Source: Lachnospiraceae bacterium
Lineage (GTDB): Bacteria; Bacillota; Clostridia; Lachnospirales; Lachnospiraceae
NCBI GenBank assembly: GCA_015057425.1
Contig: SVEL01000007.1
Coordinates: forward strand, 62,001-126,000
Reading direction: 5' to 3'
Length of the DNA stretch: 64,000 nucleotides
How positions within the stretch are numbered: position 1 is the stretch's first letter; each line of letters begins with the position of its first letter. The translations under genes were made by a program, and so were the position numbers. Below are positions 1 through 64,000 of the stretch, one piece after another. A model generated the notes under the pieces. It did no database searches, was not told the DNA's origin, and saw only the letters and a list, made by a program, of their open reading frames with translations.

Positions 1-112
1 ATTCGTATCTCATTGCAAGGCATGTTGCGGTATTTGCAACGCCTAAAGTATGCTCATATCTTGATTTTGATAAACTTTCCTTAAGTTTTTCTTTGATTTC
101 ATGTAATTCCAT
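1..112 (-). CDS. yqeK: YqeK-like HD-domain hydrolase, N-terminal fragment (partial)
   Basis: Only the first 37 codons are inside the window; the gene runs off the left edge. The translation begins MELHEIKEKLKESLSKSRYE and continues HTLGVANTATCLAMRYE, which matches the start of the YqeK family (HD-domain diadenosine tetraphosphatase), where R-x-x-H-T-L-G-V carries the first metal-binding His. A GGGAGG ribosome binding site sits 8 bases before the ATG. It lies 22 bases downstream of nadD on the same strand, the standard nadD-yqeK arrangement of Firmicutes. The call rests on the N-terminus and the context; the catalytic HD pair is outside the window. Confidence 0.8.
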   Translation of the reverse strand, partial: MELHEIKEKLKESLSKSRYEHTLGVANTATCLAMRYE

Positions 113-134
113 TGGGCACCTCCCTTTAGTATTT

Positions 135-737
135 TTAATTAAGATATAATTTGTTATCAACTATAAAATTATAGGTATTTTCATTAACAAAATCCTTAAA
201 TTCCTTGCCTTCTCTGCACAAATCCCTGATATCTGATGATGAAATATCTATGGCAGGTATATTAAGAATAATTATATCAGCATCATATTCCACTTTTAAT
301 TGTTTTGCCAGACATTTAAGGTTATCGTTGGCAATATCATCCCTACAAAATGCAACAATTGTACATAATTTGAAGATAATATTAGGTCTGTACCATCTTG
401 TAATATTTTCAAGGGAATCTCCGCCTACGATAAAATAAAAATGGTCATCAGGGTACTTTTCCTTTAAAAGCTGTAAAGTATCACTGGTATATATTATACC
501 GGTTCTGTTCATTTCAAAATCGGAAAATTCAAAATCTTTCATATCTTTAATGGCAGATTTAACCATCTCAGCACGAATGTGCTTATCGGTAATGTCCTCT
601 CTGTCTTTATAGTTTGGATTTCCGGTAGGCATAATCCATAAACGGTCTAAATTTAAATGTTTATATGCTTTTTCTGCAATGGCAAGATGCCCGATATGTG
701 GTGGATCAAAAGTTCCGCCTAAAATTCCTATTTTCAT
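135..737 (-). CDS. nadD: Nicotinate-nucleotide adenylyltransferase
   Basis: This 200-residue protein should adenylylate nicotinate mononucleotide with ATP to give deamido-NAD in cytoplasmic NAD synthesis. Seen directly: the nucleotidyltransferase motif GGTFDPPHIGHL at residues 7-18, whose His pair binds the ATP phosphates, and ISSSDIR near residue 167, the second signature of the family. Length is normal for NadD. The start follows GGGAGA by a few bases. It is followed by yqeK and preceded by yhbY; obgE-yhbY-nadD-yqeK is a conserved Firmicute block linking ribosome assembly GTPase, RNA-binding protein and NAD synthesis. No oddities seen. Confidence 0.97.
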   Translation of the reverse strand: MKIGILGGTFDPPHIGHLAIAEKAYKHLNLDRLWIMPTGNPNYKDREDITDKHIRAEMVKSAIKDMKDFEFSDFEMNRTGIIYTSDTLQLLKEKYPDDHFYFIVGGDSLENITRWYRPNIIFKLCTIVAFCRDDIANDNLKCLAKQLKVEYDADIIILNIPAIDISSSDIRDLCREGKEFKDFVNENTYNFIVDNKLYLN

Positions 738-803
738 AATATTCTCCCGCTTTTTTAAATAAAGTTAACATAACATTTTTATGGTAAACAATACAATCAA
801 TAA

Positions 804-1091
804 CTAATTTAATATAATTTTTGGGTTGTCTTTTGAAGGTTTATATAAAACAATTTTTCTTCCGATAACCTGAACAACTTCAGAACCGGTTCTTTCAGCT
901 AATACGTTTGCTATTTCCTTCGGGTCATCCAAACAATTTTTTAATACATTTAATTTTATAAGTTCTCTTGCATCTATTGCTTCTCTTACACTATCACAAA
1001 ATTCCGGTGTAACACTGGATTTACCGATATGAAGTATAGTGTCAATGTTCATAGCAAGACCTTTTAAATAAGCACGCTGTTTGCTTGTCAT
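804..1091 (-). CDS. yhbY: YhbY-type RNA-binding protein (CRM domain)
   Basis: This is a 95-residue single-domain protein. The start MTSKQRAYLKGLA, the later HIGKSSVT segment with its conserved glycine, and ELIKLNVLKN are hallmarks of the CRS1-YhbY (CRM) domain, which binds RNA and in bacteria associates with the pre-50S ribosomal subunit. Length fits a stand-alone bacterial CRM protein. An AAAGGA ribosome binding site precedes the ATG. It sits between obgE and nadD; the 168-base gap to obgE is occupied by a repeat element, so it may be cotranscribed with obgE only if that element is not a terminator. The role in ribosome maturation is known for the family, not shown here. Confidence 0.93.
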   Translation of the reverse strand: MTSKQRAYLKGLAMNIDTILHIGKSSVTPEFCDSVREAIDARELIKLNVLKNCLDDPKEIANVLAERTGSEVVQVIGRKIVLYKPSKDNPKIILN

Positions 1092-1122
1092 AATAATATC
1101 CTTTCTAAATAGTTTATTTTAT

Positions 1123-1267
1123 ATGCGTAAACGATTGCTCCGTTCGTATCAATGCGTAAACGATTGCTCCGTTCGTATCAATGCGTAAACGATTGCTCCG
1201 TTTCTTCGAAACTCTCGCAATCGCGTCATTCACAACTCCCGTGCTTTGCACTCCGTTGTTTACGCAT
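1123..1267. repeat. Palindromic repeat element with a tandem 29-bp tail (REP-like)
   Basis: Positions 1123-1151 and 1152-1180 are two identical 29-base units starting ATGCGTAAACGATTGCTCCG; a third partial unit starts at 1181. The third copy opens an inverted structure: ATGCGTAAAC at 1181-1190 pairs with GTTTACGCAT at 1258-1267. Two inner stems lie between (GATTGC with GCAATC, and ACAAC plus GTGC with GCAC plus GTTGT, read on either strand). The right end overlaps obgE: the obgE stop TAA lies inside the GCGTAA of the terminal repeat. This resembles repetitive extragenic palindromes or a very small non-autonomous element. Only one locus is visible in the window, so its genomic copy number is unknown. 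Confidence 0.75.
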
Positions 1268-2549
1268 AGTAATCAAATTCATGTCCGTAAATCTTTACGG
1301 TGTCGCCCACTTCTATGCCTAATGCTTTCAATTCATCTAATATACCGTTATCACGCATAAAGTTCTGGAAGAATATAAAACCTTTTTCAGACTCAAGATT
1401 AGTATATCCAAGCATTTTTTCAATACGGGGACCTTCGATGGAATAAAGACCGTCTTCAATCTTTTCAACTGTAAACGGATCATCAGGGTTGTCCATAAAC
1501 GTATCTACAAAGAATTCTTTTTCAAATACAACAGGTTCAGGGTCGAGAGTTTCTAAAAGATTATTGACATAGTACAATAATTCTTTTAAACCCTTACCAC
1601 TAACTGCTGATATAGGGAATACCTTAATTCCTTTTGGCTCAAATTCTGCCTTGATTTTATCTACAGGATTATCTTCATCACCTTCATAGATCGCATCAGT
1701 TTTATTGGCTGCAATTACCTGAGGTCTTTTAAGAAGTTCAGGATTATATGCTTCTAATTCGGCATTGATGGTATTAATATCTTCAATAGGATCTCTTCCT
1801 TCAGTTCCGGCAGCATCAACTACATGAATAAGAACTTTAGTTCTTTCTATATGTCTAAGGAATTCATGACCGAGACCGATGCCTTCGCTTGCACCTTCTA
1901 TAAGTCCCGGAATATCAGCCATAACAAAGCCTTTTGCACCATCAAGGTCTACAACTCCAAGATGCGGATTTAAGGTTGTAAAATGATAATTGGCAATCTT
2001 TGGTGTAGCATTTGATACGTGGGATAATAATGTTGATTTTCCAACATTTGGGAAACCTACAAGTCCAACATCTGCTATTACTTTGAGTTCCAGTTTTACC
2101 CATAATTCCTTGCTTTCCTTGCCAGGCTGTGCATATTTAGGGACCTGCATTGTGGCTGTTGCATAATGCTGATTGCCTTTGCCGCCGCGACCACCCTTTA
2201 ATATAACTTCACGTCTGTTATCACCCGACATATCAGTAATGACTTTATCTGTTTCAGCTTCTTTTATAACTGTTCCGTATGGTACCTTTATAATAAGGTC
2301 AGCGCCGTTCTTGCCGTGCTGATTCTTTTTGCCGCCTTCTTCTCCGGATTCCGCAACATACTTTCTGACATGACGAAAATCCGTAAGTGTATTTAATCCG
2401 TCATCAACTTCAAATATAATGTCGCCGCCTTTACCACCGTCGCCGCCATCAGGACCACCGGCTGCAACGAATAATTCTCTTCTGAAACTTACGTGACCGT
2501 CGCCACCTTTACCTGATTTTATGAAAATTTTTGCGTGATCTGCAAACAT
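1260..2549 (-). CDS. obgE: Obg family GTPase, ribosome assembly
   Basis: This is a 429-residue Obg protein with the full three-domain layout. The glycine-rich Obg fold fills residues 1-158 (many GGxGG turns), the GTPase domain begins at about 160 with G1 motif GFPNVGKST at 165-173, followed by DIPGLIEGA (G3) and ANKTD (G4), and an OCT domain occupies the last 80 residues. Obg binds the 50S subunit during assembly and links GTP/ppGpp level to growth and, in spore formers, to sporulation. It has its own upstream promoter. The stop codon is embedded in the end of the neighbouring repeat element, so the last residues (DYYA) may have been shaped by that insertion. Confidence 0.98.
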   Translation of the reverse strand: MFADHAKIFIKSGKGGDGHVSFRRELFVAAGGPDGGDGGKGGDIIFEVDDGLNTLTDFRHVRKYVAESGEEGGKKNQHGKNGADLIIKVPYGTVIKEAETDKVITDMSGDNRREVILKGGRGGKGNQHYATATMQVPKYAQPGKESKELWVKLELKVIADVGLVGFPNVGKSTLLSHVSNATPKIANYHFTTLNPHLGVVDLDGAKGFVMADIPGLIEGASEGIGLGHEFLRHIERTKVLIHVVDAAGTEGRDPIEDINTINAELEAYNPELLKRPQVIAANKTDAIYEGDEDNPVDKIKAEFEPKGIKVFPISAVSGKGLKELLYYVNNLLETLDPEPVVFEKEFFVDTFMDNPDDPFTVEKIEDGLYSIEGPRIEKMLGYTNLESEKGFIFFQNFMRDNGILDELKALGIEVGDTVKIYGHEFDYYA

Positions 2550-2611
2550 AATTAACTTCCTTCCTGAAATTCTGCATATATACGTAATTATCTACGTAAA
2601 AATCCAATATT

Positions 2612-2640
2612 ATTTTATAATAAAATACCTGTTATGTCCA
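2612..2640 (-). promoter_or_regulatory. Sigma-A promoter for obgE
   Basis: On the minus strand TGGACA (2640-2635) is followed after exactly 17 bases by TAAAAT (2617-2612). It lies between the rpmA terminator and obgE. The leader between promoter and gene also contains two TACGTA palindromes about six bases apart (around 2580-2600), a possible hairpin. Confidence 0.6.
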
Positions 2641-2683
2641 GCAAATCAAAGGTTATTCTACTATAAACTTCCCCATTTTTTTT

Positions 2684-2714
2684 AAAAAAAGCTTCGGCCT
2701 TTCGACCGAAGCTC
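2684..2714 (-). terminator. Intrinsic terminator after rpmA
   Basis: Read on the minus strand, AGCTTCGG pairs with CCGAAGCT across an 8-base loop, and a run of seven T follows. It lies about 16 bases after the rpmA stop and ends the rplU-prp-rpmA unit ahead of the obgE promoter. Confidence 0.9.
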
Positions 2715-2730
2715 TAAAATCTGTCTGAAA

Positions 2731-3015
2731 TTATTCAGATACAGGGTAAATAGAAACCTGTTTCTTGTCTCTACCCTTTCTTTCAAATCTAACAACACCA
2801 TCTACTAATGCAAATAATGTGTCATCGCCACCGCGGCCAACATTTAATCCTGGATGGATCTTTGTACCACGCTGTCTGTAAAGAATATTTCCTGCCTTAA
2901 CGAACTGTCCGTCAGCTCTCTTGGCACCTAATCTTTTTGCTTCTGAATCTCTACCGTTCTTAGTAGAACCAACACCCTTTTTATGAGCGAATAACTGAAG
3001 GTTCATTCTTAACAT
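2731..3015 (-). CDS. rpmA: 50S ribosomal protein L27 with Prp-cleavable N-terminal extension
   Basis: This is a 94-residue L27. It starts [20 protein letters not shown]: the nine-residue MLRMNLQLF extension before AHKKG matches the Firmicute-type L27 precursor that must be cut after the LQLF or LQFF motif to expose the N-terminus reaching the peptidyl transferase centre. The protease gene prp lies immediately upstream with a 3-base gap, so the substrate and its processing enzyme are cotranscribed. The ribosome binding site is AAGGAGGTG. A strong terminator follows. Cleavage itself is established for Staphylococcus aureus and inferred here from the motif. Confidence 0.97.
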
Positions 3016-3018
3016 AGG

Positions 3019-3342
3019 TTACACCTCCTTGAATAATATCTGTATATGTTTCGGATAATCACTGACGATTCCATTAATACCAAGTACTAACGAATCCATC
3101 AGTAAGGTCGATTCATGACTTATAACCCGGTCTTTAAAACTAAATGTAACAAGACCGTCTTCAACATTTGCATCAAATTTATCATCTGTAAACTGTTCAA
3201 TGGAATTAATCGTATTAATTACAAGGACAGAAACTGCTGAACAAACAATATCTTTGCCAAACTTTGCAAACTTTGCATGTCCGGTTGACGAAAATGCTCT
3301 GTAAATGTTATCTGAATCTTTAAATACTGTAAATGTAATCAT
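3019..3342 (-). CDS. prp: Ribosomal-processing cysteine protease Prp
   Basis: This is a 107-residue Prp (YsxB) family protease. The catalytic His in SSTGHA is residue 22 and the catalytic Cys in GKDIVCSAVS is residue 34, exactly the numbering known for the S. aureus enzyme. It removes the N-terminal extension of L27, whose gene follows by 3 bases, and is preceded by rplU; rplU-prp-rpmA is the conserved order. The gene probably depends on the rplU promoter and L21 leader. The start ATG is preceded by a modest GAAAGAAG ribosome binding site, so lower expression than the flanking ribosomal proteins is plausible. Confidence 0.95.
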   Translation of the reverse strand: MITFTVFKDSDNIYRAFSSTGHAKFAKFGKDIVCSAVSVLVINTINSIEQFTDDKFDANVEDGLVTFSFKDRVISHESTLLMDSLVLGINGIVSDYPKHIQILFKEV

Positions 3343-3366
3343 AATTACACTTCTTTCGCTAAGTAA

Positions 3367-3675
3367 TTAAGCATTGATCTTTGTGATCTTAACTGCTGTA
3401 TACTGCTGTCTATGACCATTCTTCTTATGATAGCCTGTTTTTCTCTTATACTTGTAAACGATAACTTTCTTACCTTTTACATCGCCGATAACGTCTGCTT
3501 CAACAGTTGCACCCTTAACAGTTGGGTTACCAACTTTAACGTCATCACCGCTAACAAGAAGAACCTGGTCGAACTTAAATGTTTCACCAGCTTCAACGCC
3601 GAGCTTTTCAACTCTGATTACATCGCCTTCTGAAACTTTATACTGCTTTCCACCTGTTGCTATAATTGCGTACAT
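3367..3675 (-). CDS. rplU: 50S ribosomal protein L21
   Basis: The L21 protein starts at [18 protein letters not shown], so I place the start at codon 13 of the track ORF: AGGAGGTG lies 5 bases before that ATG, whereas the upstream ATG has no ribosome binding site and lies in the leader RNA. The resulting 102 residues match the usual L21 length. The C-terminal [14 protein letters not shown] segment binds 23S rRNA. It is the first gene of rplU-prp-rpmA, with a strong promoter about 105 bases upstream of the start and a structured leader between. Confidence 0.97.
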
Positions 3676-3775
3676 AAAAGCACCTCCTAATCCATTCGAT
3701 TGCTCGAACATTACTCGCCAACTACGGTGGTATCCTGAAAAATGGACACACTTATAACCTCATTGTGCGGCACAC
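3676..3775 (-). ncRNA. Possible L21 leader in the rplU 5' untranslated region
   Basis: A leader of about 100 bases separates the predicted transcription start (about 3775) from rplU. It contains a clear hairpin, TTCGA-GCAA-TCGAA, close to the ribosome binding site and several further complementary stretches. Firmicutes often carry an autoregulatory L21 leader here, so that identity is likely by position. I could not match it to the family consensus by eye; a covariance-model search would decide. Confidence 0.45.
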
Positions 3776-3781
3776 TAAGAC

Positions 3782-3810
3782 ATATTATCATAATTAGAAA
3801 TTTATGTCAA
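3782..3810 (-). promoter_or_regulatory. Consensus sigma-A promoter for rplU-prp-rpmA
   Basis: On the minus strand TTGACA (3810-3805), a 17-base spacer and TAATAT (3787-3782) form a near-perfect promoter. The -35 box overlaps the stop codon of rng, so transcription of rplU can start independently of the upstream operon. Confidence 0.85.
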
Positions 3811-5012
3811 CATAAAAATTGAGAAATCGGCATTTTTATTTTTTGTCTTGTAACCTCCACAAGTCCAAGCTTTGTAATGTCTACAAGAACTGTTTTTACA
3901 GGGTCGTGACTTAATACATCTGAAAAATGGGTTATCAGTTCTTTTTTGTGCTCTTCTGACTTCATATCAATAAAATCAGTTATTATAATTCCCGATAGAT
4001 TTCTCAGGCGTAATTGTCTTCCGATTTCAGAAGCAGCTTCTTTGTTGATTTTAAGAAATGTTTCTTCTGAATTCTTTCCTTTTTCAAATTTGCCTGTATT
4101 TACGTCGATAACAGTCATGGCTTCTGTTTGTTCAATGATAAGAAAACCGCCTGATTTAAGCCATATTTTCTTATTTAAAGCCTCACCTACAGCCGTTTCT
4201 ATATTGTAAAAGGAACTTAAACTGATACGGGTATCTTCATATAACCTTAACTTGTCAGTATTATCAAAATATTCATATAGCTCATTATATATTTTTTCTG
4301 AATCGGTTATTATTTCGTCAGTTGATGATAAGTGCTTTTCGATAATGGAAATATATGAAGGCTTTGCCTGATATACACAAGTATAAAGCTTTAAACCTGC
4401 TGCAGATGATATTATATCATTATAAATATTAAAAAGTTTTGCAGCTTCAGTTTCTATTTCGTTAACAGATGCTTTTGCAGCTTCGGTACGAATAATAAAC
4501 CCACAATTATCAGGCATATATTTGCCGATACATTCACTAACCTGCTCTTTAAATGCATCAATTCCCATATAAGAAGAATCAAGAATATCTTTTTTTATCT
4601 TACCTGAAAAACCTATCATATTTTTGCCATATGAAAATACGCAATATTTTCCCGGAATTGATATATTGGTGGTAAGAACAGCATCTTTTGTTTTGATAGG
4701 CTCTTTTTCGACCTGAACAAGGATATAATCTCCTTCACATATTTTTGAAGTATTCTTTTTATTGAGAAAGACAGGCGATATATTAGTTTCAAGAGAAAGA
4801 TAGCCTTTCTTATCTTTTGAATACTCTACAAATGCTGCATTTATATTCTTGGCGATATCACGGACCAGACCTATGTAAATATTACCAAGATCTGTTCCTG
4901 TAACCGGTGTAAAATCAAGGTCAAATATTCTGTCAAACTGTCTGTTTGCAGTCAAAATATATTTATTGTTGTTTTTGTCTGTATATTTTGTTACCAGTAA
5001 TTTTGAATTCAT
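3807..5012 (-). CDS. rng: Ribonuclease E/G family endoribonuclease
   Basis: This 401-residue protein carries the RNase E/G core: an N-terminal S1-like RNA-binding region (GNIYIGLVRDI, NAAFVEYS, around residues 43-65) and the DNase I-like catalytic region with DVNTGKF and later DFIDM supplying the two metal-binding aspartates. It should cut single-stranded AU-rich RNA in rRNA maturation and mRNA decay. It ends at VTRQKIKMPISQFLC, just where family members usually continue into the CPxC zinc-link that joins protomers; only one terminal Cys is present. It is the last gene of the radical-SAM cluster; in Firmicutes rng commonly precedes rplU, as here. Confidence 0.93.
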   Translation of the reverse strand: MNSKLLVTKYTDKNNNKYILTANRQFDRIFDLDFTPVTGTDLGNIYIGLVRDIAKNINAAFVEYSKDKKGYLSLETNISPVFLNKKNTSKICEGDYILVQVEKEPIKTKDAVLTTNISIPGKYCVFSYGKNMIGFSGKIKKDILDSSYMGIDAFKEQVSECIGKYMPDNCGFIIRTEAAKASVNEIETEAAKLFNIYNDIISSAAGLKLYTCVYQAKPSYISIIEKHLSSTDEIITDSEKIYNELYEYFDNTDKLRLYEDTRISLSSFYNIETAVGEALNKKIWLKSGGFLIIEQTEAMTVIDVNTGKFEKGKNSEETFLKINKEAASEIGRQLRLRNLSGIIITDFIDMKSEEHKKELITHFSDVLSHDPVKTVLVDITKLGLVEVTRQKIKMPISQFLC

Positions 5013-5037
5013 ATTTAACCTTTCATTTATATATCAT

Positions 5038-5784
5038 TTATATAATATCATTTCCTAAATCATCAAGGGAAATGAAATCAGGTTCTTCTTCTGTTCCTTT
5101 ATTTGCATATACTTCCGTACGATATATGTTAATAGGGAAATCAACAGAATCATAGCCTGCAAATGCAAAAAGAGCATCCATAACAAGCTCCGGCTTAAGA
5201 TTATTTACACTTCCTGTAGCAAGCTGCATCTTAATACCGTATTCCGATACATCATCATCTGAAACCGTGTTTTCTACTTCGTTTGTAGCATCTATAGAAT
5301 AGATGAGCGGTTTGATATCGGTAGTTTTCTCGCTTTTTTTAGTTTTCTTAAGAACCTCAATAGTGTCCTGATTATAAAAATTATTGACAATTTCACTTAA
5401 TCTTCTTAATGAAAACAGATTATTGTATTTAAATGTAACAATATAATCAGCTGCGGCAACTATGGACATAGCATTACCGGAATCCTCAGGTAACTGTTTG
5501 AAACTATATATTTCGATTCCTTCCACACATTCATCGTTTAGACGTTTAACCGCTTCTGCACTTGGCATAAGTGAATTTACTTCCATATCCACATATTCGC
5601 CGGTACTTTGAAGTCCAACACCTAAAGGCGCAGCAAAAGAAATTTTCTGATGTGGTGAGAAACCTTCGGAATAACTTATATCAATTCCGGCGCGTCTGTT
5701 CAGCTTCTGGAAAAATCTCATAATATCCAGATGACCTATGAATTTCATATATCCTTTTTTGCCGAATTTAATTCTAACTTTCAT
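5038..5784 (-). CDS. TIGR03936-family radical SAM-associated protein (DUF2344)
   Basis: This 248-residue protein begins MKVRIKFGKKGYMKFIGHLD, a typical start for the DUF2344/TIGR03936 family. I moved the start to codon 5 because the track start lies inside the ribosome binding site (ATGGAG, 8 bases before the second ATG). Family members stand next to, or are fused to, a TIGR03960 radical SAM protein, and here that gene is immediately upstream with a 46-base gap. The biochemical function is not established; the constant linkage to rng, rplU and rpmA suggests a role in RNA or ribosome modification, which is inference. The C-terminal third is acidic and likely a separate lobe. Confidence 0.85.
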   Translation of the reverse strand: MKVRIKFGKKGYMKFIGHLDIMRFFQKLNRRAGIDISYSEGFSPHQKISFAAPLGVGLQSTGEYVDMEVNSLMPSAEAVKRLNDECVEGIEIYSFKQLPEDSGNAMSIVAAADYIVTFKYNNLFSLRRLSEIVNNFYNQDTIEVLKKTKKSEKTTDIKPLIYSIDATNEVENTVSDDDVSEYGIKMQLATGSVNNLKPELVMDALFAFAGYDSVDFPINIYRTEVYANKGTEEEPDFISLDDLGNDII

Positions 5785-5830
5785 ATAAAACTCCATTCTA
5801 AATGGTTATTTTGTATTATTTTTACGGGAA

Positions 5831-7696
5831 TTATCGTTGGCAGACAGTTCCTTCATACACAAGGCTTGCAGCTCCGCAACCGGAACATTTTACTGAACAA
5901 TTAGGGGTAACCTTCTCCTCTAATGCATTGTTCCATTCTCTTTTTAAGAAATCTTTGGTTACACCTATGTCGATGAAATCCCATGGGAATATTTCATCTA
6001 AATCACGAGGTCTTGTAGTGTAAAATTCAATGTTAAGACCGGCATCATTGATGGCCTTTACCCATTTATCAAAAATGAAATGTTCTCCCCATGCATCATA
6101 GAGACAACCATCATTATATGCGTTTAAAATCGCTTTTCCAAGTCTTCTGTCCCCTCTTGCAAGAACACCTTCAAGTATGGTTACATCGGCTTCATGCCAA
6201 TTGTATTTAATACTTTTTCTGTTAAGCATATCATTTACTTTGTTTTTTACAATCATAGCACGCTCTATAAACTCTTCGCGGGTACACATAGGAGCCCATT
6301 GGAATGGTGTAAATGGCTTTGGCACAAAAAATGATGAACTGGCAACAATCTGTACTTTTCCATTTCTTTTCTCCTTAGGAATAAGTTCATAATATAATCT
6401 TGCAATTTTATCAGACAATACAGCAATGCCTTCCATATCTTCGATTGTTTCGGTTGGAAGACCGAGCATAAAATAAAGCTTTACTCTGTTCCAGCCGCCT
6501 TCGAACGCTAAAGAAGCACCATTCATAATATCATCTTCCGTAAGCCCTTTATTAATAACGTTTCTAAGCCTTTGAGTTCCGGCTTCAGGAGCAAAGGTTA
6601 AGCTTGATTTCTTTATATCCTGGACCTTACTCATAACATCAAGGGAAAATGCATCAATTCTAAGAGAAGGAAGAGAAATATTTACTCCTTTTCCCTTAAA
6701 TTCATCTAAAAGGAAGTCTAAAAGTTCTTTCAACTGAGAATAATCACTTGAGCTTAAAGAACTAAGTGATATTTCTTCATGACCTGTTGTTTCTAACATT
6801 GAAACAGCTTTTTCTTTAAGAAATTCCAAATTTCTTTCTCTTAATGGTCTGTAAATAGTTCCTGCCTGACAAAAACGACATCCGCGTATACATCCGCGCT
6901 GGATTTCAAGTACCATTCTGTCCTGTACAGACTTTATAAATGGAACTAAAGGCTTGTCCGGATAAACAGTATCGCTTAAATCCGTTACTACTTCCTTTCT
7001 GACCTTTCGTGGCGCTTCGGGTACATTTGGCTCAAAAGCTTTGATTGTTCCGTCTTCATTGTAAGTTACATCATAAAATGCAGGAACATATAACCCGCCG
7101 ATTTGTGCGGCCATTTTAAGGAAATCTGTTTTTGAACCATTGTTTTTACGATTTTCTCTATAAGCATTTATTAAATCTTCATATACGGTTTCACCCTCGC
7201 CAATATAAAAGATGTCAAAGAAATCAGCTATTGGTTCAGGATTGTAAGAACATGGTCCGCCACCTATAACTATTGGAAATCTTTCGTCTCTGTCTTTGGC
7301 AAGAAGAGGTATCCCTGCAAGATCAAGAATCTGTAAAATATTTGTATAGCACATTTCATATTGAAGGGTAATTCCGAGAAAATCAAAATCTTTAATCGGA
7401 TCCTGACTTTCCAAAGCAAATAAAGGAATATTTTCCTTACGCATTATTTCGTCAAGGTCAGTCCATGGTGAATAAACACGTTCACAATATACTCCATCCA
7501 TTTTATTAAACATATCATACAATATCTGTATGCCTAAATGTGACATTCCGATGTCATATACATCAGGAAAACACATAGCAAAACGGATATCAATTTCATT
7601 GATATTTTTAACGACCATATTTACTTCATTGCCAATATATCTGGCGGGTTTATCAACCTTCATTAATATATCATCACTTAATGCAAGCTTTCTCAT
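5831..7696 (-). CDS. TIGR03960-family B12-binding-like radical SAM protein
   Basis: This 621-residue protein has an N-terminal Rossmann-like region resembling a cobalamin-binding fold (about residues 30-220, with the GGGPCSYNPEPI turn) followed by the radical SAM barrel with RGCIRGCRFCQAG, the CxxxCxxC cluster motif binding [4Fe-4S] and S-adenosylmethionine. GLPTET further on is the usual radical SAM motif for the later barrel strands. A Cys-rich tail (CSVKCSGCGA) near the C-terminus could bind a further metal. The partner DUF2344 protein follows. Its substrate is unknown. Start MRKLALSDDILMKVDKPARY fits the family and is preceded by AGGAAGGA. Confidence 0.9.
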   Translation of the reverse strand: MRKLALSDDILMKVDKPARYIGNEVNMVVKNINEIDIRFAMCFPDVYDIGMSHLGIQILYDMFNKMDGVYCERVYSPWTDLDEIMRKENIPLFALESQDPIKDFDFLGITLQYEMCYTNILQILDLAGIPLLAKDRDERFPIVIGGGPCSYNPEPIADFFDIFYIGEGETVYEDLINAYRENRKNNGSKTDFLKMAAQIGGLYVPAFYDVTYNEDGTIKAFEPNVPEAPRKVRKEVVTDLSDTVYPDKPLVPFIKSVQDRMVLEIQRGCIRGCRFCQAGTIYRPLRERNLEFLKEKAVSMLETTGHEEISLSSLSSSDYSQLKELLDFLLDEFKGKGVNISLPSLRIDAFSLDVMSKVQDIKKSSLTFAPEAGTQRLRNVINKGLTEDDIMNGASLAFEGGWNRVKLYFMLGLPTETIEDMEGIAVLSDKIARLYYELIPKEKRNGKVQIVASSSFFVPKPFTPFQWAPMCTREEFIERAMIVKNKVNDMLNRKSIKYNWHEADVTILEGVLARGDRRLGKAILNAYNDGCLYDAWGEHFIFDKWVKAINDAGLNIEFYTTRPRDLDEIFPWDFIDIGVTKDFLKREWNNALEEKVTPNCSVKCSGCGAASLVYEGTVCQR

Positions 7697-7724
7697 ATAA
7701 AATAATCCTTCCTGTAATTAAGCT

Positions 7725-8567
7725 TTATTGATTTTTATTAATCTTAATTTCAAGCTTATCTATTTCTTTCTTAACTTCATTATCAAGGGTAAGGTCATAT
7801 ACCATTGAAAAGCAGTCAAAAGCATTTTCGTAGCGGAAATTATCGCGTTCTATTTCCCCTACTCTGTATGTTATTCCTATAGTATCGGGATTTGGTCCTG
7901 TAGGAATATTGTTATCTTCAAGAATTTTCTGAAGACCTTTAATATTGTTTTTTAAGGAATCTTCATATTCATCTGTCAGATAAAGAGATTTCTTTAAAAA
8001 TTCAAGTTCGCTTACAGCCTGTTTTGTTTCATAGAAAATATTGCTGTATATATATAGTGCCATTGCTTCCTGCGGCTTTTTATTTTCAAGATAATAATAC
8101 CCTAAATTTCTGTAAAAATGAGCAATCGTGGCTCTACTGCAGCAATAATCATACAATTCAAATGTCAGCTTTTTTAGTCCGCGAACATTTCCCTGCTTTT
8201 TGTATAGTTCACCAAGCTGAAAAAGTGTATCAAGGTCTACAGGATTGTAGTTCAGTGCCTTATTATAGGCGACAATTGAATCATCGTATCTTTCAAGCTG
8301 CATATATACATATCCAAGTAGTCTGTAATAACCATTTATGTTATGAAATGTATAGTTTAATTCAGAGTCATCTTTCATAAAAAATGCATAATAATATGAT
8401 TCTATAATATGATTGAAGCTGTAGTATTTTTTTAAAGGAGAAACGTATAACGGCTCAACGAGGCTTATTAATTCCTTTAATGAATCTCTTGCTTCTTTAA
8501 AATCTTTTTTTGAAACAAGTTTTTTGCAGTTTTCATATTTTTCGTTAATAACTTTTTCGTCAAGCAT
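7725..8567 (-). CDS. Tetratricopeptide-repeat protein
   Basis: This is a 280-residue soluble, helix-rich protein. Residues about 85-165 contain recognisable TPR units, for example YRLLGYVYMQLERYDDSIVAYNKALNYNP and LDTLFQLGELYKKQGN, with the alternating small and large residues of the fold; a further helix pair lies near YRVGEIERDNFRYENAF. TPR arrays bind partner proteins. There is no signal peptide or membrane segment. It lies 20 bases before the L,D-transpeptidase-like gene in translation order of the operon and 29 bases from the radical SAM gene, so it is cotranscribed, but no specific partner can be named. Start is supported by CAGGAGGC. Confidence 0.8.
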   Translation of the reverse strand: MLDEKVINEKYENCKKLVSKKDFKEARDSLKELISLVEPLYVSPLKKYYSFNHIIESYYYAFFMKDDSELNYTFHNINGYYRLLGYVYMQLERYDDSIVAYNKALNYNPVDLDTLFQLGELYKKQGNVRGLKKLTFELYDYCCSRATIAHFYRNLGYYYLENKKPQEAMALYIYSNIFYETKQAVSELEFLKKSLYLTDEYEDSLKNNIKGLQKILEDNNIPTGPNPDTIGITYRVGEIERDNFRYENAFDCFSMVYDLTLDNEVKKEIDKLEIKINKNQ

Positions 8568-8586
8568 ATTTGCCTCCTGCTGTAAA

Positions 8587-9990
8587 TTATTCGTATATTA
8601 CTATGGCTGAATCATTTGGAAGGTTTTTGTATACGGTATAGGCATCATCTTTGCTTAAATAAATTGAACCATATGAACCGTTGTTCTTATATATTGAACC
8701 TCCAAAAGATGTAAGCCAGTCAGCTGCAACAAGACCTATAGTATCATCTGCTGTTGAACCGTAAAATACCATCCAGTAATTAACCGAACGTGTAAAATAT
8801 GAACGGTTAAATGTATATTTCTTTTGCTTGTATCTTAATTTATATGTTCCTGTAGGTGTTTCATATTTAGTATTATCTGTACCGGATATGATATTTGCAG
8901 TTAAAATCTGTTCACCGTCAACATAGAGAAATAACTTTTGTTTTGATAAAGATATTTCGCAATATGTGTTACCGATATCGCTGTCGCCGTGAACGGCAGC
9001 CTTCTGCAAGTATTCTATCTCTCTCTTGCAACTGTTGTTTGCCTTAATGTCGTTGATGATATTCTTCACTTCACCGTTTTTATTAAACCACCAACCGTAA
9101 TCTCCGCCTTTTACTATAATTGTTTTACCGTAAGAATTTGTAAATTCTCTTGTACAGCCAAAGGTTTCATACTTCTTTGCAAGTGATGTTACATAATTTA
9201 ATATTGCTTTTTCATCAAAGACAATTTCAGTGTCATCTGAAAGAGAAATCCATTGTGAAATCAGGTTTCTGTCAATAACTTCCGTATTTTCTCCAAATAC
9301 AAGTTCAATCTTTGTGTTTATATATCCGTTTAATGTTCCTTCAAGTTCATATAACTTTGAAGTTTCATCAGTTTTATCGACAAGATAGCAACCGCTTTCT
9401 TCAAGATTTATAGATGTTTTGCCATCTTTAACGGCATTTTTTATAAGCGTTGAAAGAAGCTCTACATTTAGTTCAGTTCCTGCATCACCGCTTTTGACAG
9501 TATAAGCTCCGTTTTCGTAAACAAGATACGGAACAGATGGTTTACGCATATTGTCCGGATTTGCACACTTAAGGTTATCTATCTTTTCCTGAAGAAGAGT
9601 TTCGTTGTATGAAATCGTTGTCGGAATTGTAAACGAATCATTTTTCTTAAAAAACCATGCATACGGATTTTGCTTTGCTTTTACCGATGCAACTGATTCT
9701 GACAAAACAATTGACATATTTATTGACTCTGCGGAAATATGTTCAACAACATTATCTCTTTCTATAAGCTGTAACACGTAATAACGTGTGTCCTTTTTTA
9801 ACATTTCTTCTACATTCATTACTGATTTACCGGAACAATCAATTCCGTTTATGGTTGTTCCAAAAAAGAAATGTGATTGAAAATAAATTGCAAAAAGTAA
9901 ATAAATAAAAGTTATTATAACTGCAACTAAGGCGGCTATAGCAATAGCCACCCTTTTTATTGAATATCTGTAGCGGGTTGAATTAGACAT
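8587..9990 (-). CDS. L,D-transpeptidase-fold (YkuD) protein lacking the catalytic Cys
   Basis: This 467-residue protein has a short cytoplasmic tail, one membrane helix at about residues 14-36, and a large extracytoplasmic part. TTINGIDCSGKSV is the usual start of the peptidoglycan-binding domain found in Clostridial L,D-transpeptidases; a second such repeat follows, and the C-terminal 130 residues are the YkuD domain (SLSKQKLFLYVDGEQ). The active-site signature SHGC is here SYGS: Tyr replaces His at about 440 and Ser replaces the nucleophilic Cys at about 442, within GSIYKNNGSYGSIYLS. I checked the codons (TCA TAT GGT TCA). It is therefore likely unable to crosslink peptidoglycan and may be a structural or regulatory binder. 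It is downstream of the his genes. Confidence 0.9.
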   Translation of the reverse strand: MSNSTRYRYSIKRVAIAIAALVAVIITFIYLLFAIYFQSHFFFGTTINGIDCSGKSVMNVEEMLKKDTRYYVLQLIERDNVVEHISAESINMSIVLSESVASVKAKQNPYAWFFKKNDSFTIPTTISYNETLLQEKIDNLKCANPDNMRKPSVPYLVYENGAYTVKSGDAGTELNVELLSTLIKNAVKDGKTSINLEESGCYLVDKTDETSKLYELEGTLNGYINTKIELVFGENTEVIDRNLISQWISLSDDTEIVFDEKAILNYVTSLAKKYETFGCTREFTNSYGKTIIVKGGDYGWWFNKNGEVKNIINDIKANNSCKREIEYLQKAAVHGDSDIGNTYCEISLSKQKLFLYVDGEQILTANIISGTDNTKYETPTGTYKLRYKQKKYTFNRSYFTRSVNYWMVFYGSTADDTIGLVAADWLTSFGGSIYKNNGSYGSIYLSKDDAYTVYKNLPNDSAIVIYE

Positions 9991-10034
9991 ATTTCATCTC
10001 CATTTAAATTCGGGTCTTAATTAACAAGTTTCAA

Positions 10035-11336
10035 TTATCTGCGGGACAGCTCCGTCATAATATCTTCCCATGTAACACCACGTTCTGCCATAAGAACCAT
10101 AACGTGATATAAGAAATCTGAAATTTCGTATTTGATTTCTTCCGGATTTGGATTCTTGGCAGCGATTATTATTTCCGTAGCCTCTTCTCCGACTTTCTTA
10201 AGAATTTTATCAATTCCTTTATCAAAAAGGTAATTGGTATATGAACCTTCTTTAGGATTTGCTTTCCTATCGAGGATTACATCAAATACATTATCAAGAA
10301 TCTTGTGAGGATTATTTTCTTTATAATCAGTTTTAAGTACTTCATTGAAGAAACAGCTTCTTTCACCTGTATGACATGCAGCACCGACCTGAAATACCTT
10401 GGCAAGTAATGTGTCGCTGTCGCAGTCAGCATAAAGAGCCTTTACATACTGGAAATGACCGGATGTAAGTCCTTTTTCCCATAATTCATTTCTGCTTCTG
10501 CTGTAGTATGTCATTCTGCCTGTTGTTACAGTCTGATTAAAGGCTTCTTCGTTCATATATGCAAGCATCAATACTTCATCTGTTCTGTAATCCTGTACAA
10601 TTACAGGAATCATACCATCGTTGTTTGTCTTGAAATCAGAGAATTTCACATTAGTTTCAAGTGTTTTTGCAGGAATTCCGTCATTTTTTGACAAATATTT
10701 AACGTTCATATAGTCAACGTCTGTTTTTTCTGACAAAATAATTGCAATACCTTTAATGGAATTCTCAGAAATTTCATATACTTCCTTAATAAGCGGATAG
10801 TCATTTATAAGTCCTAAAACTACAGTGTCAAAGTTCTTCAACGAGCATTTAATATATAACTTTGTATATGCTTTTATATTTTTTGCAAAAAGGCATTTTA
10901 CACCGGCTTCACAGGCTGATTTTACAGCATCTGCATCTGTAGTATCATCAAAGTATACAGCTATTTTATCTTTACCGAATCTGTCGCAGGCTTCTTTTAA
11001 AAGTTCAACGTTGGACTCTTTATTAAAATCAAGGACTGCTGCTTCTGCTCCGGCATAAAGATATTTCTTTACATCTTCAAGTCTTTTGATGTTTCCTGCA
11101 AGATAAACTTTTGTATCAGCTATAGAAACGATTTCTTTAATTGTATCTATATTTTCATCATGTTCGGCATCTGTTTCTGATATTTCTGTTATAAACAATC
11201 CGTCTGCTCCGCGATTAGCAATATATCTGCAGTAATCAGGAACGGAATAATCATTTTTGTTAAGAACACTTCCGTCGCCGGATATAAAGCTATTTGATTT
11301 AATGGAAAACTGTTGTAATAAATTAAAATTTTTCAT
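10035..11336 (-). CDS. hisIE: HisIE with an N-terminal degenerate HisA/HisF-like barrel
   Basis: The C-terminal half is a bifunctional histidine enzyme. HisI (about residues 235-330; [44 protein letters not shown]) is phosphoribosyl-AMP cyclohydrolase with its zinc cysteines, and HisE (about 345-433; [14 protein letters not shown]) is phosphoribosyl-ATP pyrophosphatase. The first 215 residues look like a TIM barrel of the HisA/HisF type ([30 protein letters not shown]) but without the expected N-terminal catalytic Asp motif or phosphate-binding GG turns, so it is probably inactive. I start at the second ATG because GGAG is only 3 bases from the first. It is last in the his gene order here. 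Confidence 0.92.
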
Positions 11337-11360
11337 CATAATCTCCGTTCTGTTTCTATA

Positions 11361-11945
11361 CTATAATGCACCTTTTGTTGAAAGAACTTCAGTGATTCTT
11401 TCATCAACAATGGTTGCTGAATCAAGAGCTTTTGCAAATGCCTTAAATGCACATTCTGCAATATGGTGGTCATTGTCACCGGAGAACATCTTAAAGTGAA
11501 GATTCATTCCGGCTGAGTATGATATGGCATAGAAAAATTCTTTAATCATAGCTGTATCAAGGTCACCCATCTTGTCAAATGTAAACTTTAAATCAGATAC
11601 ATAATATGGTCTTCCTGACAAATCAAGAGCACACATAATCAAAGCTTCATCCATAGGTAAAACAGCTGAGCCATATCTCTTTATAGACTTTTTATCACCA
11701 ACAGCTTCTTTAATTGCCTGTCCTAAAACAATACCTATATCTTCTACTGTATGGTGGCAGTCCACATTTAAATCACCGGTTGCTTTGACTGTCAGGTCAA
11801 ATAATCCGTGTCTTGCAAAATTATTTAACATATGATCAAGAAAACCTACGCCTGTATCAATTTCAGCAACACCTGTACCGTCTATATTAAAATTGATTTC
11901 TATATTTGTTTCACCGGTAACTCTTTTAACGTTTGCCTGTCTCAT
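11361..11945 (-). CDS. hisB: Imidazoleglycerol-phosphate dehydratase
   Basis: This is a 194-residue monofunctional IGP dehydratase, catalysing the dehydration of imidazole glycerol phosphate to imidazole acetol phosphate in histidine synthesis. Seen: the metal-binding signatures GVGFLDHMLNNFARHG, DCHHTVEDIGI and later DNDHHIAECAFKA, all intact. There is no N-terminal histidinol-phosphate phosphatase domain, as expected outside enterobacteria. A GGAGG ribosome binding site lies 7 bases before the ATG. It follows hisD by 24 bases in the same operon. Confidence 0.98.
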   Translation of the reverse strand: MRQANVKRVTGETNIEINFNIDGTGVAEIDTGVGFLDHMLNNFARHGLFDLTVKATGDLNVDCHHTVEDIGIVLGQAIKEAVGDKKSIKRYGSAVLPMDEALIMCALDLSGRPYYVSDLKFTFDKMGDLDTAMIKEFFYAISYSAGMNLHFKMFSGDNDHHIAECAFKAFAKALDSATIVDERITEVLSTKGAL

Positions 11946-11969
11946 AGCTTGTCCTCCGTTTATATAAAT

Positions 11970-13268
11970 TTATTCTTTATCAAATCTTACTTTTATGGAA
12001 TTTGCATGTGCAGTAAGTCTTTCTGCTTCGGCAAATTTAATAATATCCTTGTGTATTGGTTCAAGAGCTTCTCTTGAATATGAAATAATACTTGATTTCT
12101 TAATAAAATCATCAACGCTGAGCGGTGAGAAAAACTTAGCAGTACCATTTGTAGGAAGAACGTGGTTCGGTCCTGCAAAATAATCTCCAAGCGGTTCACT
12201 GGAATATTCACCTAAGAACATAGCTCCTGCATTTCTGATTTTTGTCATAGTATTAAATGGATCTTTTGTTACAATTTCAAGGTGTTCTGATGCAATTTCA
12301 TTAGCTGCATCAATTGCATCCTCCATATTTTCTGCAATCAATATGTAACCGTAGTTATCAAGAGATTTTTGCAGGATTTCTTTTCTTGAAAGCTCGCTTA
12401 CGAATTTATCAACCTGTACTGATACTTTTTCAGCAAGCTCTTCGCTTGTTGTTATAAGGATAGCTGATGCAAGCTCATCATGTTCTGCCTGAGATAATAA
12501 ATCCGCAGCAACATATCTTGGGTTGGCAGTTTCATCTGCAAGTACAAGTATTTCGCTTGGACCTGCAATTGAATCTATGCTTACAAAGCCATATACTGCT
12601 TTCTTTGCAAGTGCTACATATATGTTACCGGGTCCGACTATCTTATCGACCTTAGGAATTGATTCAGTACCGTATGCAAGCGCTGCAATCGCCTGTGCTC
12701 CGCCTACTTTATATATAACATCAACTCCTGCTATATCTGCGGCAACAAGGGTTCCCGGATTAACTTTTCCGTCTGCACCCGGTGGTGTAACCATTACAAT
12801 ATTTGGAACACCTGCAACTTTTGCAGGTATAATATTCATAAGAACGCTTGAAGGATAAGCCGCCTTTCCGCCTGGTACATATACACCTGCTCTGTAAAGA
12901 GGTGTCACTCTCTGACCTAATATTGAACCGTCAGGTTTTGAATCGAACCAGCTGTACTGGCGCTGCTTTTCATGGAAAACTCTTATATTTTCAGCAGCCA
13001 TCTTTATAATATCAACAAGTCCGTCCTCTCCGACTATAGCATAAGCTTCTTCAATTTCTTCTTTTGTTACAATTAAATTATCCTTATTTATATCGGCTTT
13101 GTCAAATTTTTTTGTATATTCAAATAAAGCGGCATCACCATTTACCTTAACATTATTTACAATTTCATTTACAGTGTCTGCATATTCATCGTAATTGTTA
13201 GGACTTCTTTTTAATAAATCATTTAAGAGATTTTTCTTTGTTTCTTCTGTTAAACGTATTGTTCTCAT
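11970..13268 (-). CDS. hisD: Histidinol dehydrogenase
   Basis: This 432-residue zinc enzyme oxidises histidinol to histidine in two NAD-dependent steps, the last reactions of the pathway. Visible family features are VPGGKAAYPSSVLM, the VDKIVGPGNIYVALAK segment, DSIAGPSEILVLAD, and SQAEHDELASAILI with the catalytic and zinc-binding Gln, His and Asp residues, then the SEHLEI and AGPNHVLPT motifs. Length is standard. It lies 28 bases after hisG and 24 before hisB. The ribosome binding site AGGAAAGG is a little far from the ATG, but no better start is available. Confidence 0.98.
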   Translation of the reverse strand: MRTIRLTEETKKNLLNDLLKRSPNNYDEYADTVNEIVNNVKVNGDAALFEYTKKFDKADINKDNLIVTKEEIEEAYAIVGEDGLVDIIKMAAENIRVFHEKQRQYSWFDSKPDGSILGQRVTPLYRAGVYVPGGKAAYPSSVLMNIIPAKVAGVPNIVMVTPPGADGKVNPGTLVAADIAGVDVIYKVGGAQAIAALAYGTESIPKVDKIVGPGNIYVALAKKAVYGFVSIDSIAGPSEILVLADETANPRYVAADLLSQAEHDELASAILITTSEELAEKVSVQVDKFVSELSRKEILQKSLDNYGYILIAENMEDAIDAANEIASEHLEIVTKDPFNTMTKIRNAGAMFLGEYSSEPLGDYFAGPNHVLPTNGTAKFFSPLSVDDFIKKSSIISYSREALEPIHKDIIKFAEAERLTAHANSIKVRFDKE

Positions 13269-13296
13269 TGTTTACGCCTTTCCTGTATATTAACAT

Positions 13297-13938
13297 TTAT
13301 TGTTTTATGACCTGTTTCAAACCTTGAACTATATTCATAATTCGTTCATTTTCCATTTTCATGCTGACTTTGTTTACAACCATGCGCGCTGAAAGCGGAC
13401 AAATTTCTTCTAACACTTCAAGACCGTTTTCATGAAGTGTTGAGCCTGTTTCAACTATATCAACAATCACTTCTGAAAGACCGACTATAGGTGCAAGTTC
13501 AACTGAACCGTTAAGCTTTATGATTTCAACAGTCTGATGCTTTTTGTTGTAGAAATAATCTTTTGCAATTTGCGGATATTTACTTGCAACACGTATCATT
13601 TCGTGATGCTTTAAAAGTTCGGCTGCTGATGCAGGACCACATACACACATACGACATCTTCCAATGCCGAGATCAACAACTTCCAAAAGCTGTCGCCCTT
13701 CTTCCAATATAGTATCTTTGCCGACAATACCAATATCTGCAGCACCATACTCTACATAAGTAGGTACATCACCGGCTTTTGCAAGGAAAAATTTTAATTT
13801 CAATTCTTCATTAACAAATAATAATTTTCTTGTATTTTTGTCTTTCATCTCTTCACATGTAATTCCGAACTGTTCAAACATCTCTAAAGTTTTGCTTGCC
13901 AGTCTTCCTTTTGCAAGAGCGATTGTTAAATATCTCAT
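13297..13938 (-). CDS. hisG: ATP phosphoribosyltransferase catalytic subunit, short form
   Basis: HisG starts histidine synthesis by joining ATP and PRPP. At 213 residues ([13 protein letters not shown] onward) this is the short form, which lacks the C-terminal regulatory domain and needs HisZ; hisZ is the adjacent upstream gene. The start is moved to codon 5 of the track ORF: the ATG overlaps the hisZ stop by one base (TAATG) and GGAG sits at the end of hisZ, so the two subunits are translationally coupled in a natural 1:1 arrangement. The PRPP-binding segment lies near [19 protein letters not shown]. Confidence 0.97.
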
Positions 13939-15119
13939 TACAGTCTCCATTCCAAATTAGCATTGATATTTTTTGCTAATTCTGTGTAATCATTTTCTGT
14001 ATAGTTTGAATTTTTCTTAATAAGAGTAACAGATGAACCCCATCTTCTAAGGTCTGCTGCATACTTTATAGCATTCATACACTGTTCTTCGCTATATATA
14101 ACAACAACTTTTTTTTCTTTTGATTTGAATTCTATGTTTTGTCTGTTCATAGCTGTCAGAAGCTTGTCGACATCAATACAAAATCCCATAGATGGTGAAT
14201 TCTTACCAAACTGGCTTAAAAGTTCATCATAGCGTCCGCCGGTTGCAATTGCATCGCCTGTTCCGTAAGTATAAGCACGCAATATGATTCCGGTATAATA
14301 GTTATAATTACTAACCATTCCAAGATCAAAAGATATGTATTTCTCGTAACCGTAATATGATAACTTTTCGTATACTTTCTGCAATCTGTCAAGAGCCGCC
14401 TGAGATTTGGCGTTCTTAACAATTTTTCTTGCTTCGTCTATAATTTCCTTCTGACCTGTCATTTCAGGGAGTTTTATAAGAAGTTTCCCTATTCTGTCAT
14501 CAAAGTTACAGTTACTTACAAGTTCTTCAATTCCAAAATAATTTTTGTTTTCAAGAAGCGTCTTGAACTCTTCTACTACTTCTTCATCCATTTCTACTGT
14601 TTCGAGAATACCTGAAAGAAAATCAACATGTCCGACTTCAATCTGAAATTCAGTTAAACCGCATTTGAGCAGACAATCTGCAGATAATGCTATGATTTCA
14701 GCATCAGCATCTGAACTTCCGTCACCGATAAGCTCTGCTCCGGCCTGGGTAAATTCTTTTAATTTTCCCTGATATTCAGAATTGTTTATAAATGTATTGC
14801 CGCAGTAAGAAAGTCTGATTGGCATATCATAATCGCTGTAATACTTTGATACAGCTCTTGCAATTGCAGGAGTTATATCAGGTCTTAAAACTAATGTTGC
14901 ACCTTCTCTGTCAAAGAATTTATACATATTTTTAGGAGCAACACTTCCTTTTTCCTTATCAAATATATCAAGGAATTCAAAAGTCGGAGTTTGAATATGT
15001 TCATATCCGTACTCTTTGATGGTTTTATTTATTGTATTCTGTAAGAATAACTTTTTTTCACATTCATTGCTGTAAATATCTCTTACACCTTCAGGTGTAT
15101 GTAATAACTGTTTATTCAT
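13938..15119 (-). CDS. hisZ: ATP phosphoribosyltransferase regulatory subunit HisZ
   Basis: This 393-residue protein is a histidyl-tRNA synthetase paralogue. The class II fold is evident from [31 protein letters not shown] (motif 2 region), and [25 protein letters not shown] (motif 3 region). It lacks the anticodon-binding domain length of a true HisRS, and its place directly before a short hisG identifies it as HisZ, which assembles with HisG and carries histidine feedback inhibition. It is the first gene of hisZGDB-hisIE, behind a consensus promoter. hisA, hisF, hisH and hisC are not in this window. Confidence 0.95.
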
Positions 15120-15163
15120 AAGCTCTCCATTTTCTAAGTGAATTATGATGTTTGTTAACTCAT

Positions 15164-15182
15164 GTTACTTTATTATAGTAAC
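15164..15182 (-). other. Small hairpin in the hisZ leader
   Basis: GTTACT and AGTAAC form a 6-base-pair stem around a 7-base AT-rich loop within the roughly 80-base leader of hisZ. There is no T tract after it and no T-box features, so it is at most a weak structural element. Confidence 0.3.
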
Positions 15183-15207
15183 GTGCTATCAAATTATCAT
15201 ACGACAG

Positions 15208-15236
15208 ATTATACTTTATATATAAGAATTTGTCAA
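15208..15236 (-). promoter_or_regulatory. Consensus sigma-A promoter for the his operon
   Basis: On the minus strand TTGACA (15236-15231), exactly 17 bases, then TATAAT (15213-15208): a perfect match in both boxes and spacing. It lies between recU and hisZ and gives a leader of about 80 bases. The following genes down to rng show gaps of 0 to 46 bases, so this promoter may drive about ten genes. Confidence 0.92.
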
Positions 15237-15252
15237 TAATAATAGAAAATAT

Positions 15253-15783
15253 TTATCTGGAAGCCAAATCCATATTGATTTGTTCTAAAAAATGAATAGG
15301 AATTCCATTGTGACTTCTTATGGCATATGTTTTATCAATTTCATCATATTTAAAACTTTTTCTACCACCATTTTCCATACGTCTGTAAAATTCATCTATT
15401 GTCTTAAAAGGAACATAATACATTTCATCCTTATGTGAATAATGCAACAGTATAAATGAAATACCATCCTGTTTTTCAAACTGTCTCATAAATTCTATCT
15501 GATGTTTATGGATGTTTTGAAGCGGGAATGTATCTGTCATACATTCTTTTGCATCAAAGCATACAGGTATTCCCTGAACGACACCGATATAATCCACAGT
15601 ACTCTTCTGTTCAAAGTATGCAAGAGTAATGTGTCGTGTTGACTGGTCGATATTTATAGGTTTTATAGGTGTTGGTATTTTTTGGATTAGTGCAATTTCA
15701 CCATCACGGTAACGCTCGATAGACATATTAACTAAATCTTCAAGAACACTACCTCTTAACCCTCTGGAATTCCATGTTGCCAT
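15253..15783 (-). CDS. recU: Holliday junction resolvase RecU
   Basis: This 176-residue protein matches RecU, the Gram-positive resolvase that cuts four-way junctions in recombination. The nuclease core is visible: WNSRGLRGSVLEDLVN near the start (catalytic Glu), KSTVDYIGVVQG (catalytic Asp) and VCFDAKECM, the E/D-x-K motif. The central stalk and C-terminal YAIRSHNGIPIHFLEQI are also typical. It overlaps the end of the upstream pseudouridine synthase gene by 35 bases, with its GGAG inside that gene. It is the last gene of a long minus-strand cluster. Chromosomes of this group also encode RuvAB, here at 33-34.6 kb. Confidence 0.92.
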   Translation of the reverse strand: MATWNSRGLRGSVLEDLVNMSIERYRDGEIALIQKIPTPIKPINIDQSTRHITLAYFEQKSTVDYIGVVQGIPVCFDAKECMTDTFPLQNIHKHQIEFMRQFEKQDGISFILLHYSHKDEMYYVPFKTIDEFYRRMENGGRKSFKYDEIDKTYAIRSHNGIPIHFLEQINMDLASR

Positions 15784-16759
15784 AATTTTCTCCTATGCGG
15801 CAAAACGCTTTCGGCAGCTTTGCATAAAATTCTTTATTACTTAAATATTCTAGTTCTCCTGACATTGCAGGGAAAACAAATTTATACGAATGTAAAAGCT
15901 GATGCCTGATATTATATTTATCAAGATATAATTTGTTGACGGATGAATCTCCGTACTTTGTATCGCCAATAATCGGATGACCTGTTGATGCAAGGTGTGC
16001 TCTGATTTGATGCGGTTTACCGGTTATAAGCTTTACTTTTAGCAATGTTGTATTTTCATATTTATCAAGCGGCTCGTAATATGTTTCAATATAATCGCCT
16101 TTTTCAGGATTATCACTTATGGAAACTTTGTTGGTCACTTCGTTTTTATATAAATATCCTTTTATAAGTGACGGGTTTTCAATACTGCCTGTTACTATGG
16201 CAAGATAAAATTTGTCGGCAGTACGTTCTTTTAACAGTTCAGCAGCTTTCTGCAATGCACAAAGACTTTTTCCGCCGATAATAAGTCCTGTCGTATTCCT
16301 GTCTAATCTGTTACATATTGAAGGTTTAAACGTTCCCGGCGATGATATGGAAATATCATTTTTCGATTTAAGATATTCAATCATCACTTCGTTGATTGAT
16401 ATGTCATCCTGTTTTGCTTTTTGAGAAAGCATTCCATATGGCTTATTCATAAGGATAAAATGATTGTCTTCATATATAATTTCAAGCTCACCGGCTAATT
16501 TCTTTAAACGGTCAGAACTTTCAGTGTCAGATATCCTGACAGTTGAAAACTTATTGAAGGTTTCATCTGAAAGAAAAATCTTTATAACATCTCCGGCAGT
16601 AAGCTTTTCGCTTCCTGTTGCCTTTTTGCTGTTTAATGTTATGTTTTTCTTTCGAAGCATTTTATATATAAATGATGACGGAGCTTCGTTTAAATATGTG
16701 ATTAACAGTTTATCAAGGCGTTTTCCGGCCTCATTATTTCCGACAATTAGTTCTTTCAT
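15749..16759 (-). CDS. RluA-family pseudouridine synthase
   Basis: The protein is 336 residues with the start at codon 16 of the track ORF (MKELIVGNNEAGKRLDK), where GAGGG lies 7 bases before the ATG and the track start would run into the upstream gene. An S4-like RNA-binding region covers residues 1-75, then the RluA catalytic domain with ICNRLDRNTTGLIIGG, in which the Asp after RL attacks the uridine base. GKPHQIRAHLASTGHPIIGD is the second family signature. It modifies uridines in rRNA or tRNA; the exact position cannot be told from sequence. recU follows with a 35-base overlap. Confidence 0.9.
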   Translation of the reverse strand: MKELIVGNNEAGKRLDKLLITYLNEAPSSFIYKMLRKKNITLNSKKATGSEKLTAGDVIKIFLSDETFNKFSTVRISDTESSDRLKKLAGELEIIYEDNHFILMNKPYGMLSQKAKQDDISINEVMIEYLKSKNDISISSPGTFKPSICNRLDRNTTGLIIGGKSLCALQKAAELLKERTADKFYLAIVTGSIENPSLIKGYLYKNEVTNKVSISDNPEKGDYIETYYEPLDKYENTTLLKVKLITGKPHQIRAHLASTGHPIIGDTKYGDSSVNKLYLDKYNIRHQLLHSYKFVFPAMSGELEYLSNKEFYAKLPKAFCRIGENYGNMEFQRVKR

Positions 16760-16772
16760 ATTTTCCCTCGGT

Positions 16773-17465
16773 TTATATAGAATATGGAAGTATCTTTCTT
16801 GCAATAATATAATCGTTTGTAATTACCTTTTTGTTACAATCTGTGTTTGTGTGGATATTATTTAAAACTTCTTTTACAAACTGGTCTTTATCGGTATAAA
16901 ACTTGTAAGATTTAAAATTGCACGTATTTTCAAGTATTTTTTTTATATAATCTTTTGTATATTCTACATCAAGCTTTGGATAATCAGAATATGCAAATAC
17001 ATGTCCTCTGTTTATTATTATGTAATCAACATTCATAATATGGTCACCGTATGTAAGTATCAGGTCTGCAATCATAGTTGCTTTTCCGTCTTCCGGGCTG
17101 ACCTGTTCTTCGGGCGTGATTTCAAGAAGCGTATCATCGTTAACATATAACCATTTTTTGTTATTGCAAAATGGAATAAGCGCATCAAAGACTTCTTTGG
17201 TACCGGATTTAAACTTTGCAACAACAAAAAACATAACAAGATACTTTGCTGTAGGAAGCATTGAAACAGCTGCCATAACAGTGAAAAGTGATTTGTTGTG
17301 ACCGTAAATTATAATCCCTGTAAAGTAAATTACAAATACCATTAAAAGACTTATAAAGCCGATTATTCCCTGTCGTTTTTTGAAACTGTCAATGTATCCG
17401 AAATTTCCTTTTTCCTTTTTTTCTTTTTTTGCTTTATTATTTTTTTTGTTTTCTTCGTTGTTCAT
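16773..17465 (-). CDS. Conserved two-helix membrane protein of unknown function
   Basis: I do not recognise a family with a known function. The 230-residue protein begins with a very lysine-rich tail (about residues 1-32), then two hydrophobic segments at about 33-54 and 60-83 that should form a hairpin in the membrane, leaving a cytoplasmic domain of about 145 residues. That domain has mixed alpha-beta character and includes LILTYGDHIMNVDYIIIN and an acidic region near VSPEDGK. The position between an SDR oxidoreductase and an RNA modification enzyme gives no clear functional clue. The ribosome binding site AAAGG is rather distant from the ATG. Confidence 0.75.
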   Translation of the reverse strand: MNNEENKKNNKAKKEKKEKGNFGYIDSFKKRQGIIGFISLLMVFVIYFTGIIIYGHNKSLFTVMAAVSMLPTAKYLVMFFVVAKFKSGTKEVFDALIPFCNNKKWLYVNDDTLLEITPEEQVSPEDGKATMIADLILTYGDHIMNVDYIIINRGHVFAYSDYPKLDVEYTKDYIKKILENTCNFKSYKFYTDKDQFVKEVLNNIHTNTDCNKKVITNDYIIARKILPYSI

Positions 17466-17486
17466 TTATATTTACTAAGCCTTTCG

Positions 17487-18239
17487 TTAAATTAACTTTA
17501 TAATGATTTCGTGCGGAATTATCTTACACAAAATACGGAATATTCTCATAGATCTTCCGTATACCGAAACATGTTTTCTCGCCATACTGTCGTCAAGAGC
17601 TTTCTTTACAACATTTTTGCTTTTTGCCATAAAGAATTTTTTGTACCACACAAGTGCGTTATCCTTTTCTGCAACTTCAAAAAATTCAGTTTCAACAGGA
17701 CCAGGGCAAACAGCCGTCACATAGATGTATTCATCTTTTAATTCCCTTGCAAGAGCTCTTGAAAAGGTTAAAACATAAGATTTACTTGCTGCATATACTG
17801 CAAATCCCGGTTGCGGAAGAAATGCTGCTGAAGAAGCAATGTTAATAATTCTTCCGTTATAGCTCATATATGGCAGACATATTTTTGTTAACTTTGTTAA
17901 TGCTCTAATGTTTAAATCAATAATATTAATCTGCTCAAAATCTGCGGATGTATGGAAGTTTCCTATAAGTCCCATTCCTGCATTATTTACAAGCATTTTA
18001 ATACGAATATTTTCTGATGCAAGAAGCTCGTTAATCTTATCGATACTTTCATCTTTACATATATCATAATCTAAAATTCTTACAGGTGTTGCCAGTTGGG
18101 TTTTTAACGCTTCAAGTCTGTCCTTTCTTCTTGCCACAACCCATATTTCGTCAATTGAAATAAATCTTGCATCAATCTGCTTTGCAAATTCCTTGCCCAT
18201 ACCTGATGATGCACCTGTAATTATCGCTATACTCTTCAT
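17487..18239 (-). CDS. Short-chain dehydrogenase/reductase
   Basis: This is a 250-residue classical SDR. The NAD(P)-binding TGASSGMGKEFA motif is at the N-terminus, then NNAGMGLIG, and the catalytic Ser of INIASSAAFLP with YAASK giving the Tyr and Lys. Length and motif order match the 3-oxoacyl reductase-like and sulfoacetaldehyde-type SDR branch, but the substrate cannot be assigned. The start is moved to codon 5, where GGAGG lies 5 bases before the ATG. It follows ygiQ by 15 bases and probably belongs to the same transcript. An Arg pair after the first fold (VARRKDR) suggests NADP preference, which is inference. Confidence 0.9.
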   Translation of the reverse strand: MKSIAIITGASSGMGKEFAKQIDARFISIDEIWVVARRKDRLEALKTQLATPVRILDYDICKDESIDKINELLASENIRIKMLVNNAGMGLIGNFHTSADFEQINIIDLNIRALTKLTKICLPYMSYNGRIINIASSAAFLPQPGFAVYAASKSYVLTFSRALARELKDEYIYVTAVCPGPVETEFFEVAEKDNALVWYKKFFMAKSKNVVKKALDDSMARKHVSVYGRSMRIFRILCKIIPHEIIIKLI

Positions 18240-18254
18240 AGATTCCTCCATATA

Positions 18255-20174
18255 TTATTTTGCTTTTTTATGAACATTTCTGATGGTTTTCTTCTTTGCC
18301 TGCGGTTTTTTCTCAGATTTATTTATATTCTTACCTGAGTTTGCAGATTGTTTTCCGTAAATTGCCGGTTTGCCTGACACTTTAGGACGGATAAGACATT
18401 TTTTGTCATATCCTATCAAATCCGTTCTTCCGGCTTTTGTAAGAGCCTCGTATACAAGGTCATAATTTTTAGGATTTCTGTATTGGATTAATGCTCTCTG
18501 CATAGCTTTTTCATGGGGATTAACAGGAACATAAACCTTTTCCATAGTACGAGGGTCATACCCTGTATAATACATACATGTGGAAATTGTAGATGGTGTA
18601 GGATAAAAATCCTGAACCTGTTCCGGCATATATCCTAAGTCTCTTAAGTATTCAGCCAAAATAATGGCATCATCAAGCGTTGAACCCGGATGAGACGACA
18701 TAAGATAAGGTACTACAAACTGTTTTAATCCTTTTTCTTCATTTAATCGCTTGTACTTTTTGATAAATCTTTCATATACGTCGTTAGAAGGCTTGCCCAT
18801 AAGTTTTAAAACATTGTCTGAAACATGTTCAGGTGCAACCTTTAACTGACCGCTTATGTGATGCTCTACAAGTTCTTTGAAAAATGTATCATCCTTGTCT
18901 TCCAAAAGATAATCAAAACGTATTCCCGAACGTACAAAAACTTTCTTGACATTTGGCAAAGCTCTAAGCTTTCTAAGAAGTTTAACATAGTCACTATGGT
19001 CTGCATAAAGATTTTTACAAGGCTTTGGAAACAGGCACTGCTTGTTGACACATACTCCTTTTGTCTTCTGCTTTTCGCAAGATGTGTGTCTGAAATTAGC
19101 TGTAGGACCGCCTACATCATGTATATATCCTTTAAAATCCTTGTCCCATATAAGCTTTTCGGCCTCTCTTATAATAGATTCGTGACTTCGGGTCTGAATC
19201 ATTCTTCCCTGGTGGAATGTTAATGCACAGAAACTACAGCCACCGAAACATCCGCGATTACTTACAAGGCTGAACTTTACTTCTGTTATGGCAGGAACGC
19301 CGCCATCCTTTTCGTAAACAGGATGATAATTTCGCATATACGGAAGAGAATATACTCTGTCCATTTCCTGCTCTGTAAGCGGCATGGAAGGCGGATTTTG
19401 AACAACGTATAAATTGTCATTATACTGCTCTACAAGTGTTTTGGCAGTAAAAGGATCAGTATTGCAATATTGTGTATAGAAACTTTCAGCAAAAGTCTTT
19501 TTATCAGACTTAATGTCATCAAAAGATGGCAGTTTAATATAGTCATATACACTTTCGAGATTTTTTGTTTTATATACAGAGCCTTTAATATAAGTCAGGT
19601 CTTTAATATCAATTCCGCTGCTTAATCCGTCAGCCACTTCAACTATTGAATGTTCACCCATTCCATAAAGTAATAAATCCGCTCCCGAATCGATAAGAAC
19701 AGAATGTTTAACTTTATTTGACCAATAGTCATAGTGTCCCAGTCGTCTGAGACTTGCTTCTATTCCACCGATAATAATAGGAACATCCTTATATGTCTGT
19801 CTGATAAGATTACAATATACCGTAGTTGCATAATCAGGTCTTTTGCCCATAACTCCGCCGGGAGTAAATGCATCATTGGAACGTCTTTTCTTTGAAACAG
19901 AATAATGATTTACCATGGAATCCATATTTCCTGACATAACAAGAAAGCCGAGTCGCGGCTTTCCGAGAATGGTAATACTTTCTTTGTCCTTCCAGTCCGG
20001 CTGTGAAATGATACCTACTGAGTATCCGTAACTTTCTAATACTCTGCTGATAATAGCATGTCCAAATGACGGATGATCAACATAAGCATCCCCTATAACA
20101 TAAACAAAGTCCAGTGTTTCGATGTTTCTTTCTATTAAATCTTCTTTACAAATTGGTAAAAATTGGTTATTCAT
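18255..20174 (-). CDS. ygiQ: YgiQ-family radical SAM protein
   Basis: This 639-residue protein has the UPF0313/YgiQ architecture: an N-terminal Rossmann-like domain ([20 protein letters not shown]), the radical SAM motif [17 protein letters not shown] at about residue 310, and a C-terminal DUF3362-type region rich in basic residues ([18 protein letters not shown] tail). The cluster should bind S-adenosylmethionine; no reaction has been established for the family. Additional cysteines in [23 protein letters not shown] may hold another metal. The start ATG follows the upstream HAD gene stop by one base, with GGAGAT inside that gene, suggesting coupling. Confidence 0.93.
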
Positions 20175-20840
20175 CTAATCTCCGTTATTTAAAATCTGAA
20201 AATAATCATTTATATAATAATCAGATATTTCTATTTTTTCATCTTTATAATGGCTTGAATACATATCATCAACGGCAACCACTGTCATTCCGGCATTTTT
20301 TCCTGCCATAATCCCGTGAGGTATATCTTCAAATACAATGCAATCATCTGAACATACATCAACGAGCTCTGCAGCTTTAAGATAAATATCCGGTGCAGGC
20401 TTACCTTTGCTGACTTCACAGGCTGTTATAACTGCATCAAACATATTCTTTATATTTAACGATTCAAGTGCTGTATCGGTTAACACTCTTGAATTACTTG
20501 TTGCAATTGCTGTCTTTATATTATTTTCTTTCAAATAACACAAAAACTCAAATGCTCCCGGTTTCATGGACACCCTGTTCTTGTAAATATCTAATGCCAT
20601 GTTATTCCAGTCATTTTTTATTATTTCAGGATCATCCTTTATATCGAATCTGTCTTTAAAATAAAGGGCTGTTTCGTGAAAACTTTTACCTTCAATTTCT
20701 GACTGCAGATTATCGGGAATATCTATACCGAATCTGCCGAGGTATTCTATGTCTATGGCCTTCCACATCCACATGGAATCAATTAGAGTTCCGTCTAAAT
20801 CAAACAAAACTGCTTTTTTGTTACGTAATAATTCTTTCAT
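20175..20840 (-). CDS. HAD-superfamily phosphatase, beta-phosphoglucomutase-like
   Basis: This 221-residue protein opens with AVLFDLDGTLIDSMWMWK, the HAD motif I with its nucleophile Asp. Motif II TSNSR, motif III Lys in KGKPAPDIYLKAAE and motif IV EDIPHGIMAGKNAGMTVVAV are all in place, and the helical cap between residues 20 and 85 marks subclass I. Such enzymes dephosphorylate or isomerise sugar phosphates and other small phosphates; the substrate is not clear. The ATG overlaps the stop of the upstream pseudouridine synthase (ATGA), and ygiQ starts directly after its stop, so the three genes are translationally linked. Confidence 0.92.
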   Translation of the reverse strand: MKELLRNKKAVLFDLDGTLIDSMWMWKAIDIEYLGRFGIDIPDNLQSEIEGKSFHETALYFKDRFDIKDDPEIIKNDWNNMALDIYKNRVSMKPGAFEFLCYLKENNIKTAIATSNSRVLTDTALESLNIKNMFDAVITACEVSKGKPAPDIYLKAAELVDVCSDDCIVFEDIPHGIMAGKNAGMTVVAVDDMYSSHYKDEKIEISDYYINDYFQILNNGD

Positions 20841-21547
20841 GATTTTAATCTATTAATTTCATCATCCGACAATGCTCTGAACTCACCTAAAGCTAAGTCG
20901 TCATCTAATTTTAAACTTCCCATGGAAATTCTCTTTAAGTAGATAACTTCTGCACCAAAAGCTTTATACATTCGCTTGACCTGATGAAATCTTCCTTCTG
21001 TTATTGATATATATGTTTCAAATTTATTATCATTTGCATATGTTACTTTTGCAGGTAACGTAGGTTTATCATCACCTATGTCAACACCGGTTTCCAATCC
21101 ATCAATTATTTCTGAAGTTATAGGTATGTCGGTGCGGACAAAATATGTCTTTTCCACATGTTTTTTGGGGCTGAGTAAATTATGTGATAATTCACCGTCG
21201 TTGGTTATAAGCAATAATCCTTCCGTATCCTTATCAAGTCTGCCTACAGGAAATAATCCTTTGATTTTGACATCATTTAAATAATCAAGAACTGTTTTAT
21301 CAATTTTGTCTGTTGTTGCAGTAACACAACCGGCAGGTTTGTTAAGCATAAAATATACGAATTCGTTATAATTTACAGGGATATTTTCTACATATACTTT
21401 TTGACTTTCAGTATCAATTTTATAATCGGTTGACATAATAACATTATCGTCTACTCTAACTTTCCCTTTTTTTATTAGCACCTTAACCTGGCTTCTTGTA
21501 CCGATTCCTGAATCGGCCAAAAACTTATCCAATCTTAACAATCCCAT
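20837..21547 (-). CDS. RsuA/RluB-family pseudouridine synthase
   Basis: This is a 236-residue small-subunit-type pseudouridine synthase. An S4 RNA-binding domain begins RLDKFLADSGIGTRSQVK, and the catalytic motif GRLDKDTEGLLLITNDG contains the nucleophilic Asp; GRFHQVKRM is the conserved second motif. This group acts on 16S or 23S rRNA (RsuA, RluB, RluE, RluF); the site is not assignable. I place the start at codon 10 (MGLLRLDKF), one base after the stop of the upstream alarmone synthetase gene, with AGGG about 12 bases before it. Its stop overlaps the next start. Confidence 0.92.
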   Translation of the reverse strand: MGLLRLDKFLADSGIGTRSQVKVLIKKGKVRVDDNVIMSTDYKIDTESQKVYVENIPVNYNEFVYFMLNKPAGCVTATTDKIDKTVLDYLNDVKIKGLFPVGRLDKDTEGLLLITNDGELSHNLLSPKKHVEKTYFVRTDIPITSEIIDGLETGVDIGDDKPTLPAKVTYANDNKFETYISITEGRFHQVKRMYKAFGAEVIYLKRISMGSLKLDDDLALGEFRALSDDEINRLKS

Positions 21548-21548
21548 A

Positions 21549-22343
21549 TTACTGAGCCCTGTATCCTTCTGCAATAATATCTAATTCTTTACTGAATCTT
21601 TCAAGTTTTTCTAAATCATCAGTTTTATATACCCTAAAAAATTCATCTTGAATTTTAACAATTTCACGCTTATTTGCTATTGAGTAAAGATTTTGAATAG
21701 TATTTAAAATATCGGCAATTATATTTGCTTTTATCTGGAAGCTATTCTGTGCGTCTGCTATTTCTTCACGAATTTCGGACATCTGTTCATCCAATGTAAT
21801 TATGGCATCTGCGGCATTTGAAAGCTTTTTCCTTACGTGCGGAGGAATATTGTGCTTATACTTATATTGCAGAGAATGCTCAACTGTAGCCCAAAAATTC
21901 ATGGCAAGTGTTCTTATCTGTATTTCAACTTTAACCTTTTTAGGACCTGAAAGCATTTGAACTTCATATAATGCTATTAAATGATAACTTCTGTAACCGC
22001 TCTCTTTTTGGTTGGTAATATAATCCTTTTCTTGAATTATTTCAAAATCAGAACGGTTTTTAATCATATCTACAACCTTATATATATCTTCAACAAATTG
22101 ACATATAATACGTATTCCTGCAATGTCTTCAATATTATTTTCTATATCATCAACACTTGTACCCTTTTTCTGACACTTTTCAAGAATACTTGAAATCTTT
22201 TTAACACGGCCATTTACCTGTTCAATAGGTGAATATGTACCGAAATTTCTATGTTCTGATATTATTCCGTTAAATTTTAATGTTATTTCAGATACTGCCA
22301 TCTGGTAAGGGAGCAATATCTCCTTCCATAATTGTATATCCAT
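21549..22343 (-). CDS. Small alarmone synthetase, RelQ-like (p)ppGpp synthetase
   Basis: This is a 264-residue single-domain RelA/SpoT-type synthetase. Seen: VNGRVKKISSILEK with the substrate-binding basic residues, DDIENNIEDIAGIRIIC (the D-x-x-G-x-R core), GYRSYHLIA, and VEIQIRTLAMNFWATVEHSLQYK with the catalytic Glu. There is no HD hydrolase domain, TGS or ACT domain, which fits the RelQ/SAS1 class that makes pppGpp or ppGpp without ribosome activation. The C-terminal helical tail is typical for the tetrameric enzymes. Its place in a long cluster with polA, coaE and an FtsA-like gene may connect growth state to division, as inference. Confidence 0.92.
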   Translation of the reverse strand: MDIQLWKEILLPYQMAVSEITLKFNGIISEHRNFGTYSPIEQVNGRVKKISSILEKCQKKGTSVDDIENNIEDIAGIRIICQFVEDIYKVVDMIKNRSDFEIIQEKDYITNQKESGYRSYHLIALYEVQMLSGPKKVKVEIQIRTLAMNFWATVEHSLQYKYKHNIPPHVRKKLSNAADAIITLDEQMSEIREEIADAQNSFQIKANIIADILNTIQNLYSIANKREIVKIQDEFFRVYKTDDLEKLERFSKELDIIAEGYRAQ

Positions 22344-22363
22344 ATTAAAATCCTTTCGTCATT

Positions 22364-24430
22364 TTATTTCCAATATAATTCGATTATATCACTGTCATGA
22401 ACAGGTGTCATAAAGTCGCATTTCTGACCGTTAACTGTCATAACAAGTTCTGTTCCGCCTGCTTTATGTGTGTCAAACGGATAAAAATCGAGAATATCTA
22501 CAAAAATATATGCAGGCTTGCCTGATAATATGACTGCAGCTTTATTTACAATAACTATTACGTCCTTTGCACCTGTAGGTTTTACCGTCGCATTATCTTC
22601 GGATGTTTCCGTTTCGTCTGCACCCGTTTCGGTGATACCATCTTCCGGCTCATTGTTATTTGGCTCAGCAGTATAATTTGATACCTTCTTAGGTGCAAAA
22701 GACACTTCGAATCGTTCGTAAATCTTTGTTTCAGGTAATGCAGGCGCATTATTAACAGTTATATCTACAGTATCTATTGCAATATCCATAAATGCCATTA
22801 ATTCGGCAACTGTATAGTAATTAAGGATTTCGACTTCATCACCTGACTGGATTTCATGGCTTTCAGATACGTGTTCTTTGTTGACCATTGCAAATTTAGG
22901 ACAAACAATGTTATTAGCATTAATTGTCAAAGTAAGGCTCTGCTTAAATTCCGGAAGACTACCTATGTTCATCTTGGCATCGCTGCCGGCAGTTGATTCC
23001 TTAATGACAATATTATCATTTTTAATAATCTTTGCTCCAAGATTAACTTCTTCACCGTTAATGGTTATAACTGCAGGCTCGCCAACTTCGCCGCGTACCA
23101 TTCTTTCAACACCGTTAACTTTAAATACAAGTTCTTTTCCTCTGCGTGGGAATAACCCTTCATTAGGAAAACCTATCTGCATTGCTGCATCTACAACGGT
23201 AAGTTTATCATTATCGTATAATTTAATTCTTTCATCATTTACGTTGACAAAGATAAAATTATTGTGTTTTGCATAATAATTAAGACATATACCTATAGGC
23301 GTAACAAGAAGCGGATCCTTTTTAATAGTCTTATCTTCAAATACAACACTTCCGAGTACCTCTTCACCCCTGAGGGCAACTCTTTCGTTGGCAAGGCCAA
23401 GATTTTCTGCCAATGAATTTGTAAAACCATATGCTTTGCCGCCACCGCCTACAACAAATACGGCACTTACGCTTTTGCCACCATTTAATTCAATGATTTT
23501 ATCAGCTATTTCTCTTGTCATCATAGAAACCGTATCTTTATACAATTCTCTGGCTTCTGCCTGAAGAAGCTTATGGGACATGCCCATAATATCTTTATAT
23601 GATACAGATTTATTTTTTAATGATGCAATCTTTATCTTTTCGCCTGTTTTAAAATCAACAAGACACTGTCTTGCTATATTTTCCGTTATTTCATCACCGG
23701 CATGCGGAATCATACCGTAAGCAATGATACTGCCGTCTTTTGTGATGGAAATATCGCTTGTACCTGCACCGACATCCACAAGGGCAATATTAAGAAGTCT
23801 GAATTGTTCAGGTATTGCAATATTAATAGCTGCAATTGGTTCCAAAGTAAGATTTACTACTGACAATCCTGCAAGGTTAATTGCATTGTAAAGTCCGTCA
23901 ACAACATCGTTAGGAAGAAATGTTGCAAGTACATCAGCAGAAATCTTTTTACCGCGATGACCTTCAAGAACGTTCATAATATAGTCGTTAAGGTAGTATT
24001 TTATAACGCTGTAACCTACACAGTAATATTCAACGTCAGGGTCTTCTTTTCTTATGATTTCATAAGCTTTTTCCACGCCCAGCATTTCAAGGTTATATAC
24101 TTCGTCACTTGTTATGGAGTTGTCGTCATTTCTTACATAATCAGCTCTGACATTGTATGTTTTGAGAACACGGCCGGCAGCTGCAATACAAACTTCAGAA
24201 AGAGTTATATCCAATTGCTTTTCAAGTTCTTTCTTTACAAATCTTATGGTTTCGGCAACCTTTTCGATGTCATGAATCTGACCGTCTATCATTGCACGTG
24301 TATCATGTTCTTTTACGCAATGTGCAATGACATTAAATTTATTGTTACTCATATACCCCACAGAGCCGACAATACTTCTGGTACCGATATCAAGTCCAAA
24401 TACAATTGTGTTTCCGCTTTTGTCTGTCAT
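22364..24430 (-). CDS. FtsA/PilM-like ATPase fused to C-terminal repeat modules
   Basis: The first 390 or so residues are an actin-fold ATPase of the FtsA type: phosphate-1 motif FGLDIGTRSIVGSVG, the SHS2-like insert (ITLSEVCIAAAGR), phosphate-2 LVDVGAGTSDISI, and adenosine motif VFVVGGGGKAYG. Unlike FtsA (about 420 residues) it is 688 residues. The remaining part contains three segments of similar look, each ending near a dGD/I-like turn (for example IKNDNIVIKES, IQSGDEVEILN, VHDSDIIELYWK), reminiscent of beta-grasp domains, separated by an acidic linker (NNEPEDGITETGADETE). No C-terminal amphipathic membrane helix of the FtsA kind is visible. Function is unknown; a role in division or envelope assembly is inferred. 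Confidence 0.8.
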   Translation of the reverse strand: MTDKSGNTIVFGLDIGTRSIVGSVGYMSNNKFNVIAHCVKEHDTRAMIDGQIHDIEKVAETIRFVKKELEKQLDITLSEVCIAAAGRVLKTYNVRADYVRNDDNSITSDEVYNLEMLGVEKAYEIIRKEDPDVEYYCVGYSVIKYYLNDYIMNVLEGHRGKKISADVLATFLPNDVVDGLYNAINLAGLSVVNLTLEPIAAINIAIPEQFRLLNIALVDVGAGTSDISITKDGSIIAYGMIPHAGDEITENIARQCLVDFKTGEKIKIASLKNKSVSYKDIMGMSHKLLQAEARELYKDTVSMMTREIADKIIELNGGKSVSAVFVVGGGGKAYGFTNSLAENLGLANERVALRGEEVLGSVVFEDKTIKKDPLLVTPIGICLNYYAKHNNFIFVNVNDERIKLYDNDKLTVVDAAMQIGFPNEGLFPRRGKELVFKVNGVERMVRGEVGEPAVITINGEEVNLGAKIIKNDNIVIKESTAGSDAKMNIGSLPEFKQSLTLTINANNIVCPKFAMVNKEHVSESHEIQSGDEVEILNYYTVAELMAFMDIAIDTVDITVNNAPALPETKIYERFEVSFAPKKVSNYTAEPNNNEPEDGITETGADETETSEDNATVKPTGAKDVIVIVNKAAVILSGKPAYIFVDILDFYPFDTHKAGGTELVMTVNGQKCDFMTPVHDSDIIELYWK

Positions 24431-24433
24431 AGT

Positions 24434-25048
24434 CTAATCTTCCTTTGCCAAATTTTTTAATGCAAAATCAATTTGCTCTTTTGTATTTTCAATGCTTTTA
24501 TCGTTATCAATAATAACATTACATCTTTTTCTTAAAATCTCATCGGATAACTGATTTGAAACTATTTCATCAAACCTTTCCCGACTCATATTTCTTGTTC
24601 GGTTTACCCTTTCAAATCTTGTTTCAATGTCAGAATATATATACCATATACTATCACACATTTTGTCGTAATTATCGTTAAGCAAAAGTGCTGATTCGAT
24701 AAAAATCAAAGGCGATTTATGATTCTTAGTGATTTCATCAATTTGACATATTATATATTTCTTAACATTTGGATGAATAATCGAATTTAACAATGCAAGT
24801 TTATCAGGCTGATTAAACACAATATCTGCAAGGATTTTTCTGTTGACAGTCTCATCATCATTTAATACATCCCTTCCGAAATTTGTGATAATGTCCTGAT
24901 ACGCCAGTCCGCCGGGATTCATGACAACATGTCCCGCTTTGTCTGTTTCAAGAATAAATGCCTGATATTCTGTTTTTAGTATATTCATCACCGTAGACTT
25001 GCCGGCTCCTATTCCACCGGTTATGCCTATTACAAGATTGTTTTTCAT
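24434..25048 (-). CDS. coaE: Dephospho-CoA kinase
   Basis: This 204-residue kinase phosphorylates dephospho-CoA to CoA, the last step of CoA synthesis. The P-loop GITGGIGAGKST lies at the N-terminus, followed by the LETDKAGHVV substrate segment, the VFNQPDKLALLNSIIHP region and a CoaE-typical VNRTRNMSRERFDEIVSNQ lid. The start is codon 7 of the track ORF, whose ATG overlaps the polA stop (TGATG), with GGAG inside the polA end. polA-coaE is a common Firmicute pair (with mutM in between in many species, absent here). Confidence 0.97.
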   Translation of the reverse strand: MKNNLVIGITGGIGAGKSTVMNILKTEYQAFILETDKAGHVVMNPGGLAYQDIITNFGRDVLNDDETVNRKILADIVFNQPDKLALLNSIIHPNVKKYIICQIDEITKNHKSPLIFIESALLLNDNYDKMCDSIWYIYSDIETRFERVNRTRNMSRERFDEIVSNQLSDEILRKRCNVIIDNDKSIENTKEQIDFALKNLAKED

Positions 25049-27720
25049 CAATGTGCCTCCAGCCAATCGTTTCCGAAGTTTATGCCGACATTAAGTTTTA
25101 CGCTTAAATCAGCAGCATTTTCCATTTCTGTTTTTACAAGCTTCATAACTTCTTCAACTTCATTGTTTGGTGCTTCTATAAGAAGTTCATCATGAACCTG
25201 CAATACTATACGTGAGTTAAAATTACCGTCTCTAAGAGCTTTTGCAACTTTTATCATGGCAATTTTCATAATATCTGCAGCAGTTCCTTGAATAGGCGAA
25301 TTCATGGCAATTCGTTCGCCAAAACTTCTCTGCATAAAGTTACTTGATGATAATTCGGGAATAGGTCTTTTTCTGCCGTAAAGAGTCGTAACATAACCTT
25401 TCTTCTTTGCATCATCAACCATTGCATCAAGAAACTTTTTAACGCCGCCATAAGTTTCAAAATATTGCTTTATATACATATCCGCTTCTTTACGTGAAAT
25501 ACTTAAATCCTGGCTTAATCCAAACGAACTGATGCCGTATACAATACCAAAATTAACGGCTTTAGCATTGCTTCTCTGCTGTTCTGTAACCTGTTCAAAA
25601 GGAGTTTTAAAAACTTTTGATGCGGTAATTCTGTGAATGTCCTGTTCGCTGTTATAAGCTTCTATAAGATTGGCATCTTCTGACATATGTGCAAGAATCC
25701 TAAGCTCAATCTGCGAATAATCGGCATCAATAAATTTGTGGTTTTCTTTAGGTACAAATACCTGACGCATTCTTTTTCCGATTTCCATACGGATAGGAAT
25801 GTTTTGTAAGTTTGGATCCGTACTGCTTATTCTTCCTGTTGCGGTAATTGTCTGATTAAATGTTCCGTGTATTCTTCCGTCTTCGGATATAAAATTATCC
25901 AAACCGTCTGCGTACGTAGATTTAAGCTTTGTTAACTGACGGTATTCCAGGATTTCATTTACTATCGGATAATCTGTAGCAAGCTTGTTTAATACATCGG
26001 CAGATGTGGAATATCCTGTCTTTGTTTTCTTTACGCCCGGAATTTTAAGCTTGTCAAAAAGTATTTCTCCTAACTGTTTCGGAGAATTAATGTTAAACTC
26101 TTCGCCAATTTCTTTGTAGATATGTTCTCTTACTATATCGATTTTTTGACCTAACATTGTGCCGTATTCTTTCAAAGCACTTCTGTTAACAAGAACTCCT
26201 TCGTTTTCCATTTCATTTAAAGCAAATGCCAATGGAATTTCCATATCCATATATAATTCATACATATTTTCAGTTTTAAGACGGTTAATAATGTTCTCAA
26301 AGCTTTTAAAATATATATAAACTTCATCTGCCAGGGTTTTATCATCGGTATCAGATAAGGCTGTGACTTCGCCAAGATAATCTCTTGCAATATCATCTGC
26401 CTTATAGGAATCTTTTAAAGGATTAATCAGATATGCTCCGATTCCTACATCGTAAACAGTGATTTTGTCGGCGTAATATCTGTCTGAAAAATCAAAAACC
26501 TTAAGCAGGGCCTTTATATCGGCAGTGACTATTTCTTTTGATGCTTTTATTAAACCGATAACTGCTCCATACAGTTTGTCATAATCCAATTCATCAGAAG
26601 TTTTTAATACATAAACTTTTTCACCATTGGTTACAGAAACAAGAAGACTGCATGTAACTTCTCCACCGGTTGTTGACATATTAAGGAAATCAAAAGAAAG
26701 CTGACTTTCTTTTGATTTTACAACTTCTTTTTTTGCCATCACACAGAGAGTTTTTGAACCGGATAAATAATTTATCGCATCATTAAGACCTTTTTCGCTG
26801 TCTGCAAAGGTTGTAATATCTTTTGTATCTATTGTAGCGGCACTTTTATTGACCGCATCATCAAATTTTTTAAGAATTGACTTAAACTCTAACTGTTGCA
26901 TCAATGAAAATGCATTTTCGTTAAACATATCATTTATAATGCATTCATCTATACTACATTCAACAGGTGCATTTGTTTCAATTGTAGCAAGAACTTTGCT
27001 TAATTTTGCATTTTCATAATCTGCTACAAGTAACTCGCCTGCACGTTTTGGCTTTATATCTGCTGCGTTTTCGTAAGCATTTTCGATACTTCCGAAAGTG
27101 CCTATAATTGCAGCGGCTGTTTTCTCACCTATATTTCTTACACCCGGAATATTGTCGGATGTATCGCCCATAAGGGCTTTCATATCTATAAATTCTTTTG
27201 GTGTAACACCGTAAAGAGCTTTTACGTCTTCATCAAAATAATTTTCTATTTCAGTTGTTCCTTTTTTTGTTTTAGGAATTCTAATCATAACCCTGGCCGT
27301 AGCAAGCTGTAATAAATCCCTGTCACCTGATATGATTCGGACATCTACATCGCTTTTTTCGCTTATATTTGCCATTGTTCCCAAGATGTCATCAGCTTCA
27401 TATCCCGGAAGTTCTAAAATCTTAACGTTCATAGATTTTAAGACATCTTTAATAACAGGAACCTGTTCGTGAAGCTCCTGCGGCATCGGCTTTCTCGTTC
27501 CTTTATATCCGTCATACATCTTATGTCTGAATGTAGGTACTTTTAAATCAAATGCAACTGCCAAATAATCCGGCTGTTCTTCGTCAAGAATTCTAAACAT
27601 AATATTTAAAAAGCCGTAAATAGCATTTGTATGCATTCCTTTTGAGTTGGTCAAATCAGGAACACCATAAAAAGCCCTGTTAAGTATACTGTGTCCATCT
27701 ATTAAAACTATCTTTTTCAT
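25048..27720 (-). CDS. polA: DNA polymerase I
   Basis: This 890-residue enzyme fills gaps and removes RNA primers. The 5'-nuclease occupies about residues 1-290 (IDGHSILNRAF, GYEADDILGT, ISGDRDLLQL, GDTSDNIPGV). The central 3'-5' exonuclease-like region (about 300-470) lacks the D-x-E motif expected at its start (KTLCVMAKKEVV), so proofreading is probably lost, as in other Firmicute PolA. The polymerase domain (about 490-890) is intact: DADYSQIELRILAHMS, RSNAKAVNFGIVYG, and LQVHDELLIEAP. A GGAGAT ribosome binding site precedes the start. coaE follows with a 1-base overlap; the small zinc-finger membrane gene precedes by 18 bases. Confidence 0.98.
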   Translation of the reverse strand: MKKIVLIDGHSILNRAFYGVPDLTNSKGMHTNAIYGFLNIMFRILDEEQPDYLAVAFDLKVPTFRHKMYDGYKGTRKPMPQELHEQVPVIKDVLKSMNVKILELPGYEADDILGTMANISEKSDVDVRIISGDRDLLQLATARVMIRIPKTKKGTTEIENYFDEDVKALYGVTPKEFIDMKALMGDTSDNIPGVRNIGEKTAAAIIGTFGSIENAYENAADIKPKRAGELLVADYENAKLSKVLATIETNAPVECSIDECIINDMFNENAFSLMQQLEFKSILKKFDDAVNKSAATIDTKDITTFADSEKGLNDAINYLSGSKTLCVMAKKEVVKSKESQLSFDFLNMSTTGGEVTCSLLVSVTNGEKVYVLKTSDELDYDKLYGAVIGLIKASKEIVTADIKALLKVFDFSDRYYADKITVYDVGIGAYLINPLKDSYKADDIARDYLGEVTALSDTDDKTLADEVYIYFKSFENIINRLKTENMYELYMDMEIPLAFALNEMENEGVLVNRSALKEYGTMLGQKIDIVREHIYKEIGEEFNINSPKQLGEILFDKLKIPGVKKTKTGYSTSADVLNKLATDYPIVNEILEYRQLTKLKSTYADGLDNFISEDGRIHGTFNQTITATGRISSTDPNLQNIPIRMEIGKRMRQVFVPKENHKFIDADYSQIELRILAHMSEDANLIEAYNSEQDIHRITASKVFKTPFEQVTEQQRSNAKAVNFGIVYGISSFGLSQDLSISRKEADMYIKQYFETYGGVKKFLDAMVDDAKKKGYVTTLYGRKRPIPELSSSNFMQRSFGERIAMNSPIQGTAADIMKIAMIKVAKALRDGNFNSRIVLQVHDELLIEAPNNEVEEVMKLVKTEMENAADLSVKLNVGINFGNDWLEAH

Positions 27721-27738
27721 AATAAAATCTCCGTCCGG

Positions 27739-28065
27739 TTATGTCATGATAAATACAAAATAAACAAAAGTAACTATTGTTGTAAAAAGAGATATAAAAG
27801 TAAACAATGTACTTATATACTTGAAACGCATTTCTCTATAAATAATCTCTTCATTCTCGGCAATAAAATTCTTAAGCATCGAATCATAGTTATAATTATT
27901 ACCATCATTATCATTTACAATTTTCTCTACAAGAAAAAGTATTTCCAATTCTTCACGGCAATCATCACACCTGTTCAGATGAATAAGAAAATCTTTTAAT
28001 TCATCTGTATCCATGTCGTTATTTATGAACTTTTTTATACTTTGATTAAACTTTACACAATTCAT
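27739..28065 (-). CDS. Small membrane protein with anti-sigma-like zinc finger
   Basis: This 108-residue protein starts MNCVKFNQSIKKFIN and carries HLNRCDDC at about residues 29-36: a His-x3-Cys-x2-Cys arrangement with a preceding Cys at residue 3, as in zinc-binding anti-sigma (zf-HC2) domains. The C-terminal 25 residues form one membrane helix (TLFTFISLFTTIVTFVYFVFIMT). No ECF sigma factor gene is adjacent; polA follows by 18 bases. It could be an orphan anti-sigma factor or a membrane-bound zinc sensor. It appears to be the first gene of the polA-to-recU cluster. The call is by motif only. Confidence 0.7.
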   Translation of the reverse strand: MNCVKFNQSIKKFINNDMDTDELKDFLIHLNRCDDCREELEILFLVEKIVNDNDGNNYNYDSMLKNFIAENEEIIYREMRFKYISTLFTFISLFTTIVTFVYFVFIMT

Positions 28066-28113
28066 ATATCTTTCTACCAGGCTTCTTATAAAAGATTATT
28101 GATTTTGTTAAAA

Positions 28114-28129
28114 ATTCCGGTATCGGAAT
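28114..28129. promoter_or_regulatory. 16-base inverted repeat upstream of the zinc-finger gene
   Basis: ATTCCGGTATCGGAAT is a 6-base-pair inverted repeat with a 4-base centre, about 50 bases upstream of the 108-residue gene and 70 bases upstream of the tRNA promoter. It could be an operator. There is no second copy in the window to support this. Confidence 0.3.
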
Positions 28130-28198
28130 ATCTAAAATCCCACCTATATATCATACACTTTTTTTTGCTTTTTTGCAATTTTTTATTACAAAAAACAG

Positions 28199-28227
28199 TT
28201 GCAACCGTAAAAAAAATATGATAATAT
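28199..28227 (+). promoter_or_regulatory. Promoter for tRNA-Leu
   Basis: TTGCAA (28199-28204), a 17-base spacer and TAATAT (28222-28227) lie about 24 bases before the mature 5' end of the tRNA, a normal distance for a single tRNA transcript. Confidence 0.7.
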
Positions 28228-28250
28228 TATTTTCGCTTGAAATTTTATAT

Positions 28251-28334
28251 GCCGGTGTGATGGAATTGGCAGACGTAGTGGACTCAAAATCCACCGGTGG
28301 CGACACCGTGCCGGTTCGAGTCCGGCCACCGGCA
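28251..28334 (+). tRNA. tRNA-Leu (anticodon CAA)
   Basis: An 84-base class II tRNA. The acceptor stem GCCGGTG pairs with CACCGGC and the discriminator is A; the D arm is followed by the anticodon stem GTGGA/TCCAC with loop CTCAAAA, giving anticodon CAA (28285-28287) which reads UUG. A long variable arm (CGGTGGCGACACCG) and T arm GCCGG-TTCGAGT-CCGGC complete the fold. The long arm and A discriminator are leucine identity features. CCA is not encoded. It is the only RNA gene of its class in the window. Confidence 0.97.
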
Positions 28335-28346
28335 CTACTAAAAAAA

Positions 28347-28378
28347 GCTCTCTCAACTTTTGTTGAGGGAGCTTTTTT
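28347..28378. terminator. Bidirectional terminator between tRNA-Leu and the queH cluster
   Basis: GCTCTCTCAAC pairs with GTTGAGGGAGC (one G-T pair) around TTTT, flanked by A runs on the left and T runs on the right, so it can stop the tRNA transcript and the converging minus-strand transcript of the 123-residue membrane protein gene. Confidence 0.92.
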
Positions 28379-28381
28379 AGC

Positions 28382-28753
28382 TTATAAACTTGAAAAAATT
28401 GCAATAACAGCGGCAAAACCATAAATGCCTATAAAGAACACAATAAAAAACAGGTAAAATAATAATAATGCCCCATAAATTGCTGTCATCACAATACCTT
28501 GAATTTTGCCTACCATGCCAAGTATCTTGGCAGCTATTCTTTTACCACCGGCTTTCAAACCATTTTCAGCCGCATACGCATCTGCTTCTTCGATTATTTT
28601 TAAACTTTTAATACCTGTAAAAATAGCTATAATTGATGCTATTGGAAAGTTTGACATAATAGCTGCCGCAAGTGCTTTGCTAAAAGCTGCATCTATATAC
28701 TGTTCTAACTTTTTTGTTGCAGGTAATTCAATTTCATAATTATTCTGTTCCAT
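28382..28753 (-). CDS. Small membrane protein of unknown function
   Basis: This 123-residue protein has no family name I can give. It starts MEQNNYEIELPATKKLEQYI at codon 5 of the track ORF, because GGAGAGA lies just before that ATG and the track start is part of the ribosome binding site. A hydrophobic helix spans about residues 30-50 (LAAAIMSNFPIASIIAIFTG) and a longer one covers about 90-120 (IVMTAIYGALLLFYLFFIVFFIGIYG region), with a basic stretch between (KRIAAKILGMVGKIQ). It overlaps the queH end by 14 bases and ends a few bases before the shared terminator. Confidence 0.75.
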   Translation of the reverse strand: MEQNNYEIELPATKKLEQYIDAAFSKALAAAIMSNFPIASIIAIFTGIKSLKIIEEADAYAAENGLKAGGKRIAAKILGMVGKIQGIVMTAIYGALLLFYLFFIVFFIGIYGFAAVIAIFSSL

Positions 28754-29381
28754 AATTCTCTCCATTCTTCTGTTTCTTTCTTTCGGTCATTGAGTATACA
28801 CATCCGCAGTAATCCTGACGATATAAACCATATTCTTTTGACAATTCCACGGAACGTTTATAACCGTTTTTCTTTTTAAAATCTGATATAAGGTAATTTA
28901 CACCATATTTTTCACCAAGCTCAACTCCTATATCATTAAGTCTTTTAGCATCCTTTAAAGGACTTATGGATAATGTGGTTGTATAATAATCGAACCCTGA
29001 CTCAGATGCTTTAACAGCCGCCTCTTCAAGTCGTAGCCTGTAACATACAGTACACCTTTTACCGCCTTCTTTTTCGTTTTCAAGTCCGCGTATCCTGCTG
29101 TAAAATCTTTCAGGTTCATAATCTGTTCCGACAAATTCAATCGGATACTTTGTATTCAGAGCATTTATAAGCTTTTTCTGCTCCTCTATTCTGTACAAAT
29201 ATTCAGATTTCGGAAAAATATTGGGATTATAATATAATACTGTTATATAAAAATATTCTGACAAATATTCCAATACATAACTGCTGCAAGGTGCACAACA
29301 GCTGTGAATCAGAAGTTTTTTAGGTCCGTCAAGACCATCTAATGTCTTATCGAGTACTTTTTGATAATTTATATTATTCAA
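28740..29381 (-). CDS. queH: Epoxyqueuosine reductase QueH, TTG start
   Basis: QueH reduces epoxyqueuosine to queuosine in tRNA wobble position 34. Signatures seen in this 213-residue protein: the double Cys motif HSCCAPCSSYVLEYL, PNIFPKSEYLYR, the middle GGKRCTVCYRLRLEEAA, TTTLSISPLKD, and the closing RQDYCGCVYS; together these supply iron-sulphur and metal ligands. I choose a TTG start, not the track ATG: GGAGGG is 8 bases before TTG, and TTG overlaps the stop codon of the Nudix gene (TTGA), a classic coupled start. The Nudix gene precedes and a small membrane protein follows. Confidence 0.9.
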   Translation of the reverse strand: MNNINYQKVLDKTLDGLDGPKKLLIHSCCAPCSSYVLEYLSEYFYITVLYYNPNIFPKSEYLYRIEEQKKLINALNTKYPIEFVGTDYEPERFYSRIRGLENEKEGGKRCTVCYRLRLEEAAVKASESGFDYYTTTLSISPLKDAKRLNDIGVELGEKYGVNYLISDFKKKNGYKRSVELSKEYGLYRQDYCGCVYSMTERKKQKNGENYGTE

Positions 29382-29824
29382 GAAATATCCCTCCATTGGT
29401 GTCTTTCCTTCATATCAAGGTATGTAGCATAAGCTTTTTCAAGCATTTGTTTTTCGTTCGGGAACTTCAGCAGATGATAAGCTTCGTAATATTTATAATA
29501 TCCCGAATCATGGAAATACTCTTCTTTTTGAGGTGTGCTGTTGTAGCTGTCGGTGTTCATAAGATACCAGTGAACATCTTTTGAAACAGTATCTCCCGGT
29601 ATATTAAATGAGTATTTGCTCTTGCCTATATATTTTACAATATTGGCTTTTACACCGGCTTCTTCAAACACTTCTCTTATAGCTGTTTCTTCGTAGTCTT
29701 CTCCCTCTTCAACTGTTCCTTTAGGAAGAACCCAACCTTCATATTTATTTTTGTAATTTTTGTACAGTACAAGTATTTTACCTCTGTAGATAACAATACC
29801 GCCGCAGCTTACTGCTTCAATCAT
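29378..29824 (-). CDS. Nudix hydrolase
   Basis: This 148-residue protein has a full Nudix box, GTVEEGEDYEETAIREVFEEAG, at about residues 36-57, with the metal-binding Glu residues. The N-terminal EAVSCGGIVIYRGKILVL and WVLPKGTVE segments resemble the diadenosine polyphosphate/dinucleoside hydrolase group (bis-nucleosyl tetraphosphatase type), but substrate assignment by sequence is unreliable in this superfamily. A AGGAGGAAA ribosome binding site precedes the ATG. The stop codon overlaps the TTG start of queH. Confidence 0.92.
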   Translation of the reverse strand: MIEAVSCGGIVIYRGKILVLYKNYKNKYEGWVLPKGTVEEGEDYEETAIREVFEEAGVKANIVKYIGKSKYSFNIPGDTVSKDVHWYLMNTDSYNSTPQKEEYFHDSGYYKYYEAYHLLKFPNEKQMLEKAYATYLDMKERHQWRDIS

Positions 29825-29835
29825 CAGGTTTCCTC

Positions 29836-32313
29836 CTAATCGGTTTTTCTTGTAAAATGACCTTTTGTATAATTATTGCTGTTGAAATCTATAGTATCTA
29901 AAGAACAGCCATTAATATAAATGTAAATGAAATCATCAAGAACTTTTTGGGTTTCTTTAGCATCTTCAAACACAAAATTAAGACGTTTGAATACAGGGTT
30001 TATCTGTTCAACCTTATCTTTTACGTTAAGTAATGAAATCGGCTTATTATTATATAAAATCGAGTAACAATACCTGCAGACTGATGTTTCTCTAAAAGAG
30101 TTGTTTAGTCTGTCATAAAAAATATTGTAGCTGACTTTATTATCCGGTAAATTTCCTGCTTTGCAATGATTCAGCGTTTTGTTACTACACTGAGCAGACA
30201 GCATAATCGGAAAATATCCGTAAACCATAAGCTCACTGTTTAAAACTTTATGTTCTTTAAGTTCGTGATAATCTAATTCTATTGATAAAGTCTTTGCTTC
30301 AGGATTAAATTTGTTAAGGAATTTTTCGGAATAACTGTTATAGTTATAAATGCTGTAATCCATAACAATATTATCTGCATTCGGCAGAACATTTTCTTTA
30401 AGAAAACTGAGTTCTTCCAAAGTTCTTATAAGATATCCGTCTGCTTTTTTCATAATTTCCGACAATCTGCCAATAGTTTCTTCAGCATCTTTTCTGAATA
30501 TATATGGCAATGCGAAATACGCAGAAATGTAATGCTTTTTACAAAGTTTTAAACCATCGTCAAGCTTATCAAACGGATAAAAATTCAAATCAATATAAAT
30601 GCGATTAATATACTCTTTTTTTGCAAGTACTGTTAAAAGTTGTTCTTCGCTTGAAATAAGTACATTAAATTCACAAACTTTCTTTTGATTATTATAATAA
30701 TTTTTATCAGGTTCATCAAGCAGATTGTTTGATGAACTGGGCAAATTGTCTTCGCGTCTGTATTGTGCGAGAATACATTCTTTTAACTTTTCAAACGCTT
30801 CTCTTCTTAGCTCATTACATAACTTCATACTGATAAATACATTTGGTTCAATATTTACATTAAGCTTATCATATGTAAAATCAGTATTTCCTATCTTACT
30901 AAACTTTTCTAAAACATCATCTTTTGTAACAGGTTTATTTAATGCTTCAGTAACAACATCACCCGTAACACATACAGATATGTCATCTGTAACTAATGTA
31001 AACTTTAACGGTAACCCCATTACAGCTTCAACATATCCCGTAACCGGGCGTTTAAGCTTTTTATTTATATAATTCTCGTTTATCTGTTGTATAAGAGAAT
31101 TGTTTCTTGTTCTGATAATAACGTCCGGAAGCTTGGTTTTATTATTAATCCTTGAGGTTACAATTTTATTTATGTCAATTGTATTGCCGGATTTTACATC
31201 TGAGCCTACATTAAATGTATCACCTTTTATCTCTATCAAATCACCTTTGTTTATGTCTTTAAGCGCAATATAGCGACCGTCTTTAGACTTCTTCAAAACA
31301 TTGGTGCCGGCGTGGTTAGGTCTGTCAACAGACATCATATCACTTCCATTGTGACTGAGATAATAGCCTTTTGTAAAATTACCGCGATTATATATATCCA
31401 TCAACATTTCTATATGATTTTTATTTACTTTATAACCTTCTTCACCGGAATTTTTAAGTAAATCGAGATAATATCTGTATGTTGATACTACACTTGCAAC
31501 ATATTCAGGTTTCTTCATACGACCTTCGATTTTTAATGAAAATACGCCGGATTTTAATATTTTCGGCAGAATTTCCAGAGTCATAAGATCTTTGGGGCTT
31601 AAAATATACTTTGTTCCGTCTGATGTTTTGTACGGAAGTCTGCAAGGCTGTGCACATCTGCCTCTGTTGCCGCTTCTGTTGCCGGCTATGCTGCTGAAGA
31701 GACATTGTCCTGAGTACGAATAACATAATGCGCCATGTACAAAAGATTCAATTTCCAAACCTGTAGCATCATATATATTTTTTATTTCATCAAGAGATAA
31801 TTCTCTCGCCGTAACAATTCTTGTTACATTAGGATATTCTCTTAATAACTTGGCTAAATGTGTATTGGTTACAGTCATTTGTGTGCTTATGTGAACAGGA
31901 AGATCAGGAAATTTCTCTTTAAAAAACTCTAAAACTCCAAAATCCTGCACAATAACTGCATCAAGTCCGTGTACATAATACGGTTTAATATAATCATACA
32001 AAAACTCGTTGATTTCACTATTCTTTAAAAGTGTATTTACCGTAAGGAATAACTTCTTGTTGTGTAAATGGGCATAATCAATCAGCTCAAGAAGTTCATC
32101 TTCCGTTGGATTATCAGCATAAGCCCTGGCTCCGAAAAGATTTCCACCCATATATACAGCATCTGCTCCTGAATTAATAGCTGCAAAAAAACATTCTTTT
32201 GAGCCGGCAGGCGCAAGTAATTCAGACGAAAAACAACCATTAAAATCAGTATTACTGTTTTTAATGGTTGTACTTTTAGTATACAATTTACCTGATTTAT
32301 CATTGCATATCAT
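29836..32313 (-). CDS. Peptidase U32-family protein (RNA hydroxylation type)
   Basis: This 825-residue protein starts at codon 8 of the track ORF (MICNDKSGKLY), where AAAGGTGG is 5 bases before the ATG. The U32 signature IESFVHGALCYSYSGQCLFS is followed by CAQPCRLPY, supplying the Cys cluster for an iron-sulphur centre, and the N-terminal ELLAPAGSKECFFAAINSGADAVYMGG is a TIM-barrel start. The C-terminal half is a DUF3656-like region ending with CRYCYSILYNNKP. U32 proteins such as RlhA and TrhP hydroxylate rRNA or tRNA, and no longer look like true peptidases. zapA is immediately upstream; nudix follows by 11 bases. Confidence 0.9.
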   Translation of the reverse strand: MICNDKSGKLYTKSTTIKNSNTDFNGCFSSELLAPAGSKECFFAAINSGADAVYMGGNLFGARAYADNPTEDELLELIDYAHLHNKKLFLTVNTLLKNSEINEFLYDYIKPYYVHGLDAVIVQDFGVLEFFKEKFPDLPVHISTQMTVTNTHLAKLLREYPNVTRIVTARELSLDEIKNIYDATGLEIESFVHGALCYSYSGQCLFSSIAGNRSGNRGRCAQPCRLPYKTSDGTKYILSPKDLMTLEILPKILKSGVFSLKIEGRMKKPEYVASVVSTYRYYLDLLKNSGEEGYKVNKNHIEMLMDIYNRGNFTKGYYLSHNGSDMMSVDRPNHAGTNVLKKSKDGRYIALKDINKGDLIEIKGDTFNVGSDVKSGNTIDINKIVTSRINNKTKLPDVIIRTRNNSLIQQINENYINKKLKRPVTGYVEAVMGLPLKFTLVTDDISVCVTGDVVTEALNKPVTKDDVLEKFSKIGNTDFTYDKLNVNIEPNVFISMKLCNELRREAFEKLKECILAQYRREDNLPSSSNNLLDEPDKNYYNNQKKVCEFNVLISSEEQLLTVLAKKEYINRIYIDLNFYPFDKLDDGLKLCKKHYISAYFALPYIFRKDAEETIGRLSEIMKKADGYLIRTLEELSFLKENVLPNADNIVMDYSIYNYNSYSEKFLNKFNPEAKTLSIELDYHELKEHKVLNSELMVYGYFPIMLSAQCSNKTLNHCKAGNLPDNKVSYNIFYDRLNNSFRETSVCRYCYSILYNNKPISLLNVKDKVEQINPVFKRLNFVFEDAKETQKVLDDFIYIYINGCSLDTIDFNSNNYTKGHFTRKTD

Positions 32314-32337
32314 AAAAAGCCACCTTTTAGTCAAAAC

Positions 32338-32769
32338 TTATGTTGTAGTTCGTCTTCTTTTTGATGCAGATAAATCGCTTAATTCAGTTTCTAATCTGAC
32401 AATAGTCATCTTAGATTCATTAAGTTCATTCTGTAATGTTGCAATTTCTTTCTTTAATGCTTCAACATCAATCTGTGAAGCAATAAGCTCATGCTTGATA
32501 TCATAAATTCTCTGGTCTTTAACCTGAGCTTCACCGTCTATTGCATCAGCCTGTTTTTTTGCTTTAAAATAATCATCTGCTATATTAATCTCAAGAAGAG
32601 TCTTCTGATCTTCAAGACTTAATTTTCTGTACCAGTCGTTCTTCATAAACTCATCTGTCTTTGAGTTAATATATGTAGCCACCTTTTGTAAATACTCGGT
32701 GCTTTCATATCCGCTGAGAGTATAGATTTTTCCATTAATTAAAACATCAGTACTATTCTTTGATGACAT
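32338..32769 (-). CDS. zapA: Cell division protein ZapA
   Basis: This is a 143-residue ZapA, which bundles FtsZ filaments in the Z ring. The globular N-terminal domain reads TDVLINGKIYTLSGYESTEYLQKVATYINSK, and the remainder from about residue 60 is a long coiled coil (LIASQIDVEALKKEIATLQNELNESK, KMTIVRLETELSDL), longer than in E. coli ZapA (about 109). A U32 gene follows directly (24 bases); the zapA-U32 pair is conserved in Firmicutes. The ribosome binding site is weak and embedded in a palindromic GGTCCGGTCC sequence. Confidence 0.9.
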   Translation of the reverse strand: MSSKNSTDVLINGKIYTLSGYESTEYLQKVATYINSKTDEFMKNDWYRKLSLEDQKTLLEINIADDYFKAKKQADAIDGEAQVKDQRIYDIKHELIASQIDVEALKKEIATLQNELNESKMTIVRLETELSDLSASKRRRTTT

Positions 32770-32788
32770 CGATGGACCGGACCTTTCC

Positions 32789-32875
32789 GTAACATAAACA
32801 TAAATTAATATGTTACTGTCTTTTTTTGAAGATAAACATATCTTGTTATTTGTTTTAAATCAACACACAAGATAT
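32789..32875 (-). other. Structured 5' leader of zapA with two stem-loops
   Basis: In the roughly 110-base leader, GTAACAT (32789-32795) pairs with ATGTTAC (32810-32816), and ATATCTTGT (32838-32846) pairs with ACAAGATAT (32867-32875). A GGTCC direct repeat (32774-32783) sits just before the start codon. No known riboswitch motif was recognised. Confidence 0.55.
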
Positions 32876-32886
32876 TGTATATTTTA

Positions 32887-32914
32887 ATTATACACATTTT
32901 TAAAAAATAGACAA
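32887..32914 (-). promoter_or_regulatory. Promoter for zapA-U32-nudix-queH
   Basis: On the minus strand TTGTCT (32914-32909), a 16-base spacer and TATAAT (32892-32887) lie just after the ruvB stop. This gives a leader of about 110 bases before zapA. Confidence 0.7.
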
Positions 32915-32938
32915 TAGAAAAATTAAAAATAATCTATA

Positions 32939-33940
32939 TTATTGAGGAATATTTAGTCCTAAATGTTTATATGCAAGTTCTGTTGCAACTCTGCCCTTAG
33001 GTGTTCTGTTAATAAAGCCATTTTTGATAAGGTATGGTTCATATACATCTTCCAATGTTCCGGCATCTTCACCTAAAGCAGCCGCCAATGTGTCAAGACC
33101 TACAGGTCCACCCATAAATTTATGAATTATAGTTAAAAGTATATTGCGGTCACCTTTGTCCAGTCCGTACTTATCAACTTCAAGAAGATTAAGAGCATAA
33201 TCAGCAACATCAACATTGATTGAACCGTCATATTTTACCTCTGCAAAGTCTCTTACTCTCTTTAACAATCTGTTGGCAAGACGCGGTGTTCCTCTTGAAC
33301 GTCTTGCTATTTCAGCAGCTCCCGCACTGTCAATATCAACATTTAAAACATCTGCTGATCTTGTAACAATATCAGTTAACTCTTCAACAGAATAAAATTC
33401 AAGCCTGTTAATAACACCAAATCTGTCTCTTAACGGTGCTGTTAAAAGTCCTGCTCTTGTAGTCGCGCCTATCAATGTAAAATGCGGCAAATCAAGTCGA
33501 ATAGACTTGGCACCCTGTCCTTTGCCTATCATAACATCAATGGCAAAATCTTCCATAGCAGGATACAAAACTTCTTCAACCTGTCTGTTAAGACGATGAA
33601 TCTCATCGATAAATAAAACATCACCATCTTTTAAATTATTAAGAACTGCCGCCATTTCACCCGGTTTTTCAATTGCCGGACCACTTGTAATCTTTATATT
33701 TACGCCCATTTCATTGGCAATAATACACGCAAGTGTGGTTTTACCAAGTCCCGGAGGACCATAAAATAGAATGTGATCAAGAGAATCACCTCTCTTTTTT
33801 GCTGCTTCTATGTACACCTTAAGATTTTCTTTGACTTTACTTTGTCCGATGTAATCATTAAGCATTGATGGTCTTAAATTGTTTTCAATTGCAATATCTT
33901 CCTTTGCAAATTCAGTATTAATCAATCTTCTTTCACTCAT
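32939..33940 (-). CDS. ruvB: Holliday junction branch migration ATPase RuvB
   Basis: This 333-residue AAA+ motor drives branch migration with RuvA. The start is codon 5 of the track ORF ([11 protein letters not shown]), since ATGGAGATTTTT is the ribosome binding site region. Walker A is [11 protein letters not shown], Walker [12 protein letters not shown], then [26 protein letters not shown], sensor and RuvB-like winged-helix C-terminus ([19 protein letters not shown]). ruvA is 42 bases upstream. No ruvC is seen, in keeping with Firmicutes that use RecU, which is encoded at 15.3 kb. Confidence 0.98.
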
Positions 33941-33982
33941 AAAAATCTCCATAAAGCTAAATAATAAACTTAAATCATAATC

Positions 33983-34585
33983 TTAAATCAATTTCTTCAA
34001 CGACTTTTTAAGCAATGTTTCAGCTGTATCATCATTATCAATTTCTATACTTCTTATAGCTTTCAACGCTTCTGATTGCGAATATCCAAGTGCAACAAGA
34101 GCCTGAACGGTCTCGTTTTGAACATTATCTGCTGATGAAGATGTAAGCTTATTGGTCGAAACTTCACTTTCAAAAACATCCTCTAAATTAAGCTTATCTT
34201 TCAATTCTAATATAACCTTTTGAGCAGTTTTACTTCCGATACCCGGAACTGCTGTAATAGCTTTAACATCATCAGATATGACAGCATAACGTAAATCATT
34301 AGGCGAAAGTGTACTGAGAATTGATATTCCGGCCTTAGGACCGATTCCGTTAACTCCGATAAGCATCTTATAAACAGCAAGTTCTTCCTTTGTAAGGAAG
34401 CCATATAACTGAATAGCATCTTCTCTTACACTCATGTATGTATATAACTTAATTTCACGTCCAATCTTACAATTACTGTCAAACACAGTTCCCGGAACAA
34501 ATATATTGTATCCCATTCCGCCACACTCAACAAGTAATGAATTTTCACCTATATCATCAATATAACCTTTTATAAATCCTATCAC
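33983..34585 (-). CDS. ruvA: Holliday junction-binding protein RuvA
   Basis: This 200-residue protein binds four-way junctions as a tetramer and loads RuvB. The N-terminal OB fold starts MIGFIKGYIDDIGENSLLVE, two helix-hairpin-helix motifs follow (IGVNGIGPKAGISIL and VPGIGSKTAQKVILELKDK), and the C-terminal RuvB-binding domain is QALVALGYSQSEALKAI. Full length. Its ATG overlaps the end of the Gx transporter gene by 4 bases, so the recombination genes are translated with the eetAB-like genes. Confidence 0.98.
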   Translation of the reverse strand: MIGFIKGYIDDIGENSLLVECGGMGYNIFVPGTVFDSNCKIGREIKLYTYMSVREDAIQLYGFLTKEELAVYKMLIGVNGIGPKAGISILSTLSPNDLRYAVISDDVKAITAVPGIGSKTAQKVILELKDKLNLEDVFESEVSTNKLTSSSADNVQNETVQALVALGYSQSEALKAIRSIEIDNDDTAETLLKKSLKKLI

Positions 34586-35124
34586 AACATCTTCTCCAAT
34601 CTGACTTTTTTAATAATTATACCACTTACAGTACCGATTAACATTCCTGTTATAATACCGGCAATTACTAATACCGGTCCGTAAAATGCTACCGTAAACC
34701 TTCTTACAACAATGACGGCAACAATAAGCTGCCCGACATTGTGCATAACAGCTCCGATAATACTTACCGACAAAATATTAAATATCTTGAACTTTTTTAT
34801 AACAATCATGGCAACGGTAGACAAAACACCACCAACAATGCTAAAGAAAAAAGTGTAAATATTGCCAAAAAACAGCGAGATGACAAATATCCTTATTATA
34901 TTGATAACAATTGCTTCCCTGTTTCCTAATATGTAAAGAGCAATTATAATTCCGATATTGGCCACCCCGAGCTTAATACCCGGAATTCCAAAGTTAAAGG
35001 GAATAAGAGCTTCAATGTACGAAAACACTATAGCTAATGCTGTAAACAACGCCATAAGTGCAGTTCTTTTGCTGTCAAAAAATCTTTTTTGTTTTGTTTT
35101 ATCAGTTTTAAATTCTTGTTTCAT
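34582..35124 (-). CDS. Gx transporter-family membrane protein, EetB-like
   Basis: This 180-residue protein has an N-terminal basic cytoplasmic tail and about five membrane helices (ALMALFTALAIVFSYIEALI, ANIGIIIALYIL, VGGVLSTVAMIVI, IGAVMHNVGQLIVAVIVV and VLVIAGIITGMLIGTVSGII). The GIPGIKLGVANI segment near residue 45 is the Gx transporter/heptaprenyl diphosphate synthase component I signature. The upstream gene encodes a NusG domain II protein, and together the pair matches EetA-EetB of the flavin-based extracellular electron transfer locus described in Listeria. Older annotation would call it heptaprenyl diphosphate synthase component I. Function here is inferred from pairing and the adjacent apbE. 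Confidence 0.82.
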   Translation of the reverse strand: MKQEFKTDKTKQKRFFDSKRTALMALFTALAIVFSYIEALIPFNFGIPGIKLGVANIGIIIALYILGNREAIVINIIRIFVISLFFGNIYTFFFSIVGGVLSTVAMIVIKKFKIFNILSVSIIGAVMHNVGQLIVAVIVVRRFTVAFYGPVLVIAGIITGMLIGTVSGIIIKKVRLEKML

Positions 35125-35144
35125 TAATCTATGTCCTATTTTAA

Positions 35145-35522
35145 TTATTCAGCGGATTTAATACGGATAACCAGTTTGTGCGGTATGCAGATAATTTCCT
35201 CTCCTTCTTTATAAATGGGAACATGTGCTGCACATATACCATCGGGACAATCCGCAAAAGAAACACTTGCCCTGCCATCCTTTATAATCAGAGTATTTCT
35301 TCCGTATTCTGTAACAATATCATAACTTATGTCTTCAGACAGACTAAACTCACAAACAGTTTGATTGTTAACCTCTGCTACAACCGTAGTACCTTCTTTG
35401 CTTAATGAATTTGTAATAAAAATCACACCAAGTAATGCTATGGCAATTACAAATAAAGCTGTAACCAGAAAAATATCTGATTTATTGAATTTGAATGAGA
35501 TTCCGTCTTTATTCAAAACCAT
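35145..35522 (-). CDS. NusG domain II protein, EetA-like
   Basis: This 125-residue protein has a membrane anchor at about residues 15-36 (IFLVTALFVIAIALLGVIFIT) and a small extracytoplasmic beta domain: NNQTVCEFSLSEDISYDIV, NTLIIKDGRASVSFADCPDGICA and EEGEEIICIPHKLVIRI, typical of NusG domain II proteins. Cys residues in the ADCPDGICAAH segment could bind metal or form a disulphide. It starts 20 bases before the Gx transporter gene; apbE lies divergently 107 bases away. By comparison with Listeria, EetA-EetB help move electrons from the membrane to flavinylated surface proteins; that role is inferred. Confidence 0.8.
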   Translation of the reverse strand: MVLNKDGISFKFNKSDIFLVTALFVIAIALLGVIFITNSLSKEGTTVVAEVNNQTVCEFSLSEDISYDIVTEYGRNTLIIKDGRASVSFADCPDGICAAHVPIYKEGEEIICIPHKLVIRIKSAE

Positions 35523-35616
35523 GCTCCTTCATATACTAATCTACTCTTAGATTATATCACTCGAACAAATGTTTGTAAACAAAAAAATAGTTATTTCATA
35601 TTTTAGTATTAAATGA

Positions 35617-35622
35617 TATAAT
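35617..35622 (+). promoter_or_regulatory. -10 box very close to the apbE start
   Basis: TATAAT at 35617-35622 ends 7 bases before the apbE ATG (35630), so a transcript made from it would begin at or next to the start codon. The -35 region (TTTCAT, 17 bases upstream) is poor. There is no Shine-Dalgarno sequence, so the message may be leaderless. Confidence 0.5.
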
Positions 35623-35629
35623 TAATATT

Positions 35630-36757
35630 ATGAATAATTTAAATATTAACGAAAAAGTTGATTTTAAAAACTTAATAAACATAAAGACAATGACTGTCTT
35701 ACTGATGATAGTTATTTCCGTAATAATTATAATTGCCGTTCCTAAAGATATAAATACAAAAATATCTTATGAAGAATTGACCGGCTTTTATTTTGATACA
35801 TATATATCCGTAAAATTATATTATAACGATAAAGACAGCTATAATAAAATTATTAAAGATGCAAATCAGACAGACAAAGAATATTTCACCGAAAAACTTA
35901 ATGATATTAATAAAATGTGTGCAAATTATCACAATCTCTGGGACAAAAATAATCCTGAAAGCGATATATATAAGATAAACACATTGCGAAATACTGCTGT
36001 TGATGAAGAAACATACAAAATAATCGAAAAATCTGTTGAATATTCTTCTTTAACAAAAGGTGCTTTTGATATTACTTTAGGCACGGTTACAACCGGTTTT
36101 AATGCTTCTGAAAAGAAAATATATAATGAAGAAAAAATTTCAGGGCTTCTTGATGATATATCATATAAAAGTATAAAGCTGTATACTTTTAGTGAATCAG
36201 GAAAAACTACCTATTACGTAGAACTTTTATCCGAAGAAACTTTAATTGACCTCGGTAGTATTGCAAAGGGATATATTGCAGATGAAATTTCATCATATTT
36301 GAAGGCTTCAGGTATAAATAATGCATTAATCAGCCTTGGCGGCAACATAATTGCTGCAGGTTCAAAGTCACAAAATGTTCCATACATTATCGGAGTACAA
36401 AAACCATTTGACCCGGCAGGCAGCAACATTGCCACCTTGAAAATAAATGATTATTCGGTTGTTACTTCAGGAATTTATGAACGTTACTTTGAAGCTGACG
36501 GTAAATTATTGCATCATATCTTCTCGCCTAAAACAGGAATGCCTGTTGAAAACAATCTGTATTCGGTTACTGTTATAGGAAAAGATTCAGATATGTGCGA
36601 TATGTTAAGTACTGCCCTTTTTGTTATGGGTATATCTGACGGCATCAAATTAATAAATTCTCTTGAAGATTATCATTGTATATATATAGACAACGAATTT
36701 AAATATACTTACAGCAATGAATTAGAACTTGAAAATGGCGTGTTTTCAATTAAATAA
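35630..36757 (+). CDS. apbE: FAD:protein FMN transferase ApbE
   Basis: ApbE attaches FMN from FAD to a Thr or Ser in target proteins, such as RnfG and RnfD, whose genes are 3.5-6.5 kb downstream. In this 375-residue protein: a membrane anchor at about residues 20-42 (no lipobox Cys), TGFYFDTYISVKL, the TKGAFDITLGTVTTGF region, DLGSIAKGYIADEISSYL, GGNIIAAGSK, and SVVTSGIYERYF with HHIFSPKTGMP (FAD-binding residues), then DMCDMLSTALFVMG with the magnesium-binding Asp. The extracytoplasmic side is expected. The start has no ribosome binding site. It is divergent from the EetA/EetB-like pair. Confidence 0.95.
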   Translation: MNNLNINEKVDFKNLINIKTMTVLLMIVISVIIIIAVPKDINTKISYEELTGFYFDTYISVKLYYNDKDSYNKIIKDANQTDKEYFTEKLNDINKMCANYHNLWDKNNPESDIYKINTLRNTAVDEETYKIIEKSVEYSSLTKGAFDITLGTVTTGFNASEKKIYNEEKISGLLDDISYKSIKLYTFSESGKTTYYVELLSEETLIDLGSIAKGYIADEISSYLKASGINNALISLGGNIIAAGSKSQNVPYIIGVQKPFDPAGSNIATLKINDYSVVTSGIYERYFEADGKLLHHIFSPKTGMPVENNLYSVTVIGKDSDMCDMLSTALFVMGISDGIKLINSLEDYHCIYIDNEFKYTYSNELELENGVFSIK

Positions 36758-36805
36758 AATGCTTTTTATTTTGTTAATAAATTTTATATTTTTTTCAATA
36801 TTTGT

Positions 36806-36834
36806 TTGACGTTAATACTATGTTTTGGTAAAAT
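36806..36834 (+). promoter_or_regulatory. Promoter for the NCS2 permease gene
   Basis: TTGACG (36806-36811), 17-base spacer, TAAAAT (36829-36834). The predicted start of transcription is about 31 bases before the permease ATG, which leaves no room for a purine riboswitch. Confidence 0.75.
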
Positions 36835-36871
36835 CTAAGTATAATTTATTTTACAAAAGGAGGACTTTTTA

Positions 36872-38322
36872 ATGGGCTTTTTCAAGTTAAAAGAAAGAGG
36901 TTCAACTGTAGGAACTGAGATTATCGCAGGTCTTACAACTTTTTTGCCATGTGCTACATTGTAGTTGTTAACCCTAATCAGGTTGCAGCTGAAGGCGCAG
37001 GCGGATGGCTTGCCGGATTAGGTGCTGATGCAGCAACACTTGGTCAGATTTGGAACGCTGTTTATATTGCATCAGTACTTGTTGCCGTTATTGGTACATT
37101 GCTTATGGCTTTATATGCACGACTTCCATTTGCACAGGCATGTGGTATGGGTCTTAACTCATTCTTCTGCACAACATTCGTTGCAGGTGCATTTTTTGCA
37201 GGAGTTGACCTTATAACAGGTTATCATTCAGGTATTGTTATTATTTTCTTATCAGGTATTTTATTCCTTATTTTATCTGTTACAGGATTAAGAAAATATA
37301 TTGCAACTGCTATGCCTGACTGTTTAAAGAAAGCTATCCCTGCAGGTATCGGTCTTTTCATTGCTTTTATCGGATTTAAGAACGTTGGTATTATTCAGGA
37401 TAATCCATATACATTCGTTCAGCTTTTCGATTTTAACGGTGCAATTGATAATTCAGCTAATTTATTTGAAGCTTGGAAGACTATGGCACCTGTAGTTATT
37501 ACATTTATCGGTCTTATTATTATCGGTGTTCTTACAAAACTTAAAGTAAAAGGTGCTGTTATTATAAGTATTCTTGCTACAACTGCTATCTACTATGTTT
37601 CAACACTTACAATGCCAAGTTTTGACTTAGGACATATCGGACAGTCATTTAAAGATTTTGGTACAATCGGTATTACAGGTTTATTTGATCCTGCCGGATG
37701 GAAGGCAGCTTTCAGTGGCGCTCACATCGATGGTGTATTCGGTGCAATCGTACTTATACTTACATTCTGTCTCGTTGATATGTTTGATACAATCGGAACA
37801 CTTTATGGTACAGCATCACAGGCAAATATGCTTGATGACAATGGTGACCCTGTTGATGTAAATAAAGCTATGATGTGTGACTCTATCGGTACAGTAACAG
37901 GTGCTGTTCTTGGTACTTCAACATGTACAACATTCGTAGAATCAGCTGCTGGTGTTGGTGCAGGCGGACGTACAGGTATTTCAAGTATCGTTACAGCAGC
38001 ATGCTTCGTTGCATGTTTATTCTTAGCTCCTGTTGCATCAATCGTTCCATCATGTGCTACAGCTCCTGCATTAATCTTTGTTGGCGTTCTTATGCTTAAG
38101 AATTTCTCAAAGGTTGATATGGATGACATTTGCTCAGCAATTCCTGCATTCCTTACACTTATCATTATGGTATTATCATATTCAATTTCAAATGGTATCG
38201 GTGTAGGTGCAATCAGTTATGTTCTTCTTACACTCTTCACAGGAAAGTATAAGAAGAAAGATATTATGATTACAATAATAGCAATTCTCTTCCTTGCAAG
38301 ATTTATGTTAGTTACAATGTAA
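36872..38322 (+). pseudogene. NCS2-family purine permease gene with a -1 frameshift
   Basis: An AGGAGG ribosome binding site precedes ATG at 36872, and the reading frame gives MGFFKLKERGSTVGTEIIAG, the expected NCS2 (hypoxanthine/guanine permease-like) N-terminus. The frame stops after 30 codons at TAG, while the rest of the protein, from MCYIVVVNPNQV at 36949 to 38322 (457 residues), continues in another frame. Adding one T to the T6 run at 36940-36945 restores TTFFAMCYIVVVNP, the family sequence. The remaining protein has about 12 helices, MGLNSFFCTTFV and the TCTTFVESAAGVGAGGRTG signature. It is either a recent mutation, an assembly or sequencing error in a homopolymer, or a slippage site. 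Confidence 0.85.
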
Positions 38323-38344
38323 TCGTATCATTAATCCAAAAATA

Positions 38345-38380
38345 AGAGACCTGATTTTTATCATTTATCAGGTCTCTTTC
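38345..38380. terminator. Bidirectional terminator between the permease and rnfB
   Basis: AGAGACCTGAT (38345-38355) pairs with ATCAGGTCTCT (38367-38377), 11 bases, followed by TTCTTT on the plus strand and T-rich sequence on the minus strand. It should end both the permease message and the converging rnf operon. Confidence 0.85.
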
Positions 38381-38407
38381 TTTATGTCTCGATATATAAC
38401 AATCGTA

Positions 38408-39187
38408 TTATTTAATACATTTTACAGGACATTTTTCTTTACATATTCCACATACAACACACTTGTCGTAATCAATTACAGGTAAATTGTTTTCTACCGT
38501 AATCGCCTCTGCAGGACAATTCTTTTCGCAAAGCTTACATCCGATACATCCGACACTGCATACTGATTTAACAACTTTTCCTGTATCGTGTGAACTGCAT
38601 CCTACATACTGTTCATTAATTTCAGGAATTATCTCTATGATTCCTCTTGGGCATGCTTTTGCACATTTACCGCATCCCATACATTTGTCTTTATCAACTG
38701 ATGCTATTCCGTCTACGATTGATATTGCATCTTTATCACAAACTTCTGCACAACTTCCAAGTCCAAGACATCCGTATGTACACATTTTAGCTCCACCGCT
38801 TATGTACATCGCTTCTCTACAGCTCATATTGCCGTTATAATTAAACTTATCAGGCGCCTTATCGCATGTACCGCTACACTTGATTACTGCCCTTAACTTA
38901 ACTGCTTTGGCATCAACACCCATAACCTCGCCAATGGCTTTTACCATAACCTCGCCACCTACAGGACAGGCATTTACCGGTGCTTTCCCTTCAGCAATGG
39001 CTTTTGCTAAATCATCACATCCTGCATATCCGCATCCGCCACAATTATTACCCGGAAGAGCTTCTCTGATAGCTTCTTCCTTTTCATCTACTTTAACTTC
39101 CAATATTTTTCCCGCAATTCCTAATAGTGCTCCAATTAAAAGACCTGTGCCACCTATGACAATTACGGCTAATAATATACCATCCAT
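38408..39187 (-). CDS. rnfB: RnfB, ferredoxin-binding iron-sulphur subunit
   Basis: This 259-residue subunit accepts electrons from reduced ferredoxin. It has an N-terminal membrane helix (VIVIGGTGLLIGALLGIAG), then the LPGNNCGGCGYAGC cluster motif, a second Cys-rich part (CSGTCDKAPDKFN, CTYGCLGLGSC), and ferredoxin-like clusters: CMGCGKCAKACP, CIGCKLCEKNCP and CVVCGICKEKCP. This gives enough cysteines for six or so clusters, as in Clostridial RnfB. It is the last gene of rnfCDGEAB and is followed by a terminator. GGAGG precedes the start. Confidence 0.97.
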   Translation of the reverse strand: MDGILLAVIVIGGTGLLIGALLGIAGKILEVKVDEKEEAIREALPGNNCGGCGYAGCDDLAKAIAEGKAPVNACPVGGEVMVKAIGEVMGVDAKAVKLRAVIKCSGTCDKAPDKFNYNGNMSCREAMYISGGAKMCTYGCLGLGSCAEVCDKDAISIVDGIASVDKDKCMGCGKCAKACPRGIIEIIPEINEQYVGCSSHDTGKVVKSVCSVGCIGCKLCEKNCPAEAITVENNLPVIDYDKCVVCGICKEKCPVKCIK

Positions 39188-39200
39188 AGTGAACCTCCTA

Positions 39201-39776
39201 TTAGAACAATCCTGCGAAACCGCTAAATGCCATAGCCATAAGTCCTGCTGATATAAGAACTATCGGCATACCTTTAAATGCTTTCGGCACGTCATTGTGT
39301 TCTGATTTTTCTCTTATTCCTGCTAAAATAACTATAGCAATTGTAAATCCAAGTGATGTACCTAAACTGTTCATCATACTTTCACCAAAATTATATGCTT
39401 TCTGGACATTTGTAATTGCAATTCCAAGAACGGCACAATTTGTTGTTATAAGTGGTAAATATACACCTAACGCATTATACAACGGTTTACTGTACTTTTT
39501 CAGGAACATTTCTACCAACTGTACAAGACATGCAATTACAAGAATAAATACAATTGTCTGAAGATACTGAACATCATATGGTACAAGAAGATAATATTGA
39601 ATACCATATGTAATCGCAGATGAAATCATAATTACAAAAATAACTGCAATTCCCATACCCGATGCTGTTTTAATCTTTTTTGAAACGCCAAGGAAAGGAC
39701 ATAATCCAAGGAACTGACTTAAAACAACATTATTAATTAATGCGGCACCAAGGCCAATAAGTACTAACTCTTTCAT
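39201..39776 (-). CDS. rnfA: RnfA, membrane subunit
   Basis: This 191-residue protein has six membrane helices with no globular domain. LGLCPFLGVSKKIKTASGMG near residue 25 holds the conserved Cys-containing half-helix that, with RnfE, binds a membrane [2Fe-2S] cluster; the second symmetrical motif is LPLITTNCAVLGIAI. Its sequence resembles RnfE and NqrD/NqrE, as the pair arose by duplication. It follows rnfE by 17 bases and precedes rnfB. Confidence 0.97.
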   Translation of the reverse strand: MKELVLIGLGAALINNVVLSQFLGLCPFLGVSKKIKTASGMGIAVIFVIMISSAITYGIQYYLLVPYDVQYLQTIVFILVIACLVQLVEMFLKKYSKPLYNALGVYLPLITTNCAVLGIAITNVQKAYNFGESMMNSLGTSLGFTIAIVILAGIREKSEHNDVPKAFKGMPIVLISAGLMAMAFSGFAGLF

Positions 39777-39793
39777 TTTGTTATATCCTTTCT

Positions 39794-40546
39794 TTAATTT
39801 TTATTTTCTGCAGTTACTGCAGCTTCTGTTGTCTGTGTGTTCTGAGCCGGCTCTTCAATCTTACCTTCACACATTTCGCTACACGAACCGCAGTTACCGC
39901 CACATGATTTAATTTCTTTTGGTTTCTTACCCTGTTTCATTCTTATCTTATTTTGAATAGCAACAAGAAATGCTAATACAAAGAATGCGCCCGGTGCTAA
40001 TGCTATGATTCTTACCGGTTCAACCGATTCAGGTAAAAATTCATATCCAAAGATAGCACCTGAACCAATCACTTCTCTAAATGCACCAAGACAGCCGAGA
40101 CCAACTGTAAATCCAAGTCCCATACCAAGTCCGTCAAATAACGAAGGAATAACCTTATTCTTTGATGCATAAGCTTCTGCTCTGCCTAAAATAATACAGT
40201 TTACAACAATAAGTGGAATATATATACCAAGTGATTCATTTAATGAAGGTATATATGCTTCTAAAAGAAACTGTACTACCGTAACAAAGCTTGCAACTAC
40301 AACAATAAATGCCGGTACTCTTACTTTATCAGGAATAATTTTTCTAAGCATGGAAATAAGCATATTGGACATTACAAGAACTACTGTAGTTGTAAGTCCC
40401 ATACCTATACCATTTATACATGATGTAGTCACGGCAAGTGTAGGACACATACCAAGCATCATAACAAATGTCGGATTTTCCTTAATAATTCCGTTAAATA
40501 ATCTTTCCAAAGGAGTATTAGGCTTTAAAAACTTATCTTTATTCAT
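39794..40546 (-). CDS. rnfE: RnfE, membrane subunit
   Basis: This 250-residue protein has six membrane helices with the LGMCPTLAVTTSCINGIGMG and IPLIVVNCIILGRAEAYA motifs that mirror those in RnfA. The C-terminal tail after the last helix holds several cysteines (KSCGGNCGSCSEMC), longer than the plain family tail and likely a metal-binding addition seen in this lineage. The start is taken at the ATG 6 bases inside the track ORF (GTG start in the track), because AGGAG lies 9 bases before it. It overlaps rnfG by 8 bases. Confidence 0.95.
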   Translation of the reverse strand: MNKDKFLKPNTPLERLFNGIIKENPTFVMMLGMCPTLAVTTSCINGIGMGLTTTVVLVMSNMLISMLRKIIPDKVRVPAFIVVVASFVTVVQFLLEAYIPSLNESLGIYIPLIVVNCIILGRAEAYASKNKVIPSLFDGLGMGLGFTVGLGCLGAFREVIGSGAIFGYEFLPESVEPVRIIALAPGAFFVLAFLVAIQNKIRMKQGKKPKEIKSCGGNCGSCSEMCEGKIEEPAQNTQTTEAAVTAENKN

Positions 40547-41201
40547 CTGCACTTTCTCCTTTTCTTATAATATAATTTACAGCTTCCACAGCTCCATTCA
40601 CACCTTCAGTTATAGCTTTTGAAGAGATTGTTGCACCGCTTACCGCATCTATTTCATCATCTGAATGTCCGCCTGTAGTTACAACAAAGAATCTGCTTGA
40701 AGTCTTGCCTTTAAACTGGTTAAGAAAGCTGTTCTCTTTTACTTTCATACCAAGACCTGCTGTCTCTTTTATAGATAAAATAGATATTCCGCTTATGGCT
40801 TTTTCTGAATTAAATCCAACTGAAAACTTAATATCGCCGCCAAAACCTTTTTTTGATATTACTGTAACAACATAACCGACAACTTCACCTGCATTATTTT
40901 TGGCAAATGCAGCTTCTTCAACTATAACAGACTTTTCTGAAATGCCTTTTGACTTTAAATGTTCAATCATATCTGCTTCTTCAAAAGATACATTTGAAAA
41001 CTCCACTGCCTCAGGCTGAACTTTTTTATAAGCCTTATTTTTTGCTTCAATTTCAGCTTTAAGTCTCGGTTCGGCTGTTACTGTATAGACACCACCAAGC
41101 ACTGCTCCTGCTATACATGTTATCAGGCAAAGAACAGCGGTGTTTTTTAAGAATTCCAATACAGTATTCAAAAAGGATTTTGTCTTTTCGTTTTTACTCA
41201 T
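40539..41201 (-). CDS. rnfG: RnfG, covalently flavinylated subunit
   Basis: This 220-residue subunit has one N-terminal helix (TAVLCLITCIAGAVLGGVY) and an extracytoplasmic FMN-binding domain. The flavinylation motif SGATIS (within DEIDAVSGATISSKAITEG) carries the Thr that receives FMN by ApbE; apbE is 3.8 kb away. GLGMKV and SIKETAGLG also fit the family. It connects RnfD and RnfE in the membrane electron path. Downstream rnfE overlaps by 8 bases. Confidence 0.97.
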   Translation of the reverse strand: MSKNEKTKSFLNTVLEFLKNTAVLCLITCIAGAVLGGVYTVTAEPRLKAEIEAKNKAYKKVQPEAVEFSNVSFEEADMIEHLKSKGISEKSVIVEEAAFAKNNAGEVVGYVVTVISKKGFGGDIKFSVGFNSEKAISGISILSIKETAGLGMKVKENSFLNQFKGKTSSRFFVVTTGGHSDDEIDAVSGATISSKAITEGVNGAVEAVNYIIRKGESADE

Positions 41202-41215
41202 TTCATTCCGCTCCT

Positions 41216-42181
41216 TTAACCTAATATTTTTGCTTTAATTTTTCCAAAGAATCTTTCTTTGCTTCGTCCAAAAGCATAAGGAACAGTAAACTTCTCTATA
41301 ATCGGTACAAGAAGATTACCTATAATAATTGCATATGATACACCTTCGCTGTTTGGACCTACTATTCTAATAATACCTGTCAGGAGACCGAGTATGATAC
41401 CATATACGATTCTTCCGGTAGGCGTTATCGGACTTGTTACATAATCAGTTGCCATAAAGAATGCACCAAGAATCAAACCACCACCACATATATGCGCTGC
41501 TAAGAATCTCATATCAAATCCGTGCCCGCCAAATATAACAACAAATAAAGCAAATGTTATAATATATGCTAACGGAATTCTTAAACTAATTACTTTACGA
41601 ACAACCAGATATGCTGCACCAATAAGTAATGCAATAACTGATGTTTCACCGATAGTACCCGCTTCATTTCCTAAAAACATAGATTTGACACTTACTTCAA
41701 TACCATTTTTCAAATTATAAAGAGGTGTTGCCGTAGTCGCTCCGTCATATACAAAAGTTGTCATTCTTGTACCAAATGACATAAGTAAAAAACATCTTGC
41801 AGCTAATGCCGGATTCATAAAATTCTGTCCCAAGCCGCCAAAAAGCTGCTTTACAACAACGATTGCAAATACCGAACCTAAAATCGCCATCCAAATAGGA
41901 AATTCTGCCGGAAGATTAAGCGCAAGCAATAAACCTGTTAATGCCGCACTGCAATCAAGAACTGTTACTTTTTTATGTAATATAAGCTGTGTAACTGCTT
42001 CTGCAAGCACAGCTGTTGAAACAGTTACAAGAATTAGAATCAATGCCTTCATACCAAAGTTATATACACCAAATATCGTAGCCGGTATTAATGCGATAAT
42101 AACATCCAGCATAACCGATCCGGTATTACATTTACTACGGACATGCGGATTTGAAGACACATTAAGTAAATTGTTATCCAT
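41216..42181 (-). CDS. rnfD: RnfD, membrane flavin subunit
   Basis: This 321-residue protein has about nine to ten membrane helices. LGQNFMNPALAARCFLLMSFG is the family core, and YDGATTATPL around residue 145 carries the D/S-GAT-T motif whose Thr receives covalent FMN. It forms the ion path with RnfA, RnfE and RnfG. It follows rnfC by 43 bases and precedes rnfG by 14 bases. Confidence 0.97.
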   Translation of the reverse strand: MDNNLLNVSSNPHVRSKCNTGSVMLDVIIALIPATIFGVYNFGMKALILILVTVSTAVLAEAVTQLILHKKVTVLDCSAALTGLLLALNLPAEFPIWMAILGSVFAIVVVKQLFGGLGQNFMNPALAARCFLLMSFGTRMTTFVYDGATTATPLYNLKNGIEVSVKSMFLGNEAGTIGETSVIALLIGAAYLVVRKVISLRIPLAYIITFALFVVIFGGHGFDMRFLAAHICGGGLILGAFFMATDYVTSPITPTGRIVYGIILGLLTGIIRIVGPNSEGVSYAIIIGNLLVPIIEKFTVPYAFGRSKERFFGKIKAKILG

Positions 42182-42224
42182 ATATTCTTACCAAACCTTT
42201 CTTATCATTTAAACTGTAATGCAT

Positions 42225-43547
42225 TTAAGAAGATGCTTTTCTTCTGTCAGCAATAATTTCTTTTTTAATACTTTTAATAGATTGTGTAAGATTTCTCTTG
42301 GCTACACATGCGTATGTACAACATCCGCATTCACAACATTCCATACCGTTTAATTTTATAAATGTCTCTTTGTCACCATGGGTTGCTGCTTTTGCAAGTA
42401 ATGTAGGAACTAACTTTTGCGGACATGCATTTAAACATCTTCCGCAACTGATACAATTACTTTCCTTTACTGCCGCCTCATCTTTTTCAAGACAAAGGAT
42501 TGCCGATGTTCCTTTTGTAACAGGTATATCTGTTCTTGAAAGTGCAATACCCATCATCGGGCCGCCGGATACAATCTTAGGTGGCATTTTATCGAATCCG
42601 CCGGCCTCTTTTATAAGGTCTTCATACATAACACCTATCGGTACTTTGTAATTTTGCGGTTTCTTTATGGCTTCTCCCGTAACCGTAACTATTCTGTCTA
42701 TAAGAGGTCTTTTATTTACTACCGCTTCATAAATTGCATGAATGGTATCAATATTTTGAACAATACAACCTGCATCTGCCGGAAGCATAGATGAATTTAT
42801 CTCTTTTTTTGTAAGAGCATAAATCAAACTTCTTTCTCCGCCTTGTGGATACTTCGTATACACTTCTTTTACCTGTATATTAGGAATTTTCTTTGTTTTA
42901 TCCTTAAGAAGCTTTATTGCATCTAATTTATTATCTTCAATAGCTATATATCCTTTTGCTTTAGGAAACATTGAAAGTACAATCTGAAGACCTTCAACTA
43001 TAATATCAGCATCTTCCAACATTCTTCTGTAGTCAGAAGTAAGATACGGTTCACATTCCGCTCCATTAACGATAATGTATCTTATTGCATTAGGGTTCTT
43101 AGGTGAAAGTTTAACATGCGTAGGAAAACCTGCACCACCCATACCAACAACTCCAGCTTCTTTTACAAGTTCTATAATATCTTCTCTTGTTAACTCTTCC
43201 GGTTTTCTAAAGTCTGTAATAGGAACAGGTTCATATAAATCATCATTTTTAATAATAATACACTTGCATTTATTATCATTCAGTACCATTCTGTCTTCTA
43301 TAGCAACAACTTCACCTGATACTGATGAATGAACATTTGCAGAAATAAAGCCGTTAGCTTTTGCAATAAGCTGTCCTGCAAGCACTCGGTCTCCTTTATT
43401 AACTATAACCTCTGCTGGTGCTCCGATATGCTGACTGACCGGGATTACAACTTCACTTCCGGGCAAATAAGAAATAATCTTTTTTGTCTTTGATAATTCT
43501 TTCTTTCCCAAAGGATGAACTCCACCTTTGAATGTCAAAACCGACAT
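42225..43547 (-). CDS. rnfC: RnfC, NADH-binding subunit
   Basis: This is a 440-residue cytoplasmic subunit of the ion-pumping ferredoxin:NAD+ oxidoreductase. It has the FMN/NADH-binding Rossmann region (GMGGAGFPTHVKL, ECEPYLTSDYRRM), a barrel-sandwich N-terminal part (GDRVLAGQLIAKANGF), the SLBB-like part, and two [4Fe-4S] motifs: CISCGRCLNACP and CCECGCCTYACVA. The order rnfCDGEAB is the usual Clostridial one, and the operon is complete. A promoter lies about 40-65 bases before the start, and TAAGGAGG is the ribosome binding site. Confidence 0.97.
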   Translation of the reverse strand: MSVLTFKGGVHPLGKKELSKTKKIISYLPGSEVVIPVSQHIGAPAEVIVNKGDRVLAGQLIAKANGFISANVHSSVSGEVVAIEDRMVLNDNKCKCIIIKNDDLYEPVPITDFRKPEELTREDIIELVKEAGVVGMGGAGFPTHVKLSPKNPNAIRYIIVNGAECEPYLTSDYRRMLEDADIIVEGLQIVLSMFPKAKGYIAIEDNKLDAIKLLKDKTKKIPNIQVKEVYTKYPQGGERSLIYALTKKEINSSMLPADAGCIVQNIDTIHAIYEAVVNKRPLIDRIVTVTGEAIKKPQNYKVPIGVMYEDLIKEAGGFDKMPPKIVSGGPMMGIALSRTDIPVTKGTSAILCLEKDEAAVKESNCISCGRCLNACPQKLVPTLLAKAATHGDKETFIKLNGMECCECGCCTYACVAKRNLTQSIKSIKKEIIADRRKASS

Positions 43548-43586
43548 ACTTTTTCCTCCTTATACACAGAAAATTTCATTAATAAT

Positions 43587-43615
43587 ATTCTAATATAAAA
43601 ACGATAATTTAACAA
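43587..43615 (-). promoter_or_regulatory. Promoter for rnfCDGEAB
   Basis: On the minus strand TTGTTA (43615-43610), 17 bases, TAGAAT (43592-43587), about 40 bases before the rnfC start. Both boxes match four or five of six consensus positions, so moderate strength is likely. Confidence 0.55.
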
Positions 43616-43727
43616 CAAAAAAACTTCAAAAAATACAATATTTATGATATTATTATTGTGATATTTTTATCATTCTCAAACAGTTGATTTTGTTAGATTT
43701 TTAACGTATTTGCGAGGTGTTGATTCT

Positions 43728-44753
43728 ATGAGAATTTTTGAAGAAAAATCACATATTGATAACGTGACATTAGATGCTTTGCAGCAGGTGTTTCCCTATG
43801 ACATTTCTAAGTGTATTTTTTTCGATATTGAAACAACCGGATTTATATATTCAAAAACTATTTTATACCTTATAGGATGTATGTATATTGATAATAATGT
43901 TGTTCATATCATACAATTTTTTTCGGAATCAAAAGATGATGAACTTGATGTTCTTAATAGTTTTTTCGAAAAGATATCTTCTTTTTCGCATCTTGTAAGC
44001 TTTAACGGAAATGGTTTTGATATACCATATATATTAAAGAAATGTAAGTTATATAATATTTCTTATAATTTTGATAATATTAACAGTGTAGATATTTATA
44101 AAGATATTCAACCGCTTAAAAATCTTTTTAAAACACAAAATCTCAAATTAAAAACTATGGAACGTTTTCTCGGCATCAACAGGTCTGATATGTTTTCCGG
44201 CGGTGAACTTATTGAGGTGTATTCAGATTATCTTAAAAATCCATGCAAAGAATCTCTTTCACTGCTTCTGCTTCATAATTATGAGGACATTAAAGGAATG
44301 CTTGATTTGCTGCATTTATACAAATATATTTCTTTGTACAATGGCAATTTTGAAATAGATGATATTACAATAAACAGATATGAAGATATGGACGGAAATG
44401 ATGTAGATGAAATTTTATTTGATTTATATTTGCCCTACTGTCTTCCGGCTCGTATATCAGGAAGTTACGATGATATTTATATAACTGCATACGATAATTG
44501 CGCAAAAATAAAAAACAGACTGCATAACGGATGCATTAAATTTTATTATGAAGATTATAAGAATTATTATTATCTGCCTTTAGAAGATAAAGCAGTTCAT
44601 AAAAGTGTTGCTGAATTTGTTGATAAAAGTCATAGAACAAAAGCAACAAAGGATAATTGTTATACATGGATAAATGCAGATCAATCCTTTACTTCCAATA
44701 ATCAGACAGTAAAAAAATATCTTATTAATTTAATTAAAAATATCTGCAAATAA
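43728..44753 (+). CDS. RNase H-like (YprB-type) exonuclease family protein
   Basis: This 341-residue protein starts at the ATG 18 bases into the track ORF, where GAGGTG is 8 bases upstream. The first 200 residues carry a DEDD exonuclease fold: FFDIETTGF (D-x-E), FNGNGFDIPYI, and HNYEDIKGM with the last Asp. This corresponds to the RNase_H_2 family of YprB. Unlike YprB, it lacks TPR repeats; the C-terminal 140 residues are rich in Tyr and of unknown fold. The nucleic acid target is unknown. Placed between rnfC (divergent) and a spore protein gene; no operon partner. Confidence 0.82.
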   Translation: MRIFEEKSHIDNVTLDALQQVFPYDISKCIFFDIETTGFIYSKTILYLIGCMYIDNNVVHIIQFFSESKDDELDVLNSFFEKISSFSHLVSFNGNGFDIPYILKKCKLYNISYNFDNINSVDIYKDIQPLKNLFKTQNLKLKTMERFLGINRSDMFSGGELIEVYSDYLKNPCKESLSLLLLHNYEDIKGMLDLLHLYKYISLYNGNFEIDDITINRYEDMDGNDVDEILFDLYLPYCLPARISGSYDDIYITAYDNCAKIKNRLHNGCIKFYYEDYKNYYYLPLEDKAVHKSVAEFVDKSHRTKATKDNCYTWINADQSFTSNNQTVKKYLINLIKNICK

Positions 44754-44832
44754 TTGCCAGTTTATTTTTTTATGTCCTCCATATAATATTAGCGTAACAA
44801 GTAGTTATAAATTTTTAATGGAGGAATTAATA

Positions 44833-45039
44833 ATGGGTAACAATTCATCAAATAAGACAAATGTTCCTGAAGCAAAGTCTGCTATGAACAAGTTTAAGAT
44901 GGAAGTGGCTAACGAATTAGGCGTACCTCTTACAGATGGTTACAACGGTAACCTCACATCAGCTCAGAATGGTTCAGTTGGTGGTATGATGGTTAAGAAA
45001 ATGATCGAAGCCCAGGAAAAACAGATGTCTGGTAAATAA
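44833..45039 (+). CDS. Small acid-soluble spore protein, alpha/beta type
   Basis: This 68-residue protein starts at MGNNSSNKTNVPEAKSAM (GGAGG precedes this ATG; the track ATG is inside the ribosome binding site). The alpha/beta SASP core follows: KMEVANELGVPL, then GYNGNLTSAQNGSVGGMMVKKMI. SASP proteins coat DNA in spores and are degraded at germination by the GPR protease. The cut site usually reads E-I/F-A-S-E; here it is E-V-A-N-E, a conservative variation. It proves that the organism belongs to a sporulating lineage. I saw no convincing sigma-G promoter upstream. Confidence 0.95.
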   Translation: MGNNSSNKTNVPEAKSAMNKFKMEVANELGVPLTDGYNGNLTSAQNGSVGGMMVKKMIEAQEKQMSGK

Positions 45040-45071
45040 TTTGTAATTTATACAAGTTGTTTAAATTAAAG

Positions 45072-45122
45072 AGAGTATCGTATTAAGATTCTTAGAATCC
45101 TTTTACGATACTCTTTTTCTTT
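45072..45122. terminator. Bidirectional terminator after the spore protein gene
   Basis: AGAGTATCGTA (45072-45082) pairs with TACGATACTCT (45104-45114), with a nested AAGATTCT/AGAATC hairpin in the loop, and T-rich tract (TTTTTCTTT) after it. The converging minus gene ends 6 bases away, so it may be used from both sides. Confidence 0.85.
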
Positions 45123-45127
45123 AAAAA

Positions 45128-46081
45128 TTATTGTAATTCTTCACCTGAAGTTGTCGTAACTTCCTGATTCATTACAGCGGTTGTTTCGGGTTCTGTTGTT
45201 TCCGATTCATTGCCTGATGTAGTAGTTTCTCCATCTGTAGCTGTTTCGGAATCATTTGTAGTCTGTTCATCCGTAGCTGTTTCGGAACCGTTTGTAGTCT
45301 GTTCATCCGTAGCCGTTTCAGAACCTTCAGTAGTAAATTCTTCCGTTGAAATCTCTTCTGTAGAAACCTCATCAGTTGTTGGTGCTTCTGTCGGCTTTTC
45401 AGGTATTGTAAATGATAAATTTACAGTTTTTGCAAAATCATCAAGCACTACAGTATATGCCTTAGGGAAAATATATCCCTTAGTCTGAATAATAAATCCG
45501 AGTTCATACTCTACACCGGCTTCAACAACCTGATTTTTGAAAATAGGGGTAATCTTAATATTATCCTCTTCTCTTTCAAACAATCCGTTGTAATTATCAA
45601 GCATTGTGAAATCTTCTTCAAAATGGAATGAAAGTCCCCAGTTTTCTATTGTTTTTTTAGTACGGTTTTTAATTTTAATTCTATACTGGGTGATTATTGT
45701 ATTATTTTTACCTTCCCATGTATTTATGGAACTTACACTAACTTTCAGTGGTGACTGGCCTGAAGATGAACCGCCTTCGTCAGCATCAAACTCTAAAGTT
45801 TCAACTTCTTCCGTAGTTTCTTCTTCCGGTTGTCCGGTTTCAACTGTAACAGTTTCTTCCGTTTCTTTATTTCCGTCTGTTGTGGAATTCTGTGTGCTGC
45901 TTACAATGTTATTTCCTGTTGTTGTGCCAGGTTCGGCATTTGCTGAACTTCGACTTAATAATATAATACTGAACACAAGGATAGATGTTGTCATAAGTAA
46001 AGTACATACCAATATGCTAAAGTTAGGAATACTTATTTTAACACCTTTTATTGTAATCATTTTAGGTTTTTTCTTACTCAT
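45128..46081 (-). CDS. Membrane-anchored protein with a carbohydrate-binding-like domain and Thr-rich tail
   Basis: This 317-residue protein has a basic start, an N-terminal membrane helix (about residues 20-45), a Thr/Glu-rich linker to about residue 105, then a beta domain with PLKVSVSSINTWEGKNNTIITQYRIKIKN, TIENWGLSFHFEEDF and FIIQTKGYIFPKAYTV. The pattern of Trp residues and the NRTKKTIENW turn resemble CBM2/CBM3-type cellulose-binding modules. The C-terminal 85 residues are low-complexity, including three 12-residue repeats GSETATDEQTTN. No LPXTG motif was seen. It probably displays its domain outside the cell from an N-terminal anchor. The CBM identity is inference. Confidence 0.75.
   Translation of the reverse strand: MSKKKPKMITIKGVKISIPNFSILVCTLLMTTSILVFSIILLSRSSANAEPGTTTGNNIVSSTQNSTTDGNKETEETVTVETGQPEEETTEEVETLEFDADEGGSSSGQSPLKVSVSSINTWEGKNNTIITQYRIKIKNRTKKTIENWGLSFHFEEDFTMLDNYNGLFEREEDNIKITPIFKNQVVEAGVEYELGFIIQTKGYIFPKAYTVVLDDFAKTVNLSFTIPEKPTEAPTTDEVSTEEISTEEFTTEGSETATDEQTTNGSETATDEQTTNDSETATDGETTTSGNESETTEPETTAVMNQEVTTTSGEELQ
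45234..45325. repeat. 36-bp tandem repeat within the Thr-rich tail
   Basis: Two 36-base units (45234-45269 and 45270-45305) plus a third partial one encode the 12-residue repeats of the flanking protein. The units differ at few positions, so the tract is likely to vary in copy number between strains. Confidence 0.8.
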
Positions 46082-46200
46082 TATTGCAATTCTCCATATA
46101 ATATAATCATTATAGGGCTAAAACAAAGCCAAAATATATAATATCATATTTTGCCTTAAAAATCTATAAATTCATCCCATTTTATGTAAATTTTATATTA

Positions 46201-47346
46201 TTACATAAGTGATTTGTAAAGTGCTTTGATTTCTTCTACAGACGTATCTCTTGGATTACCAGGTCTGCATGCGTCATCAAAAGCTGACTGTGCAAGGAAA
46301 TCAATATCTTCTTCCTTAACGATAGCTTTAAGGTCTGCCGGAATTCCAACATCAGCTGAAAGTTTCTTAACTGCATCAATTGCTGCTTTTCTATACTCAT
46401 CAACAGACATACTGTCAACGCCTTCTACACCCATAGCACGTGCAATTTCTCTGTACTTTTCACCAGTTTCAGGTGCATTGTATTCCATAACTGTCGGAAG
46501 AATAATTGCATTTGCAACACCATGAGGTGTGTCATATACTGCACCAAGAGGATGAGCCATTGAATGAACAATACCAAGACCTACATTTGAGAAGCCCATA
46601 CCTGCAATATACTGTCCGAGAGCCATACCTTCACGGCCTTCTTTAGTATTGGCAACAGCGCCTCTTAAGCTTTTTGCAATAATTTCGATAGCTTTAATAT
46701 GGAACATATCTGTCATTTCCCAAGCTGCTTTTGTAATATAGCCTTCAATTGCATGTGTAAGAGCATCCATACCGGTTGCTGCTGTAAGACCTGCCGGCAT
46801 TGATGACATCATATCTGAATCAACAACTGCAACTACAGGAATATCATGTACGTCTACGCATACAAACTTACGATTTTTCTCTACATCTGTGATTACATAG
46901 TTAATTGTAACTTCCGCAGCAGTACCTGCTGTAGTAGGAACAGCAATAATATCGACACATTTATTCTTTGTAGGTGCAACGCCTTCAAGACTTCTTACAT
47001 CAGCAAATTCAGGATTCTTAATGATGATACCGATTGCTTTTGCAGTATCCATAGATGAGCCGCCACCAACAGCTACGATATAATCTGCATCTGCTTTCTT
47101 AAATGCTTCTACTCCGTCAAGTACATTTTCAATTGTCGGATTTGCCTTGCAATCATCAAAAACTTCATAAGCAAGTCCTGCTTTTTCAAGAACATCTGTT
47201 ACTTTAGCCGTTACACCAAACTTAACAAGATCCTTGTCTGTTACAACAAGCGCTTTCTTAAAGCCTCTTGCTTTAGCTTCGTTTGCAACCTCTACCACAC
47301 AGCCTGCTCCATGATAAGATGTTTCATTAAGTACAATTCTTCCCAT
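46201..47346 (-). CDS. fucO: Iron-containing alcohol dehydrogenase, lactaldehyde reductase type
   Basis: This 381-residue enzyme closely resembles E. coli FucO throughout, for example NPEFADVRSLEGV, VPTTAGTAAEVTINYVITD, KFVCVDVHDIP and GMGFSNVGLGIVHSMAHPLGA. The metal ligands are in place: Asp and His of GMDALTHAIEGY, and the His pair of HSMAHPLGAVYDTPHG. FucO reduces L-lactaldehyde to propane-1,2-diol during fucose and rhamnose use, though related enzymes reduce other aldehydes. No fucose genes are adjacent; cotH lies 13 bases upstream on the same strand, which is unusual. GGAGAAG precedes the start. Confidence 0.88.
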   Translation of the reverse strand: MGRIVLNETSYHGAGCVVEVANEAKARGFKKALVVTDKDLVKFGVTAKVTDVLEKAGLAYEVFDDCKANPTIENVLDGVEAFKKADADYIVAVGGGSSMDTAKAIGIIIKNPEFADVRSLEGVAPTKNKCVDIIAVPTTAGTAAEVTINYVITDVEKNRKFVCVDVHDIPVVAVVDSDMMSSMPAGLTAATGMDALTHAIEGYITKAAWEMTDMFHIKAIEIIAKSLRGAVANTKEGREGMALGQYIAGMGFSNVGLGIVHSMAHPLGAVYDTPHGVANAIILPTVMEYNAPETGEKYREIARAMGVEGVDSMSVDEYRKAAIDAVKKLSADVGIPADLKAIVKEEDIDFLAQSAFDDACRPGNPRDTSVEEIKALYKSLM

Positions 47347-47359
47347 TTTTTCTTCTCCT

Positions 47360-50300
47360 TTACTTTTTCTTCTTAATTATAAATATAACTGCCGCAGCTA
47401 AACCACCTGTTATAAGCGTTCCGCCTGCTATGGCAGGTATAACCCAACCATCAATTTCTGATTTATCATCTTTGTCTGAAACATTATGTTTGTTATTATT
47501 TTTGTCATTATTTTTGTCATTATTTTTATCGTTATTTTTATCATTATTTTTATCGTTGTTTTTATCATCAGAATCATTATTATCATCAGATGAATTATCT
47601 TTCGTAGTTTCTTCACCATTATTATCTGATTCTGTATTTACCGTAGTTTCATCCGTAACTGTCGTATTTTTCTCTTCAGTATCCGGTTGTTCGATATTAG
47701 TCGTAGGTTCTTCCACTTTAACAGTCTTTCTGAATGTATAATAATTGGATATTGCATTGGTATAATTACCTGTATCGGTACCATCCTGATTTACAATATA
47801 TTTTTTATTTGCATCCATTGCTCTGTACTGAACAACATTTGGTTTTCCTTTTTGTGTTGTAAGGGATGAATCCTTTATCTCAACAGTCGCTTTTCCGTTA
47901 GAAACCTTAGCTGTATAAATGTTAGTTCCGTTCACCTGGAATGATACATATTTTATGGCAGTATCATTAACTTTCACTGTCAATACAGTGTACCCGTCTT
48001 TTGAATCGGTGTCACATTTATCAGTTGTTATGTCTGTGCTTGTCTTATAATAACCCAATGATTTTCTAAGTGTTTCAACACTTTCAAACTGTTTATCCAA
48101 CCAAGCAAGTCTCTTTGTTAAAAATGTTTTAATATGATTATACTGGTCATTATATGACTGACCTGCCGTTGCACTAAATGCACCATTCCATCTGTTTGCA
48201 TTGGCAAGTCCTGCACTTAAATTAAAATTATACATTGTTTTAATTTCACTTTTAACAATCGGCTCAAGGTATTTAGTTCTTACTTCATGATATCTTTCAT
48301 ATAGTTTCACAATAAAGTAAGGGTCTCTTATAAGCATTCTGTTAAACTGTACTGTCTGATAGTACTGTTCATTCGCAAACCATTCATTGGTGGTCTGCCA
48401 TGTTTCAGGTGCGTTGGTATCCTGCCCCATACTGTTACCCCATGCCCAGTCAAAGTCCCATGTAGGTCCAAACACAATCTTTCCATCAGTATCTTTGTAC
48501 ATAAAGAAACTGTTTTTCATACAATCCCAGTTAAGTGAAAATTCACATATTAACATATTGTTTACAACAGAATCTACATCCACAAAATCAGAATAATGCC
48601 ATCCGTCATATTTCGTAGAATTAAATGTATTTGTCTTATATGTAACTCCCTGACGGGTACTTGTTCCCCAGTCATACCAGCCTTTTGAATCAACCATATA
48701 ATGTGTTTCGTCATTATGATATATAAAGTCTGTGGAATGCATTGAATATTCCATAGCCTGTATATATTCCTTCAAATACTTTTCGAGAACAGGAAATGAC
48801 GCATCACTTGAAGGTGTATTCATATAAATAGGCTGATTATATGCAGTAAGAAGATTTGCCGAATCACCTACCCAGAAATCCATTTCCAAAAGAACACCGC
48901 CTGTTACTGACGGAACATCATTAAAATCAATATAATCACCAAGGCTGAATGTACTTGTTTTTCCAAGCTTTTTAAGATAAGCAGACGTTATCTTGTGGGT
49001 ATTACTTGTAATCCAGGAATAATTTGCCGTAAGTTCATCATTTAATGCGTCTTTAACATCATCTTCCTGCGCCGCCGTAATAACTTTCTTACTTACAAGT
49101 TCTTTAGATATTGCTTTCGCCGCATCTTCTGCCAATTCTTCCCAATCATATATATCTACTCTCGTGCTTCCTATACGAACATGTTCCGAAAACTCATACA
49201 CACCCATATACTGACCATTATATATTAATGTAACCAGTTCCGAATCCATATAATCAAGTCCAAGATTTCCTGCCAGTCCCTGCAAAAGCTTGTTTCTCAT
49301 AAGTGAAACATCAATACCGTTGGCAAGTAATACCCAGTGCTTACTCTTACCCATACCAAATAAACTTGTCTTAGAATCAAGTTTAACTTTAAATGGTTTC
49401 TTAGCAAGTCCTGATGTGGAATTACCACGTAGTTTTATCTTTGCATCACCATTATACAACTCAGTTTCTGCATATCCGTCACCATATAATACAAACTTTG
49501 TATCAACATAATTTTCTTTTGTAATCGAGTTATATGATGTTTCAGAATCAATATATAAAACAGGTAAAACAGAAAAATATCCCTTTGCCACACTATATGA
49601 ACCGTCATTAAATGTAACCTTTAACTTTACTTCTTTTTCCACATCTTTTGATGAAGGTGCATAATTGGCAGAGCTTGAAACGAGTTTATTGTCTATATAC
49701 CATTCATATTTTTTTACATTATCTTTTGATACTTTTTTAGTGTCAAATGTGTATGGTATATTTTTACCTTCTTTAATAATTCCTGATATACTTACTCCGC
49801 CTGCTATTTCCTTTGATTCAACTTTTGTAGAATTATATATTTCCTTAATCTGTGAAACTGTAAGAGCTTTATCATATATACATACATCATCAAACATTGC
49901 ACATATATCAGGGTCATTATTCCATAAGGAATTACCGCCTATACAAACTGTATCTACACTGTTCTTTGAATTTGTTAAAAAGTCACCTATATATGCACCT
50001 GCATTACCATTTAACACGATGTCATGCATTAATACTCCGTCTAAATATACTCCTGTATATGATGATGAAATGGTAAATGTAACATAATGCCATCCGTTAT
50101 CACTAAAGCACCCATATCTTGATGCTGTATCAAAATAAGCATGACCTTCACTGTATGTATTATTAACACGGCCTATAAGGTTAACTCCAAGCTTTGTCAT
50201 AGGATACTTATCCCATTTTGTAGAATCATAAGCTACAAATAAGTCAACCCATTCTGATGGTTGCCAGGCTTCTATGGCAACATTTTTTGTATCAATTTTA

Positions 50301-50653
50301 ACCCAGAAACCTATTGTGAATTCTCCTGAAGTTATGCCTGCCGACATTGTGTTGGAAGGTAATTTTAAGTAATTTTCACGTACACTTACAGCATAGATAT
50401 CTTTTGCATGATTATAAAATACATTTCCTCTTTCCGAGTCATTAGTATACTCACCCGCACCTATAATCAATGCATTCTTAATATTCTTGTTAGAGCCTGT
50501 ATTAGTTGCACCTTTTCCATTGGTATCTTCAAACTCATATTTAACCACCGGTTCCGGCACTGCACCTATTGCCGGAACATTAAATACAACTGTAGGTACG
50601 AAGATAAAAAATCCAGCAGATATTAGTTTAGTAAATATTTTCTTTAATCCCAT
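47360..50653 (-). CDS. Very large CotH-kinase-domain surface protein with LamG-like module
   Basis: This 1097-residue protein starts at codon 5 of the track ORF (MGLKKIFTKLIS), GGAG being 7 bases before. A signal peptide covers about residues 1-32, then a LamG/concanavalin-like domain (about 40-270; FTIGFWVKI, GVYLDGVLMHDIVLNG), an Ig-like part (about 280-365), the CotH kinase domain (about 380-870; KLRGNSTSGLAKKPFKVKL, YNGQYMGVYEFSEHVRI, GPTWDFDWAWG with its metal-binding Asp residues), and an acidic NNDK-repeat linker before one helix at the C-terminus (IPAIAGGTLITGGLAAAVIF) followed by KKKK. This is a type I, C-terminally anchored surface protein. Its target is unknown; CotH phosphorylates coat proteins in Bacillus. 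Confidence 0.88.
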   Translation of the reverse strand: MGLKKIFTKLISAGFFIFVPTVVFNVPAIGAVPEPVVKYEFEDTNGKGATNTGSNKNIKNALIIGAGEYTNDSERGNVFYNHAKDIYAVSVRENYLKLPSNTMSAGITSGEFTIGFWVKIDTKNVAIEAWQPSEWVDLFVAYDSTKWDKYPMTKLGVNLIGRVNNTYSEGHAYFDTASRYGCFSDNGWHYVTFTISSSYTGVYLDGVLMHDIVLNGNAGAYIGDFLTNSKNSVDTVCIGGNSLWNNDPDICAMFDDVCIYDKALTVSQIKEIYNSTKVESKEIAGGVSISGIIKEGKNIPYTFDTKKVSKDNVKKYEWYIDNKLVSSSANYAPSSKDVEKEVKLKVTFNDGSYSVAKGYFSVLPVLYIDSETSYNSITKENYVDTKFVLYGDGYAETELYNGDAKIKLRGNSTSGLAKKPFKVKLDSKTSLFGMGKSKHWVLLANGIDVSLMRNKLLQGLAGNLGLDYMDSELVTLIYNGQYMGVYEFSEHVRIGSTRVDIYDWEELAEDAAKAISKELVSKKVITAAQEDDVKDALNDELTANYSWITSNTHKITSAYLKKLGKTSTFSLGDYIDFNDVPSVTGGVLLEMDFWVGDSANLLTAYNQPIYMNTPSSDASFPVLEKYLKEYIQAMEYSMHSTDFIYHNDETHYMVDSKGWYDWGTSTRQGVTYKTNTFNSTKYDGWHYSDFVDVDSVVNNMLICEFSLNWDCMKNSFFMYKDTDGKIVFGPTWDFDWAWGNSMGQDTNAPETWQTTNEWFANEQYYQTVQFNRMLIRDPYFIVKLYERYHEVRTKYLEPIVKSEIKTMYNFNLSAGLANANRWNGAFSATAGQSYNDQYNHIKTFLTKRLAWLDKQFESVETLRKSLGYYKTSTDITTDKCDTDSKDGYTVLTVKVNDTAIKYVSFQVNGTNIYTAKVSNGKATVEIKDSSLTTQKGKPNVVQYRAMDANKKYIVNQDGTDTGNYTNAISNYYTFRKTVKVEEPTTNIEQPDTEEKNTTVTDETTVNTESDNNGEETTKDNSSDDNNDSDDKNNDKNNDKNNDKNNDKNNDKNNNKHNVSDKDDKSEIDGWVIPAIAGGTLITGGLAAAVIFIIKKKK
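47499..47570. repeat. 12-bp tandem repeat (six units) within the CotH-type gene
   Basis: Six 12-base units of the pattern TTTTTRTCRTTA run from 47499 to 47570 and encode the (NNDK)n linker of the surface protein. Such coding microsatellites commonly vary in length. Confidence 0.9.
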
Positions 50654-50697
50654 AAAGTTCTCCAATCCAAAGTAATATAATCTTCTCTTTTGTTATA

Positions 50698-52752
50698 CTA
50701 TAAGTTTATTTTATTTAAATACATCATTGCTATTTCAGATGCTTTTTCATATATCAGCCCATATTCTTCTTTATCAACATCTGTTTCTATGTTCTTCGCA
50801 TCATCAGATGCAAGTTTCAATGTTTCAGAATCATTAAATATATCTCCTATTTTAAATTCAAAATCACCACTTTGTCTGATTCCGAACAAATCACCGGGAC
50901 CACGTAATTTTAAATCTTCCGATGCAATATAAAATCCGTCGTTTGAACGTTCAAGTATCTTAAGCTTATTAAGAGAATCCGGATTCTTTGTTGTACATAT
51001 AAACATACAATATGACTGCGCATTTCCACGGCCCACGCGACCGCGTATCTGATGCAGGCCCGCAAGTCCGAATCGTTCTGCATTTTCTACAAGCATAACT
51101 GTTGCATTAGGTACATTTACCCCAACTTCTATAACTGTTGTAGATACAAGAACATCTATTTTCCCTTCTGAAAACCGTTCCATAATTGCATTTTTATCTG
51201 ATGCTTTCATCTTCCCGTGGAGATATTCCACTGAAATATTATCACCAAATCTATCTTTAAGAAGTTTTGAATAACTGATAACATCTTCCGATTCAATCAT
51301 ATCACTTTCATCAACCATCGGACAAATGACATATGCCTGATGACCTGCTTTAACTTCCTTTTCGATGAAATTATATGCCTTTTCCCTGAAAGATGTATCC
51401 ATAACACAGTTTTTAACAGGTAATCTGTCTGCCGGTAATGTATCAATAATGGAAATATCCAAATCACCATACAATATTATGGCAAGTGTTCTCGGAATAG
51501 GCGTTGCACTCATAACAAGAATATGCGGATAGCTTCCTTTACAGGAGAACACTTCTCTTTGCTTAACACCAAATCTGTGTTGTTCATCCGTTATAACAAG
51601 TGCAAGATTATTATATGTAACATTATCCTGTATCAAAGCATGTGTGCCGATAACAATATCAGCTTTACAGCTTTCAATAAGGGCTTTCGCATCCTTTTTC
51701 TGTTTTGCAGACATTGAACCTGTAAGAAGAACAATACATAGTCCAAGATTATTGTCATCTATCATTTTAGATATACTTAAATAATGTTGTCTTGCAAGAA
51801 CTTCCGTAGGCGCCATAAGTGCACCCTGATAACCTGACAAAGCCGTATTAAGAAGTGCCAACACGGCTACTATTGTCTTGCCGCATCCGACATCTCCCTG
51901 AATGAGCCTGTTCATCATCTTTTTCCCTGACATATCTGACATGATTTCATTATACACCTTAAGCTGTGAATCTGTAAGTGTAAAAGGAAGATTTTCAATA
52001 AAATTCTTCGTTTTTTCAGACTCTGTAATTATGTAATTATTTTCTATATAATCATCATGTTCCTTAAACCGTTTTAATGCTATGATAAACATTAAAAATT
52101 CTTCATATGCAAGACGTCTTCTTGCCTCATAAAGTTCATCATAATTCTTTGGAAAATGAATCATTTTTAATGCCTGACTATATGATACAAATCTGTTTTT
52201 TTCAATATATGATGATGGAACAATATCCTTAACCGAAAGGTTGTACTTAGGATTATCACAGTCATCAAGAACTGTATGCATATATTTAATAATTGCATTG
52301 TTGGTAAGGCCTTCCGTCTTTTTATACACAGGCTGCATTTCGTGCATTTTCTTACTGTAAGTTTCATCAGTAAAGATTTCCGGATGTTCAAGTGTACACA
52401 TCTTACCCTTAGATACTTTTCCTCTAAATATATAAACGTCGCCTATATGTAAAGAATTCCTAAGATATGGTGCATTGAACCATGTTGCCTGAAACAACGT
52501 GCCTTCTATATCTTTAAGAGTTGCCGTTAAAATCTTAAGATTTTTTACAACCTTAATACTTCCTGCTTTCACAACCGTTGCTTTGACAGATACAGTAAGC
52601 CTGTTATCAATTTTAGAAATTGGTACAGGTTCTTCATATATACTGTAATTTATAGGAAAATGATGAATCAAATCATCAGGTGAATAAATATTTAATTTTT
52701 CAAACAGAATGGCTGTTTTATCGCCAATCCCTTTTATTTCTTTTAAATTCAT
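50698..52752 (-). CDS. recG: ATP-dependent DNA helicase RecG
   Basis: This 684-residue helicase remodels stalled forks and recombination intermediates. The N-terminal wedge domain with the OB fold covers residues 1-200, then Walker A GDVGCGKT, TDEQHRFGVKQRE (DEAH-like box), VMSATPIPRTLAI, and the second RecA fold (STTVIEVGVNVPNATVM, QIRGRVGRG). Length and motif set are complete. It follows fakA after a terminator-like hairpin and is the last gene of asp23-fakA-recG, the standard order in Firmicutes. Confidence 0.98.
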   Translation of the reverse strand: MNLKEIKGIGDKTAILFEKLNIYSPDDLIHHFPINYSIYEEPVPISKIDNRLTVSVKATVVKAGSIKVVKNLKILTATLKDIEGTLFQATWFNAPYLRNSLHIGDVYIFRGKVSKGKMCTLEHPEIFTDETYSKKMHEMQPVYKKTEGLTNNAIIKYMHTVLDDCDNPKYNLSVKDIVPSSYIEKNRFVSYSQALKMIHFPKNYDELYEARRRLAYEEFLMFIIALKRFKEHDDYIENNYIITESEKTKNFIENLPFTLTDSQLKVYNEIMSDMSGKKMMNRLIQGDVGCGKTIVAVLALLNTALSGYQGALMAPTEVLARQHYLSISKMIDDNNLGLCIVLLTGSMSAKQKKDAKALIESCKADIVIGTHALIQDNVTYNNLALVITDEQHRFGVKQREVFSCKGSYPHILVMSATPIPRTLAIILYGDLDISIIDTLPADRLPVKNCVMDTSFREKAYNFIEKEVKAGHQAYVICPMVDESDMIESEDVISYSKLLKDRFGDNISVEYLHGKMKASDKNAIMERFSEGKIDVLVSTTVIEVGVNVPNATVMLVENAERFGLAGLHQIRGRVGRGNAQSYCMFICTTKNPDSLNKLKILERSNDGFYIASEDLKLRGPGDLFGIRQSGDFEFKIGDIFNDSETLKLASDDAKNIETDVDKEEYGLIYEKASEIAMMYLNKINL

Positions 52753-52759
52753 ATTTCAC

Positions 52760-52808
52760 TAAAACAAAAGCTCCCAAAAAGCCGGCACAAACCGACTGTT
52801 TAGAAGCT
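52760..52808 (-). terminator. Terminator-like hairpin between fakA and recG
   Basis: On the minus strand AGCTTC pairs with GGAGCT, with an inner GTCGG/CCGGC stem, followed by TTTTGTTTT. It lies between the fakA stop and the recG start. It may partly attenuate recG expression. Confidence 0.6.
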
Positions 52809-52820
52809 TATATAATCATC

Positions 52821-54497
52821 TTATTCTTCTACCGATACAACATAGTAGTAAATTGGCTGTCCGCCATAATTTACTTCAATATCAAGACCGGTTAATTCAT
52901 TTTCAAGAACTTCTGCCAATGCATTAGCATCATCCTCTGATACATCTGCACCATAGTAAATGCTTATTAATGCTGAATCATCATCAACAAGTGTCTTGAT
53001 AAGTTCTACAGTTGTTGCAGAAATGTCCTGACCAACTGCCATAATACCCTTGTCACCAATACCCATAATGTCGTTTTCTTTGATTTCTTTATCATCAATC
53101 ACTGTATCTCTTACGGCATAAGTAACCTGTCCTGACTTAACTTTCTTCATCTCTGCTGTCATAGCAGCTTCATTTTCCTCAGGAGACTTATTAGGTATAA
53201 AATTAATAATAGCTGTAATACCCTGTGGTACAGTAGCTGAAGGAATAACAATTATATTCTTATCCTTTGTAAGACTCTTAGCCTGCTGTGCTGCAAGAAG
53301 AATATTCTTATTATTTGGGAAAACGAAAATATTATCTGCATTAACCTTTTCAATAGCATTAAGCACATCTTCCGTACTTGGGTTCATAGTCTGACCGCCT
53401 TCAATAATGTAGTCAACACCTAAACCTGTGAAAATTTCATTAATACCATCACCTATTGATACAGATATAAATCCATAATCTTTTCTCGGCTCATTTTTCT
53501 TAGCTGCCTCAGCTTCTTTTGCTGCTGTCTTCTCAGCTTCCATAATAACTCTTTCATGATGTTCTTCTCTCATGTTATCAATCTTCATACTTGTAAGTGA
53601 ACCGTATGTTAATGCTCTCTGAATAGCAAGACCGGGATCATTTGTATGAACATGAACCTTTACTATATCATCATCGGATACAACTACAATAGAATCACCG
53701 ATTGACTCAAGGTATGCCTTAAATTCAGATTCTGTCTGCATAGTGTATTCTTTTTCAAGCATAATAATAAATTCGGTACAGTAACCAAACTTAATGTCAA
53801 CTTCTTCTAATTCTACAGATGAAGATGCGCCTGCTGATACAGATTTTGATGAACCGCCACCTATACTAAAGTCAGTTGTCTTACCAAGGAATGCATCAAA
53901 AGCTCCTTTAACAACAACCATAAGACCCTGTCCGCCTGAGTCAACAACACCTGCCTGTTTTAATACAGGAAGCATTTCCGGTGTCTGACTTAATACATAA
54001 TCACCATGCTTAATAACTTCTTCAATAAAAACTGCTATATCGTCTGTTGACATAGCCATCTCTGACGCCTTGTCAGACATACCTTTAGCAACAGTAAGTA
54101 TAGTTCCTTCCTTTGGTTTCATAACAGCTTTATAAGCTGTTTCAACAGCTCTTTCCATAGCTGATGCCAAAATAGTTGTAGTAATCTCGTCGTATTCTCG
54201 TATTTCCTTTGTGAAACCTCTAAAAAGCTGTGAAAGGATAACACCTGAATTTCCTCTTGCTCCTCTAAGTGAGCCTGAAGAAATTGCTTTTGCAAGAGTC
54301 ATCATATCAGGATTTTCCATGCTTTCAACTTCTCTTGCTGCCGCCATTATAGTAAGCGTCATGTTTGTACCTGTATCACCATCCGGAACAGGGAAAACGT
54401 TGAGCTCATTAATCCATTCTTTCTTTGATTCAAGATTTTTCGCGCCGGCCAAAAACATCTTTCTGAGCATGTTGCCGTCTATGCTTGTTTTAACCAC
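52821..54497 (-). CDS. fakA: Fatty acid kinase FakA-like DAK2-domain protein
   Basis: This 558-residue protein uses a GTG start, 9 bases after AAGGAGG. The DAK2 nucleotide-binding domain includes NVFPVPDGDTGTNM and RGARGNSGVILSQLFRGF (about residues 28-100), and the later TPEMLPVLKQAGVVDSGGQGL completes it. The C-terminal half (about 240-558) is the DegV-like-binding region seen in FakA (YloV), with HTNDPGLAIQRAL and FPNNKNILLAAQQA. FakA phosphorylates exogenous fatty acids carried by FakB (DegV) proteins, none of which are encoded here. asp23 precedes and recG follows. Confidence 0.93.
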   Translation of the reverse strand: MVKTSIDGNMLRKMFLAGAKNLESKKEWINELNVFPVPDGDTGTNMTLTIMAAAREVESMENPDMMTLAKAISSGSLRGARGNSGVILSQLFRGFTKEIREYDEITTTILASAMERAVETAYKAVMKPKEGTILTVAKGMSDKASEMAMSTDDIAVFIEEVIKHGDYVLSQTPEMLPVLKQAGVVDSGGQGLMVVVKGAFDAFLGKTTDFSIGGGSSKSVSAGASSSVELEEVDIKFGYCTEFIIMLEKEYTMQTESEFKAYLESIGDSIVVVSDDDIVKVHVHTNDPGLAIQRALTYGSLTSMKIDNMREEHHERVIMEAEKTAAKEAEAAKKNEPRKDYGFISVSIGDGINEIFTGLGVDYIIEGGQTMNPSTEDVLNAIEKVNADNIFVFPNNKNILLAAQQAKSLTKDKNIIVIPSATVPQGITAIINFIPNKSPEENEAAMTAEMKKVKSGQVTYAVRDTVIDDKEIKENDIMGIGDKGIMAVGQDISATTVELIKTLVDDDSALISIYYGADVSEDDANALAEVLENELTGLDIEVNYGGQPIYYYVVSVEE

Positions 54498-54525
54498 TTT
54501 CTTGGTCCTCCTTAATGTACGATAA

Positions 54526-54885
54526 TTAGTCGATTACTCGAACACCTTCAACTATAACATTTATCTTGGAAACTTTTAATCCCGTGAAGTCTTCAACCTT
54601 ATACTTAACATTTGATACAAGGTTATCCGCAACCGCAGATATGCTTACGCCGTATGATACAATAACGTGAAAATCAATAGTAAGTTCATTCTTTTCACCA
54701 AATGTAACATCTATACCCTTTGTAAGACTATCCTTTTTTAATAATTTAACAATACCATCTGCGACACTTACTGAAGCCATACCTACGATACCAAAACATT
54801 CTATCGCTGTTGTTCCTGCATATTTAGCAATAACTGCTTCATCGATTAATACTTCGCCATATTCAGTATTCATTTTACCCTTCAT
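54526..54885 (-). CDS. Asp23/Gls24-family envelope stress protein
   Basis: This 119-residue protein belongs to the Asp23 (YloU, DUF322) family: MNTEYGEVLIDEAVIAKYAG, then ECFGIVGMASVSVAD and FHVIVSYGVSISAVADNL with the C-terminal VNVIVEGVRV. The track ATG lies 16 codons upstream with no clear ribosome binding site; I take MKGKMNTEYGE, though a start 4 codons later (AAGGG before ATG) is also possible. It is translated just ahead of fakA (28 bases) and is divergent from rpmB, an order conserved from Bacillus. Its exact task in the envelope is unknown. Confidence 0.88.
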   Translation of the reverse strand: MKGKMNTEYGEVLIDEAVIAKYAGTTAIECFGIVGMASVSVADGIVKLLKKDSLTKGIDVTFGEKNELTIDFHVIVSYGVSISAVADNLVSNVKYKVEDFTGLKVSKINVIVEGVRVID

Positions 54886-55022
54886 ACAAAAATACCTGCC
54901 TTTCTGTATCCTATATAATTTGCATTTAGGCATACTTTTATCCCATTTTGTGTATTATAACATTAATTTTTGCAAAAGGAAAGTTTTTTATAAAACATTT
55001 TATAACTTTTTAAATAAATCTA

Positions 55023-55051
55023 TTGCAAAATCTAACTTCTTCTGCTAAAAT
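55023..55051 (+). promoter_or_regulatory. Promoter for rpmB
   Basis: TTGCAA (55023-55028), 17-base spacer, TAAAAT (55046-55051). It gives a leader of about 50 bases containing a TTTGTTG/CAACAAA hairpin (55056-55081). Confidence 0.75.
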
Positions 55052-55107
55052 ATCTTTTGTTGCTGTTTTGAGCACAACAAACCAATCAGATATAAGGAGG
55101 TGCAATC

Positions 55108-55293
55108 ATGGCAAAATGTGCAATTTGTAACAAAGCCGCTCATTTTGGTAATGCTGTGAGCCATTCTCATAGAAGATCAAATAAGATGTGGAAGGCTAAT
55201 GTTAAGTCAGTTAAGGTTAAAGTTAACGGTATGGCAAAGAAGATGTATGTATGTACTTCATGCTTAAAGTCAGGCGCTGTTGAAAGAGCTTAA
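55108..55293 (+). CDS. rpmB: 50S ribosomal protein L28, zinc-binding form
   Basis: This 61-residue L28 has MAKCAICNKAAHFGN at the start and VCTSCLKSGAVERA at the end; the two Cys-x-x-Cys pairs make this the zinc-binding (C+) form, in contrast to the cysteine-free copy kept by some bacteria for zinc starvation. NSHSHRRSNKMWKAN-like residues between bind rRNA. AGGAGG lies 7 bases before the ATG. It is divergent from asp23-fakA and followed by a strong terminator. Confidence 0.97.
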   Translation: MAKCAICNKAAHFGNAVSHSHRRSNKMWKANVKSVKVKVNGMAKKMYVCTSCLKSGAVERA

Positions 55294-55335
55294 TTATTAA
55301 TTGAGATAATTTGAAATTCGAATTTTAAATGCATT

Positions 55336-55366
55336 AAAAAAGACTATCGTATGATAGTCTTTTTTC
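55336..55366. terminator. Bidirectional terminator between rpmB and metH
   Basis: GACTATC (55342-55348) pairs with GATAGTC (55353-55359) around a GTAT loop, with A and T runs on both sides, so the rpmB and metH transcripts, which converge here, can both end. Confidence 0.92.
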
Positions 55367-55367
55367 T

Positions 55368-57761
55368 TTAGTCAAATATCAATTTCGCAACATCTACTGC
55401 TCTTTTTGCATCCTTGGCATAATAGTCAGCTCCGATTTTCATAGCATAATCTTCTGTAAGCACAGCTCCGCCTACCATGATTTTACAATCCAACTTATTT
55501 TCTTTAACAAGCTTTATTGTTTCTTCCATAGAACAAAGTGTCGTTGTCATAAGTGCAGATAATGCAACTGCACCTGCATTATATTTTTTCGCAGCTTCAA
55601 CAACCTTTTCTGCCGGAACATCTTTACCAAGGTCAATAACTTTGTATCCGTAGTTTTCAAGAAGAACTTTTACGATATTTTTTCCTATATCATGGATGTC
55701 TCCTTTAACCGTACATATAACAACAGTTCCTTTATTTACATCTTCTGAATTTTCACTTGTCATCAGAACTTTTATTTCATCAAAGCATATACCTGCAGCA
55801 TTTGCCGAAAGTATAAGCTGTGGAAGGAATATTTTACCCGTTTCAAATAAAGTACCTGTTTTATCAAGTGCCGGTATCAATACGTTGTTGATTATATCCA
55901 TCGGTTCATTATCTTTAAGTAAAAGCTTAATCAATGTCTGACTTTGTTCTTTCAGACCTTTACAAATGGAATCAACAAGAGCTTCCCTACGGCTTTCATT
56001 GCTATATTCTGAAAAATCAATATTGGTATTTGCCGTTCTTTTATCGGTCTCGATTTTATTATTTTCAGAAAATTCAATATAATCAATTGAATTTTTATCA
56101 ATATCAGCAAGAACTTTGTATGCTTTTACGGATTCCATCATTGCAAGATTATTAGGATTAATTATTGCAAAATCAAGTCCGCTTAATAATGCCATCGTAA
56201 AAAATGTTCTGTTTATCAGTTCTCTGTTTGGCAAACCAAATGAAATATTTGACACACCAAGCACTGTTTTAACACCGTATTTTTCTTTAATTATCTTTAT
56301 GGCTTCGAGAGTTTTTAGTACATTTTCCTGCTCTGCTGATGCAGTAAGTGTAAGACAGTCAATTATAATCTTATCACGTGAAATGCCGTACGCTTCTGCT
56401 GTTTTTATAATCTTATCGGCGATTTCAACTCTTTTTTCGACTGTCTTTGGAACGCCGTCTTCATCAAGCGTAAGCCCAACTACCATGGCGCCATATTTAG
56501 AAACAATCGGAAGCAATGCTTTTAATGAATCATCTTCACCATTTACCGAATTCAATATAGGAATACCGTCATATCTTCTGAGTGCATTTTCAACAACTTC
56601 AGGATTAGTTGAATCTATTTGTAACGGTATGTCAAGAATGCCCTGAATTTCTTCCATTACGGTAATCATCATTTCCTTTTCATCAATTCCCGGCAGACCG
56701 ACATTTACATCGAGAATGTCTGCACCTGCATCAGTCTGTTCCAATGCCTGTTTTAATATATAATCAATATTGTGATTTAATAAAGCTTCTTTAAAAAGTT
56801 TCTTTCCCGTAGGATTTATTCTTTCACCGATTATTCTCGGTTCATCAGCAAAAACAACCTTTGTCTGACTGCATACTGCAACCGGTATATTCTTTCTGTC
56901 CGGATGTACAAAATCAGTATCGGCAAACTTTTTCTTTAATGCACATATGAATTCAGGGGTTGTTCCACAGCATCCGCCAAAAAACTTAACGCCGTAGTTA
57001 TTGATTTTAGACATAACATCAGCAAATTCTTCTGCCGAAATATTATATTCATTTGTTTCAGGGTCAGGCAGCCCTGCATTTGGTTTTAATACAAGAGGTA
57101 AATTAGTGTATTTACCTAACTCTTCTATAAAAGGAATAAGTTCAACCGGTCCAAGTGAGCAGTTAAAACCTATAGCATCTGCCCCAAGTCCCGTAAGTGT
57201 ATATGCCATTGAAGGAATTGTACAGCCTGTAAATGTTCTTCCGTTTTTTTCCAAAGACATTGTACATATAACCGGTAAGTCTGAATTTTCTTTAACTGCA
57301 AGCAATGCAGCTTTCATTTCAGCAAGATTTGTCATTGTTTCAATTACAACAACATCTGCTTCTTTACCTGCCAATACAATTTCTTTAAAAACATCATAAG
57401 CCACATCAAAATCAAGGTCTCCTACAGGTTTTAACATTCTTCCTATGGGTCCTATGTCAAGCGCAACCAGACAATCGGTTCCTTTTACAGCTACCCTTGC
57501 ATTACTGATTGCAGCTTTTACAATATCTGAAACACTATACTGTGTCTTTTCAAATTTAAATCTGTTTGCACCAAAAGTATTTGCATATATAATATTTGAA
57601 CCGGCATCAACATACATTTTATGAATACTTGTAACAACTTCACTTTCTGTTATATTGAAAAGTTCAGGAATTTCCCCAAGTTTAAGACCGGCGCGCTGAA
57701 GCATTGTTCCCATTCCGCCATCAAGAATTATATAATCTTTTTTAAGTAATTCATTAAACAT
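55368..57761 (-). CDS. metH: Cobalamin-dependent methionine synthase lacking the activation domain
   Basis: This 797-residue protein has three of the four MetH modules. The homocysteine-binding barrel covers about residues 1-285 (LDGGMGTMLQRAG, the zinc Cys residues in FNCSLGP and GGCCGTTPEF). The methyltetrahydrofolate barrel covers about 300-570 (GERINPTGKKLFKEAL, DVNVGLPGID). The cobalamin domain covers about 590-797 (cap, then GDIHDIGKN with the His that ligates cobalt). The C-terminal reactivation domain is missing, but a separate gene for it lies just upstream in the operon. GGATAA precedes the ATG. It is the last gene of metF-activation-metH, before a terminator. Confidence 0.96.
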   Translation of the reverse strand: MFNELLKKDYIILDGGMGTMLQRAGLKLGEIPELFNITESEVVTSIHKMYVDAGSNIIYANTFGANRFKFEKTQYSVSDIVKAAISNARVAVKGTDCLVALDIGPIGRMLKPVGDLDFDVAYDVFKEIVLAGKEADVVVIETMTNLAEMKAALLAVKENSDLPVICTMSLEKNGRTFTGCTIPSMAYTLTGLGADAIGFNCSLGPVELIPFIEELGKYTNLPLVLKPNAGLPDPETNEYNISAEEFADVMSKINNYGVKFFGGCCGTTPEFICALKKKFADTDFVHPDRKNIPVAVCSQTKVVFADEPRIIGERINPTGKKLFKEALLNHNIDYILKQALEQTDAGADILDVNVGLPGIDEKEMMITVMEEIQGILDIPLQIDSTNPEVVENALRRYDGIPILNSVNGEDDSLKALLPIVSKYGAMVVGLTLDEDGVPKTVEKRVEIADKIIKTAEAYGISRDKIIIDCLTLTASAEQENVLKTLEAIKIIKEKYGVKTVLGVSNISFGLPNRELINRTFFTMALLSGLDFAIINPNNLAMMESVKAYKVLADIDKNSIDYIEFSENNKIETDKRTANTNIDFSEYSNESRREALVDSICKGLKEQSQTLIKLLLKDNEPMDIINNVLIPALDKTGTLFETGKIFLPQLILSANAAGICFDEIKVLMTSENSEDVNKGTVVICTVKGDIHDIGKNIVKVLLENYGYKVIDLGKDVPAEKVVEAAKKYNAGAVALSALMTTTLCSMEETIKLVKENKLDCKIMVGGAVLTEDYAMKIGADYYAKDAKRAVDVAKLIFD

Positions 57762-57789
57762 ATATTGTTATCCTTTCAAAATACATTTC

Positions 57790-58395
57790 CTAATATCTTA
57801 ATCCTATAATACAGGCAACTGACTTACATGGTATAAGTAAGTTGCTTTCCGTAACACAAAGTCCAAGATATGAACCTGCTTTTATAAGCCGTAAAAATTC
57901 TTCTTCATATTCAATGGACAAATCACCATATCCAAGTCCGAATCTATAAGTCATAGAACCGGGATTGTATGTGTCACTTATAATCTTTTCGGTTTCATCG
58001 CAAACCATTTCAACCAACGCACCTGCCAAGCCGTCTAAAAAAACGGCATATTCAAGCTTTGAGACAGTCTCTTTCTTAATAAGCCTGTCCACATCAGTCC
58101 CTAACGTTGCTGCCATAAACACAGCTTTCTTTGAGCCTTTTAAATGTTTGCATATAGACTTTCCCGTAAGAATAAACTCAGTATCTGCAAATGAGACTTT
58201 TTCATTTTCTTCACATATGGAGTCAATATCAAACACTTCGAAAACTGCCTTTGGTGAAGCTGTTTTTATAACATCATTACAAGCATTCTCCATAAGTGCT
58301 TTAAGCTCATCTGACATATTGTCATAGTTGCATTTTGAAAATGCTGCTCCAAGCTTCATATCAATTTTCTTAATATCAAAAGAATCTATGTACAT
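57790..58395 (-). CDS. Stand-alone methionine synthase activation-domain protein
   Basis: This 201-residue protein corresponds to the reactivation domain absent from the MetH here. The SAM-binding signature R-x-x-x-G-Y-G-D appears as YRFGLGYGDLSIEYEEEF; the segment before it (VEMVCDETEKIISD) and the LKGSKKAVFMAATLGTDVDR part also match. In complete MetH the domain binds SAM and helps reduce oxidised cobalamin with flavodoxin. Its position between metF and metH with 11 and 28-base gaps supports that it works with MetH as a separate subunit. Similar split systems are known in some thermophiles and Clostridia. Confidence 0.88.
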   Translation of the reverse strand: MYIDSFDIKKIDMKLGAAFSKCNYDNMSDELKALMENACNDVIKTASPKAVFEVFDIDSICEENEKVSFADTEFILTGKSICKHLKGSKKAVFMAATLGTDVDRLIKKETVSKLEYAVFLDGLAGALVEMVCDETEKIISDTYNPGSMTYRFGLGYGDLSIEYEEEFLRLIKAGSYLGLCVTESNLLIPCKSVACIIGLRY

Positions 58396-58406
58396 AACTC
58401 TCCTTG

Positions 58407-59267
58407 TTACAGCAGGTTCTTTACGGCATCAGTAATCTTTCTTGCAACATACGGATTATTCATTGTATAAAGATGAATACCGTCTACACCGTTTGAAAGT
58501 AAATCTACAATCTGATCTACCGCATATGCAATTCCTGCATCGCGTAAGGCTTCAGGATTATTTTCATACTTCTGCATTACTTTAGAAAACTTAGAAGGCA
58601 GACTTGCACCACACATTGAAACCATTTTCTCAATCTGACTTTTATTGGTAACAGGCATAATTCCCGCTTCTATAGGAACATTTATTCCTGCGATTTCAGT
58701 CATATCTCTAAATCTGTAAAACAAATCATTATCAAAGAAGAGCTGTGTCACAAGATGCGATACACCTGCATCTGTCTTTATCTTAAGATTTTTTATATCT
58801 TCTATTATATTCTCTGCTTCCATATGACCTTCCGGGTAGCATGCACCAAAAACATCAAAATCACCGTGCTCATTAATGTACTTTACAAGGTCACTTGCGT
58901 ACATAAAATCATATTTTCTCTCATAATCAGGGTTAATATCGCCACGTAAAGCAAGAATATTTTCTATTCCGTTTTCTTTTAACTTTAAAAGTTCCGCATC
59001 AATATCTTCTTTTGAAGAATATACGCATGTAAGATGAGCTGCCGCTTCCATATTGTATTTATTTTTAAGAACAGAGGCAATCTCACATGTTTTATTGCCC
59101 GCAGCACTTCCGCCGGCACCATATGTTACAGATATAAAATCCGGATTACAATTACATAAATCCTCAAGGGTATTGTATACGCTTTCAATACTGCTTGTCT
59201 TCTTTGGCGGAAAAACCTCAAAGGAAAATACTGTTTTTTCCCGCTTAAATAATTCTGAAACTTTCAT
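58407..59267 (-). CDS. metF: 5,10-methylenetetrahydrofolate reductase
   Basis: This 286-residue flavin enzyme makes 5-methyltetrahydrofolate, the methyl donor for the MetH encoded two genes on. The barrel starts VFSFEVFPPKKTSSIES, with the substrate-contact Glu in EVFPPK; FISVTYGAGGS, ILALRGDIN (the folate-contact Asp) and HLVTQLFFDN are also seen. The length is typical for a bacterial MetF. The start follows AGGAGATATT. The upstream region holds a 9-base-pair hairpin, and I saw no SAM or cobalamin riboswitch. Confidence 0.97.
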   Translation of the reverse strand: MKVSELFKREKTVFSFEVFPPKKTSSIESVYNTLEDLCNCNPDFISVTYGAGGSAAGNKTCEIASVLKNKYNMEAAAHLTCVYSSKEDIDAELLKLKENGIENILALRGDINPDYERKYDFMYASDLVKYINEHGDFDVFGACYPEGHMEAENIIEDIKNLKIKTDAGVSHLVTQLFFDNDLFYRFRDMTEIAGINVPIEAGIMPVTNKSQIEKMVSMCGASLPSKFSKVMQKYENNPEALRDAGIAYAVDQIVDLLSNGVDGIHLYTMNNPYVARKITDAVKNLL

Positions 59268-59285
59268 AATATCTCCTATCGTAAT

Positions 59286-59309
59286 ATCTGTTTTAGCAAC
59301 AAAACAGAT
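59286..59309. other. Hairpin just before the metF ribosome binding site
   Basis: ATCTGTTTT (59286-59294) pairs with AAAACAGAT (59301-59309) over a 6-base loop. It lies about 20 bases before the metF start, inside the leader, after a possible TAGTCA-N17-TATAAT promoter. It could affect translation. There is no matching T tract, so it is not a clear terminator. Confidence 0.5.
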
Positions 59310-59407
59310 TATATCCTATAATAAGACAGATGACTATTAGTGCAACTGAAAAAAAACATAAATCAAGATATAAACCTATTGCTATACCGATACTTATCCA
59401 AAATAGT

Positions 59408-59479
59408 ACAAAACCACATAATCTGCGCATAAAATTACCAATAGTTTTTTTATATATTATGCGACAAATGTGGTTTTGT
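59408..59479. repeat. Large palindrome between gerW and metF
   Basis: ACAAAACCACAT (59408-59419) pairs perfectly with ATGTGGTTTTGT (59468-59479); a nested stem (GCGCATAA with TTATGCG) lies inside. The 72-base unit is in a 227-base gap, downstream of gerW and upstream of metF. It may end the gerW transcript or be a separate palindromic element. Confidence 0.75.
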
Positions 59480-59494
59480 TACTGCCTTATTATA

Positions 59495-59905
59495 TTAAAA
59501 CTCTTCTGCTGAATTTTTAGCTGCTTCTTTAGCAACTTCTTTGATTTCTTCGCTGTTTACTTTCTTCTGGCTTTCAATAACAGACGTAAACTTTGTAATC
59601 AAATCAGGTACCATATCAAGTATCTTTGTTGCAGCATCCTGGTTTTTAACATTTACAAGCTTTGTAACACCATCATGAATAACAAGTACGGCACTTGGTG
59701 ACATCTTTCCTCCTAAAGCTCCGCCACTGCTTGCTTTCTTATCTCCTACAATTGTTCCTGCACCTACACCAAAAGTCACATCAACAAGTGGTAAAATAAT
59801 TGTTCCGTCAATGTTAATTGCCTCACCTACAACTGTTTTTGTTGTGATAAAGCTATCCATACCTTTAAACAATGAATCTACTGTTGTGTTAAAATTTTCT
59901 GCCAT
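59495..59905 (-). CDS. ytfJ: GerW/YtfJ-family sporulation protein
   Basis: This 136-residue protein belongs to the YtfJ (GerW) family. It starts MAENFNTTVDSLFKGMDSF, has the VVGEAINIDGTIILPLVDVTFGVGAG region and the Gly-rich SSGGALGGKMSPSAVLVI stretch of the family. Bacillus YtfJ is required for normal germination with some germinants; its biochemical task is unknown. The next gene upstream is ytfI-like, a conserved pair. GTAGGAGG precedes the ATG by 8 bases. The C-terminal tail is an amphipathic, Lys/Glu-rich helix. Confidence 0.95.
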   Translation of the reverse strand: MAENFNTTVDSLFKGMDSFITTKTVVGEAINIDGTIILPLVDVTFGVGAGTIVGDKKASSGGALGGKMSPSAVLVIHDGVTKLVNVKNQDAATKILDMVPDLITKFTSVIESQKKVNSEEIKEVAKEAAKNSAEEF

Positions 59906-59916
59906 TTTAATACCTC

Positions 59917-60849
59917 CTACAATCTGAAATTAATAATATATTTTACTAAGTTTTTCTGACATAAAACTCTTATTATAAATAATACAAATACCAATATATT
60001 GAAGCTTCCTTTAAGGAAATATTCACCTTCAAATACCTTATTTTCAAAATCTGCCGTCACATTAAAATCGTCCCCATATAACCCATAAAAAATACACATT
60101 GTTCCGATTAACATTCCGGTCTTGTCCGGTTCACCTGTTCCGATTAACAGGCGTCCTTTTAAAACTTTAGGTTTAATATGTTTAAGTATTTTAAGAAATT
60201 GCTTTCCTATAGTTCTAAGTTCTTTTTTGACTTCTTCCCTACTTAAAAACTCTTTTAATTCATCAGCTTTAAGTGCTATCTTCTTAGCATTTCTATAGAA
60301 CCGCTTGATTTTAATTTTAATATCTTTAATCTTAAGTAAGATATTATCATATTTTTCCTTGATTTTATCAAAAATATTTTTTTTCTTTTCAGGTTCTTTT
60401 ATTTCCGTTAACTTTTCATCTGTTTTTTCATCAATTGGTGTTTCGGGTTTTTCATCGGTTTTCTCCGGTTGCGTTTCTTTTATCTCATCGGTTAGTTCCG
60501 TAACCTCTGTAGTTTCTTTTATTTCTTCCGACTGTTCTTTTTCTTCCGAAACTTTCGTTTCACCCATACCTTCAAGATACTTTTTTAAATCATCCTGATC
60601 AAATACTTTAAAAAATAACAGTCTGATATTCCATAAAAGACCATTTTCATCAAATGTTCCGTTAAACCTTATGATTTTAAATAACCACGATATGTTAAAC
60701 TCACATCGGAACTTTTCAATGTATGAGCCTTTGGAACTGTATTTTATAGGCGTAAGTAATACAATTCCCGCAAGCACAACAACCAAAAACAAAAGAATTC
60801 CAAGAATAATAAGCAAAACACATACGATATCAAGTAAAATATCTAACAT
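59917..60849 (-). CDS. YtfI-like DUF2953 membrane protein
   Basis: This 310-residue protein starts with a long hydrophobic helix (about residues 1-35, MLDILLDIVCVLLIILGILLF), then a short beta region (CEFNISWLFKIIRFNGTF), a Glu/Thr/Lys-rich linker about residues 100-165, a basic helical part, and a final DUF2953 region (LKGRLLIGTGEPDKTGMLIGT, ADFENKVFEGEYFLKG). The place next to ytfJ is as in Bacillus (ytfI-ytfJ), so it is likely a sporulation or germination partner. No biochemical function is known. AAGGAAGG precedes the start; ytfJ follows by 11 bases. Confidence 0.88.
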   Translation of the reverse strand: MLDILLDIVCVLLIILGILLFLVVVLAGIVLLTPIKYSSKGSYIEKFRCEFNISWLFKIIRFNGTFDENGLLWNIRLLFFKVFDQDDLKKYLEGMGETKVSEEKEQSEEIKETTEVTELTDEIKETQPEKTDEKPETPIDEKTDEKLTEIKEPEKKKNIFDKIKEKYDNILLKIKDIKIKIKRFYRNAKKIALKADELKEFLSREEVKKELRTIGKQFLKILKHIKPKVLKGRLLIGTGEPDKTGMLIGTMCIFYGLYGDDFNVTADFENKVFEGEYFLKGSFNILVFVLFIIRVLCQKNLVKYIINFRL

Positions 60850-60863
60850 ACACGCTTCCTTCC

Positions 60864-61178
60864 TTAAAATTCAAAATAGCTTTTCAGGTTTACATTGCCA
60901 CACTCATTGTAACATTCTTCCGTCATTACTTTTACCAATTCTACAGCTTCATTGTAACCTTTACTTATACCAACTATACTGATTTCAGTTTTTTTAAAGT
61001 GGGGATGCAGAAATATGTATGAAGGATAAATCTCAACAAGACCATTTTCATCATCTGACATAATAATAAGAAAAACATTAAACTGAAGTTTTGACTTCTT
61101 AACATTTTTAATTATCTTTCTATGATCCTTATGAGCATTTTCACCAATATAAAGTTTTTTACTGACTTTTACCTTCAT
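60864..61178 (-). CDS. Small protein of unknown function
   Basis: This 104-residue protein has no family I can name. It starts at codon 5 of the track ORF (MKVKVSKKLYIGEN), GAGG being 7 bases upstream; the track start is a GTG in that site. It is basic in its first half (HKDHRKIIKNVKKSK), with alternating hydrophobic runs LQFNVFLIIMSD, VEIYPSYIFL and ISIVGISKGYNEAVELV, which suggest a small alpha-beta fold without a membrane helix. A single Cys pair is in EECYNECGN. It is placed between the 468-residue gene and ytfI-like gene in the same operon. Confidence 0.7.
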   Translation of the reverse strand: MKVKVSKKLYIGENAHKDHRKIIKNVKKSKLQFNVFLIIMSDDENGLVEIYPSYIFLHPHFKKTEISIVGISKGYNEAVELVKVMTEECYNECGNVNLKSYFEF

Positions 61179-61203
61179 ATTTTGCCTCACACAAATCGAA
61201 AAA

Positions 61204-62610
61204 CTAATATTCGTTTACAATTGATAATAATAATTCTTTACATGCTAACTTTTCAGCACCGTCACCACATTGTGACAAAGCTTCATATATATAATCCTGC
61301 ATCTCTGATATATTGTTGAAAAACACAGGCAATATACTTAATGCAATTGACATTCTTGAGCGATTAATCAGTTTTTCATTATCCTTAAAAACTTTATTAA
61401 AATCATCAACAAGAAGTTCTGTTTTCTTGTTGATATATGACATATCCGCTTCCGATAAATCATACTCTTTATCAAACTCAACAAAAATACTTCCGGATGA
61501 TAAATCTCTTATTTTTGTTAAAAGATTATATCTTACACTAAGCATAAGGCTTTCCGTTATATCTTTCATATCCGAATTAATCATATCAAGAACATATTCA
61601 TATCTTGCAGTCTTTTCGCCGATATCTTCCTGAATACCTTCGATGGATGCAAAAATATCAGTAACTTTTGAATCAATTTCATCAAGATCCTCATCACTTG
61701 ACAGCTCATCAACAAGTTTAATAACATCCTTTAAGTTTTCAAGTTCATCAGGAACAGTGAGAATATATTGATTGCTAAGCAAAATTACAAACAAATCATT
61801 GATGTTTTCCTGTAACATCATATGTGTTGATACGGTATTTTCAAGGAAATCCACACCATATGTCAACGCATTCTTCAAATTATCATACTGTTCCTTTGTT
61901 ATATTTGAAAAGCTTGTGTTTTTAAACATTTCAAATATATCATTCAGTTCTGTAAAATAATCATATAAATCATCAGGAAGGTCTATGGCAGCAGATGACT
62001 TTATCATAAATATAAAATCATCCAGGGATTTCTTTTCATGTCCTTTGTAAACCTTAAGACCTTCTGTAATATATTCATAAAATCTTGATTTGGTCATTCT
62101 TACAGGAAGTTCTCTTACAACCATGGCAATCTTTTGATTTATGACCATATTGTCTTTTTCAGAAAGAATATATTGCATTACACTTCTTGTAATATCTTCA
62201 TCAGTTATTCCTTTATACTCTTCTGCTTTTTCTGCTGAATTTTCATCAAACTTATATTCTACTCTGTTGAGAATATGTTCATATAAAGAGAATATATCTG
62301 TATATGCCGTAAGCGCATTTACAATGCTAATATTTTTATTTCTTAATTCTGACAACATATCAAAACAATCTGATGACTGTTCGGCTGATATAAGTGCAGT
62401 CTTAATAATGTCTTCAAGTCTTGTACTTAATTCATCAAGAACCTTGTTATCACCTGTGCTTTCATTGATAATCTCTTTAAATGTATAATAATTCATCATC
62501 ATTCTTACGCATGAATTACGATAATACAAAAGAGTCATCTCATCGGCATACTTAGGAAGATTTACTTCCGGTTCAATATTTTTTTCAATATAGCTAATAA
62601 TCTTTTTCAT
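61204..62610 (-). CDS. Large helical protein of unknown function next to lysA
   Basis: This 468-residue protein has no motif I recognise. It is nearly all helical, acidic and without signal peptide or membrane helix. Repeated helix stretches such as LDELSTRLEDIIKTALISAEQS and NLKDVIKLVDELSSDEDLDEI are seen through the length. The start MKKIISYIEKNIEPEVNL follows AAGAGG. It begins 9 bases after lysA and ends before the 104-residue gene, so the four genes after lysA form one run, with the sporulation pair last. A helical scaffold role would be a guess. Confidence 0.72.
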   Translation of the reverse strand: MKKIISYIEKNIEPEVNLPKYADEMTLLYYRNSCVRMMMNYYTFKEIINESTGDNKVLDELSTRLEDIIKTALISAEQSSDCFDMLSELRNKNISIVNALTAYTDIFSLYEHILNRVEYKFDENSAEKAEEYKGITDEDITRSVMQYILSEKDNMVINQKIAMVVRELPVRMTKSRFYEYITEGLKVYKGHEKKSLDDFIFMIKSSAAIDLPDDLYDYFTELNDIFEMFKNTSFSNITKEQYDNLKNALTYGVDFLENTVSTHMMLQENINDLFVILLSNQYILTVPDELENLKDVIKLVDELSSDEDLDEIDSKVTDIFASIEGIQEDIGEKTARYEYVLDMINSDMKDITESLMLSVRYNLLTKIRDLSSGSIFVEFDKEYDLSEADMSYINKKTELLVDDFNKVFKDNEKLINRSRMSIALSILPVFFNNISEMQDYIYEALSQCGDGAEKLACKELLLSIVNEY

Positions 62611-62619
62611 TTTGACCTC

Positions 62620-63876
62620 TTAATCAAACATATTTGTAAAATCTAACGTTGCAAGATAGTCTTTTATAGTTTCCGCACGTCTTATAAGCTTAACATCTCC
62701 GTCTTCCTGTAAAAGAAGTTCTGCTGATTTTAACTTACCGTTATAATTATATCCCATTGCATATCCATGTGCACCTGTATCATGAATAACAAGTAAATCA
62801 CCTTTATCAATCTTTGGTAACATTCTGTCTACTGCAAACTTATCATTATTTTCGCAAAGCGAACCTGTTATGTCGTATTTATGGTCACAAGGCTCATTTT
62901 CCTTGCCCATAACCGTAATGTGATGATATGCACCATACATTGCAGGTCTCATAAGGTTACATGCACATGCATCAACACCGATATACTCTTTGTAGATATG
63001 TTTTTCATGAACAGCCTTAGTTACAAGACATCCGTACGGTCCCATCATAAAACGGCCAAGTTCCGTAAAAATAGCCACATCTCCCATTCCTACAGGAACA
63101 AGGATTTCTTCATAAACTTTTCTTACACCTTCACCGATAACAAGTATGTCATTTGGCTCCTGTTCCGGTCTGTAAGGAATGCCGATACCGCCTGATAAGT
63201 TAATAAAGCTTAATGCGATACCTGTCTTTTCTTTAATTTCTACTGCTGTTTCAAAAAGTTCTCTTGCAAGAGTCGGATAATATTCATTAGTTACGGTATT
63301 ACTTGCAAGGAATGCATGCATACCAAACTCTTTAACACCTTTTTCTTTTAATATCTTATATCCTTCAATAATCTGGTCCTTTGTAAAGCCATATTTAGCT
63401 TCACCGGGATTGTCCATAATTGTTGTACTGATTTTGAACTGTCCGCCCGGATTGTATCTGCAACAGATTCTTTCAGGTATTCCCGCTGTCTTTTCAAGGA
63501 ATTCAATATGTGTAAAATCGTCAAGATTAATGATTGCTCCTAATTCCTTTGCATATACAAACTCTTCTGCAGGTGTATCGTTTGACGAGAACATAATGTC
63601 AGTTCCCTTAAATCCCATCTTGTCAGACATATATAACTCTGTCATTGATGAACAGTCAACACCGCATCCGTACTCTGCTAAAATCTTAATCAAATATGGG
63701 TTTGGTGTTGCTTTAACCGCAAAATATTCCCTGAATCCCTTATTCCATGAAAATGCTTCCTTTAACTTAGCAGCATTTTCTCTTATCCCTTTTTCATCAT
63801 AAAGATGAAACGGTGTAGGATATTTCTCTATAATTTTTTCTAATTGTTCTTTTGTAACAAATGTATTCTTTTCCAT
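62620..63876 (-). CDS. lysA: Diaminopimelate decarboxylase
   Basis: This 418-residue PLP enzyme decarboxylates meso-diaminopimelate to lysine. The PLP Lys is in EYFAVKATPNP, the HAFLASNT region holds the pyridoxal-contact His, LSGGIGIPY is the phosphate loop, and the dimer-side Cys in TGSLCENNDKFA plus DTGAHGYAMGYNYNG complete the site. The start is moved to codon 6 (MEKNTFVTKEQ), since GGAGGAAA lies 8 bases before. The order of domains and the length are normal. It heads the run to ytfJ with its own promoter. Confidence 0.97.
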   Translation of the reverse strand: MEKNTFVTKEQLEKIIEKYPTPFHLYDEKGIRENAAKLKEAFSWNKGFREYFAVKATPNPYLIKILAEYGCGVDCSSMTELYMSDKMGFKGTDIMFSSNDTPAEEFVYAKELGAIINLDDFTHIEFLEKTAGIPERICCRYNPGGQFKISTTIMDNPGEAKYGFTKDQIIEGYKILKEKGVKEFGMHAFLASNTVTNEYYPTLARELFETAVEIKEKTGIALSFINLSGGIGIPYRPEQEPNDILVIGEGVRKVYEEILVPVGMGDVAIFTELGRFMMGPYGCLVTKAVHEKHIYKEYIGVDACACNLMRPAMYGAYHHITVMGKENEPCDHKYDITGSLCENNDKFAVDRMLPKIDKGDLLVIHDTGAHGYAMGYNYNGKLKSAELLLQEDGDVKLIRRAETIKDYLATLDFTNMFD

Positions 63877-63913
63877 AAATATTTCCTCCAAAAGTAAAAT
63901 ATAAACAAACTAT

Positions 63914-63942
63914 ATTTTATCAAACTTTTTAGTGTTTGTACA
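63914..63942 (-). promoter_or_regulatory. Promoter for lysA
   Basis: On the minus strand TGTACA (63942-63937), 17-base spacer, TAAAAT (63919-63914), about 38 bases before the lysA start. The -35 lies inside the imperfect palindrome AGTGTTTGTACACT, which could be an operator. Confidence 0.55.
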
Positions 63943-64000
63943 CTTTAAAATAGAATAAAACCAAAAAAGAATCTCCTATCAAATAAAAAAGACCGCTTAG
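63943..64000. other. Right window edge, noncoding
   Basis: The last 58 bases carry no ORF. A-rich AAAAAAGACCGCTTAG at the end looks like one arm of a terminator stem whose other half lies outside the window, for a gene on the minus strand beyond the edge. Confidence 0.35.

Follow-up and report, generated by a model that had tools for sequence, protein, structure and literature searches.

YkuD proteins are usually regarded as cross-linking enzymes and as drug targets, and annotation by homology would label the gene described here an L,D-transpeptidase. The best-matching described enzyme is Ldtfm of Enterococcus faecium (1ZAT, 6FJ1), which has a catalytic His421 and a nucleophilic Cys442, and whose C442S mutant is represented by 2HKL. 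LdtCd1 of Clostridioides difficile combines a transmembrane helix, PG_binding_4 (PG4) sequence and a YkuD domain (PMC12729407), and it contributes to 3-3 cross-links and to an exchange reaction (PMC11986978). For LdtMt2, the C354S form yielded neither product nor, with several penems and carbapenems, an adduct, yet it was crystallised with bound substrate (PMC11410929). LdtJ of Acinetobacter baumannii provides evidence for an L,D-transpeptidase role without catalysis, since its C390S form is catalytically inactive yet supports growth and shape (PMC12548408). Chemistry other than that of cysteine has been reported in the YkuD superfamily for the YafK-type protein Lpg1514 of Legionella, which hydrolyses beta-lactams in a serine-dependent manner; its Ser132, however, does not lie at the Cys site, the protein still has Cys174, and its activity is aided by His166 (PMC13400389). 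A non-catalytic role for YkuD has elsewhere been suggested only from laboratory mutants in other bacteria, and in the open-access literature we found no paper that unites D-transpeptidase with pseudoenzyme or names such a class.

The stretch of DNA analysed here, referred to as the window, comprises 64,000 nucleotides of a contig from a gut Lachnospiraceae bacterium and carries on its reverse strand an open reading frame (8587-9990) with an ATG start and no internal stop. Ldtfm is the closest described protein to its product both by sequence (E = 2.8e-19) and by structure, over the second PG4-like and the YkuD domains. Pfam searches of the window protein returned PG_binding_4 in two stretches (48.2 bits, above the curated cut-off) and YkuD at 44 bits against a cut-off of 23.4, with no match to the VanW domain (PF04294). 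An AlphaFold2 model that drew on 62 relatives had a mean pLDDT of 92.5 over the whole protein, and its top Foldseek matches were the Ldtfm structures 6FJ1, 1ZAT and 2HKL (TM-score by target 0.74-0.76; E = 1.7e-20). By fold and homology (PF03734) the protein is a member of the YkuD family, and its layout of transmembrane helix, PG_binding_4 and C-terminal YkuD resembles that of LdtCd1, a likeness drawn from the literature description and not from direct alignment. An earlier note on this DNA had described an intact frame with a membrane anchor and peptidoglycan-binding repeats, and the reading frame, the Pfam matches and the modelled helix agree with it. The features of the gene are as follows.

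8587..9990, reverse strand: putative pseudo-L,D-transpeptidase gene, 467 aa, frame intact (open reading frame; Pfam PF12229 and PF03734; six orthologues)
9883..9966, reverse strand: lone N-terminal transmembrane helix, residues 9-36 (AlphaFold2 helix and hydrophobic sequence)
9361..9879, reverse strand: PG_binding_4-like domain 1, about residues 38-210 (hmmscan and model elements; limits taken from the model elements, those of hmmscan applying to the best stretch only)
9037..9321, reverse strand: PG_binding_4 domain 2, residues 224-318 (PF12229, 48.2 bits)
8596..8964, reverse strand: YkuD domain, catalytically dead as judged by sequence, residues 343-465 (PF03734, Foldseek, AlphaFold2)
8794..8835, reverse strand: rebuilt capping loop, residues 386-399, with R386, F394, R396 and F399 fixed and Y392 in 6/7 clade members (column comparison)
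8743..8757, reverse strand: five-residue insertion 412-416, within the hairpin ahead of the catalytic-His position, in 7/7 clade members and 0/55 proteins outside
8728..8730, reverse strand: codon 421, Val for the catalytic His (V, V, A, A, A, I, M across the clade; Ldtfm alignment and column comparison)
8659..8679, reverse strand: GSYGSIY (438-444), replacing GSHGC[IV]N; Ser for Cys442 and Tyr for Asn444 are fixed across the clade

The string GSIYKNNGSYGSIYLS was found in the window protein, and alignment with Ldtfm (1ZAT/6FJ1) placed Ser442 at the nucleophile Cys442, which bears out the active-site Cys-to-Ser change that had been proposed. The same alignment set Tyr440 against the His of SHGC, so that the accompanying His-to-Tyr change is real; the histidine named there, however, is not the catalytic one, and the loss of the true catalytic residue, His421 of the IGIHD segment, which corresponds to Val421 in the window protein, had been missed. 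On this comparison the SHGC His is an auxiliary residue and not the catalytic base, because the remaining YkuD proteins encoded in these genomes, which are intact and have both the catalytic His and the Cys, carry Leu or Gln at this position (SLGC, SQGC), and because the motif given in a review of YkuD proteins has X there (PMC12729407). The window YkuD domain contains no histidine at all and a single, unconserved cysteine, C344.

Full-length relatives of the same layout were found, at the cut-off used, in 211 of 397 sampled Lachnospiraceae genomes. Together with the window protein, six of these relatives form a clade of seven proteins from seven species and three Lachnospiraceae genera: four from the window genus (4/8 genomes), two from a second genus and one from a third. 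The clade has support of 100/100 and was recovered from the N-terminal half alone with an SH-aLRT of 99, which rules out that it is an artefact of the altered sites. All seven frames are intact, they come from separate genomes, and they share 39-76% identity. Since six more orthologues in other genomes bear the same replacements, chance and sequencing error are excluded, and so is an isolated degenerate copy. The earlier note's reading of a pseudoenzyme was thus strengthened: in the six close relatives of the window protein, the clade spanning three genera, Cys and catalytic His are likewise gone, under purifying selection, whereas Cys and His in all close relatives was the pattern that the note had set as its refutation. 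The loss is common to the orthologues and kept under selection, as expected of a pseudoenzyme, and by this tree the loss of the Cys and the catalytic His goes back to a common ancestor of three or more Lachnospiraceae genera. In the window genus the gene turned up in only four of eight members; two of the remaining four genomes are near complete, and it is therefore dispensable in some lineages; most of the genomes are incomplete draft assemblies. The genus-level relatives that public records name are Lachnospiraceae assemblies obtained from the colon of goats and cattle.

Column comparison of the seven clade members with 55 aligned relatives outside the clade revealed how far the active-site region has changed. 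The outside proteins are intact Lachnospiraceae PG4-YkuD proteins with full-length homology to the window protein at 25-36% identity; they keep His421, Cys442 and Asn444 in 55/55 cases, lack the insertion, and lie at other loci where the neighbourhood was read. In the clade, by contrast, His421 is present in 0/7, so that a catalytic His in GxHG or GxHD is missing, and Ser442 and Tyr444 are present in 7/7, so that no nucleophilic Cys stands in (S/T)XGC. A catalytic Ser backed by His, as in Lpg1514, was not found either, the clade having no conserved His. A displaced Cys nucleophile was considered, as Cys423 occurs in five of the seven members, but it does not occur in the window protein or in G309, the most divergent carrier, whose copy has also lost the TPxG motif (TLKG). 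Of the Y-G-S string whose conservation the note proposed to check, Ser442 is invariant in a clade with low dN/dS; one clade member, G429, keeps the SHGC His. Likewise, the description of the domain as otherwise close to active enzymes is half true, since about ten clade-specific changes are fixed, the capping loop and the strand preceding the catalytic His are rebuilt, and five residues are inserted relative to the aligned Lachnospiraceae enzymes. Where the capping loop outside the clade has mostly T, L, G, Y and A, the clade has Arg396 for Gly, Phe394 for Leu, Phe399 for Tyr, Arg386 at a position where Thr is commonest outside, and, in six of seven members, Tyr392 for Ala; Val408 replaces Pro. 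Bulky replacements in or near the cleft, with Y392, F394, R396, Y410 and Y444 as candidates, may close the pocket or form a new site.

Fixed switches were enriched in the former active-site shell, defined after inspection of the alignment columns, where they affect 7/48 sites as against 6/377 elsewhere (Fisher p = 1.6e-4). Within the clade, mean identity falls from 68% in the shell to 51% over the remainder of YkuD and 45% over the N-terminal part. Close clade pairs gave dN/dS values of about 0.05-0.14 (NG86, for the pairs yielding a value, with synonymous sites near saturation); only NG86 is quoted because this saturation defeats YN00 for most pairs. The dN of YkuD is about half that of the rest of the protein, as it also is in pairs of intact relatives, and the dead YkuD falls short of the conservation predicted by the regression of intact pairs by only about 0.8 standard deviations. 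By these measures the YkuD domain is under purifying selection, and a domain kept as mere ballast should not show such a pattern of constraint.

The genomic position of the gene is also shared, and in all seven genomes the order is hisIE, the gene, and a TIGR03960 radical SAM gene. In the window the neighbours are as follows.

10035..11339, reverse strand: hisIE, upstream neighbour across a 44-bp gap, directly followed by the gene in 7/7 genomes
7725..8567, reverse strand: TPR protein gene, next downstream, present also in G309 and missing from the loci of the other five carriers
5831..7696, reverse strand: TIGR03960 radical SAM protein gene, the conserved far border of the locus

No terminator-like site was found on the gene's strand in the interval between hisIE and the gene, and this together with the close spacing makes co-transcription with the his genes plausible. 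The TPR gene is not tied to the pseudo-transpeptidase, because only some carriers have it and G003, a genome without the pseudo-transpeptidase, has it too; no constant partner gene was seen across the carriers. In G003 and G005, two members of the window genus without the pseudo-transpeptidase, the interval between hisIE and the radical SAM gene holds a gene for a Wzy_C O-antigen-ligase-like membrane protein (L077 6649-8160, L078 7677-9203). The hisIE product of the window, like that of G001, has an N-terminal partial His_biosynth (HisA/HisF-like) domain at residues 36-134, and at the hisIE place in G006 the open reading frame has only 110 aa, its N-terminal part missing. Intact PG4-YkuD genes from other genera (L079, L081, L056, L057, L059) differ in setting from the dead clade with its his locus, as they lie near apparent wall-precursor genes that are Mur ligase-, dapF- and ddl-like by eye; the L057 gene is that of Acetivibrio ethanolgignens. 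A phage origin has little in its favour: the best match in a phage collection covers 94% of the protein but at only 33% identity, and is an unannotated faecal record; this full-length relative (MT835525.1, 16528-17844) may be phage or host DNA. VanW enzymes were considered as a back-up, but a search of 13 genomes, carriers and their sisters, returned none.

A second lineage came from a pattern search of 392 genomes of the order, in which Tyr was demanded at position 444; Cys-less relatives with another residue there escape such motif searches. In f11, another family of the order, PG4-YkuD genes occur as tandem pairs in which the first copy is intact (GLHD...GSHGCVN) and the second degenerate (loci L133 782-5218, L134 7682-12012, L135 7426-11753, L136 7454-11056 and L023). 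The degenerate copy reads GIND...GSNGCIY in two genomes, where the Cys is kept and the catalytic His is lost, GIND...GSNGSIY in a third and GICD...GSDGSIY in a fourth, and in the f11 genome G046 both tandem copies are intact. The AU test rejected a single origin for the window clade and the f11 copies (p = 0.0009; the tree was a quick one, and the hypothesis was named only once the motif had been seen), and the tree, which sets the two apart, suggests two events of degeneration within f11. Convergence on Tyr444 is partly built in, because the search required this residue; the separate f11 origin and the intermediate states, as read from these sequences, are not produced by that requirement.

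Taken together, the window gene probably encodes a conserved pseudo-L,D-transpeptidase that does not cross-link the wall but, anchored in the membrane, acts in wall assembly as a scaffold, sensor or regulator. We favour this explanation because the losses occur in 7/7 clade members and 0/55 outside proteins, have a single origin and a common locus, and are accompanied by constraint, by switches in the shell and by a retained fold, because of the LdtMt2 and LdtJ data, and because of the parallel loss in f11. An ancestral enzyme with a transmembrane helix, two PG4 domains and YkuD lost its Cys and catalytic His but kept the YkuD fold and acquired a clade-specific active-site region. The helix would anchor the protein in the cell membrane with its domains outside, the PG4 domains would contact peptidoglycan, and the dead YkuD would bind without catalysing, its target being stem peptides, a further wall enzyme or, in the remodelled cleft, a new ligand. 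A scaffold or receptor is proposed on account of the LdtMt2 C354S and LdtJ C390S results, and since Lpg1514 uses a different Ser together with a His. While the dead forms of Ldtfm (2HKL) and of the active enzyme LdtJ were made in the laboratory, the Cys-to-Ser change has been fixed naturally in the window clade, with the His lost as well; LdtCd1 takes part in cross-linking, unlike the state proposed for the window protein. An enzyme activity of the ancestral type is very unlikely, and the earlier expectation that beta-lactams should not touch the protein would follow from the LdtMt2 C354S data. A natural clade without catalytic residues that retains the fold and has a newly fixed active-site region implies that the YkuD scaffold can serve non-catalytically.

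The alternative that survives best, although we hold it to be unlikely, is that the protein functions by peptidoglycan binding through its PG4 domains and that YkuD is kept only for folding. Consistent with it, both Pfam families are retained in 7/7 clade members, the catalytic-His position varies freely (V/A/I/M), and in LdtJ the regions needed for protein stability are non-catalytic ones, growth and shape being maintained without the YkuD domain (PMC12548408). A remnant maintained for its fold, however, predicts the reverse of the constraint observed, as YkuD is more constrained than the rest, and most so in the former active-site shell with its new fixed residues. Less probable still, the dead copy might pair with or compete against an active YkuD protein. 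The f11 degenerate copy directly follows an intact one, and every g1 and g242 carrier has another, intact YkuD protein; but this protein is of another type, an active PG4-type paralogue was not found in the genomes carrying the window clade, and no other YkuD was found in G309 (85% complete). In the window's own genome the other YkuD protein, encoded on the same contig (L002 829-2337, G000:C9), retains catalytic His and Cys (FHS...SLGCVR) and has at its end a long tail of near-identical Thr/Ser/Asp-rich repeats.

A serine-based enzyme in which Ser442 is the nucleophile of a new chemistry, which the earlier note had also entertained, is very improbable. Ser442 and Tyr444 are invariant in the clade, the S-x-Y pair arose anew in two of four f11 copies, and Lpg1514 demonstrates serine-dependent hydrolysis by a YafK protein; against this, the window YkuD offers no His base, position 421 being V/A/I/M, LdtMt2 C354S forms neither product nor carbapenem adduct, LdtJ C390S is inactive, and Lpg1514 relies on a different Ser supported by His. 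That the gene is a degenerate or artefactual copy without function, as its absence from half of the genus might indicate, is hardly credible in view of seven intact frames at 39-76% identity, one locus, low dN/dS and fixed clade residues.

Returning to the preferred reading of a conserved non-catalytic wall protein, a wider claim can be put forward tentatively, with a chance that we place somewhat short of even: pseudo-L,D-transpeptidases may be recurrent, with at least two independent lineages, the Lachnospiraceae clade and the f11 tandem copies (perhaps two events), in which PG4-YkuD enzymes became wall receptors or regulators devoid of catalysis, reached the same C442S and N444Y changes with loss of His421, and left the scaffold to serve as a wall binding module. 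The f11 series GSHGCVN, GSNGCIY and GSNGSIY among close relatives opens the route from enzyme to pseudoenzyme to direct testing.
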